A model generated the notes under the pieces. The model had not been told where the DNA came from. It searched no databases and saw only the letters and a program-made list of their open reading frames with translations. From positions 1 to 37,133 of the forward strand of contig CAMVDK010000002.1 in NCBI GenBank assembly GCA_947166165.1: a stretch of 37,133 bases of DNA. The letters are read 5' to 3'. This document shows positions 1 to 37,133 of the stretch, piece after piece (position 1 is the stretch's first letter; every line of letters starts with the position of its first letter). The translations under genes and the position numbers were made by a program. The DNA is from an uncultured Porphyromonadaceae bacterium. GTDB lineage: Bacteria; Bacteroidota; Bacteroidia; Bacteroidales; Muribaculaceae.

Positions 1-1605
1 TCCGCACTCTTTGCAGCGCACCATGGGCGCATAGCCGCGGCGGTTCTGGAACAGGATCACCTGCTCGCCGCGCTCGAGGGCGTGGCGGCAGTCGGCGATG
101 AGCTCCTGGCTGAAGAGTCCGCGCATCTCCCGCTTTTTGCGTGCCTGGCGGGTGTCGATCACCTTGACCGTGGGCAGCTGGAGGTCGGCGTAGCGGGTGA
201 GCAGCTGCACGAGGGCGTATTGGCCTTGGCGGGCGCGGTGGTAGACCTCGATGGCGGGTGTGGCCGAGCCGAGCAGGGTCTTGGCGCCGTGCATGCCGGC
301 GAGCATGATGGCGGCGTTGCGCCCGTTGTAGCGTGGCGCGGGGTCTTGCTGCTTGTAGCTGCTGTCGTGCTCCTCGTCGACAATCACAAGTCCGAGCTTG
401 CTGTAGGGCAGGAATACGCTCGAGCGCACGCCGAGCACCACGCACGGCTCGCTGCTGTGCAGCAGCCGTTTCCAGATGTCGACGCGCTCGTTGTCGCTGA
501 ACTTGGAGTGGTAGATGAGCAGTCGGTCGCCCAGCACTCGCCGCAGCCGCTTGGTGAGCTGGGTGGTGAGGGCGATTTCGGGCACGAGGTAGAGCACCTG
601 CAGGCCGAGCTTGAGGGCGTCGAGGATGAGGTGGAGATAGACGGTGGTCTTGCCGCTCGAGGTGACGCCGTGCAGCAGGGCAATGGCGTGGGTCTTGAAG
701 GCCTGGTGGATTTCGGTGTAGGCCCGCCGCTGCTCGTCGGTGAGCTGCGGTGGCGGCTGCGTGTGCGCGTCGGTGGAGGCGAAGCGGTTGATTTCGCGCT
801 TGTAGGTCTGCAGGAATCCCCGCTGCACGGCGGCGCTGAGCACGGCGGCGCTGACGTCGGCGCGGCGCAGCAGGTCGTCCTTGGTCACCTCGCGGGGCTC
901 GCCGCCGGGGTTGAGCCAGTGTGCCAGGTCGAGGTAGGCAAGCAGGAGCTGCTCCTGCTTGCGGGCGCGGCTCACGCTGTCGAACAGCCGGTGGAGGCCG
1001 TCGTCGTCGCCGCGCTCAAGGGTGAGGCGCACGCAGGTCTCGGTCTTGGGGCGGTAGTTGTCGATCACGCGCTCGCTCACGTGGATGGCTCCGCGGTCGA
1101 GCAGGCGGTGCACGGTGCCTTCCACGGTCTTGAAGCCGGTGGCCTGGGCGATGTCGGCAATCTGCACGCGTCCGCGCTGCGCCGTGAGGTCGAGCACCAC
1201 GCGCTCGCGGTCGCTCAGCCGGTGGTCGGGGTCTTCCTCGAAGTCGGCGTTGGGGCTGATGAAGGTCTCGCTCTCCACCTTGAGGCCGCTGGGTACGGCG
1301 GCCTTGTAGACCTCGCCCATCGAGCAGAGGCAGTATTCGGCCATCCACTGCCAGAACTTGAGCTGCGGGTGCCGCACGATGGGGGCGCCGTCGAGGGCGG
1401 CCAGCAGTTGCTTGACCTCGTAGCCGGTGGGCTGCTGGTGGTGGAGGCTCTCCACGATGCCGGTGTAGATTTTTTTGCGTCCGAAGGGCACGAGCACACG
1501 GCTGCCCACGGCTACGGTGATTGCGGGCGGGACGAGGTAGGTGTAGGTGCCTGGTATCGACAGTGGCAGCAGGACTTCGGCAAACTGTGGGGTGGCGGGT
1601 TGCAT
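1..1605 (-). CDS. priA: Primosomal protein N' (PriA helicase), 3' end cut by window edge
   Basis: PriA is a 3'-5' DNA helicase that restarts replication at stalled forks and loads the primosome. Translating the minus strand from the ATG at 1605 gives an uninterrupted 535 codons to the left edge. The N-terminus (MQPATPQFAEVLLPLSIPGT) and the following 'VLVPFGRKK' match the PriA 3'-DNA-binding domain. The Walker A motif GVTSSGKTT lies at residues 313-321, the DEEH box at 410-413, and the helicase motif 'LLGSATPA' follows. The visible part ends at 'MVRCKECG', which is the start of the zinc-binding cysteine cluster; roughly the last third is outside the window. A consensus promoter at 1665-1696 supports this start. 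The long open frame on the opposite strand is an antisense shadow. Identification is secure. Confidence 0.95.
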   Translation of the reverse strand, partial: MQPATPQFAEVLLPLSIPGTYTYLVPPAITVAVGSRVLVPFGRKKIYTGIVESLHHQQPTGYEVKQLLAALDGAPIVRHPQLKFWQWMAEYCLCSMGEVYKAAVPSGLKVESETFISPNADFEEDPDHRLSDRERVVLDLTAQRGRVQIADIAQATGFKTVEGTVHRLLDRGAIHVSERVIDNYRPKTETCVRLTLERGDDDGLHRLFDSVSRARKQEQLLLAYLDLAHWLNPGGEPREVTKDDLLRRADVSAAVLSAAVQRGFLQTYKREINRFASTDAHTQPPPQLTDEQRRAYTEIHQAFKTHAIALLHGVTSSGKTTVYLHLILDALKLGLQVLYLVPEIALTTQLTKRLRRVLGDRLLIYHSKFSDNERVDIWKRLLHSSEPCVVLGVRSSVFLPYSKLGLVIVDEEHDSSYKQQDPAPRYNGRNAAIMLAGMHGAKTLLGSATPAIEVYHRARQGQYALVQLLTRYADLQLPTVKVIDTRQARKKREMRGLFSQELIADCRHALERGEQVILFQNRRGYAPMVRCKECG

Positions 1606-1664
1606 ATGGCTCGGTGGGTGAGGGGTTGTGCGGCCGGCGGGCGGGGCCGGGCTTGATTTCAGTG

Positions 1665-1696
1665 CAAAGGTAGCGATTGTTTCCGATTCGGGCAAA
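1665..1696 (-). promoter_or_regulatory. Promoter of priA, Bacteroidetes type
   Basis: Read on the minus strand, TTTG (1696-1693) is followed after exactly 20 nt by TACCTTTG (1672-1665). This matches the Bacteroidetes primary sigma consensus TTTG-N19-21-TAnnTTTG. Transcription would start near 1658, about 50 nt before the priA ATG. Confidence 0.75.
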
Positions 1697-1862
1697 TCCG
1701 ACGGGCTAAAAAAGCGGCTTGCCGGCTCCCTCGGCGTGCTGCTGCGCGAAGGCCCGGCGGCCCGCCGTCGCAGCCACCTCGGCGCGCTGCCGGCGTGAGG
1801 GGCCGTGACGCGCTGCCATTCAGCTCCGTAAAATCTTAAAACAATGAAAAATTGGTGGTTTG

Positions 1863-1894
1863 TTTGGCGCTTTGGGCAGAAATCGATAAATTTG
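1863..1894 (+). promoter_or_regulatory. Promoter of the 1923 gene, Bacteroidetes type
   Basis: TTTG at 1863-1866 and TAAATTTG at 1887-1894 are separated by exactly 20 nt, a full match to the Bacteroidetes consensus. The predicted start of transcription near 1901 leaves a leader of only about 20 nt before the ATG at 1923. Confidence 0.8.
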
Positions 1895-1922
1895 CAGGTT
1901 CAAACGATAAACTATCCAGGCG

Positions 1923-3278
1923 ATGAGACGTATTTTCACCCTATTGACGCTACTTATATCTGTTGGTTCGCTGTGCGCCGGGGCTGCTGAATCGGCCCCG
2001 CTGAGGGCGAAGCTCACCGGCAACAACCTGATGGTTTCGGTTGACAGCGGCGACGCCGACGAGATGTGCTTCTGCTTCAGGCCGTGCATGCAGAACAAGC
2101 TGATGACGTTCTCGCACGTCGGATTGCGCGAATCGCTCGTCGACTCGGTGCGCGACCCGTCGGACATGCTGCGCGACACCACCATGCGCTGGCTCAACAG
2201 TGCCACGAGCGACAACATCGGCCCCGTGGGCGTGAATGGGTATGCCAACTTCGTGGGCGGCAACCACCTGTGGCAGGCCCCCGACGAATACGGCACTCCC
2301 GGCAAAGGGGCCGCGACGAAGGTGCTCACGGCCGTGTGCGACAGTTTCCTGATTCTTGCCGACGGCGCGCCGCTGGCGTCCGGCGTGCTCACCGAGTGCC
2401 GCCAGATCACGGTGGAGGTGTGGAACACGCTCATGGACCCGCTCGTGCCGCCGCTCGATGGCGCCAAGGCGCTCCACTCGCCGCTCATCGGCGAGCATGC
2501 GCGCTACACGCTCGAGCACAACACCATAGTCGTGGATATGGAGCACAGCTATTATAAGGACTTCACCGTGAGCCGCTACTACGGCATGCAGTCGATGTTT
2601 GTAGGCGAGGACGAAATCTTCACGCCCAGCGGAGTGTACCGCTCGTGGACCATACAGGAGGCCGTGCTGAATTTCAAAAAGTCGCGCTGCCCGTGGCTCT
2701 CGCATTTCGTTGAGCGACAGCCGAGCGGCTGGTGCCAGACCACCTGGCTCATGAACGACGGCCTGGGCTCGCACGAGTTCATCCAGGACGACGCACCCAT
2801 CTTTGTGCGTGGCAGCCGCAAGTGCTACCACGTGCTGATGAACAACACGCCCGTCATGGCTGGCGAGCGTCACAGCTGGCGCGGGGCCTATGTGTGGAGC
2901 CGGCCCGATGTCGACGACGACTTCTTGTTCATGACGCGCGGGCGCATCAACGGCCGCGAGCTGGTCTTCATCGACACCAAGTGCGCCGGCTCGGTCACCA
3001 TCGCCCGTCCGGAGTGGTGGAACGCGTTCTACATGCCCATCGACAGCCACGACATCACCATCACCGGCACCGCCGACGACATCACCATCACCGCCACCAA
3101 GGCCAGCGGCGAGGTGCTTGTCGAGCTGACGGAGACCGATGCCGTGCGCGACATCGGCGCCGACCGGCGCAGCGCGGGTGGCGATGTGTGGCACACCATG
3201 CAGGGGCAGCGCATCGCCCCGCCGTCGCAGCCCGGCATCTATGTGCACAACGGCGCCAAGGTGCTCATCACGCCTTAG
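1923..3278 (+). CDS. Secreted protein of unknown function with a C-terminal 'NGAKVLI' tail
   Basis: 451 residues. The N-terminus (MRRIFTLLTLLISVGSLCAG) is a Sec signal peptide; no lipobox Cys follows it, so the product is probably periplasmic or exported. I do not recognise the main domain. It has many Trp, Tyr and His residues ('GNHLWQAPDEYG' about 110-125, 'SRYYGMQSMFVGEDE' about 215-230) and a short beta-rich segment with 'DITITGTADDITITATKA' near 380-397. The C-terminus 'WHTMQGQRI...GIYVHNGAKVLITP' resembles a tail common on secreted Bacteroidales proteins ('yNLqGqrv..p..GiYi.nGkKv'). The gene has its own promoter 36 nt upstream and is closed by a hairpin at 3315-3359. Coding is well supported; function is unknown. 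Confidence 0.85.
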   Translation: MRRIFTLLTLLISVGSLCAGAAESAPLRAKLTGNNLMVSVDSGDADEMCFCFRPCMQNKLMTFSHVGLRESLVDSVRDPSDMLRDTTMRWLNSATSDNIGPVGVNGYANFVGGNHLWQAPDEYGTPGKGAATKVLTAVCDSFLILADGAPLASGVLTECRQITVEVWNTLMDPLVPPLDGAKALHSPLIGEHARYTLEHNTIVVDMEHSYYKDFTVSRYYGMQSMFVGEDEIFTPSGVYRSWTIQEAVLNFKKSRCPWLSHFVERQPSGWCQTTWLMNDGLGSHEFIQDDAPIFVRGSRKCYHVLMNNTPVMAGERHSWRGAYVWSRPDVDDDFLFMTRGRINGRELVFIDTKCAGSVTIARPEWWNAFYMPIDSHDITITGTADDITITATKASGEVLVELTETDAVRDIGADRRSAGGDVWHTMQGQRIAPPSQPGIYVHNGAKVLITP

Positions 3279-3314
3279 CGGGGGGGGGCACCGCCAACGC
3301 GGAAGTCAGGCCAC

Positions 3315-3359
3315 AGGCGGCCATCGGGTGCGGCACCGGCGCGCACGCGATGGCCGCCT
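3315..3359. terminator. Bidirectional hairpin terminator between convergent genes
   Basis: Perfect 12-bp inverted repeat: AGGCGGCCATCG (3315-3326) with CGATGGCCGCCT (3348-3359) and a 21-nt loop. It lies between the plus-strand gene ending at 3278 and the minus-strand gene whose stop codon (3360-3358) overlaps the right arm. There is no long T run, so the terminator role is inferred from position. Confidence 0.65.
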
Positions 3360-4038
3360 AACTTGTGGAAGCTTGCGCCAGGGCTTGCCAGAGCGGGTCG
3401 GGCGGCAGCGGCGCGGTGAGGTCGATGTCGATGTGGCTCACGGGGTGACTGAAGCGGATGCGGTGGCTCTGCAGGCAGATGCCGCCGTCGGGGTTGCTGC
3501 GGCGGGCGCCATACTTCAGGTCGCCCTTGATGGGGCAGCCTATGGCGGCCAGCTGGCAGCGAATCTGGTGCTTGCGGCCGGTGACCAGGTCCACCTCCAC
3601 GAGGTGGTAGTGCTCGCCGCTGGCCAGCAGGCGGTAGTGGAGCACAGCCTTCTGGGCGCCGTCGACCGGCGTGGGCGAGGCGTAGGTCTTGTTGGTGCGC
3701 TCCACGCTGGTGAGCCAGTGGGTGAGCGTGCCAGTGGGCTGGGGTGGGGCGGCGCAGGTGATGGCCCAGTAGGTCTTGTGCACCTCGCCGCGGCGCAGCA
3801 GCTCGTTCATGCGCGAAAGCCCCTTGCTCGTGCGGGCAAACACCACCAGCCCCCACGTGGGGCGGTCGAGGCGGTGCACCACGCCGCAGAACACGTTGCC
3901 CGGCTTGTTGTATTTCGCTTTGATCCACCGCTTCAGCGTCTCGACGAGCGGCTCGTCGCCCGTGCGGTCGCCCTGCACGAGCTCGCCGGCCGCTTTGTTC
4001 ACCACGATGAGGTGGTTGTCTTCGTAGATGACTTCCAT
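3358..4038 (-). CDS. RluA-family RNA pseudouridine synthase
   Basis: 226 residues. Enzymes of this family convert specific uridines in 23S rRNA or tRNA to pseudouridine. The start 'MEVIYEDNHLIVVNKAAGEL' is the typical entry to the RluA fold. The signature HRLDR with the catalytic Asp is at residues 55-59 (Asp58), followed by 'GLVVFART' and later by 'VDLVTGRKHQIRCQLAAIG', the conserved RNA-binding/active-site strand. There is no N-terminal S4 domain, so this is a short single-domain member in which the rRNA or tRNA position cannot be assigned. Upstream on the same strand, inside a palindromic repeat, is a promoter match (4129-4159). The gene converges on the 1923 gene. The family call is secure, the substrate unknown. 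Confidence 0.92.
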   Translation of the reverse strand: MEVIYEDNHLIVVNKAAGELVQGDRTGDEPLVETLKRWIKAKYNKPGNVFCGVVHRLDRPTWGLVVFARTSKGLSRMNELLRRGEVHKTYWAITCAAPPQPTGTLTHWLTSVERTNKTYASPTPVDGAQKAVLHYRLLASGEHYHLVEVDLVTGRKHQIRCQLAAIGCPIKGDLKYGARRSNPDGGICLQSHRIRFSHPVSHIDIDLTAPLPPDPLWQALAQASTS

Positions 4039-4127
4039 AGTCCCTTACACCTTTATTTATATAGTAACTGTTGCGATTCGTTGAAAAAATGCCAAAATGG
4101 TCGCAACCCGCCCCAAGATTCAGCGCT

Positions 4128-4273
4128 GCAAAATTAGTGCAAACCGAGCGCAATGGCAAGTAAACGGCAAGCAAAATTTATTTTGAATTGCCTGTTTACT
4201 TGCCATTGCCGAGGTGCCGCCTAATTTCGAGGGCAAAGCCCTCAACATTAGTGCAAACCGAGCGCAATGGCAA
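4128..4273. repeat. Palindromic intergenic repeat with a 27-bp direct duplication
   Basis: The 15-bp arms CAATGGCAAGTAAAC (4151-4165) and GTTTACTTGCCATTG (4194-4208) are perfect inverted copies, and a weaker inverted match continues outward (CTGCAAAATTAG side against CTAATTTCGAG side). A 27-bp segment at 4133-4159 recurs exactly at 4247-4273. The left half reads as a minus-strand promoter and the right half as a weaker plus-strand one (TTG 4200-4202, 19 nt, TAATTTCG 4222-4229). This looks like an interspersed palindromic element; genome copy number cannot be judged from one window. Confidence 0.7.
4129..4159 (-). promoter_or_regulatory. Promoter of the pseudouridine synthase gene, carried inside a repeat element
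   Basis: On the minus strand TTG (4159-4157) is followed after 20 nt by TAATTTTG (4136-4129), matching TAnnTTTG. The predicted leader is about 80 nt. A second copy of most of this sequence, with TAATGTTG in place of TAATTTTG, lies at 4247-4273. Confidence 0.6.
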
Positions 4274-4446
4274 TCGTTTGCTCCGTTTTTTTCCAAAAGA
4301 GGGACAATGGGGTCGGAGGTTGTTGTCCCGCTTTTGGCTGGTTATGAACTATAAGTGTTAATTTTTTGTAATAGGGTGGGTGGAGTGGGGCGGAGGGGGG
4401 AATATCGATTTTTTTTCCCGAAATGCGTCAATTTTAACACTGGAGA

Positions 4447-4477
4447 TTGCGTTTTTGAAAAATTTTGTTTACCTTTG
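4447..4477 (+). promoter_or_regulatory. Promoter of the SusC/SusD operon
   Basis: TTG (4447-4449), 20-nt spacer, then TACCTTTG (4470-4477), a match to the Bacteroidetes consensus. Transcription would start near 4484, leaving a leader of about 140-170 nt depending on which ATG is used. Confidence 0.65.
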
Positions 4478-4483
4478 CGAACT

Positions 4484-4654
4484 GAAATTTGCTTATTGTT
4501 AAGAACCTACCAATCTAAGGTGCTGCTAAATGGGTGAGAGCTAGAGACTTCGGCGTAGCGCGGAGGTCGCTGCATCCATCTATGGGCGGCAGAGTTACGG
4601 TTTGATACTTTTGAGAATAGAATTATGTTTAAGATACAATTAAAAACAGTGCTT
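4484..4654 (+). promoter_or_regulatory. Long structured 5' leader of the SusC operon
   Basis: Two adjacent hairpins can be drawn. The first is GACTTC (4546-4551) with GAGGTC (4563-4568), enclosing an inner GCG/CGC stem with a TAG loop. The second is CTGC (4570-4573) with GCAG (4589-4592), enclosing TCCA/TGGG. The leader is much longer than the roughly 20-nt leaders of the other promoters here. I do not recognise a known riboswitch; regulation by structure or by a small RNA is only a possibility. Confidence 0.4.
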
Positions 4655-7600
4655 ATGAGTCTTAAGAAATTGCTTTCGCTCATTGTGCTCTCGCTGGTGG
4701 CCTTCACCATCAACGCCCAAGTAAAGGCGAGTGGTGTGGTGCTCGACGAGAACAATGAGCCTGTGATTGGTGCGACCGTTGTCCAGAAGGACAAACCGGG
4801 CAACGGAACCGCGACCGATTTCGACGGAAACTTCACGCTGACCGTGCCCAACGGGGCGCAAATCAAAATCACGTACATCGGCTATGAGGACGTGATTGTG
4901 GCAGCGAAGAGTGGAATGAAAATCACCTTGAAGCCGAGTGAGTCAACAACTCTTCAGGAGGTGGTCGTGACGGGTTACCAGAAAGTGGACAAACGTCTGT
5001 TTACTGGTGCCACGACGAGCGTTGACGCGAGCAAGGCCAAGCTCGACGGTGTGGCCGACGTGAGCCGCTCGCTCGAGGGCCGCGCCGCCGGTGTGCAGGT
5101 GCAGAACGTGTCGGGTACCTTCGGTACCGCCCCCAAGATCCGCGTGCGCGGTGCCACCTCTATCTATGGTAGTTCCAAGCCGCTGTGGGTGGTGGACGGT
5201 GTGATTCTGGAGGACAACGTCGACATCAGCGCCGACGACCTGTCGTCGGGCGACGCCACCACGCTGATTGCCTCGGCAGTGGCCGGCCTGAACGCCGACG
5301 ACATCGCCAGCTTCCAGATTCTGAAGGACGGCTCGGCAACCTCAATCTATGGCGCCAAGGCCAACGCCGGTGTGATTGTGATCACCACCAAGACCGGTCG
5401 CAAGGGCCACACGTCGATCAACTACACGGGTGAGTTTACCTACCGCCTGAAGCCCAACTACCGCGACTTCAACATCAGCAACTCGCAGGAGCAGATGGGC
5501 ATCTACAAGGAGATGGAGCAGAAGGGCTGGCTCGAGATGGCCAACCTGATCAACGGTTCCACTTCGGGTACCTACGGCCAGATGTACTTGCTCATGAACC
5601 AGTTCAACAAGACCAACGGCCAATTCGGTCTGGAGAACAGCCGCTCGGCCATGAATGCCTACCTGCGCAAGGCCGAGATGAACAACACCGACTGGTTCGA
5701 CCTGCTGTTCAACAACAACATTATGCAGAACCACGCTGTGAGCATCAGCGGCGGTACCGACAAGGGCTCGTTCTACACGTCGGTCTCGCTGATGAACGAC
5801 CCGGGCTGGTACAAGCAGAGTACTGTGGAGCGCTACACGTTCAACAGCAACGCCATTTACCAGATTACCGACAAGGTGCGCGTCAAGATCCTGAACAGCG
5901 ACAGTTACCGCCGTCAGCGCGCTCCGGGCACCCTGGCCCAGAACGTGGACGTGGTGAGTGGTAACGTGAGCCGCTCGTTCGATATCAACCCCTACAGCTT
6001 CGCCATCAACTCGAGCCGCGCGCTCGACCCGACGCTGACCTATCGCCGCAACTACACCGACTTCAACATCTTCCATGAGCTGGAGAACAACTACATCGAC
6101 CTTAACGTGCTCGATGTCAAGTTCCAGGGTGAGTTGCAGATCAAGCCCATCATGAAGCAGGACCAGAACCTGGAAATCAACCTGCTGGCCAGCTACCGTT
6201 ACAGCAACTCGGAGCAGAACCACTATGTGACCGACAACAGTAACCAGGCCATGGCCTACCGTGCCGGTGTCGACCCCGAGGACGCCATCGTCCGCTCGAG
6301 CAACACCTACCTCTACACCGACCCCGACGAGCCCAACGCGCTGCCCGAGACGGTGCTCCCCCGCGGTGGTATGCTGTTCTACAACAAGTACACCATCACC
6401 CAGGTTGACTTCCGCGCCCAGGCGCAGTACATGAAGAACTTCAACGAGAAGCACCTGTTCCAGATCATGGCCGGTGCCGAAGCCAGCCGCGTGGACCGCT
6501 ACTCGCAGAGCTTCGAGGGCTGGGGCATCGAGTACAGTGGCCACTTGACCAACATCCGCTCCACCTTATTTAAACAGAAAGAGGAGGAGAACGGCAGCTA
6601 CTTCACCGACTCGCGCGGTTACCGCCGCAACGCCGCCTTCTATGCGCTGGCTACTTACAGCTACATGGGCAAGTACATCTTCAACGCCACCGGCCGCTAC
6701 GAGGGTTCGAACCTCATGGGCCGCACACGTCAGAGCCGCTGGCTGCCCACGTGGAACCTCTCGGCCGCTTGGAACGTGCACGACGAGACCTTCTTCCAGC
6801 AGGCTCCGTTCAACCGCTGGTGGAACACCGCCAAGCTGCGTCTGAGCTACTCGCTCACCGGCGAGAGCGGCCCCACGGGCTATGCCAACGCCGAGGCGCT
6901 CTACTATCCCTACCACCCGTGGCGTCCCGAGACCGAGACCAAGGAGGTGGGTATCGGCCTGAACGGCCTTGCCAACTCCGAGCTGAGCTACGAGAAGAAG
7001 CATGAGTTCGACGTGGGTGTCGACCTGGGTTTCCTGGGCAACCGCATCAACCTCGAGTTCGACTGGTACAAGCGTAACAACTTCGACCTGATTGGCCGCA
7101 TCAACACCACCGGTGTGGGTGGCTTCATCAGCAAGTATGCCAACGTGGCCGAGATGAGGTCGCATGGTGTGGAGTTCACCTTGTCGACGCGCAACATCGA
7201 CCCCGTGAAGCCCACCGACTTCAGCTGGAGCACCGACTTCACCTTCTCCTACTCGAAGACGAAGATCACCAAGCTCGATTCGCGCAGTAACGTCATCGGC
7301 CTGGTTCAAGGTAATGGCTTCCCCCTCGAGGGCTATCCCCACCGCGCTGTGTTCTCGATCCCCTTCGTGGGCCTCGACAACCACGGTGTGCCCCAAATCA
7401 TCAACGAGAACGGCGAGGTGACCACCAGCTCGATCAACTTCCAGGAGTATGAGAAGCTCGACTTCCTGAAATATGAGGGTCCCGTCGACGCTCCCTACTC
7501 GGGCGGTTTCGGCAACATGTTCGGCTGGAAGGGCTTCCACCTGAACGTGTTCATCACCTATTCGTTTGGCAACGTGCTTCGCTTGACGCCGAGCTTCGGC

Positions 7601-8005
7601 GCCGCCTACAGCGACCAGCGCGCCATGGCCAAGGAGTTCAAGAACCGCTGGGTGATTCCCGGCGATGAGAAGCTGACCGACATCCCCGGCATCGCTTCGC
7701 GCCGCCAGACCTACAGCGACCCCTACATCAGCTATGCCTACAACGCCTACAACTACAGCACGGCCCGCATCGCCGACGGCGGCTTCATCCGCCTGAAAGA
7801 GGTGTCGCTCACCTACGACCTCCCCAAGTCGTTCATCTCCAAGCTGCGCATGACCAGCGCTTCGGTGAAGCTCGCAGCCACCAACATCTGCCTGCTCTAC
7901 GCCGACAAGAAGCTCAACGGCGAGGATCCCGAGTTCTTCAACACCGGTGGTGTGGCATCGCCCAACCCCAAGCAGCTCACCTTCACGCTGCGTTTCGGAC
8001 TCTGA
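4625..8005 (+). CDS. SusC/RagA-type TonB-dependent outer-membrane transporter
   Basis: 1126 residues from the ATG at 4625; the ATG at 4655 (residue 11) is the likelier start because 'MSLKKLLSLIVLSLVAFTINAQ' is then a clean signal peptide ending in the usual Ala-Gln. SusC proteins form the outer-membrane barrel that imports oligomers under TonB/ExbBD power, capped by a SusD lipoprotein. A CarboxypepD_reg-like domain ('GVVLDENNEPVIGATV', about 35-110) is followed by the plug (about 115-265, with 'LWVVDGVILED' and 'ILKDGSATSIYGAKANAGVI') and a barrel ending in 'QLTFTLRFGL'. There is no N-terminal STN signalling domain, so sigma/anti-sigma control is not indicated. SusD follows 44 nt later. The substrate is not readable from sequence; the peptidase neighbours favour peptides. 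Confidence 0.95.
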   Translation: MFKIQLKTVLMSLKKLLSLIVLSLVAFTINAQVKASGVVLDENNEPVIGATVVQKDKPGNGTATDFDGNFTLTVPNGAQIKITYIGYEDVIVAAKSGMKITLKPSESTTLQEVVVTGYQKVDKRLFTGATTSVDASKAKLDGVADVSRSLEGRAAGVQVQNVSGTFGTAPKIRVRGATSIYGSSKPLWVVDGVILEDNVDISADDLSSGDATTLIASAVAGLNADDIASFQILKDGSATSIYGAKANAGVIVITTKTGRKGHTSINYTGEFTYRLKPNYRDFNISNSQEQMGIYKEMEQKGWLEMANLINGSTSGTYGQMYLLMNQFNKTNGQFGLENSRSAMNAYLRKAEMNNTDWFDLLFNNNIMQNHAVSISGGTDKGSFYTSVSLMNDPGWYKQSTVERYTFNSNAIYQITDKVRVKILNSDSYRRQRAPGTLAQNVDVVSGNVSRSFDINPYSFAINSSRALDPTLTYRRNYTDFNIFHELENNYIDLNVLDVKFQGELQIKPIMKQDQNLEINLLASYRYSNSEQNHYVTDNSNQAMAYRAGVDPEDAIVRSSNTYLYTDPDEPNALPETVLPRGGMLFYNKYTITQVDFRAQAQYMKNFNEKHLFQIMAGAEASRVDRYSQSFEGWGIEYSGHLTNIRSTLFKQKEEENGSYFTDSRGYRRNAAFYALATYSYMGKYIFNATGRYEGSNLMGRTRQSRWLPTWNLSAAWNVHDETFFQQAPFNRWWNTAKLRLSYSLTGESGPTGYANAEALYYPYHPWRPETETKEVGIGLNGLANSELSYEKKHEFDVGVDLGFLGNRINLEFDWYKRNNFDLIGRINTTGVGGFISKYANVAEMRSHGVEFTLSTRNIDPVKPTDFSWSTDFTFSYSKTKITKLDSRSNVIGLVQGNGFPLEGYPHRAVFSIPFVGLDNHGVPQIINENGEVTTSSINFQEYEKLDFLKYEGPVDAPYSGGFGNMFGWKGFHLNVFITYSFGNVLRLTPSFGAAYSDQRAMAKEFKNRWVIPGDEKLTDIPGIASRRQTYSDPYISYAYNAYNYSTARIADGGFIRLKEVSLTYDLPKSFISKLRMTSASVKLAATNICLLYADKKLNGEDPEFFNTGGVASPNPKQLTFTLRFGL

Positions 8006-8049
8006 TTCTCCATGAAGTATAGTAGAACAATTAAAGCGCTATATATAAT

Positions 8050-9720
8050 ATGAAATTGAAATACACATCGATGATTGCCGCGCTCGGCCTGCTGGCCCTG
8101 TCGTCGTGCAACGATTATCTGGACAAGACGCCCGACACGCGCGTCTACCTGCAGAATGTGGACCAGTTGCGCCAACTGCTCGTTGACGGTTACATGGGCA
8201 ACGACTATGTGACCCCCTGCGAGCTGGCGAGCGACAACATGGTCGACAACACTGCGCCCGACAAGAGCGGCAACCGCTACAACCTGGCCGCCTACGACCT
8301 GACCGACAACCAGCTCTTCGCCTGGGAGGACGTCACGCTGGGCACCGGCGAGGACACACCCTACTCGGTGTGGAACTCGTGCTACGCCGCCATCGCCAAC
8401 GCCAACGCCGCGCTCGACCGCGCAGCCGAGTTTGAGGCCAACATGGCCGACGACGACGGCCCGCTGAGCTACACCGACTCGCTGAAGCTGCAGGCCGTGA
8501 AGGGTGAGGCCTACCTGATTCGCGCCTACCACCACTTCATCCTGGCCAATGTGTTCTGCATGCCCTATGCCGGCCCCGTCGATGGCAAGAAACAGCAGGG
8601 TCTGCCCTACATGAAGGCTTGCGAGACCACCGTCAGCCCGAATTACGACCGCGGCAACCTGGCCGACTTCTACGCCAACATCGAGGCCGACCTCAAGGAG
8701 GGCCTGCGGTTGGTGAGCGACCAGTTCTACGAGGTGCCCCGTTACCACTTCAACCGCACCGCCGCCAACGCTTTCGCCGGTCGCTTCTACCTGTGGATCC
8801 GCGACTATGAGAAGGCCAAGTACTATGCCACCCTGGCCCTGGGCGACAACCCCGAGGTGAACATGAACCCCCTGTGGCGCCGCTCTGACCTCTACACCGG
8901 TGAGGACCATGTGCGTGCCAACAGCGGCATCACCAACCCGTCGGTGATGATGTCGATTGCCACCTATTCGGTGTTCAGCCGCCGTCCGGGCGACCGCTAC
9001 GGCTGCAAGGACAACGCCGCCAGCGGCACTTTCCGCGGCCCTGGCCCGACTTGGAACAACTCCCATCCGTGCTTCACCGGTATGATTTTCTACCGTGGCT
9101 CGACCGAGTACGGCTCGATGTTCTTCGCCAACTGCGGCGAGCTCTTCGAGTACACCGACAAGCTGGCCGGCATCGGCTACGTGCACATGATGCGCAACGA
9201 GTTCACCGTGGAGAAGTGCCTGCTCGAGCGCGCCGAGGCCGAGATTTTCCTCGAGGAGTATGACGCTGCTTTGGCCGACCTGGACATGTGGCTGGCCAAC
9301 CGCGACAACTGCGTCAACAAAATCGGCAGCTCGCGCACGCCGCTCACCGAGGCCGCCATGCAGCGCTTCTACGGCAAGGCCCCGTCGGCCAACTACGAGA
9401 TCAACAAGCCGATGCACATCGACGAGGTGTTCCACAGCGACAAGTACAGCGTCAACGACCGCATGATTCCTTGGCTGCAGTGCGTGCAGCACTTCCGCCG
9501 CATCGAGACCGTGCATAAGGGCGACCGCTGGTTCGACATCAAGCGCTACGGCATCGTACTCACCCACCGCATCGGCACCAACCGTGTGGAGACCCTCACG
9601 CTCAACGACAAGCGCCGCGCCATCCAGCTGCCCTACGAGGTGTGGATTGCCGGACTGGAGAAGAACGTGCGCGACGACATCCCCACTGATGTCAATCCCG
9701 GCGTGGAGCCTGAGGAGTGA
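8050..9720 (+). CDS. SusD/RagB-type outer-membrane nutrient-binding lipoprotein
   Basis: 556 residues. SusD proteins are surface lipoproteins that close over the SusC barrel and bind the incoming ligand. The signal peptide ends in the lipobox 'ALSSC' with Cys20, followed by 'NDYLDKTPDT', a classic SusD start. The TPR-like helices (about 80-300) include 'LQAVKGEAYLIRAYHHFILANVF', shown here only by its core 'GEAYLIRAYHHFILANVF'. The C-terminal RagB signature 'KGDRWFDIKRYGI' begins at residue 490, and the late segment 'DKRRAIQLPYEVW' matches the family's closing 'R..qiP..e'. It lies 44 nt after SusC and 35 nt before the metallopeptidase gene in the same operon. Ligand unknown; the SusD assignment is secure. 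Confidence 0.95.
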   Translation: MKLKYTSMIAALGLLALSSCNDYLDKTPDTRVYLQNVDQLRQLLVDGYMGNDYVTPCELASDNMVDNTAPDKSGNRYNLAAYDLTDNQLFAWEDVTLGTGEDTPYSVWNSCYAAIANANAALDRAAEFEANMADDDGPLSYTDSLKLQAVKGEAYLIRAYHHFILANVFCMPYAGPVDGKKQQGLPYMKACETTVSPNYDRGNLADFYANIEADLKEGLRLVSDQFYEVPRYHFNRTAANAFAGRFYLWIRDYEKAKYYATLALGDNPEVNMNPLWRRSDLYTGEDHVRANSGITNPSVMMSIATYSVFSRRPGDRYGCKDNAASGTFRGPGPTWNNSHPCFTGMIFYRGSTEYGSMFFANCGELFEYTDKLAGIGYVHMMRNEFTVEKCLLERAEAEIFLEEYDAALADLDMWLANRDNCVNKIGSSRTPLTEAAMQRFYGKAPSANYEINKPMHIDEVFHSDKYSVNDRMIPWLQCVQHFRRIETVHKGDRWFDIKRYGIVLTHRIGTNRVETLTLNDKRRAIQLPYEVWIAGLEKNVRDDIPTDVNPGVEPEE

Positions 9721-9755
9721 CTTGTGGACAACATGACAATCATTAATCAAAACTG

Positions 9756-11075
9756 ATGAACATGAAAAAGTCAAAATTATATTTCATCTCGCTTCTGCTT
9801 GGCGGAGTGGCGCTGCTGTCGCTCCCCTCATGTAGCGACGACAAGTTCGGCGAGTCGATTTTCCCCGAAGAGGAAGACGTGCTCGATCCCAACTCGGTGA
9901 CCTATGAGTTCGACAAGTGGCTCGAAGAGAACTACCGCAAGCCCTACAACGTGCAGTACATCTACAAGATGGAGGACGTGGGCACCAACATGAACTACAA
10001 CCTCATCCCGGCCGACTACGACAAGGCAGTCGACCTGGCACTGCTGGTGAAGTACCTGTGGTTCGACGTCTACACCCTGGTGGCCGACGACAGCATCCAG
10101 TTCCTTCAGACCAACGCCCCGCGCCAGCTGCAAATCATCGGCTCGGCAGCCATGAACCCCAACAGCGGTTATGAGACTGTGGGTCTGGCCGAGGGCGGCG
10201 TGAAGGTGAACCTGTTCAAGGTGAACTCGATGAACCTGAACGACTTCAATATGATGAATGAGTACTACTTCCATACCATGCATCATGAGTTCACCCACAT
10301 CCTGCACCAGAAGATCAACTACCCGAAAGAGTTCGACGAGATCAGCAACTCGAAGTACGATGCCAACGACTGGACCAGCCGTGGCGGCACCGAGCACGAC
10401 GGCGTGGTGAACTCGATGGGCTTCGTGACCAAATATGCCTCGAGCGCCAAGCGCGAGGACTTCGCCGAGGTGGTGGCCAACCGCATCACCATGAGCGACG
10501 AGGACTGGGCCGCGATGATTGACCGCGCAGGCCGTGGATGGGCCGAATACCAGGTGACCACCGGTACCTTCTATTGCTCCTATTTCTACTTCACCAACAA
10601 CAAGGCTGGTGACGAGAACAAGGCCTACTTCCTGCCGAGCATGGGCTACACCACCAAGGAGGCCGAGAATGGCGACATCTATCTGGTGCGCTATGGCATC
10701 GACCAGTATCAGGAGGCCATTGCTCCCATCACGAGTGAGAACGTCTACGACCAGACCGGCTCGCTGGTGCGTGTGAACTACTACGACGCCAACGGCTCGC
10801 GCTGCGAGAAGGACGATGCCGGCCGCTGGCTGGTGATCGACATGACGGGCAACTACATCCCCATCAAGGTCTACCCTGTCGAGGACGAGGACGATGTCGA
10901 CGGCGCCCGCGCCATCAACCAGAAGGTGGAAATCGCCACCAAGTGGCTCCACGACCAGTGGGGAATCGACCTCGAGAAGCTCCGCGCCGAGGTCCAGAAA
11001 CGCCAGGAAGAGTACAAAGCCGACCCCACGGGGCTCATCAAGCGCCTGCGCAAAGAGGCTTTTGGACACGAATGA
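9756..11075 (+). CDS. Zinc-dependent metallopeptidase lipoprotein (Peptidase_Mx1 type)
   Basis: 439 residues. The signal peptide ends at 'SLPSC' with Cys26, followed by 'SDDKFGE'; acidic residues after the Cys are the Bacteroidetes surface-export signal, so the enzyme probably sits on the cell surface. The zinc motif HHEFTHILH starts at residue 176 (HExxH at 177-181) and the later 'KREDFAEVVAN' can supply the third ligand. This fits the putative zinc-binding metallopeptidase family often encoded directly after SusC/SusD. Spacing is 35 nt from SusD and 29 nt to the next gene. The role is inferred: trimming proteins or peptides for the SusC/D complex. The start could also be the ATG two codons later (MKKSKL). 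Family call good, substrate unknown. Confidence 0.88.
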   Translation: MNMKKSKLYFISLLLGGVALLSLPSCSDDKFGESIFPEEEDVLDPNSVTYEFDKWLEENYRKPYNVQYIYKMEDVGTNMNYNLIPADYDKAVDLALLVKYLWFDVYTLVADDSIQFLQTNAPRQLQIIGSAAMNPNSGYETVGLAEGGVKVNLFKVNSMNLNDFNMMNEYYFHTMHHEFTHILHQKINYPKEFDEISNSKYDANDWTSRGGTEHDGVVNSMGFVTKYASSAKREDFAEVVANRITMSDEDWAAMIDRAGRGWAEYQVTTGTFYCSYFYFTNNKAGDENKAYFLPSMGYTTKEAENGDIYLVRYGIDQYQEAIAPITSENVYDQTGSLVRVNYYDANGSRCEKDDAGRWLVIDMTGNYIPIKVYPVEDEDDVDGARAINQKVEIATKWLHDQWGIDLEKLRAEVQKRQEEYKADPTGLIKRLRKEAFGHE

Positions 11076-11104
11076 CACATCAATCCTTTAATTGACATCA
11101 GACA

Positions 11105-12598
11105 ATGAAAAAGATATTCAAAATTTCAGCTTTATTGCTGCTGTTGCCGATGGTGGCCACCTCGTGCTTCAAGCTTGAGCAGGACGACATCTTCGACAAG
11201 AGCGCTGCCGTGCGCCTCGACGAGGCCGCCGACAACTTCGCCCAGGTGCTGCTCGACAAGGGCGGCGTGTGGCAGATGGAGTATTACGCCAACGAAGGCA
11301 TGCAGGGCTACGTCTATGTGATGAAGTTCTACGACAACGGCAACGTCGACATCTCGGGCCACAACCCCTACATCGGCGCTGTGGACAAGGGCAATGGCTC
11401 CACCGAGGTGAAATATGGCAAAGCCACCTCGCAGTGGGACATGATCACCGACAACGGCCCCGTGCTCTCGTTCAGCTCCTACAACAAGTACTTCCACGTC
11501 TTCTCGCGTCCCGACGACATCCTGAACACCGGCAACGGTGTGGGCAACGACGGCCGTGGCTTCGAGGGCGACTATGAGTTCACCGTGCTCAAGTACAGTG
11601 GCGACACGCTCTACGTGCAGGGCAAGAAGTACAACATCCCCATGCTCATGACCCGCCTGCCTGCCGACACCAACGACCAGGAGTACCTCCAGACCGTGGT
11701 CGACAACTGGTCGAAGTACTTCAGCCCGCTCATCCCTCGCGTGTTCTTGACCTATCCCAACGGCAAGCGCTACGTGATCCAGGATGGCTCGGGCCTGATC
11801 ATGACCCTCTACGAGGAGAGCCGCGACGACGACCCCGACTACGACCCGCTGGTGAACACCTTCACCCGCAACGGCATCATCGGCCACGACGCCTTCGGCT
11901 TCATGAACCCGCTCGAGTATGACGGCTTCAACGTGCAGCACTTCGTGCCGCAAGAAGATGGCACCCTGCTGTGCACCGACGACAACACGTCGACCATCTC
12001 GGCTGGCGACCTGGCCAAGGACTGCTTCACCGACACGCTCCACCGCATGCGTCCCAAGAACCAGCCCAAGGGCGGCACCCCCGAGGCACTCGAGGCTGCC
12101 AAGCAGGCCGTGAAGGCCGAGAAGCCCAGCGAGGCCGTGGTGCGCACCACCTATTGGGAAATCAACCAGTCGCTGTCGACCGGAGCCGTGAAGGCCGCCC
12201 TCGACGAGCTCAACAGCCAGCTGCCCAAGCGCGGCAGCTTCAAGCAGACTGTAGGCTCGGTGAAGTTCAACTACATGGGCTACCCCATGGAGAGCTATCA
12301 GGTGATTATCGACATCAAGATCTCGCAGTCGAGCACGCAGTCGTTGAAGTTCTACTACGAGCCCGTGTTCACCGGCCCGAACGCTATCGAGTTCAAATTA
12401 ATCGAGAGCGACGGTCAGGCAGCCACGCTGGCCTACTACGACAGCGAAGCCTACAGCGGCACGAAGCACCTCATCGAGGCCATCATGCAGTCGTTCAAGA
12501 TCAGCACGCCCTCGATGCTCGCTCCCACGCGCATGGACTTCACCTCCACCGCCAATGCCGGCGATGTGATGGTGCTCAACGTGAGACGTTGGAATTAA
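11105..12598 (+). CDS. DUF4302-like surface lipoprotein
   Basis: 497 residues. The signal peptide 'MKKIFKISALLLLLPMVATSC' ends with lipobox Cys21, followed by 'FKLEQDDIFD'. The segment 'GVWQMEYYANEGMQGYVYVM' (about 54-73) and 'KFYDNGNVDISG' after it match what I know of the DUF4302 family ('GW...Y......GG....lkF...G.v'), which is often encoded in SusC/SusD operons beside the Mx1-type metallopeptidase. No catalytic motif is visible. A helical segment rich in Ala, Lys and Glu lies near 330-350. It is the last gene of the tight operon; a hairpin at 12617-12648 follows. A ligand-binding accessory role is likely but is inference. Confidence 0.8.
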   Translation: MKKIFKISALLLLLPMVATSCFKLEQDDIFDKSAAVRLDEAADNFAQVLLDKGGVWQMEYYANEGMQGYVYVMKFYDNGNVDISGHNPYIGAVDKGNGSTEVKYGKATSQWDMITDNGPVLSFSSYNKYFHVFSRPDDILNTGNGVGNDGRGFEGDYEFTVLKYSGDTLYVQGKKYNIPMLMTRLPADTNDQEYLQTVVDNWSKYFSPLIPRVFLTYPNGKRYVIQDGSGLIMTLYEESRDDDPDYDPLVNTFTRNGIIGHDAFGFMNPLEYDGFNVQHFVPQEDGTLLCTDDNTSTISAGDLAKDCFTDTLHRMRPKNQPKGGTPEALEAAKQAVKAEKPSEAVVRTTYWEINQSLSTGAVKAALDELNSQLPKRGSFKQTVGSVKFNYMGYPMESYQVIIDIKISQSSTQSLKFYYEPVFTGPNAIEFKLIESDGQAATLAYYDSEAYSGTKHLIEAIMQSFKISTPSMLAPTRMDFTSTANAGDVMVLNVRRWN

Positions 12599-12616
12599 GC
12601 ATAAACAGTGATTGCG

Positions 12617-12648
12617 ATGCCGGGGCGCGCAACCCCGTGTCCCGGCAT
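12617..12648 (+). terminator. Hairpin after the SusC/D operon
   Basis: ATGCCGGG (12617-12624) pairs with CCCGGCAT (12641-12648); an alternative inner stem GGGG/CCCC is also possible. A T run (TTTTTT) follows about 20 nt later. It may end the operon or reduce transcription into the next gene. Confidence 0.5.
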
Positions 12649-12709
12649 TCAAATAACCAAAAACAGATTTTTTAATTCACCCTTTTTATTAACTAAACTT
12701 TTTGCAACT

Positions 12710-14554
12710 ATGAAAAAGAGTTTACTTTTTGCAGCTGCGCTGTCGCTGGCCGTTGTGGCTAACGCTCAGGTAGCTCGCAGTGCTGGCGCCGCCACGCAGT
12801 CCAAGGCTGTGGCCACCCAGCAGATGAAGAACGCTCAGATCGAGCACCGCTCGGCTCAGCGTGCCACCGCCGCCTTCGCGCCCCGCGCCAAGAAGGCTGT
12901 GCCCAACAACTACGCATACTATCTGCGTCCGAAGGGCACCATGTATGTGAACTGGGACAAGACCGGTAGCGGCTACATCATGCCGTTCGTCAACACCAAG
13001 CCTTACGACGAGGTGACTTGGCGCAACATGTCGACCGCCACTGGCGCTTCGGAGTGGGGTTATTGGCTGTTCAGCGTCGAGGATCAAGCCCGCGACTCGA
13101 TGACCTACGTTGGCAAGGACCTGACCGTGCGCTATGGCTATGAGTATGAAGACGTGCCCTACCTGACCGTCAGAGGCGCTACCAACAACCCCTACACCTT
13201 GAGTGGCTACCGCGTGAACCGCACCACCGGTGCCATCGAGAGCACTGCTAATTGCGGTGTGATTGCTGTGCCCAACTCGATGGAGTGTTTCAGCGATCAG
13301 GAGACCAACTTGCTGGCTTCGGCTCACTACTATGGCTCGAGCAACCGCTTCGGCACCGAGATGTATGGTTGGACTTACTACAGTGGCGCCCCGGGTCCCG
13401 ACTACGATCCCGATGCTCCCGCCGATCAGCAGGACCGCAGTGGCTACTGGTTCGGTAAGAACTACGGCGACTGGAACGTGTTCGGTTGCGGTTTTGAGAA
13501 ACCCGTCTCGCCCTATGTGCTGAACAAGATCTACTTCTGGGCCACCAGCGTTGAGGTGAGCGAGGATGTGGAGCTCGAGGCCCGCGTCTACCGCGTTGGC
13601 GACGAACTGCCCGCCTACAGCGACACCACCGTTGCCCGCATCGATCCGGCTATGCTCAACGAGGAGAACCTGATCGCCACCGGCCGCACCACCATCACCA
13701 CCGACATGAACGAGGACGGCAGCCCCCTCCTTGAGTTCACCCTCTATGAGACCGATCCCGAGCTGGGCATCGAGTATGAGACCACCCCGCAGATCAACGA
13801 CGCTATCGTGATTCTGATCGTCGGTATGGACCAGGATGCCATCGTTAGCATGTCGGGTCTTGTCACCAACGACGAGGAAGACGAGGGTGTTGGCGAGGTC
13901 ACCTACATGGGCCAGCAGCAGGACGGCGTGATCACCGCCTGCATTGGTCTCAACAACTTCTTCACCAGCGGTGAGCTGAAGGTTGGTAGCTCGATCCTGC
14001 TCGACGTCACCCGTCCGTTCATGACCTTCAACTACACCTTCGAAGAGGGTGAGTACACCTTCCCCAAGGAGGGTGGCAAGCTGGCTTACAGCTTCTCGGA
14101 TGGCACTACGATCGAGGGCATCGACTTCTATGCCACCAGCCCCAAGGCTGACTGGACCGTGACCACCGTCGAAGGCAACGAGGTGCCCGACTGGCTGACC
14201 ATCACGCTGACCGACGAAGAGAAGGACGGCGAGTTCAGCGGCGTTGTCAACGCTGCTGTCACCGCTGCTGCTCTGCCCAACAACCTGCCTGGCCGTGAGG
14301 CTTATGTGCGCTTCGCCATCAACGGCGCCTTCATCGACTATCACTTCATCCAGGGCGAGCCCGTGGTTGGCGTGAAGGGCGATGTGAACGGCGACGGTGC
14401 TGTCGACGTCGACGACATGAACCTCGTGATCAACATCATGCTGAACAAGGGTGCCACGATGGAGGACTATCCCGCAGCCGATGTCGATGGCAGTGGTTCG
14501 GTTGATGTGGATGACATGAACATCATCATCAACATCATGCTCGGCAAGGCCTGA
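12710..14554 (+). CDS. Secreted protein with BACON-like and dockerin-like C-terminal domains
   Basis: 614 residues from the ATG at 12710, chosen because 'MKKSLLFAAALSLAVVANAQ' is a clear signal peptide; the frame runs upstream but that extension crosses a hairpin. Residues about 60-440 are unrecognised and aromatic-rich ('MYGWTYYSGAPGPDYDPDAP'). Residues 447-553 ('YTFPKEGGKLAYSFS', 'DWTVTTVEG', 'PDWLTITL', then 'YVRFAINGAFIDYHFIQGEP') resemble a BACON domain. Residues 557-614 form two calcium-loop repeats, GDVNGDGAVDVDDMN and ADVDGSGSVDVDDMN, each followed by '(L/I)(V/I)INIML', as in type I dockerins. Codon choice is shifted toward GCT, GGT and GTT compared with neighbours, suggesting high expression. 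No lipobox. It follows the SusC/D operon by 111 nt and shares its tail type with the next five genes. Binding function is inferred. Confidence 0.88.
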   Translation: MKKSLLFAAALSLAVVANAQVARSAGAATQSKAVATQQMKNAQIEHRSAQRATAAFAPRAKKAVPNNYAYYLRPKGTMYVNWDKTGSGYIMPFVNTKPYDEVTWRNMSTATGASEWGYWLFSVEDQARDSMTYVGKDLTVRYGYEYEDVPYLTVRGATNNPYTLSGYRVNRTTGAIESTANCGVIAVPNSMECFSDQETNLLASAHYYGSSNRFGTEMYGWTYYSGAPGPDYDPDAPADQQDRSGYWFGKNYGDWNVFGCGFEKPVSPYVLNKIYFWATSVEVSEDVELEARVYRVGDELPAYSDTTVARIDPAMLNEENLIATGRTTITTDMNEDGSPLLEFTLYETDPELGIEYETTPQINDAIVILIVGMDQDAIVSMSGLVTNDEEDEGVGEVTYMGQQQDGVITACIGLNNFFTSGELKVGSSILLDVTRPFMTFNYTFEEGEYTFPKEGGKLAYSFSDGTTIEGIDFYATSPKADWTVTTVEGNEVPDWLTITLTDEEKDGEFSGVVNAAVTAAALPNNLPGREAYVRFAINGAFIDYHFIQGEPVVGVKGDVNGDGAVDVDDMNLVINIMLNKGATMEDYPAADVDGSGSVDVDDMNIIINIMLGKA

Positions 14555-14608
14555 AAGCCAAGCTGAACCTATGTTATGAACTAAGCAGTTTCTTAACATA
14601 ATTTCTCG

Positions 14609-14639
14609 AAAGGGGGTGGCTGTGAAAGCCATCCCCTTT
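14609..14639 (+). terminator. Strong hairpin terminator after the 12710 gene
   Basis: 13-bp stem: AAAGGGGGTGGCT (14609-14621) with AGCCATCCCCTTT (14627-14639), one G-T wobble, 5-nt loop. It lies 55 nt after the stop codon. No T run follows. Confidence 0.7.
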
Positions 14640-14733
14640 CCACAGTGTTATAGAGTCTGAGGCGGCAGGGGCGTGGAAGGCCGCGTCGAAGGTCACAGGG
14701 TCAAAGATTGGCGAGAACAATCCACGACTGTAG

Positions 14734-15040
14734 GGGCGTGACCTGTCACGCCCGGTTGCCGGGTCAAAGGTTCGCCGAAAAACCTTCATTCTGTTGATGT
14801 TACCATTCCATTCGGTCATCCGGCCATGACAGGTCATGGCCCTACTGCCGCGCTTTTGTGCGATTGCGAATCCGTTGATGTTACCATCCTATTTGGTCAT
14901 CCGGCCATGACAGGTCATGGCCCTACTGCCGCGCTTTTGTCCGATTACCGCGTTTTTTTCCGATTGCGAATCCGTTGATGTTTCCATCCTGTTCGGTTAT
15001 CCGGCCATGACAGGTCATGGCCTTAGTGCCGCACTTTTCT
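14734..15040. repeat. Cluster of four REP-like palindromes
   Basis: One palindrome of the first type has arms GGGCGTGAC (14734-14742) and GTCACGCCC (14745-14753). Three of the second type have arms GGCCATGAC and GTCATGGCC separated by AG, at 14822-14841, 14903-14922 and 15003-15022. The three are embedded in a longer unit of about 70-80 nt that includes 'GTTGATGTTACCATCC' before and 'ACTGCCGCGCTTTTGT' after (copies starting near 14791, 14872 and 14972). Related copies recur at 31742-31914. This looks like a family of interspersed palindromic repeats. Confidence 0.8.
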
Positions 15041-15110
15041 TGTTTGATGTAATTTGGGGTTAGGAATATTGGCTTTGTTTTCGAAATTACGTTAAAATGA
15101 AGCGTGTTGG

Positions 15111-15141
15111 TTGGTGGTGTGAGTTTTTTTTCGCAAATTTG
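15111..15141 (+). promoter_or_regulatory. Promoter of the M6 protease array
   Basis: TTG (15111-15113), 20-nt spacer, then CAAATTTG (15134-15141), one mismatch from TAnnTTTG. Transcription would begin near 15148, giving a leader of about 78 nt. Confidence 0.55.
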
Positions 15142-15225
15142 CACTTTCAAGCCGATGTGTGCATTTTCGGCTGTATCCTTGTGCCAATCACCAGTCGCCG
15201 CTGTGCGACATAAACATAGACCGAA

Positions 15226-17436
15226 ATGAAAAAATTGCTTACCCTTTTGGCCGGTGGCCTGCTGACGCTGAGCGCGGTGGCCATTCCTGCCGACCCGCGT
15301 CCGCTGGTGGTGGACCAGCCCGATGGCACGCAGGTCACGCTTCGCCTGCGCGGCGACGAGTTCTATAGTTTCAGGACCACCATCGATGGCTACACGGTGC
15401 TTCGTGGTGCCAGCGGCGCGTGGGAGTATGCCCGCAGCGAGAACGGCCGCCTTCTGCCCACCGGCGTGGTGGCTCACGATGCCGCCTCGCGCACTCCCGC
15501 CGAGGTGATGCTGCTGGCGGCCACCGCGCGTGGCCTGGTCGACGTGCCGGGAGTCGGGGCGTCGAAGGTGGCGCGCGCCGAGGCGCAGTGGCCCGACCGT
15601 GTGCGCAAAATCGACCTCGACAAGTTTCATGGGCTCATCATCCTGATTGAGCCGTCGGACGTGTCGTTCAGCATGGGCGATCAAGCCAATAAGTTCTACG
15701 ACGAGATGGTCAATGCCAAGAACATGACGCAAATCAGTTTCGGCAACTATGGCTCGTGGACGGGCAGCGTGCGCGACTACTTCTACGACAACACGATGGG
15801 CGTGTTCGACCCGCATTTCGACATTGTGGGCCCGGTGAAGGTGAGCCAGGCGTCGACCACCTTCCGCAACAACAACCGCCAGGCGTTCAACGAGGCCTTG
15901 CGCAAGGTTGAGATTGACATCGACTTCACGCAGTACGACGGCGACGGCGACGGCGTGGTCGACAACGTGTGCTTCGTGGTGGCCGGCTATGGGTCGCATT
16001 CGGGCAACGATGAGGGCCTGCTGTGGCCTCACGAGAGCTCGAGGCTGGGCGATGGAGGCCGCTATGACGGCGTGAAGCTTGACAAGTATTCCTGCTCCAC
16101 TGAGATGGGCGGCACACCCTCCTATGGCTATGTGGACGGCATCGGCACCTTCTGCCATGAGTTCACCCACGTGTTGGGCTTCCCCGACCTCTACGACACC
16201 GACTATGAGCTAGGCGGCGGGCAGTCGCACGACCCTGGCGACTGGGACCTGATGGCCAGCGGCTCGTATCTGAACCGCAGCCGCACGCCGGCCGGCTATG
16301 GCATCTTTGAGCGTTATGCGCTCGGATTCGCCAATCCGCAATACATCACCGAGGTGGGCAGCTACACGCTCAACCCGCTGGGCGAGAGCAACGAGGGCCT
16401 GATTCTGCGCACGCCGCAAAACAAGGAGTACTTCATCATGGAGAACCGCCAGAAGTCGTCGAAGTGGGACAAGTATCTGCCCGGCAGCGGCATGCTGGTG
16501 ACGCGCGTCGACTCCACGACGGCCTATCTGTGGACCACCAACAAGGTGAACTGCAACCCTGCGCACATGTACTATGAGATGCTCCGCGCGGGCAACACCA
16601 CCAGCGGCTCGCGCGCCAGCGACCCCTTCCCCGGTTCGGCCGGTGTGCCGGTCATCACCAACGAGTCGACGCCCAGCCTGGTGACGTGGAGCGGAAAGCA
16701 GAACTCCTACTCGATTCTCGACATCACCTCTGCCAACGGCGTGGTGAACTTCCTGGTGGCGCAAGCCGGCGAGGAGACGATGCTCTATGAGACCTTCGAC
16801 CGCATCCCCATCACCACCACCACGACCACCGAGGCTGAGGGCGACATCGCCTCGTGGAAGCTGTCGCTGTGCCATGCGGTGCGCGTGGCAACCCGCGACC
16901 GTGCCATCGAGATGAAGAATCCCAGTGTGGCCCAGATGACCACTCCGGTCTATTGCGACGTGCGCATGGTGTCGGTGCTGGCCACCAACACCTCGGGCGA
17001 CGCCGCCAAGATTGCCCTGCAGTACAGCACCGACGGCGGCAGCAAGTGGACGTCGGCCAAGACCTACAGCGGCGCCACCACCTACAGCGTGCCAGGCACC
17101 ACCGAGCAGAATGTGTACTGGAACGTGAAACTGACCAAGGACCAGCCCGTGATGTTCCGCCTGCAGATGACCGGCGGCAGCAAGACGGCTCCCTGCATGC
17201 TCAACGACCTGATGATTTACTACACCGGCGAGCCTGGCGGCCCCGACCCGGGCATGCGTGGCGACGTGGACAACAACGGCGTGGTGGACATCGACGACAT
17301 GAACCTGATCATCAACATCATGCTCCACAAAGCCGAGGCCAGCGACTATCCCGGCCAGGCCGACGTGGACGGCAATGGCGTGGTGGACATCGACGACATG
17401 AACATCGTGATCAACATCATGCTGCACAAGGAATAA
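15226..17436 (+). CDS. Secreted M6-type metalloprotease with dockerin-like tail, array member 1
   Basis: 736 residues. M6 enzymes (immune inhibitor A family) are zinc endopeptidases. A signal peptide (MKKLLTLLAGGLLTLSAVA) and a propeptide-like region ('QPDGTQVTLRLRGDEFYSF') precede the catalytic domain. The zinc motif HEFTHVLGFPD is at 311-321 (HExxHxxGxxD) and a Met-turn candidate at Met343 ('DWDLMASG'). A calcium-type loop DGDGDGVVD starts at Asp238. Residues about 520-675 look like a beta-sandwich accessory domain. Residues 679-736 hold two intact dockerin-type loops (DVDNNGVVDIDD and DVDGNGVVDIDD), each followed by 'MN(L/I)(I/V)INIMLHK'. Catalytic residues appear intact. It is first of four tandem paralogues and is closest to member 2 in its catalytic domain but to member 4 in its tail. 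Confidence 0.92.
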   Translation: MKKLLTLLAGGLLTLSAVAIPADPRPLVVDQPDGTQVTLRLRGDEFYSFRTTIDGYTVLRGASGAWEYARSENGRLLPTGVVAHDAASRTPAEVMLLAATARGLVDVPGVGASKVARAEAQWPDRVRKIDLDKFHGLIILIEPSDVSFSMGDQANKFYDEMVNAKNMTQISFGNYGSWTGSVRDYFYDNTMGVFDPHFDIVGPVKVSQASTTFRNNNRQAFNEALRKVEIDIDFTQYDGDGDGVVDNVCFVVAGYGSHSGNDEGLLWPHESSRLGDGGRYDGVKLDKYSCSTEMGGTPSYGYVDGIGTFCHEFTHVLGFPDLYDTDYELGGGQSHDPGDWDLMASGSYLNRSRTPAGYGIFERYALGFANPQYITEVGSYTLNPLGESNEGLILRTPQNKEYFIMENRQKSSKWDKYLPGSGMLVTRVDSTTAYLWTTNKVNCNPAHMYYEMLRAGNTTSGSRASDPFPGSAGVPVITNESTPSLVTWSGKQNSYSILDITSANGVVNFLVAQAGEETMLYETFDRIPITTTTTTEAEGDIASWKLSLCHAVRVATRDRAIEMKNPSVAQMTTPVYCDVRMVSVLATNTSGDAAKIALQYSTDGGSKWTSAKTYSGATTYSVPGTTEQNVYWNVKLTKDQPVMFRLQMTGGSKTAPCMLNDLMIYYTGEPGGPDPGMRGDVDNNGVVDIDDMNLIINIMLHKAEASDYPGQADVDGNGVVDIDDMNIVINIMLHKE

Positions 17437-17600
17437 TGCACAATGCACAATTTCGCAATGCATAATTGAATGCACAATTTACAATGAGGCTGTTTTAGGA
17501 CTTAAGAACATAAGAGTTTAGAAAGGAACAAAAGAATCATTTTGTCGATTGGGAAAAAATAATCTTTTGTTCTTATGTCCACTCGAATATAAAGGCTTTT
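17434..17600. repeat. AT-rich short tandem and inverted repeats
   Basis: 17434-17486 is built from imperfect repeats of 'AATGCACAATT' and 'AATGCATAATT'. After it, GAACAAAAGA (17526-17535) pairs with TCTTTTGTTC (17563-17572), and variants 'GAACATAAGA' and 'TTTTGTTCTTCT' lie on either side. The inverted repeat could end transcription of array member 1; I see no gene here. Confidence 0.5.
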
Positions 17601-17697
17601 GTTCTTCTGTCTTCATTCGCACAGTTCTGTGCATGATTTGAGTGTTGTGTGACTATTTAACTACTTGAACCTCAACAAACTATTATAGATTTAGAAA

Positions 17698-19908
17698 ATG
17701 AGAAGATTTCTGGCAATGTTGGCCGTGGTGGCGATGGTGCTTGGCGCCAGCGCCCGTCCGGCCCACCGTATGGCTGTGGCCATTCCGCAGCCCGACGGCA
17801 CACAGGTCACCCTGCAGCTGCACGGCGACGAGTTTTATCACTTCAGCACCACCACCGATGGCTACACCGTGATGCAGAACAGCGCGGGCTACTGGGTGTA
17901 TGCTCAAAGCGTGGGCGGCAGGTTGGTGCCCACCAGCCAGGTGGCGCACGACGCCGCTCAGCGCGACGCCGCCGAGCAGGCACTGCTGGCCGTCACGCCG
18001 CGCGGCCTGACCGACGACTTGAGCGTGGCCGACAGCAAGCGCGCCCGTGCCGCCGTGCAGGGACCGGCGCGCGCGTCGTTCGACTTCACCAAGTTCCGCG
18101 GACTCATCATCCTGGTGCAACCCAGCGACATTGAGTTCAGCATGGGCGCCGACGCCAACCGGTTCTATAACACCATCGTCAACCAGGAGGACATGACCTC
18201 GGTGGGCTTCGGCAACTATGGCTCGTGGACGGGCAGCGTGCGCGACTACTACCGCGACAATTCGATGGGCGTGTTTGCGCCTGAGTTCGACATCGTGGGC
18301 CCCATCAAGGTGAACTACAAGGCCACGCAGATTGGCAACTACTATGGCCAGGCGTTCCGCCAGGCGCTCAACAGTGCCAACGCGCAGGTCGACTACTCGA
18401 AATATGACGGCGACGGCAACGGCGAGGTAGACATGGTGTTCTTCCTCGTGGCCGGCAACACGGCCGCCGTGGAGGGTAACGAAAATCTGGGCTACCTGTG
18501 GCCTCACGCGAGCTCGGGCATCGGCGCCGGCACCTACGACGGCAAGCGCATCAGCCGCTACGCCTGCTCCACCGAGCTCAATGGCCCGGTCGACTATTCG
18601 TTTATCGACGGCATTGGCACCATCTGCCACGAGTTCACCCACGTGCTGGGCTTCCCCGACCTCTACGACGCCAACTACGCTACCGACGGCCTGGCCCACG
18701 ACCCGGGCGACTGGGACATCATGGCCGCAGGCACCGACCTCAACTACGGCCGCACGCCGGCCGGCTACAGCATCTTTGAGCGCTACACCTTCGGCTTTGC
18801 CAACCCCCAGGTGCTCAACGTGATGGGCGAGGGCGCGTACACGCTCAACTCGCTGGCCGAGAGCAACGAAGGCTTCATCCTGCGCACACCGCAGAACAAG
18901 GAGTACTTCATCATGGAGAACCGCCAGAAGACCTCGAAGTGGGATGCCTACCTGCCCGGCCACGGCATGCTGGTGACGCGCGTCGACTCCACCAACACCT
19001 ACTACTGGACCGTGAACCAGGTGAACAACAACGCCTCCCGCATGTACTACGAGCTGCTTCGTGCCGGCAACACCAGCACGGGCGCACTGGCCAGCGACCC
19101 CTTCCCCGGCACCTATGGCGTGGCCGCACTCACCAACACCACCCAGCCGAACCTGAAGACCTACAGCGGCCGTGCCTGCTCCTACATCATCACCAACATT
19201 GCCGAGAGCAATGGTGTGATTTCGTTCAACCTCAAGACACCCGGCAACGAGAAGACGCTCGTTGAGACCTTCAACCAGATTGGCGAGAGCACCGAGAACA
19301 TCTACGAGGCGCAGGGCGACATCGCGCTGTGGCGACTGGCGCAGTGCCAGAGCGTGGTGGTGGACGGCACCAACCGCGCCGTGGCGATGAAGAACCCCAG
19401 CGTGCTGCAAATGCAGGAGCCCATCTACTACAACATCGAGCAGGTGACCTTCGAGGTGAACAACACGTCGAGCGTCGCCGCCAAGATTGCGCTGCAATAC
19501 ACCGTCGACGGCGGCAAGAAGTGGAACAATGCCAAGACAAGCACGGGCGCCACATCGTTCAGCGTGGCCGGCAACGCGGCCATCACCACCTACTGGGCCG
19601 TGGAGCTGAGCAACATGCAGCCCACGCAGTTCCGCATCCAGATGACCGGCGGCAGCAAGACGGCCCCCATGCAGGTGGACAACTTCACCGTCTACTACAC
19701 CGGCGAGCAGGGACAGGGAACAACCTATGAGACTGGCGACGTGAATGGTGACGGCGTGGTTGATGTCAATGATATCAACATCCTGATTAACATCATCCTC
19801 GAGCGCGACAGCGCCGACAACTATGACGGCCGTGCCTACATCGCAGGAGGAACCACGGTGAGCATCGAAGACTTGAACATGCTGATCAACATCATGCTCA
19901 CTCAATAA
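17698..19908 (+). CDS. Secreted M6-type metalloprotease with dockerin-like tail, array member 2
   Basis: 736 residues. Signal peptide MRRFLAMLAVVAMVLGASA, then the shared propeptide-like motif 'QPDGTQVTLQLHGDEFYHF'. Zinc motif HEFTHVLGFPD at 311-321, Met-turn candidate Met342 ('DWDIMAAG'), calcium-type loop DGDGNGEVD in the same place as in member 1. The accessory domain ends in 'QVDNFTVYYTGE'. The tail (680-736) has one good calcium loop, GDVNGDGVVDVNDIN, but the second repeat lacks the Asp ladder ('AYIAGGTTVSIEDLNMLINI'). This asymmetric tail matches member 3, not its catalytic sister member 1. It lies 261 nt after member 1 and 78 nt before member 3. No exact promoter match is found in the gap. 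Confidence 0.92.
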   Translation: MRRFLAMLAVVAMVLGASARPAHRMAVAIPQPDGTQVTLQLHGDEFYHFSTTTDGYTVMQNSAGYWVYAQSVGGRLVPTSQVAHDAAQRDAAEQALLAVTPRGLTDDLSVADSKRARAAVQGPARASFDFTKFRGLIILVQPSDIEFSMGADANRFYNTIVNQEDMTSVGFGNYGSWTGSVRDYYRDNSMGVFAPEFDIVGPIKVNYKATQIGNYYGQAFRQALNSANAQVDYSKYDGDGNGEVDMVFFLVAGNTAAVEGNENLGYLWPHASSGIGAGTYDGKRISRYACSTELNGPVDYSFIDGIGTICHEFTHVLGFPDLYDANYATDGLAHDPGDWDIMAAGTDLNYGRTPAGYSIFERYTFGFANPQVLNVMGEGAYTLNSLAESNEGFILRTPQNKEYFIMENRQKTSKWDAYLPGHGMLVTRVDSTNTYYWTVNQVNNNASRMYYELLRAGNTSTGALASDPFPGTYGVAALTNTTQPNLKTYSGRACSYIITNIAESNGVISFNLKTPGNEKTLVETFNQIGESTENIYEAQGDIALWRLAQCQSVVVDGTNRAVAMKNPSVLQMQEPIYYNIEQVTFEVNNTSSVAAKIALQYTVDGGKKWNNAKTSTGATSFSVAGNAAITTYWAVELSNMQPTQFRIQMTGGSKTAPMQVDNFTVYYTGEQGQGTTYETGDVNGDGVVDVNDINILINIILERDSADNYDGRAYIAGGTTVSIEDLNMLINIMLTQ

Positions 19909-19925
19909 CACAGAATCCATAGTCG

Positions 19926-19950
19926 GGGGCGGGCCGTTGCGTCTCGCCCC
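19926..19950 (+). terminator. Hairpin between array members 2 and 3
   Basis: GGGGCG (19926-19931) pairs with CGCCCC (19945-19950), 13-nt loop, followed by TTGACTTT. A weak terminator or attenuator; it may also protect the 3' end of the upstream transcript. Confidence 0.45.
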
Positions 19951-19986
19951 TTGACTTTCACCAAAATTCAATAATCATTCCTCGAA

Positions 19987-22224
19987 ATGAAGAAATTATT
20001 TGCTTTGTTAACTTGTGCGGCAGCCGCGTTGCTGCTGCACGCAGTGCCTGCGCATCGCATGGCAGTCAATGTTGCCCAACCCGATGGCGACAGCCTCACC
20101 ATCAGTCTGGTGGGCGATGAGTACTATCATTACAATACCACTATCGACGGCTACACGGTCGTCAACACCGGCCACGGCTGGGAATATGCGCGTCTGGCCG
20201 GCCAACGCCTGTCGTCGACGGGTGTGCTGGCCCACAATGCCTCGCGCCGCAGCGCCAGCGAGCAGGCCCTGCTGGCCTCGCTCGGCCGCCACCTCACCGA
20301 CCGCGCCCAGGTGGAGAGCGGGCTGCAGGCCCGCCGTGCCCGCGACGCCCGCAACCAGCGGCCCAACCGCGAGCCGGTGGTGGACTACAGCAGCTTCCGC
20401 GGGCTGATTGTGCTCATCAACTTCAACGACAAGTCGTTCCTGATGGACGACCCGCACGCCTTCTACGACGACATGGTCAACACCAAGGGCTTCACGGGCT
20501 ACTACACCGGCACAAGCTGGTGGAACCGCCGCTTCAACGAGTGCTACGGCAGTATGCGCGACTACTTCTCCGATCAGTCGATGGGCGTGTTCGACCCGCA
20601 GTTCGACGTGGTGGGGCCGGTCGACGTGCCCTATTCGTGCCGCGAGTGTGGCGACAACTATTCCACCATCTTCCGCGCGGCCCTCGACGCCATCGACGAC
20701 CAGGTCGACTTCACGCGCTACGACAGCGACAGCAACGGCGAAATCGACATGGTGTTCTTCATGGTGGCCGGTTATGCGGCCAGCTACAGCGGCAACAGCG
20801 ATGACTATCTGTGGCCGCACATGAGCTACCTCTACGGCCGTGACCCGCAGAGCGGCTATTACTATTATCTGCAATACGACGGCATGTACATGGGCCGCTA
20901 TGCGTCGTCGACCGAAATCTACGGCTGGGAGTCGTATGGCATGACCGGCGCGGCGGGCATCGGCACCATGTGCCACGAGTTCAGCCACGTGCTCGGCCTG
21001 CCCGACCTCTACGACACCGACTACAGCAGCGGCGGCGGCCAGAGCAACGACCCCGGTGACTGGGACGTGATGGCCGGCGGCAGCCACGCCGACCAGGGCC
21101 GCAACCCCGTGGGCTACAGCCTGTGGGAGCGCCACGAGCTGGGATGGACCGAGCCGCAGGCCATCAATCACGCTGGCAACTACGAGCTCACCGACGTGAG
21201 CAAGAGCAACCAGGGATATGTGATGGCCACGCCGGTGGCAGGCGAGACGTTCTACTTCGAGAACCGCCAGCAGAGCAAGTGGGACAGCGCGCTGCCCGGC
21301 CACGGCATGCTGGTGGCACGCGTCGACCGCACCAACCAGGACATCTGGGACAGCAACCGCGTGAACGCCAACCCGAGCCACAATTATTACGAGCTCGTCC
21401 GCTCGGGAGGCAGTGCCGAGCGCACCACCTTCCCCGGCCCATCGGGCGTGACGGCCCTCAGCCAGGACACCGACCCCGCGCTGCTCACCTGGAACGGCAC
21501 GCCGTGCGACTTCGCGCTGAGCAACATCGCCGAGACCGGCGGCAAAATCACCTTCACCGTGGTGGCTGAGCAGCAAATGGACAACGTGGTGGAAGACTTC
21601 GAGACCATGCCCCTGACCACCGACCCGATGGCCACCGGCCTGAGCGGGCGCTTTGCCGCGTGGAACTTCACGCAGACCCTCGTGGTGCGCGACGAGCACT
21701 TCGGCTCCACGCGCGAGTGCGCCATCGCCATGCCCGGCGCGCTCGCCATGGCCACCGACGTGCAGGGCAACATCGCCCTGGTGAGCGTCGACGCCTTCAA
21801 CCCGTCGTCGACACTTGCCAAGCTGCAGCTCTACTACTCCACCGACCAGGGGGCCAGCTGGAACGCCCTGGGCGCGCAGGAAGTGCCTGCCGGCGAGACG
21901 GTGAACCTGGTGTGGCGCACCGTGCAGAAGCAGCCCGTGCGCTTCCGCCTGACGCGCACCGCCGGCAGCAAGACGGCCAACCTCTATGTCGACAACCTGG
22001 CCATAGGCTGCTACGGCGAACTCACCCACGACGAGCTGCCCGCCCTGCGAGGTGACATCGACGGCAACGGGACGGTCGACATCGAGGACGTGAACATCCT
22101 CATCAACATCATCCTCGAGCGCGACAGCGCCGACAACTACGGCGGCCGCGCCTACGTGGTTGGCGGCGACACGGTGAGCATCGAGGACGTGAACGCTCTG
22201 ATCAACATTCTGCTGGCCAACTGA
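19987..22224 (+). CDS. Secreted M6-type metalloprotease with dockerin-like tail, array member 3
   Basis: 745 residues. Signal peptide MKKLFALLTCAAAALLLHA, then 'QPDGDSLTISLVGDEYYHY'. Zinc motif HEFSHVLGLPD starts at His330, followed by 'DWDVMAGGSH'. The calcium-type loop reads DSDSNGEID. The segment 'CRECGDNYSTIFRAALD' is shared only with member 4 and places two Cys in the catalytic domain. The accessory domain begins near 'VVEDFETMPLTTD'. The tail (689-745) has one good loop (GDIDGNGTVDIEDVN) and a degenerate second repeat ('AYVVGGDTVSIEDVNALINI'), as in member 2. A 35-nt stretch of the tail is identical to member 2 at DNA level (22105-22139 and 19789-19823). The catalytic domain is closest to member 4. 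Confidence 0.92.
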   Translation: MKKLFALLTCAAAALLLHAVPAHRMAVNVAQPDGDSLTISLVGDEYYHYNTTIDGYTVVNTGHGWEYARLAGQRLSSTGVLAHNASRRSASEQALLASLGRHLTDRAQVESGLQARRARDARNQRPNREPVVDYSSFRGLIVLINFNDKSFLMDDPHAFYDDMVNTKGFTGYYTGTSWWNRRFNECYGSMRDYFSDQSMGVFDPQFDVVGPVDVPYSCRECGDNYSTIFRAALDAIDDQVDFTRYDSDSNGEIDMVFFMVAGYAASYSGNSDDYLWPHMSYLYGRDPQSGYYYYLQYDGMYMGRYASSTEIYGWESYGMTGAAGIGTMCHEFSHVLGLPDLYDTDYSSGGGQSNDPGDWDVMAGGSHADQGRNPVGYSLWERHELGWTEPQAINHAGNYELTDVSKSNQGYVMATPVAGETFYFENRQQSKWDSALPGHGMLVARVDRTNQDIWDSNRVNANPSHNYYELVRSGGSAERTTFPGPSGVTALSQDTDPALLTWNGTPCDFALSNIAETGGKITFTVVAEQQMDNVVEDFETMPLTTDPMATGLSGRFAAWNFTQTLVVRDEHFGSTRECAIAMPGALAMATDVQGNIALVSVDAFNPSSTLAKLQLYYSTDQGASWNALGAQEVPAGETVNLVWRTVQKQPVRFRLTRTAGSKTANLYVDNLAIGCYGELTHDELPALRGDIDGNGTVDIEDVNILINIILERDSADNYGGRAYVVGGDTVSIEDVNALINILLAN

Positions 22225-22244
22225 CCGGCGCAAACCTAACCACA

Positions 22245-22283
22245 TTGGCCTAAGCGGCGCGGGCCCCGCACCGCTTGGGCCAA
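22245..22283 (+). terminator. Hairpin between array members 3 and 4
   Basis: 13-bp stem: TTGGCCTAAGCGG (22245-22257) with CCGCTTGGGCCAA (22271-22283), one T-G wobble, and a 13-nt GC-rich loop. It starts 21 nt after the stop codon. No T run follows. Confidence 0.65.
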
Positions 22284-22310
22284 CCAACAAATAAAAAGTA
22301 TTAAGAATAG

Positions 22311-24542
22311 ATGAAAAAACTTGTCACCTTGTTGGCCGGCGCCGTGGCAGCCCTCGCGCTGCACGCCATTCCCGCCGACCCCACGCCCGTCCGTGTCGGC
22401 CAGCCGGGCGGCGACAGCCTCACGCTCAAGCTGGTGGGCGATGAATTCTACCACTACAACGCCACTACTGACGGCTACACCGTGCTCCATACCGGGGCGG
22501 GGTGGGAGTATGCCTGCCTGACGGGCGGCCGCCTGGCCCCCACCGGCGTGCTGGCCCACGACGCCGGCCGCCGCACCGCCGCCGAGCAGAGCCTGCTGGC
22601 CACGCTCGCCCGCCACGTCACCGACCGCGCTGCGGTGCAGACGGGCATGCTCGCCCGCCGTGCACGCGACACCCGCAACCAGCGTCCCAACCGCGCCGCG
22701 GTGGTGGATTACAGCAAATTCCGCGGCCTGATCGTGCTCATCAACTTCACCGACAAGAAGTTCCTGATGAATGACCCCAATGGCTTCTACAGCGACATGG
22801 TGAACACCAAAGACTATGAAGGCTACTACACCGGCACCGGAGCCACGGCGCGTCTCAACCGGTGCACGGGCAGCATGCGCGACTACTTCTACGACCAGTC
22901 GATGGGGCAGTTCGACCCGCAGTTCGACGTGGTGGGGCCCGTCGAGGTGCCTTTCTCGTGCCGCGAGTGTGGCGAGAACTATTCCACCATCTTCCGTGCT
23001 GCCCTCGACAGCATTGATGCGCAGGTCGACTTCACCCAGTATGACAGCGACAGCGACCATGGCATCGACATGGTGTTCTTCATGGTGGCGGGCTACTCGG
23101 CCAGCTACAGCGGCAACAGCCAGGAGTACCTCTGGCCGCACATGAGCTACCTGTATGGCTACGATGCTGAACACGACCGGTGGGAGTTCCTCACCTACGA
23201 CGGCATGGCGATGGGCCGCTATGCGTCGTCGACCGAGATTTATGGTTGGGAGTCGTATGGCCAAACTGGTCCTGCGGGCATTGGCACCATGTGCCATGAG
23301 TTCAGCCACGTGCTCGGCCTGCCCGACCTCTACGACACCGACTACGAGGATGGCGGCGGCCAGAGCAACCATCCAGGCGACTGGGACGTGATGGCCGGTG
23401 GAAGCCACGTCGACCAGGGCCGCACCCCCGTGGGCTACAGCCTGTGGGAACGCAGCGAACTGGGGTGGGCGATTCCCGGCAAACTCGACGTCGAGGGGCA
23501 GTACACGCTCACCGACATCAGCAAGAGCAACGAGGGCTTCATCATGCAGTCGCCCGTCGAAGGCGAGATTTTCTACTTCGAGAACCGCCAGAACACCAAG
23601 TGGGACCGTGCGCTGCCCGGCCATGGCCTGCTCGTGGCGCGCGTCGACCGCACCAACCGCCGCATTTGGGACTGGAACCGCGTGAATGCCGACCCCAGTC
23701 ATAACTATTATGAGCTGATACGTTCGGCCTTTTCGGAGCAGAACACCACCTACCCCGGCCCGACGGGAGCCAACGAGCTGAATGCCATCAGCAATCCGCC
23801 ATTGGCCACTTGGAATGGCACGGTGTGCCCGCTGGGCCTGACGAATATTGCCGAGACCGATGGCGTGATTACCTTCGACCTCGGTTCGCTGGGCGAGCTC
23901 AACAGCGTGGTGGAGGACTTCGAGGCGATGGATACCACCGTCGATGTGAAGGTGACCGGTGTGCAGGGCAACTTTGCGGTGTGGGATTTCGTGCAGGCTA
24001 ATGTGGCCAACGACGAGCACTTCGCCTCGGCGCGTGAGTGCAAGATGGCCATGCCGTCGACCATGACAATGGTCAGCGATTTCGACGCCGACGTGTATCA
24101 AATCACCCTCGATGCCTATAATCCCTCGAGCCAGGATGCCAAGTTCCAATTGTCCTATTCGTTCGACAAGGGAGCCACGTGGAAGAGTCTGGGCAATTCT
24201 GTGACTGTGCCAGGCCTCGAGACGTCGCAACTGTCGTGGCGGCCTAAGTTCCGCCAGCCGTTCCGCTTGCGCCTCACGCGCAATGGCGGCAACAAGAACC
24301 TGCCGGTCTACATCGATAATCTCACCATCAACTTCATCGGCGAGCAGCGCGTGGCCGAGGGTGTCAAGGGCGATGTGGACGGCAACGGCGTGGTGGACGT
24401 CGACGACCTGAACATCATCATCAACGTCATGCTGCGCAAGGCCACGCTGGCCCAATGGCCCCAGGCCGACGCCGACGGCAGCGGCGAGGTGGACATCGAC
24501 GACCTGAACATCGTCATCAACATCATGGTGCACAAGGACTGA
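22311..24542 (+). CDS. Secreted M6-type metalloprotease with dockerin-like tail, array member 4
   Basis: 743 residues. Signal peptide MKKLVTLLAGAVAALALHA, then 'QPGGDSLTLKLVGDEFYHY'. Zinc motif HEFSHVLGLPD starts at His329, followed by 'GDWDVMAGGSH'. The calcium-type loop is altered to DSDSDHGID, losing one Gly position seen in the other three. 'CRECGENYSTIFRAALD' is shared with member 3. The accessory domain runs from about 'VVEDFEAMDTT' to 'NLTINFIGE'. The tail (687-743) has two intact calcium loops (GDVDGNGVVDVDDLN and ADADGSGEVDIDDLN), like member 1 and unlike the adjacent member 3. It lies 86 nt after member 3 and 98 nt before the LRR gene. Confidence 0.92.
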   Translation: MKKLVTLLAGAVAALALHAIPADPTPVRVGQPGGDSLTLKLVGDEFYHYNATTDGYTVLHTGAGWEYACLTGGRLAPTGVLAHDAGRRTAAEQSLLATLARHVTDRAAVQTGMLARRARDTRNQRPNRAAVVDYSKFRGLIVLINFTDKKFLMNDPNGFYSDMVNTKDYEGYYTGTGATARLNRCTGSMRDYFYDQSMGQFDPQFDVVGPVEVPFSCRECGENYSTIFRAALDSIDAQVDFTQYDSDSDHGIDMVFFMVAGYSASYSGNSQEYLWPHMSYLYGYDAEHDRWEFLTYDGMAMGRYASSTEIYGWESYGQTGPAGIGTMCHEFSHVLGLPDLYDTDYEDGGGQSNHPGDWDVMAGGSHVDQGRTPVGYSLWERSELGWAIPGKLDVEGQYTLTDISKSNEGFIMQSPVEGEIFYFENRQNTKWDRALPGHGLLVARVDRTNRRIWDWNRVNADPSHNYYELIRSAFSEQNTTYPGPTGANELNAISNPPLATWNGTVCPLGLTNIAETDGVITFDLGSLGELNSVVEDFEAMDTTVDVKVTGVQGNFAVWDFVQANVANDEHFASARECKMAMPSTMTMVSDFDADVYQITLDAYNPSSQDAKFQLSYSFDKGATWKSLGNSVTVPGLETSQLSWRPKFRQPFRLRLTRNGGNKNLPVYIDNLTINFIGEQRVAEGVKGDVDGNGVVDVDDLNIIINVMLRKATLAQWPQADADGSGEVDIDDLNIVINIMVHKD

Positions 24543-24640
24543 CCTTGCGGTATTATTTTTGGCAAAATATGCCGTCGTGCGCCAATTTTTCGCCATGGGT
24601 CACGTTATAAATAATGAAAGAACTATAAAAAATCGACGAT

Positions 24641-26194
24641 ATGGCAATCAATCGACTACTCTTAGTGTTGTGTGCAGTGCTGTTGTGGCTGCAAGTGTCG
24701 GCTTTCGAGGTGGGAGGCGTGGCCTACGAGGTCACCTCCGGCACGAATGTCGACGTGGTGGAACGCTGGCCCATCTACGAGGGCGATGTGGTGGTTCCCG
24801 CCTCGGTGCGCTATAACGGCCAGGTGTATGCCGTGACGGGAATTGCCCGTGGTGCCTTTGCCGATGCCGAGGGTCTGACCTCCATCCGCCTGTCCGAGGG
24901 CTTGAAGTCGATCGGCATCGAAGCCTTCAAAGGCTGCATGCAGCTGCAGGAGGTGGTGGTGCCCAACAGTGTGACCGAAATCGGCCTGCGCGCCTTCTAC
25001 AACTGCGGCTGGCTGCAGCGCATCACTTTAGGCACGGGTGTGACCATGATTCCCTATGCCATGTGCATGGACTGCTACAGTCTGCGCACGGTGTCGATTC
25101 CCGACCAGGTGACCACCGTCGGCTCGTATGCCTTTGCCAACACGCCGATTGTCGAGCTTTCCATAGGCCGTGGCGTGGTCACCATCGAGTCGAACGCCTT
25201 CAGCGGCTGCAAGCAGGTGCGCCAGCTCAACATCGGCGACATGGCGCACTGGTGCGGCTTCGACTTCTATTCGCCCGACCAGAACCCGCTCTACTATGCC
25301 CGCACGTTCACGCTCAACGGCGAGGCGGTGACCAGCATCGTCGTGCCCGAGGGCGTGGAGGAACTGAAGCCCTATGCGTTTGCCTACACGTCGATCACGT
25401 CGATCACGCTGCCGCAGACGCTCAAGACGTTTCACGTGCTCAGCTGCTACCGCGCGGCGTTCGCGAGTCTCGACCTCCCCAACTCGGTGACCACCATCGT
25501 GCCGCCGGGCATCACGGTGCCCTACATCACCTCGTTGCGCTCGTTGACGATTGGCTCGGGTGTCAAGGTGCTCGAGGCCGGCACGTTCAAAAGCGCCACT
25601 AATCTGGCGGAGATCCACCTGAGCGAGGGCCTGGAGGCCATCTACGACTATGTGTTCGGCGAAACCCCTATCACCGAAATCGTGATTCCCAACTCGGTGA
25701 CCACGGTGAGCAGCGCCTTTGTGGGATGCACCAAGTTGCAGAAGGTGACGTTCGGCACTGGGCTGGAGCATCTCGATCACTTCTCGTTTCGTGGCTGTCC
25801 TAGCATCTCGGAGATTCACATCCCCATCCGCTACCCGGAGCAGATTATGAACGATGGCATAGGGCAGTTCGGCTCCATGAATTCCGAGGCCACCGATAGC
25901 GTCGACCGCGCCACCTGCGTGCTCTACGTGCCGCTGGGCAGCGCCGAGTATTACCGCAACCACCCGCTGTGGGGGCAGTTTGTCAACATCAGCGAGGAGG
26001 GCGCGTCGATGCCCGGCGATGTGGATGGCAACGGTGTGGTCGACATCGACGATGTGAACCAAGTCATCAACTGCATGATCCACAAGCCGGTGTGCGAGGG
26101 ATTCATCTTCGAGAACGCCGACTACAATGGCGACGGCGTGGTCGACATCGACGACCTGAACCTCGTCATCAACAAGATGGTGCATAAGGGCTGA
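24641..26194 (+). CDS. Secreted BspA-like leucine-rich-repeat protein with dockerin-like tail
   Basis: 517 residues. Signal peptide MAINRLLLVLCAVLLWLQVSA, then 'FEVGGVAYEVTSGTNVDVV', the usual lead-in of BspA-type proteins. Residues about 65-420 are LRR_5 repeats of about 23 residues with the pattern 'V(T)EIG..AF..C..L..I.LG.GV', for example 'VTTVGSYAFANTPIVELSIG'. Such proteins bind host matrix or other proteins on the cell surface. The tail (459-517) has two intact dockerin-type loops, GDVDGNGVVDIDDVN and ADYNGDGVVDIDDLN, separated by a longer linker than in the proteases. There is no lipobox. It is the last member of the dockerin-tagged block and is followed by a strong terminator. Adhesin role is inferred. 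Confidence 0.9.
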   Translation: MAINRLLLVLCAVLLWLQVSAFEVGGVAYEVTSGTNVDVVERWPIYEGDVVVPASVRYNGQVYAVTGIARGAFADAEGLTSIRLSEGLKSIGIEAFKGCMQLQEVVVPNSVTEIGLRAFYNCGWLQRITLGTGVTMIPYAMCMDCYSLRTVSIPDQVTTVGSYAFANTPIVELSIGRGVVTIESNAFSGCKQVRQLNIGDMAHWCGFDFYSPDQNPLYYARTFTLNGEAVTSIVVPEGVEELKPYAFAYTSITSITLPQTLKTFHVLSCYRAAFASLDLPNSVTTIVPPGITVPYITSLRSLTIGSGVKVLEAGTFKSATNLAEIHLSEGLEAIYDYVFGETPITEIVIPNSVTTVSSAFVGCTKLQKVTFGTGLEHLDHFSFRGCPSISEIHIPIRYPEQIMNDGIGQFGSMNSEATDSVDRATCVLYVPLGSAEYYRNHPLWGQFVNISEEGASMPGDVDGNGVVDIDDVNQVINCMIHKPVCEGFIFENADYNGDGVVDIDDLNLVINKMVHKG

Positions 26195-26238
26195 CGCTTC
26201 AGCCTGAGGGGGGCCGTGTGCCCGCCTGTTGACCTAGA

Positions 26239-26285
26239 CGGTTTTGGCCGCAACGCATAACTTTGCGGCCAAAACCGTTTTTTTT
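26239..26285 (+). terminator. Strong Rho-independent terminator ending the dockerin block
   Basis: Perfect 13-bp stem CGGTTTTGGCCGC (26239-26251) with GCGGCCAAAACCG (26265-26277), 13-nt loop, then eight T (26278-26285). The next gene's ATG starts at 26287. The loop contains TAACTTTG (26258-26265), a match to the -7 box, but without a -33 box at the right distance. Confidence 0.92.
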
Positions 26286-26286
26286 C

Positions 26287-28164
26287 ATGCACAACGACCT
26301 GAGCGAAATCTACCATGAGAACCAGCGCCGGCTGCTGGCGCGGCAGTCGGCCTACGACCCGCTCACGGGCGCCGGCTGCTGCGGCGAGCGGGTGCCGGTG
26401 GGCGGCGAGTGGCTGCCGCGGGCCGTGATCGACGAGGCACCGGCCTACGCCACGCTGCCCGAGCTCGAGCGCCGCCGCCTGCGCGTGCGCCACGACTTTG
26501 AATACTGGTGCGCCACGTGTGCCACCGTGCGCGACAAGACCACCGGCCGCGCGGTGCCCTTCGTGCTCAACGCCCCACAGCGGCGCCTGGCCGCCGAGAT
26601 GGAGCGCCAGCGGCTGGCACACCGGCCCATACGCGTGATTCTGCTCAAAGCCCGGCAGTGGGGCGGCTCCACGCTCGTGCAGATGTACATGGCCTGGATG
26701 CAGCTCGTGCGCCACAAGGGCTGGAACAGCCTCATCGTGGGCCACAAGCGGCAGTCGTCGCGCTCCATCAAGGGCATGTACAACCTGCTGCTGCGCCACT
26801 ATCCGGCCGAGCTGGCCGAGCTGGCCGACGGCCCGCTGGCGTTCCGCAACTTTGAGGGCGGCAACACCGTGCAGCAGCTCGCTGCGCGCGAGTGCCTGGT
26901 GGTGATGGGCTCGTCGATGAATGGCGACGACGTGCGCGGCTATGCCATCGCCATGGCCCATCTCACCGAGGTGGCCTACTGGCGCGACTCGCCGCTGCTC
27001 TCGCCCGACGACGTGATGCGCAGCGTGAACGGCACCGTGGGCCTGCTCGACGACACCGTGGTCGTGCTCGAGTCGACGGCCAACGGCATGGGCAACTACT
27101 TCCACACCGAGTGGCTGCGCGCCTCGGCCGGCAAGAGCGACAAGACACCCGTGTTCGTGCCCTGGCACGAAATCGAAATCTACCGCTCGCCCGTGCGCGA
27201 CCTGGCGGCCCTCTGGCAGACCATGGACCCTTACGAGCGGCAGCTGTGGGACGACGGCCTCACGCTCGAGCAGATACAGTGGTACCACGACAAGCGCCAG
27301 GAGGCCTCGAGCCATGCCGCCATGATGGCCGAGTTTCCCACCACGGCCACCGAGGCGTTTGCCTGTTCGGGCTTCTCGGTGTTCAACCTCGAGAGTCTAG
27401 AGCGGCTGCGTGGGCTGTGCCGACCGCCGCTCGACGTGGGCGACGTGGCCGCCGACTACTGCACGCTGCGCAACATCCGCTTCGTGCACGATGCCGTGGG
27501 GCTGTTCAAGGTGTGGTGCTTCCCGCAGCCCGACCAGCGCTATCTGGTCACCGTCGACGTGGGCGGACGCTCCGACAAGGCCGACTACTCGGTGGTGGCG
27601 GTGATACGCGTCACCGACGTGGAGCATCGGCCGCCCGAGGTGGTGGCCCAGTGGCGCGGACACATCGACCGCGACCTGCTCGCCTGGAAGGCCGCCCAGA
27701 TTGCCGAGTACTACCGCCACGCGCTGCTCGTGGTGGAGAGCAACACCTACGAGACCCACTGCAACGACCCCGGGGCCGGCAGCTTCGTGCTCGACGTGCT
27801 GCGGGGCACTCGCGTGAACCTCTATGTGCGCGACTCCGGGCGCGCGGGCTTCCACACCGACCGCAGCAACAAGTATGGCATGATCCAGTACCTGATTGGG
27901 GCCGTGCGCGACCTCACCTATGTGGAGCGCGACACGGGCGCGGTCGACGAGATGGCCGTCTACGAGAGCCGGAGCAATGGCAGCTACGCCGCGCGGCGCG
28001 GCCACCACGACGACATCCTGATGACGCGCGCCATAGCCCTGTGGGTGCTGAAAATGGAGCCCGGGCTGCGGCCGCCGCGGCGCGCCACCGTGGACAAGGG
28101 CGACCTGCCCACGCTGGCCGGTCCGCAGGTGGGCAATCTGTGGGAGGGCCTCGCGCAAAGCTGA
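26287..28164 (+). CDS. terL: Phage-type terminase large subunit (ATPase and nuclease)
   Basis: 625 residues from the ATG at 26287; an in-frame TTG at 26263 lies inside the terminator and is unlikely. TerL is the motor that packages phage DNA and cuts concatemers. Walker A-like 'KARQWGGST' is at 121-129, the Walker B/catalytic segment 'AMAHLTEVAYW' ends at 232 (Glu228), and the coupling motif 'VLESTANGMGN' follows. 'FVPWHE' marks the usual linker. The nuclease domain keeps its acidic residues: 'VTVDVGGRSDKAD' (Asp424), 'VVESNTYE' (Glu484) and 'HHDDILMTRAIAL' (Asp575/576). Nothing suggests decay. Yet no small terminase, portal, protease, capsid or integrase gene is nearby, and base composition resembles the host. 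It may be a domesticated gene or part of a remnant. The next gene starts 51 nt downstream. Confidence 0.88.
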   Translation: MHNDLSEIYHENQRRLLARQSAYDPLTGAGCCGERVPVGGEWLPRAVIDEAPAYATLPELERRRLRVRHDFEYWCATCATVRDKTTGRAVPFVLNAPQRRLAAEMERQRLAHRPIRVILLKARQWGGSTLVQMYMAWMQLVRHKGWNSLIVGHKRQSSRSIKGMYNLLLRHYPAELAELADGPLAFRNFEGGNTVQQLAARECLVVMGSSMNGDDVRGYAIAMAHLTEVAYWRDSPLLSPDDVMRSVNGTVGLLDDTVVVLESTANGMGNYFHTEWLRASAGKSDKTPVFVPWHEIEIYRSPVRDLAALWQTMDPYERQLWDDGLTLEQIQWYHDKRQEASSHAAMMAEFPTTATEAFACSGFSVFNLESLERLRGLCRPPLDVGDVAADYCTLRNIRFVHDAVGLFKVWCFPQPDQRYLVTVDVGGRSDKADYSVVAVIRVTDVEHRPPEVVAQWRGHIDRDLLAWKAAQIAEYYRHALLVVESNTYETHCNDPGAGSFVLDVLRGTRVNLYVRDSGRAGFHTDRSNKYGMIQYLIGAVRDLTYVERDTGAVDEMAVYESRSNGSYAARRGHHDDILMTRAIALWVLKMEPGLRPPRRATVDKGDLPTLAGPQVGNLWEGLAQS

Positions 28165-28215
28165 GCATCTGTTTTTTCGCATTTCCGTTCAATCATCAAA
28201 ACCTTCTATCTTATC

Positions 28216-30108
28216 ATGAACACCACCAATCTTCGCAATCATTCCACAACGGGCGGCTTCGAGGTTGTCGGCCAGCCCGTGGCCGCTGGCCAAGTGCCTG
28301 CCGGTCATAGTCTTGTGCTTGTCGACGGCAACCGTTACCTCACTGCCTCGCAAGGCCGGCTGTGGTGCGGCGGGCAGGAGCTGTGTGCCATTGCCGGCGA
28401 GCTGCTCGGGGTGCACCGCGTGGGGCCCTTTGTGGTTGTGGCCGGCACGCAGGGCGCGGTCTATCTGGCCGAGCAGGGCGGCGCGCTCGTGCCGGCCGAC
28501 GTGACGGCGGCGCGGCCATCGCTCACCCTCACCCAGCAGGCCGCCGCCCCGCTCACCGTGGGCGTGCCCGCGCTGGCCTTCGCCGAGCCTTACAGCCGCT
28601 GGCAGGCCCCTCTGCGCCAGCCCGATGTGACCGCCATCACCGCCGCGCTGCGGGCGGCCTGGACCACCGTCACCGGCCAGGCGCGCACCGCCGGCAGGCA
28701 CTATGCGCCGTGCCGCGTGCGCTATGGCGTGAGGCTCTGGGACGACTCTTACCTCTGGCTCAGCGACCCGGTGGAGCTGGGCGGCAACACCCTCGCCGGG
28801 GCGGCCTCGCTCACCGCCGAGGCCACCACCGATGGCGGCGACGTCACCGGACTCGAGGCCACCACGCTCAGCCTGCCCACGTTCACCATCGGCATTGCCG
28901 TGGGCGGCGGGGTGGGGCAGCAGTGGCGGGCGATGGTCAAGGCTGTCGACGTGCTCGCCACCGCGCCGGCCACCCTCGTGCAGTCGACGGCCGTGGTCGA
29001 CTATCACGTGCGCAACACCAGCGGTGGACAGCGCCTGGCGATGCTCGATTGGGCCTTCCCCGTGAGCTCGTTGGCGCAGGTGCAGGCCGAGCTCGACGGC
29101 AGCGCGTGGCAGGTGGTGGCCTCGACCACCGACCTCGACGCCCTGGCGCAGGGGTGCTGGCAGGACAGCGGCCACTATCCCTCCACGCCGCTCAGCGCCG
29201 CTCAGGCGCGTGCCGTCGACGAGGCCACTGCCCAGGCCTCCACGCGGCGCCTGGTGGCCACGCTGGTGTGCAACGGCCGCCTCTATGCCGCCGACGACCG
29301 TGGCCTGATGACCACCAGCCTGCCCGCCAACCCGCTCGTGGTGGAGCGCCAGTGCGTGGTGACGGGCAGCGCGGTGGTGGGTCTGGCCGCCGTGCCGCGC
29401 TCGCTCTACTCCGGAGGCTTTGGCCGCTACCCGGTCTACCTGTTCACCACCGAGGGAATCTTCGCCCTGCCGCTCACCGCCCAGGGTGCCTACGGCGAGC
29501 CACGGCTGCTGAGCCGCGAACTGCTCGCCGCCGGTATGCGCCCCGTGGAGGCCGACCGCGACGTCTACTTCACCACCGCCCGCGGCCACCTGTGCCGCCT
29601 GCGCGGCAGCGAGGCCACGGTGGTGGCACGGGGCGTGGCCATGGGCAGCATGGTGTGGGACGATGAGCACCGCGAGCTGTGGTGCCTCGACTCAATGGGC
29701 CGGCTGTGGGCGCTGCTCGACGATGGCCATCTCGACCGCCGCACGCTCACCGCCGCCCACCTCTGCAGAGCCGAGGGCCAGGCCCTGGCGGTGGAGGCCG
29801 GCGGCACTGTGCGCGACCTCACCACCGAGCAGCCGGCGGTGGTGGATGTGGAGTGGCTCAGCGACGCCGTGGCCTGCGCAGCGCCGCCCCGCGAGGTGGA
29901 GTGGCACGTGTATGGCGACCAGCTGCGGCTGCGCTTGCTCCTGCTCGGCGAGCGCGGAGTGAGCTGCCACGGGTTCATCGTCGGCGAGCTCAACGTGGAG
30001 GGGCGCTTGGGTGCTCCGCTGCGCACCCCCGTGTTCGCGCCGCCCCTGCGCACCCTGCGCCGCCACATCACCGGGCAGGCCGCCACCGGCACGCTCATCA
30101 TTCCGTGA
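28216..30108 (+). CDS. Uncharacterised protein downstream of terL, propeller-like repeats
   Basis: 630 residues, no signal peptide, so cytoplasmic or virion-type. I do not recognise the family. The C-terminal half contains recurring beta-blade-like units: 'GRLYAADDRGLMTTSL' (about 355-370), 'YPVYLFTTEGIFALPL' (about 400-415), 'DVYFTTARGHLCRL' (about 450-463) and 'RELWCLDSMGRLWALLDDG' (about 487-505). The N-terminus has similar elements ('LWCGGQELCAIAG', 'GAVYLAEQGGALV'). Propeller folds with this kind of repeat occur in phage tail-plug proteins of the P22 gp10 type, so a structural or DNA-retention role is possible, but this is only a hypothesis. It lies 51 nt after terL, probably co-transcribed, and ends before an independent promoter. 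Confidence 0.75.
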   Translation: MNTTNLRNHSTTGGFEVVGQPVAAGQVPAGHSLVLVDGNRYLTASQGRLWCGGQELCAIAGELLGVHRVGPFVVVAGTQGAVYLAEQGGALVPADVTAARPSLTLTQQAAAPLTVGVPALAFAEPYSRWQAPLRQPDVTAITAALRAAWTTVTGQARTAGRHYAPCRVRYGVRLWDDSYLWLSDPVELGGNTLAGAASLTAEATTDGGDVTGLEATTLSLPTFTIGIAVGGGVGQQWRAMVKAVDVLATAPATLVQSTAVVDYHVRNTSGGQRLAMLDWAFPVSSLAQVQAELDGSAWQVVASTTDLDALAQGCWQDSGHYPSTPLSAAQARAVDEATAQASTRRLVATLVCNGRLYAADDRGLMTTSLPANPLVVERQCVVTGSAVVGLAAVPRSLYSGGFGRYPVYLFTTEGIFALPLTAQGAYGEPRLLSRELLAAGMRPVEADRDVYFTTARGHLCRLRGSEATVVARGVAMGSMVWDDEHRELWCLDSMGRLWALLDDGHLDRRTLTAAHLCRAEGQALAVEAGGTVRDLTTEQPAVVDVEWLSDAVACAAPPREVEWHVYGDQLRLRLLLLGERGVSCHGFIVGELNVEGRLGAPLRTPVFAPPLRTLRRHITGQAATGTLIIP

Positions 30109-30134
30109 GAGGCCAGCACAGCGAAGCGTAAAGT

Positions 30135-30166
30135 TTTGTTTACTTGAAAAAATAGTTGTAATTTTG
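30135..30166 (+). promoter_or_regulatory. Promoter of the C11 protease gene
   Basis: TTTG (30135-30138), exactly 20 nt, then TAATTTTG (30159-30166), a full consensus match. The transcript would start near 30173, about 20 nt before the ATG at 30194. Confidence 0.8.
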
Positions 30167-30193
30167 CACCGCCGAATCTACAACCAAAACGCA

Positions 30194-31369
30194 ATGAAAA
30201 TCAAGTTTAAAACGCTGATAATGGCGGCATTGCTGCCGCTGCTGTGCGTCGTTGTCGCCGCTTGTGGCAGCGATGAGCCCGACCCCGAGCCCCCGGTGGT
30301 GACCCCGGCGCGGCGCACCATCCTGGTCTACATGGTGGCCAACAACAGCCTGGGCGCCGGCGGACGCGACGAGCAGGACCTCGTGGAGATGGAGCGCGCC
30401 ATCGCCGCCGGCGCGCTGAACGGCTGCCGCGTGCTGGTGTACCGCATCGGCTACAAAGAGACGCAAGCCGCCCTCACCGAGCTCACGCTCGGCGCCGACG
30501 GCGCGGCCCACCGCACCGTGCTCGAAGCCTATCCGGCTGTCGAGGCGGCCTCGGTGACTGGCGAGCGCCTGGGCGAGGTGATTGCCGACATGAAGGAGCA
30601 CGCCCCGGCCGGCGACTACGGCCTCGTGCTCTGGTCGCACGCCACCGGGTGGGCACCGTCGCTCACCACCAAGCCCTCGGACGCGCCGCAGCGCGTGTTC
30701 GGGCTCGATGCCGACCGCTCGATGCCCGTCGACGAGCTGGCGCGGGCCATCCCCGAAGGGCTCTTCAGCTGGATCTACGCCGACGCCTGCTACATGGGCG
30801 GCATCGAGGTGGCCTACGAGCTGCGCCGCTGCTGCCGCCGCTTTGTGGCCTATCCCACCGAGATTCCCGGCACCGGCATGCCCTACGACCTCACGCTGCC
30901 GCTGCTGTGCCAGACGCAGGCTGACCTCGTGGGGGCCTGCCGCGCCACCTACGACTACTACAACGCCCAGAGCGGCGCGCAGCGCACGTTCAGCGGGGTG
31001 GTGGTCGACTGCACGCAGCTCGACGCCCTTGCCGGCGTGTGCCGCCGCATCCACGCCAGCGCCGACGCCACGCCCACGCTCGGCTCGCTGCAGTGCTACA
31101 ACCTGGGCTCGTCGCGCTTCCTCTACGACTTCGACCAGTACACCACGGCCTGCACCACGTCGCAGGTGCTGCACGACGAGTTCCACGCCGCCCTCCAGCG
31201 CGTGGTGCTCGACCGCATGGCCACCCCGGCCATTTTCAACCGGTTCATCATTTTCGAATCCGCCTTCTCTGGTCTGTCGACCTACGCCCTCGGCTCCTCG
31301 CTGGGGGTCAACGAGGACTATTACCGCTCCCTGCAGTGGTATCGCGACGTCTACCCCGCAGCCCCCTGA
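30194..31369 (+). CDS. Clostripain-family (C11) cysteine protease lipoprotein
   Basis: 391 residues from the ATG at 30194, chosen because it follows a consensus promoter and begins a signal peptide (MKIKFKTLIMAALLPLLC) with lipobox 'VVAAC' (Cys24). 'GSDEPDPEP' after the Cys suggests surface export and a flexible linker. Clostripain-type enzymes cut after basic residues, usually Arg. The catalytic His is in 'LWSHATGW' (His149) and the catalytic Cys in 'IYADACYMGG' (Cys199), the standard C11 pair. 'ARRTILVYMVANNSLG' is the typical first strand of the domain. It is transcribed separately from the upstream phage-like genes. Its place on the cell surface fits protein scavenging, together with the M6 array, but a direct link is inference. 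Confidence 0.9.
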   Translation: MKIKFKTLIMAALLPLLCVVVAACGSDEPDPEPPVVTPARRTILVYMVANNSLGAGGRDEQDLVEMERAIAAGALNGCRVLVYRIGYKETQAALTELTLGADGAAHRTVLEAYPAVEAASVTGERLGEVIADMKEHAPAGDYGLVLWSHATGWAPSLTTKPSDAPQRVFGLDADRSMPVDELARAIPEGLFSWIYADACYMGGIEVAYELRRCCRRFVAYPTEIPGTGMPYDLTLPLLCQTQADLVGACRATYDYYNAQSGAQRTFSGVVVDCTQLDALAGVCRRIHASADATPTLGSLQCYNLGSSRFLYDFDQYTTACTTSQVLHDEFHAALQRVVLDRMATPAIFNRFIIFESAFSGLSTYALGSSLGVNEDYYRSLQWYRDVYPAAP

Positions 31370-31395
31370 CAGTGACGATGGTGCTGTGCCTCTGA

Positions 31396-31440
31396 AGGAG
31401 GCCACACCAGAACCAATGGTTGCTGCCACAGTGGCCTCCT
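31396..31440 (+). terminator. Hairpin after the C11 protease gene
   Basis: AGGAGGCCAC (31396-31405) pairs perfectly with GTGGCCTCCT (31431-31440) over a 25-nt loop. It begins 26 nt after the stop codon. No T run follows. Confidence 0.5.
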
Positions 31441-31470
31441 CCGGAGGCATTTCCGTCAGTTCGAGATGTT

Positions 31471-31527
31471 CCCTGGGCCACCGCTGCGCGGTGTTCCAGG
31501 GTTATTAAGATATTGCCCTCTGGGCAA
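31471..31527. repeat. Pair of compact hairpins in the intergenic region
   Basis: First hairpin: outer CCCTGG/CCAGGG (31471-31476 and 31496-31501) with inner CACCGC-TGC-GCGGTG (31479-31493). Second hairpin: TTGCCC-TCT-GGGCAA (31513-31527). A C-run and T-run (CCCCCCC, TTTTT) follow near 31534-31545. The pair could be a repeat element or a small structured RNA; I cannot place it in a known family. Confidence 0.5.
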
Positions 31528-31741
31528 ATCAACGCCCCCCCTTTTTGTGGTTTCAGTTGCGGCACCTGCAAAAGCCTGTGTCTATATCGACAACCAACAC
31601 TCGAAGAGTGTCCTTTTAGTAACCCCCCCAGTGCGACTGCACTCCGAACATCAAGCCGGTGGCAAACGCAGTAGAGCCGTCATACATGGCGGCTCGGCGG
31701 CCAGGTCAAAATGTTGCCGCGGTCACCCCGGCGAAGGTAGG

Positions 31742-31914
31742 GGCGTGACCTGTCACGCCTGGGGGCCGGGTCAAGGGATGATGGCATCACATTCGGTCAT
31801 CCGGCCATGACAGGTCATGGCCCTACTGCCGTGGTTGCCGAAGTGATTGCCGCGGTCGCCGGGTCAAAGGATGATGGCATCAGATTCGGTCACCTGGCCA
31901 TGATAGGTCATGGC
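31742..31914. repeat. Second cluster of REP-like palindromes
   Basis: One copy of the GGCGTGAC/GTCACGCC type (31742-31749, 31752-31759), one of the GGCCATGAC/GTCATGGCC type (31803-31811, 31814-31822) and one degenerate copy, GGCCATGAT/GTCATGGC (31896-31914). Flanks such as 'CCGGGTCAA', 'ATTCGGTCA' and 'CTACTGCCG' recur with them and also occur at 14734-15022. Confidence 0.8.
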
Positions 31915-31959
31915 TCTACTGCCGCGCGGGTTGGCTCGGCCGCGGAGCCGCCATGTGTG

Positions 31960-32805
31960 TCAAGTCCAGAAGGCTTTGAGTTGGTCGAGGCGTTGCTGGG
32001 CTTGGCGGCGGCCCTGGTCGTAGGTGCGCTGGAGCACGTCGGGGTCGCTGCAAATGTGGCCGATTTCGAGCGGCGGGTCGGGGCGGAACACCAGCACGCG
32101 TCCGACCGCCTCCTCGCTGGCCACATGGTCGAGCTGGGCGTTGTACATCTCGTGGCGGCGCGCCACGGTCTCCACCAGGCGCGGGTGGCGGCGGTAGAGC
32201 ATTCGCACCAGCGGCAGGATGCCGGTGGGCTGCTTGCGGTAGCCGGGCGGGCGGGTGAGGATGACCACGTTGCGGTCGTAGCCGCGCTGCTCGAAGTAGC
32301 GCAGCGGGATGGAGTCGGCCAGTCCGCCGTCGAGCAGGCGCTGGCGGCCGATGGTCACGATGCGCGCCGCCAGGGGCAGCGACGACGAGGCGCGAATCCA
32401 CTCCAGCTCTTCGCTGTCGATGTGATGGCACTGGTGGTAGACGGCCTGGCCGGTGTCCACGTCGGTGCAAACGAGGTGGAACTCCATGGGGCTGGCGGCG
32501 AAGGCCTCGGTGTCGAAGAGGTCGAGCTGCGTGGGCACGATGTGGTAGCAGAATCGGGCGTTGTAGTAGTTGCCGGTGGTGAGCAGCGACCACAGGCCGG
32601 CATAGCGGCGGTCGCCGGCAAAGCGCAGGTTGTAGCGCAGCGCGCGCCCGGGCTGGCCCGACTTGATGTTGCAGCCGAAAGCCGCCCCAGCCGACACGCC
32701 CACCACCCCGTCGGGCAGCAGGCCGGCCTCCATCATCACATCGGTGATGCCGCAGGTATACATCCCCCGCATGGCACCGCCTTCAAGAATCAATCCACGT
32801 TTCAT
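31960..32805 (-). CDS. Patatin-like phospholipase family protein
   Basis: 281 residues, no signal peptide. Patatin-like enzymes are serine lipid acyl hydrolases with a Ser-Asp dyad. The start 'MKRGLILEGGAMRGMYTCGI' carries the oxyanion-hole glycines (GGAMRG). The nucleophile elbow GVSAG contains Ser38, and the catalytic Asp is in 'LLDGGLADSIP' (Asp159). Overall shape is that of the bacterial YjjU-type branch, which is cytoplasmic and of unclear substrate. It is the last gene of the minus-strand run, 31 nt after the ComF-family gene. All key residues are present. Confidence 0.92.
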   Translation of the reverse strand: MKRGLILEGGAMRGMYTCGITDVMMEAGLLPDGVVGVSAGAAFGCNIKSGQPGRALRYNLRFAGDRRYAGLWSLLTTGNYYNARFCYHIVPTQLDLFDTEAFAASPMEFHLVCTDVDTGQAVYHQCHHIDSEELEWIRASSSLPLAARIVTIGRQRLLDGGLADSIPLRYFEQRGYDRNVVILTRPPGYRKQPTGILPLVRMLYRRHPRLVETVARRHEMYNAQLDHVASEEAVGRVLVFRPDPPLEIGHICSDPDVLQRTYDQGRRQAQQRLDQLKAFWT

Positions 32806-32836
32806 GGCCTGAAAGTTACGAAGAGTTACGAAAAGC

Positions 32837-33529
32837 CTACTGCCGTGCCATGGCCAGTGTGAACAGGCTGACGGTGACGGCTGGGATGGTGTTGAGCCAG
32901 CGTGCGCACACCTCGAGCGTGCTGCCGGTGGTCACCACATCGTCGACGAGCAGCAGGTGCTTGCCGGCCAGGCGGCGCTCCATGCCCGGCGCCAGGGCGT
33001 AGACGTGCTGGATGTTGTGCCATCGCTCGTGGGCGGAGAGGTGGGTCTGCGTGCTGTGTGGCCGCACGGCCTTGAGGGCCTGCACCACTTTGGCTCCGGT
33101 GGCGCGGGCTATGCCCTGGGCGATGTAGAGGCTCTGGTTGTAGCCTCGGCTGATGAGTTTGTCGGAGTGCAGCGGCACGGGCACCACGGCGTCGACGTCG
33201 GCGGCAAAGGCGGGCATCTGCCGCATGGCGCGCTCGGCCAGCCACCGGCCCAGGCGGGGCATGTCGCGGTACTTGATGTCGTGCAGTATGCCAGCGTAGG
33301 GGCTGGCCTTGTCGTAGTAGAAGTAGGCCGTGGCGCGCTCCACGGGCGTCTTGCCGGCAAAGAGCTGCTCCATGGCGTTGAAGGGCTGCTCGTCGAGGTG
33401 GGTGAGCGGCAACTGGGCCAGGCAGCGGCGGCAGAGCCACTGCTCGTCGGCGCCCAGCTCGTGCTGGCAGGCCGAGCACACGCGCGGCATCACCACATCG
33501 GCGGCGGCTTGCAGCCAACGCTTAATCAT
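32837..33529 (-). CDS. ComF-family phosphoribosyltransferase-like protein
   Basis: 230 residues from the ATG at 33529; this start makes 'MIKRWLQAAADVVMPRVCSAC' the usual ComF opening and overlaps the recX stop by 8 nt (ATGATTAA), which suggests translational coupling. ComF proteins join a zinc-ribbon-like Cys cluster (Cys18, 21, 33, 36) to a type I phosphoribosyltransferase domain. The PRPP loop reads 'LLLVDDVVTTGST', and 'DAVVPVPLHSDKLISRGYNQ' is the family's second hallmark. In competent bacteria ComF is needed for DNA uptake; its role in Bacteroidales is not established. Confidence 0.9.
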   Translation of the reverse strand: MIKRWLQAAADVVMPRVCSACQHELGADEQWLCRRCLAQLPLTHLDEQPFNAMEQLFAGKTPVERATAYFYYDKASPYAGILHDIKYRDMPRLGRWLAERAMRQMPAFAADVDAVVPVPLHSDKLISRGYNQSLYIAQGIARATGAKVVQALKAVRPHSTQTHLSAHERWHNIQHVYALAPGMERRLAGKHLLLVDDVVTTGSTLEVCARWLNTIPAVTVSLFTLAMARQ

Positions 33530-33998
33530 CGCTGCCGAAAGAACCGCTGACAATCCCATCGACCGCCGCATAACTCAAGTCGGACTCAAAACCACGGCTG
33601 GCGGCAAAGCGCAGCAGTGCCGCCCGTGCCAGTCGCGGCTCACGCTGGCCCACGCTGCGCCACTTGCCTAGCAGCAGGCGCAGCAGGGTGGCGCGGTAGT
33701 CCTCCTCGTTGATCTGGGCCAGGGCGGCGCGCGCGGCGTCGGCGTCGATGCCCTTCTGCCGCAGCAGGGCGGCCAGCTTGACGCGTCCCCAGCCGTTGTA
33801 GAGATGCTTGTCGTGGACAAAGGCGCGGGCATAGCGCGCGTCGTCGACAAAGCCGTCGGCCCGCAGCCGAGCCACGATGGCGTCGGCGCTGGCCGAGTCC
33901 ACCTGCCACTGCGTGAGCTTGGCGCGGATGTCGCTCTCGCAGTGCTCGCTGCGGCTGCACAGTGCCGCAGCACGGCTCATCGCTTTCTCGTCCATCAT
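33522..33998 (-). CDS. recX: Regulatory protein RecX
   Basis: 158 residues from the ATG at 33998; the next codon is also ATG and could be used instead. RecX binds and inhibits RecA filaments. The helical repeats are clear: 'AAALCSRSEHCESDIRAKL' opens the first, 'GFVDDARYARAFVHDK' the second with the family's DD-x-RYA signature, and 'GWGRVKLAALLRQKGID' follows. It starts 19 nt after the SRPBCC-like gene and its stop overlaps the next gene's start. recA is not in the window. Confidence 0.9.
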   Translation of the reverse strand: MMDEKAMSRAAALCSRSEHCESDIRAKLTQWQVDSASADAIVARLRADGFVDDARYARAFVHDKHLYNGWGRVKLAALLRQKGIDADAARAALAQINEEDYRATLLRLLLGKWRSVGQREPRLARAALLRFAASRGFESDLSYAAVDGIVSGSFGSDD

Positions 33999-34017
33999 GC
34001 GGGTGGCTAAACGCTTG

Positions 34018-34461
34018 TCACAAACTTTGATAGGGCAGCTGCGCCAGCATCTCGCCGAATTTGGCGGCTGCCTGCTCGAGCTGGTTGCCCACCATGGCGC
34101 GCATGAACACGGGCAGGTCGAGCTGCAAGGCGGCCACACTCTCGGTGTGCTGCCCGTCGATGGCGTTGAGCTCGATGACCATGTTGAAGCGCACGGGCGA
34201 CTGCGCGGCGGTGTAGACCACGCGTCCCGGGGCCTGGCTCTGCTCCGCGTCGACGGCCAGCCGCAGCTGACCCATGGGCGACTCGATGGCGATGGCATCG
34301 TCGAGAAACTGCACCTTGTCGAGGTTGGCGCGCGCCTCGTCGGGCAGGCGGTCGAGGTTGGCCTCGATGTGGCTGCGGAACACTGCCGGCGAAGCCAGTT
34401 TGCTGAAGATGGTGTCGATGTCGCAGTCGATGCGCTGCGGATTGCTCTTGTATGTCTCCAT
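34018..34461 (-). CDS. SRPBCC (START-like) family protein
   Basis: 147 residues, no signal peptide. The outline is that of the small START-like proteins found next to pyrE in Bacteroidales: 'IDTIFSKLASPAVFRSHI' (helix), 'VQFLDDAIAIESPMGQLRLAV' given by its core 'AIAIESPMGQLRLAV', 'PVRFNMVIELNAID' (strands) and a C-terminal helix 'MVGNQLEQAAAKFGEMLAQL'. These folds bind hydrophobic ligands, but no function is known for this branch. It lies 47 nt after pyrE and 19 nt before recX. The family call rests on pattern and position. Confidence 0.78.
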   Translation of the reverse strand: METYKSNPQRIDCDIDTIFSKLASPAVFRSHIEANLDRLPDEARANLDKVQFLDDAIAIESPMGQLRLAVDAEQSQAPGRVVYTAAQSPVRFNMVIELNAIDGQHTESVAALQLDLPVFMRAMVGNQLEQAAAKFGEMLAQLPYQSL

Positions 34462-34508
34462 AAATCAACTCTTTATACTCTTCTAGTCTAAAAAAAGACC
34501 CTGTCCTC

Positions 34509-35156
34509 TCAGTCCACCTCGCTGCTGGGAGTCCAGTTGGCGGGGTCTTGCCGCCACTGCTGCAGGGTGGCGATGTCGCTCTCTTTCACATAGTTGCACT
34601 GTGCTGCAGCCTCGATCATGGCCGAGTAGGTGCTGATGGTGAGCAGGCGTATGCCGGCCTCCTTGAAGGCGCGCTCGGCCACGGGGAACTCGTAGGTGAA
34701 GATGGCCACCATGCCCACCACCTCGCCCCCTGCCTCGGTGATGGCCTGCGCGGCCTTGAGGCTGCTCTTGCCGGTCGACACCAGGTCTTCGACAATCACC
34801 ACCTTCTGGCCAGGCTTGATGTTGCCCTCGATGAGGTTTTCCAGTCCGTGGTCCTTGGGGGTGGAGCGCACGTAGACGAAGGGCAGGCCGAGCGTGTCGG
34901 CCACGAGCGCGCCCTGGGCGATGGCTCCGGTGGCCACTCCGGCCACCACATTTGCCTGGCCGAAGTTCTCGGCAATTAGGCGCGAGAGTTCCACCTTGAT
35001 GAAGTTGCGCACCTCGGGATAGGAAAGCGTGACGCGGTTGTCGGTATAGATGGGCGAATTCCAGCCCGAGGCCCACACGAAGGGGTTGGCCGGCTGGAGT
35101 TTGATGGCGCTGATGTGAAGCAGTTTCTCGGCGAGAATCTTGTCGATTTGTTTCAT
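34509..35156 (-). CDS. pyrE: Orotate phosphoribosyltransferase
   Basis: 215 residues. PyrE joins orotate to PRPP to give orotidine monophosphate in pyrimidine synthesis. The start 'MKQIDKILAEKLLHISAIKL' and 'NPFVWASGWNSPIYTDNR' are typical, and the PRPP-binding motif VVIVEDLVSTGKS is at 119-131, preceded by 'GVATGAIAQGALVAD'. Length is normal. It heads the minus-strand run pyrE, SRPBCC-like, recX, ComF-family, patatin, and has a -7 promoter box 58 nt upstream. Confidence 0.96.
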   Translation of the reverse strand: MKQIDKILAEKLLHISAIKLQPANPFVWASGWNSPIYTDNRVTLSYPEVRNFIKVELSRLIAENFGQANVVAGVATGAIAQGALVADTLGLPFVYVRSTPKDHGLENLIEGNIKPGQKVVIVEDLVSTGKSSLKAAQAITEAGGEVVGMVAIFTYEFPVAERAFKEAGIRLLTISTYSAMIEAAAQCNYVKESDIATLQQWRQDPANWTPSSEVD

Positions 35157-35213
35157 GCGATTGATTGGCGGTTAAAAAGTAAGCGTATCTAGGGCTTTTC
35201 CCATTTCAAGCTG

Positions 35214-35221
35214 CAAAGATA
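35214..35221 (-). promoter_or_regulatory. -7 box of the pyrE promoter
   Basis: TATCTTTG on the minus strand (35221-35214) matches TAnnTTTG. The region about 20 nt upstream has no clear TTTG, so the -33 box is weak. The start of transcription would be near 35207. Confidence 0.5.
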
Positions 35222-35297
35222 CGAAAATAATAGATACGGAAGCCGATGAGGCCGCAATTTTTCGCATCGATGCTCAATCGGGCGTGAATCGGGGGGG

Positions 35298-35327
35298 CAG
35301 GGCCGCGCTGTGATGGGCGCGGCCCTG
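35298..35327 (-). terminator. Hairpin terminator after the nuclease gene
   Basis: Perfect 10-bp stem CAGGGCCGCG (35298-35307) with CGCGGCCCTG (35318-35327), 10-nt loop. It lies 30 nt past the stop of the minus-strand nuclease gene and before the pyrE promoter, so it probably separates the two units. Confidence 0.65.
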
Positions 35328-35357
35328 CTCCTGCGCGGGTGAAGGCCGGCCGGCGCG

Positions 35358-36077
35358 CTATTGGTTGCGCATGATGGCCACCACCTCGTCTTTCAAATAA
35401 GGCACGTCGACCACATAGGGGCGGTTGTAGTCGGGATGCAGCACGGCCAGGCGCGAGTGCGACACGTTGATGCCGTAGTGCTTCTCCAGGATGTAGCGGT
35501 AGAAGCTCAGCTGCAGCGCGTAGTGCCAATAGGTGGTGTCGGGGATGTGGGCGATGGGCGCAAAAGCCCTCTTTCCCCACCGGCTCACCTTTTCGGGCTC
35601 GCCGTTGACGATGATTTTGTTGCTCCGCTTCCAGTCGTAGATGGTGAATACGCCATCTTTGAGGTTCAAGAAGTCGAGCGTTCCGGCCACGCCGCTGTCC
35701 TCGTCGTAAATGGCCCATTCGGTGCGATATGGGGTCAATTCATATTGCTGGGCGAATTGGCTGAACAGCCGGTAGGTGTCGTCAGTGGCATTGGGAAGCC
35801 CCAGATAGTGACGCTCGATTTTCTCGTGCATCTGCGTTCCCAGATTGCGTGCCGCTTCTCCATTGCGTTCCCACATCGCCTTGACGGCTTCGGGCGTCAT
35901 GCCCATGTCCGGGGCCTTGCGCGCGGCCCAGTAATCGGCGTCGAACTGCTCGAAGCAGCTCTCCACAACAGTCGACACCGACTTGAACCGCCGGCCGTGG
36001 CAGGTGTAGGTGTGGCTGTCGCCGTCGAAGTGGAGCTGCGAGTCGCGCGCATGCCGGTTCAATTCATTGTAGTTCAT
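35358..36077 (-). CDS. PD-(D/E)XK superfamily nuclease
   Basis: 239 residues. The RecB/Cas4-type nuclease motifs occur in order: 'GTQMHEKIE' (80-88, GxxxHxxxE), Glu120 in 'YRTEWAIYDE', Asp135 in 'GTLDFLN', the D-x-K pair in 'YDWKRS' (Asp148, Lys150) and the Q-x3-Y motif 'QLSFY' (Gln189, Tyr193). So it is probably an active metal-dependent DNA exonuclease or endonuclease. No helicase is fused and no Cas gene is near. It follows the GH97 gene by about 50 nt on the same strand, without an obvious functional link. Proteins like this occur in phages and in host genomes, so origin is uncertain. Confidence 0.85.
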   Translation of the reverse strand: MNYNELNRHARDSQLHFDGDSHTYTCHGRRFKSVSTVVESCFEQFDADYWAARKAPDMGMTPEAVKAMWERNGEAARNLGTQMHEKIERHYLGLPNATDDTYRLFSQFAQQYELTPYRTEWAIYDEDSGVAGTLDFLNLKDGVFTIYDWKRSNKIIVNGEPEKVSRWGKRAFAPIAHIPDTTYWHYALQLSFYRYILEKHYGINVSHSRLAVLHPDYNRPYVVDVPYLKDEVVAIMRNQ

Positions 36078-36127
36078 GTGTTTTTATTGTTTCATGAGTG
36101 AAATATGGTTGTCGTCCGCCATTTGTC

Positions 36128-37133
<1,006 letters not shown>

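Follow-up and report, generated by a model that had tools for sequence, protein, structure and literature searches.

Terminase and tail nozzle genes of a Muribaculaceae genome are likely parts of a chromosome-scattered, gene-transfer-agent-like element of podovirus ancestry

Background

Gene transfer agents (GTAs) are built from particle proteins of caudoviricete derivation, are endogenised in the host genome, often at multiple loci, have genes too many or too dispersed for a single particle to package together, are mostly inherited vertically and co-diversify with their hosts, and encapsidate mostly random pieces of host DNA, which are delivered to other cells (PMC9662315). The genes of RcGTA include a main head-tail cluster, and its tail measures 49 nm (PMC9662315, PMC6821227). 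In Brachyspira, a non-proteobacterial gut bacterium, the loci of BhGTA (VSH-1) are probably dispersed and include an endolysin (PMC9662315). FpGTA I of Faecalibacterium, a candidate gut GTA with genes for the terminase large subunit (TerL), portal, scaffold and capsid, was found by VLP long reads; for Bacteroides the same source reports lateral transduction, not a GTA (PMC12946183). No GTA of Bacteroidota was found in the literature that we searched, preprints and most subscription papers being outside its scope.

The Bacteroidales gene set described here resembles RcGTA and other alphaproteobacterial type I GTAs (Rhodogtaviriformidae) in that caudovirus-derived genes are spread over several host loci and, in the present set by inference, vertically kept, but it splits head, motor and tail genes, its ancestor is of podovirus type and its hosts are Bacteroidales. 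With BhGTA it shares an occurrence outside the proteobacteria, a gut host, probably dispersed loci and an endolysin, whereas BhGTA has a flexible non-contractile tail and a host of an unrelated phylum (homology was not compared). FpGTA I differs in forming one 10.5-kb operon in a Bacillota host.

The closest phages are the Bacteroides phages BKO1-TP3, BS-TP4 and BF1-TP2 (PQ571269, PQ571277 and PQ571263), together with related IMG/VR contigs. All three carry a TerL homologue (37-41% identity) and two of them a nozzle homologue; BKO1-TP3 also has homologues of portal, capsid, scaffold and adaptor; a P22/SU10-type head and a podophage nozzle are common to the host sets and to phages of this type. 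In BKO1-TP3, however, the virion genes lie in a single 65-kb genome with an integrase, replication genes and a 5,553-aa internal protein, whereas the host sets are scattered, without integrase or replication genes at the examined loci, and the internal protein, where found, has only a 600-870-aa form.

Results and discussion

An intact terminase and a predicted tail nozzle among host genes

The window, a stretch of 37,133 nucleotides, is the whole of one contig (C2) of a metagenome-assembled genome (MAG) of a gut/rumen bacterium, with 341 contigs and a completeness of 83%. Within it the TerL and nozzle genes are flanked by host genes, and portal, capsid, integrase and lysis genes are all absent. 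The host-like base composition that the first-pass annotation had claimed is borne out by a GC3 of 0.90-0.92 for the pair vs 0.84-0.91 in its neighbours.

TerL (625 aa, 26287..28164, + strand; phrog_2 E=4e-22, phrog_38407 E=5e-22) has an open frame and retains the ATPase motifs KARQWGGST, HLTEVAYW and ESTANG. The first of these, a Walker-A-like motif (residues 121-129, 26647..26673, + strand), is invariant in host and phage TerLs, and the nuclease domain (27556..28014, + strand) keeps D424, E484, D575 and D576 in invariant columns. The ATPase and nuclease key residues do not vary among 10 aligned homologues, phage BKO1-TP3 included, in agreement with the earlier description of an intact enzyme, and dN/dS of TerL is 0.11-0.23 in related pairs. 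The PF03237 profile does not cover this TerL family and accordingly gave no match in the same genome. A small terminase was not identified, gp49 being a mere candidate that was not seen in the genus.

Beginning 51 bp after TerL, a 630-aa protein (28216..30108, + strand; phrog_32516 E=9e-17), previously noted as full length and propeller-like, is homologous to gp34 of BKO1-TP3. The eight top PDB matches of its AlphaFold2 model (pLDDT 87, pTM 0.73) are podophage tail proteins (Kp7, LME-1, P22 gp10, GP4, Sf6 gp8, SU10 and Pa223). By predicted fold, the product thus matches a podovirus-type tail nozzle/hub, a beta-propeller, as the proposed comparison with tail-plug proteins had anticipated.

Particle genes at separate loci of the same genome

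The pair had been taken for an orphan, with no other phage genes around it. As the window is one contig of 341, that absence holds for the contig only, and it fails for the genome, where particle genes are found on C2, C6, C13 and C187: a P22-type portal (PF16510) on C13, a scaffold and SU10-type capsid protein (PF17236) on C6 and a holin/endolysin pair on C187, each alone among host genes. What the genome holds is a near-complete set that comprises the DNA packaging motor, a portal, a capsid, parts of a short tail and, probably, lysis genes. The adaptor was found neither with a phage-based nor with a genus-specific model, and either lies in the missing sequence of the MAG or has been lost; it is present in 27 of 61 genus genomes. 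Holin/endolysin matches occur in 22/44 genomes, some of them probably prophage copies. A gp44-like tail protein near TerL in L068 was rejected as a component and regarded as a sporadic element, since no more than 4 to 6 of 61 genomes have it.

A 341-contig MAG could produce apparent scatter by fragmentation or mis-binning, but this explanation can hardly be credited: the particle genes lie inside contigs, next to host housekeeping genes, a ParA gene and one for an alanine symporter among them, and long contigs and two closed chromosomes display the scatter directly. In the closed 3.1-Mb chromosome of G311 the system genes are spread over 297 kb, in that of G279 over 52 kb, and in the closed or near-closed genome G371 over about 450 kb. 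Related phages and prophages hold these genes together, in phage genomes of ~65 kb vs spans of 297 and ~450 kb here, and the span in G311 means that no particle could hold all system genes. In several relatives TerL and nozzle are on different contigs, and several genera in the same family have their system genes partly clustered.

Compact prophages with the same genes, which served as controls (G055, G410, G330 and G166:C32), exist in other Bacteroidales, and the complete prophage at G166:C32 shares its genome with a host set. A helper-dependent satellite or defective element whose packaging genes were spread by recombination is therefore conceivable. We nevertheless regard it as highly improbable: neither integrase nor replication genes were seen at the loci examined, where host genes flank the units, the host surroundings of portal, capsid and adaptor differ even among close species, and most genomes have no second copy. 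Nor do the examined loci look like a temperate prophage, which would keep its integration and replication genes within one contiguous genome.

Conservation and co-evolution

TerL, nozzle, portal and major capsid protein (MCP) genes are present in 35, 35, 36 and 35 of 37 genus genomes, respectively, nearly always as single, open copies, and with dN/dS of 0.03-0.35 the four are under purifying selection. Their pairwise distances correlate (r=0.78-0.97). In the TerL tree, host copies form a single clade adjoining the phages (98% SH-aLRT), and grouping largely follows the host family code. Vertical descent was judged between system genes and by this family grouping, without a host-gene tree or a tree of host markers for comparison. 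Related sets, mostly scattered, were found in 32 sampled genomes of seven family codes. The bacteria have thus retained the set over a very long period. Viral scans with the MAG's own TerL and capsid recovered no close viral copy, the best being at 43% for TerL and 55%, in a compact prophage-like contig, for the capsid. A low-carbon amino-acid bias of the alphaproteobacterial GTA kind was unclear, TerL and portal being slightly lower and the capsid not.

These data bear on the possibility that TerL and nozzle are left over from an ancient, broken-up prophage and are on their way to loss. The genes are clearly of phage origin, complete, compact prophages of this family exist in other Bacteroidales and one capsid gene (G007) has an internal stop. 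Decay is nonetheless very unlikely given near-universal, single-copy, open genes under purifying selection, invariant catalytic residues, unlinked genes that are retained jointly and co-evolve, and the common promoter described below. It had been stated beforehand that finding the pair only inside full prophages would count against a domesticated function; in nearly every relative the genes are intact without a prophage, although their pairing is not obligatory.

A shared promoter element

A promoter element, TTGACCT-N22-TAACTTTG(CGGC), is located 22 bp upstream of the TerL start codon (26229..26265, + strand). It is overlapped by an intrinsic-terminator-like hairpin with a T-run (26236..26284, arms 26236-26253 and 26263-26280, + strand; RNA fold -30.5 kcal/mol, z=-7.0 vs shuffles), which probably ends the upstream BspA/dockerin gene. 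The pattern TTGACN{24,25}TANNTTTG has only four matches in the whole MAG, and three of them stand ahead of TerL, scaffold-MCP and holin-endolysin; before the portal is a copy with one mismatch and identical spacing. General upstream k-mer searches returned mostly coding-region signal, and the box-plus-spacing form then resolved the promoter.

The rare element TTGACCT-N22/23-TAnnTTTG stands upstream of nearly every scattered unit in the MAG and the genomes closest to it, including those with a holin and an amidase (PF01510, phrog_822) or M15 peptidase. Genome-wide searches of four genomes gave 15 matches, every one of them ahead of system genes, and in ~400 kb this is true of 17 of 18 matches, with 0.3 expected. 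The evidence for this promoter comes mainly from the nearest relatives; across the rest of the genus, most TerLs are without it. Other families have a different common box, TTATCGCA-N26-TTTGC, and in G096 an identical 20-mer is located upstream of both TerL and portal. From the common promoter, the scattered units appear to be switched on together.

A GTA-like element as the favoured reading

Gene set, scatter, conservation and common promoter are observed directly. We consider it likely that TerL and nozzle are parts of a domesticated, vertically inherited, chromosome-scattered GTA-like element that descends from a podovirus-type Bacteroidales phage, although particles, packaged DNA and transfer have not been observed. 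Among the readings offered at first, that of a GTA with its other genes elsewhere is thus favoured, matching portal and capsid genes having been found elsewhere in the genome, while a defence function has gained no support. Three parts of the GTA definition are fulfilled: tailed-phage proteins have homologues here in TerL, portal, capsid, scaffold, adaptor and nozzle (particle formation is unshown); the genes are endogenised at multiple loci, both in the MAG and on the closed chromosomes G279 and G311; and, judged by gene span, with head capacity unknown, they are not packageable together.

The most likely product of the set is a particle carrying the bacteria's own DNA, its production and DNA content being inferred. 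In the proposed mechanism, an unknown signal would act through a dedicated activator at the TTGACCT box to activate every unit at once; the head would be assembled from scaffold, capsid protein and portal, TerL would fill it with host DNA by headful cutting, and adaptor and nozzle would close it with a short tail. Holin and endolysin would then lyse the producer, and sister cells would receive the DNA.

Conservation and co-regulation suit any host-beneficial use, and a domesticated particle may instead have a job other than transfer, for instance as a particle that is secreted filled with DNA or that kills, as a capsid that sequesters DNA, or as a source of subunits that poison phages of the same family; the related phages infect Bacteroides, which makes interference conceivable. 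We find this unlikely, as TerL is retained with the residues of both its ATPase and its nuclease, along with portal, scaffold, adaptor, nozzle and lysis genes, and their joint retention points to DNA packaging, release and delivery over a capsid decoy. Returning to the GTA-like element, we hold, with somewhat better than even confidence, that it is a fully scattered, podovirus-derived GTA domesticated once, before several Bacteroidales families split, that its regulon was rebuilt by fixed-spacing boxes (one lineage having TTGACCT and others TTATCGCA), and that it carries chromosomal DNA between uncultured Muribaculaceae of the rumen and gut and their relatives. Within the papers searched, a host-owned, co-regulated, podovirus-derived GTA is apparently new for Bacteroidota.

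Such a set would escape prophage finders, since no two of its genes need adjoin. In Muribaculum intestinale, VirSorter2 and VIBRANT detected no prophage (PMC10197239); whether that strain carries the set is undetermined.

Conclusions

The GTA reading is open to direct testing in isolates of the affected families. In the gut and rumen communities of mammals, Bacteroidales are dominant and have high rates of gene exchange. If the reading is true, a host-owned DNA-packaging particle across several families would be a new, testable route of this exchange, and the dispersal of the genes, with their common promoter preserved, would clearly exemplify the conversion of a virus into a regulon of its host.

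Particle genes on separate contigs

The genome under study, an uncultured Muribaculaceae MAG of 2.94 Mb in 341 contigs (83% complete), includes the window as the whole of contig C2 (37,133 b). Here TerL (26287-28164, assigned by terminase family matches) stands in tandem with the gene for a 630-aa partner (28216-30108), which has matches to phrog_32516 and to gp34 of Bacteroides phage BKO1-TP3. The two are flanked by genes for a BspA-type LRR/dockerin protein and a clostripain-family peptidase. The nearest named relative, a goat-rumen Muribaculaceae bacterium (L041), has a TerL of 70% identity. The first-pass annotation had described TerL as keeping its catalytic motifs, and the key ATPase and nuclease residues are indeed invariant across this copy, the other host copies and one Bacteroides phage. 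It had also proposed a propeller-like partner, to be compared by structure prediction with phage tail proteins; the predicted structure (pLDDT 87) supports this, its eight best PDB matches all being podophage tail nozzle/hub proteins. Upstream of the BspA gene lies a tandem array of four paralogous genes of ~740 aa each (15226-24542), relatives of which flank TerL in G005, G003 and G014.

The pair is not the orphan it was first taken for, as portal and capsid genes are present on other contigs of the same genome. These were found with the portal and capsid proteins of L109 (Muribaculaceae MAG NALB_7823_26), a compact relative in which the MCP, a 174-aa protein, the portal, a 659-aa nozzle-like protein and a truncated TerL adjoin. 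The portal gene (C13:6817-8172; PF16510, P22-like) has a ParA gene region on one side and a sodium:alanine symporter gene on the other, while the capsid gene (C6:9753-11000; PF17236, SU10 MCP) adjoins a gene for a large dockerin protein. Immediately 5' of the latter capsid gene is a 103-aa open frame, and homologous small proteins in relatives match a phage scaffold family.

Conservation within the genus

Among 37 genomes of the genus, TerL, nozzle and capsid were each present in 35 and the portal in 36, almost always as single, open copies, with TerLs 51-70% identical to our own; missing cases were mostly incomplete genomes. The dN/dS check suggested in the first-pass annotation gave values of 0.03-0.35 in related pairs for all four. 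Pairwise distances of the four genes are strongly correlated (r 0.78-0.97, permutation p=0.001), even though most of the genes are unlinked. The TerL locus keeps its neighbours in the nearest relatives, unlike the portal and capsid loci, where neighbours are mostly different even among close species. In G007, a TGA stop interrupts the capsid gene (G007:C52:40712-42024), reflecting either ongoing loss or a sequence error; the other genes found there are open.

Shared promoter boxes and lysis genes

Where the exact box stands upstream of the scattered genes, TTGAC is followed in 23/23 cases, at a spacing of 24-25, by TAnnTTTG, the usual -7 element of Bacteroides. Genome-wide, TTGACN{24,25}TANNTTTG occurs in our genome at four places: before TerL (26229), before scaffold-capsid (C6:9081), before holin-like and amidase genes (C187:4551), and at an AT-rich site before an unrelated 848-aa gene. 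The portal has the box with one mismatch and the same spacing. With TTGACCT as the first element, all 15 genome-wide matches in four genomes (G000, G005, G003, G014) precede TerL, portal, scaffold/capsid, adaptor or the lysis pair. Allowing up to one mismatch in ~400 kb of sequence, 17 of 18 matches precede genes of the set, where shuffled sequence gave 0.3. As the ~400-kb stretches were chosen around these genes, counting over whole genomes is the fairer measure. Wider in the genus, the exact TTGAC form precedes 18/30 portals and few TerL copies.

In other families another box was seen, TTATCGCA-N26-TTTGC. It stands upstream of both TerL and portal in G279 and in G096, where the two genes have an identical 20-mer, and close variants lie ahead of the scaffold in G103 and G057; no such box was detected upstream of the corresponding genes of G311, G122 and G064. 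An 18-bp hairpin with a T-run (26236-26284; -30.5 kcal/mol, z -7) overlaps the TerL promoter box and may terminate the BspA gene or work as a read-through control.

Directly behind the C187 box are genes for an 85-aa holin-like protein and a 133-aa N-acetylmuramoyl-L-alanine amidase (PF01510, 2e-18; phrog_822 lysis, 3e-59). In G005 an M15 peptidase (PF08291) takes the place of the amidase behind the holin, with a one-mismatch box upstream; judged from sequence, the enzyme has been switched and the putative promoter kept.

Distribution across Bacteroidales

TerL was detected in 36 of 393 sampled Bacteroidales genomes, of which 32 span seven family codes at identities of at least 46%, while the remaining four (G055, G410, G330, G422) resemble prophages. 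Two closed genomes illustrate the scatter. G311 (3.1 Mb) carries nozzle at 1,132,420, portal at 1,148,852, adaptor at 1,392,950, capsid at 1,395,204 and TerL at 1,427,507; G279 (3.4 Mb) has capsid at 2,725,599, adaptor at 2,727,427, TerL at 2,758,996, portal at 2,772,606 and nozzle at 2,774,753. Control prophages (G055, G410, G330, G166:C32) hold the same genes inside ~10-35 kb, and partly clustered sets occur in some other genera of family f1 (G170, G392, G332, G061). One row on L373 (G332:C10) holds scaffold, capsid, adaptor and portal, yet the search detected no TerL in the genome, which is 99% complete.

A profile search placed the adaptor (phage gp45 family) in most Bacteroidales TerL sets. 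Further profiles, built from 80 viral loci, recovered scaffold-capsid-gp46-adaptor operons and gp49. They also recovered, in G279, G096, G057, G166 and G103, a protein of 600-870 aa related to the giant internal protein of the phages and encoded divergently from TerL. The gp49 family (~135 aa, two RFY-type motif repeats; L348:306-713, L364:16531-16935, L379:9718-10212) accompanies the set in several families and in phages lies directly 5' of TerL or gp50; it is a candidate small terminase or regulator. A gp44-like large tail protein gene occurs sporadically (L068:10-2451; G001, G004, G014, G016), with short copies of its C-terminal end repeated behind it, a pattern suggestive of a tail-fibre cassette able to switch or diversify. 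The gp44 gene of BKO1-TP3 has a reverse transcriptase gene beside it.

Origin and possible function

In a 65-row tree the host TerLs form one clade (98% SH-aLRT) beside viral TerLs, and among its viral relatives in IMG/VR, at least 568 in number, our TerL reaches 43% identity at best. Both results would fit a single domestication before the split of the families, though without comparison to a host-gene tree. L206, on a long branch, is the only viral-labelled row within the host clade, and its gene order resembles that of partly clustered host sets. A gene order resembling those sets is also seen in L207, likewise an IMG/VR contig labelled viral; both are possibly mislabelled host DNA or packaged host DNA.

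The set comprises a head (capsid, scaffold, portal), a motor (TerL) and a short tail (adaptor, nozzle), with the internal protein in some families and lysis genes in part; adaptor and lysis genes are not universal. No TerS was identified, and the loci showed neither integrase nor replication genes. The genes lie too far apart for joint packaging, and therefore the particle cannot propagate itself as a virus. No description of a GTA in Bacteroidota was found in the literature searched; a 2026 study of gut VLPs reports GTA-like packaging for Bacillota and, for Bacteroides, lateral transduction (PMC12946183). Three of the six points of a published GTA definition (PMC9662315) are met and vertical inheritance is partly supported; since packaging and delivery of host DNA are inferred without data, we call the set GTA-like and not a proven GTA. 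Its most likely use would be to package host DNA into particles, which lysis would then release.
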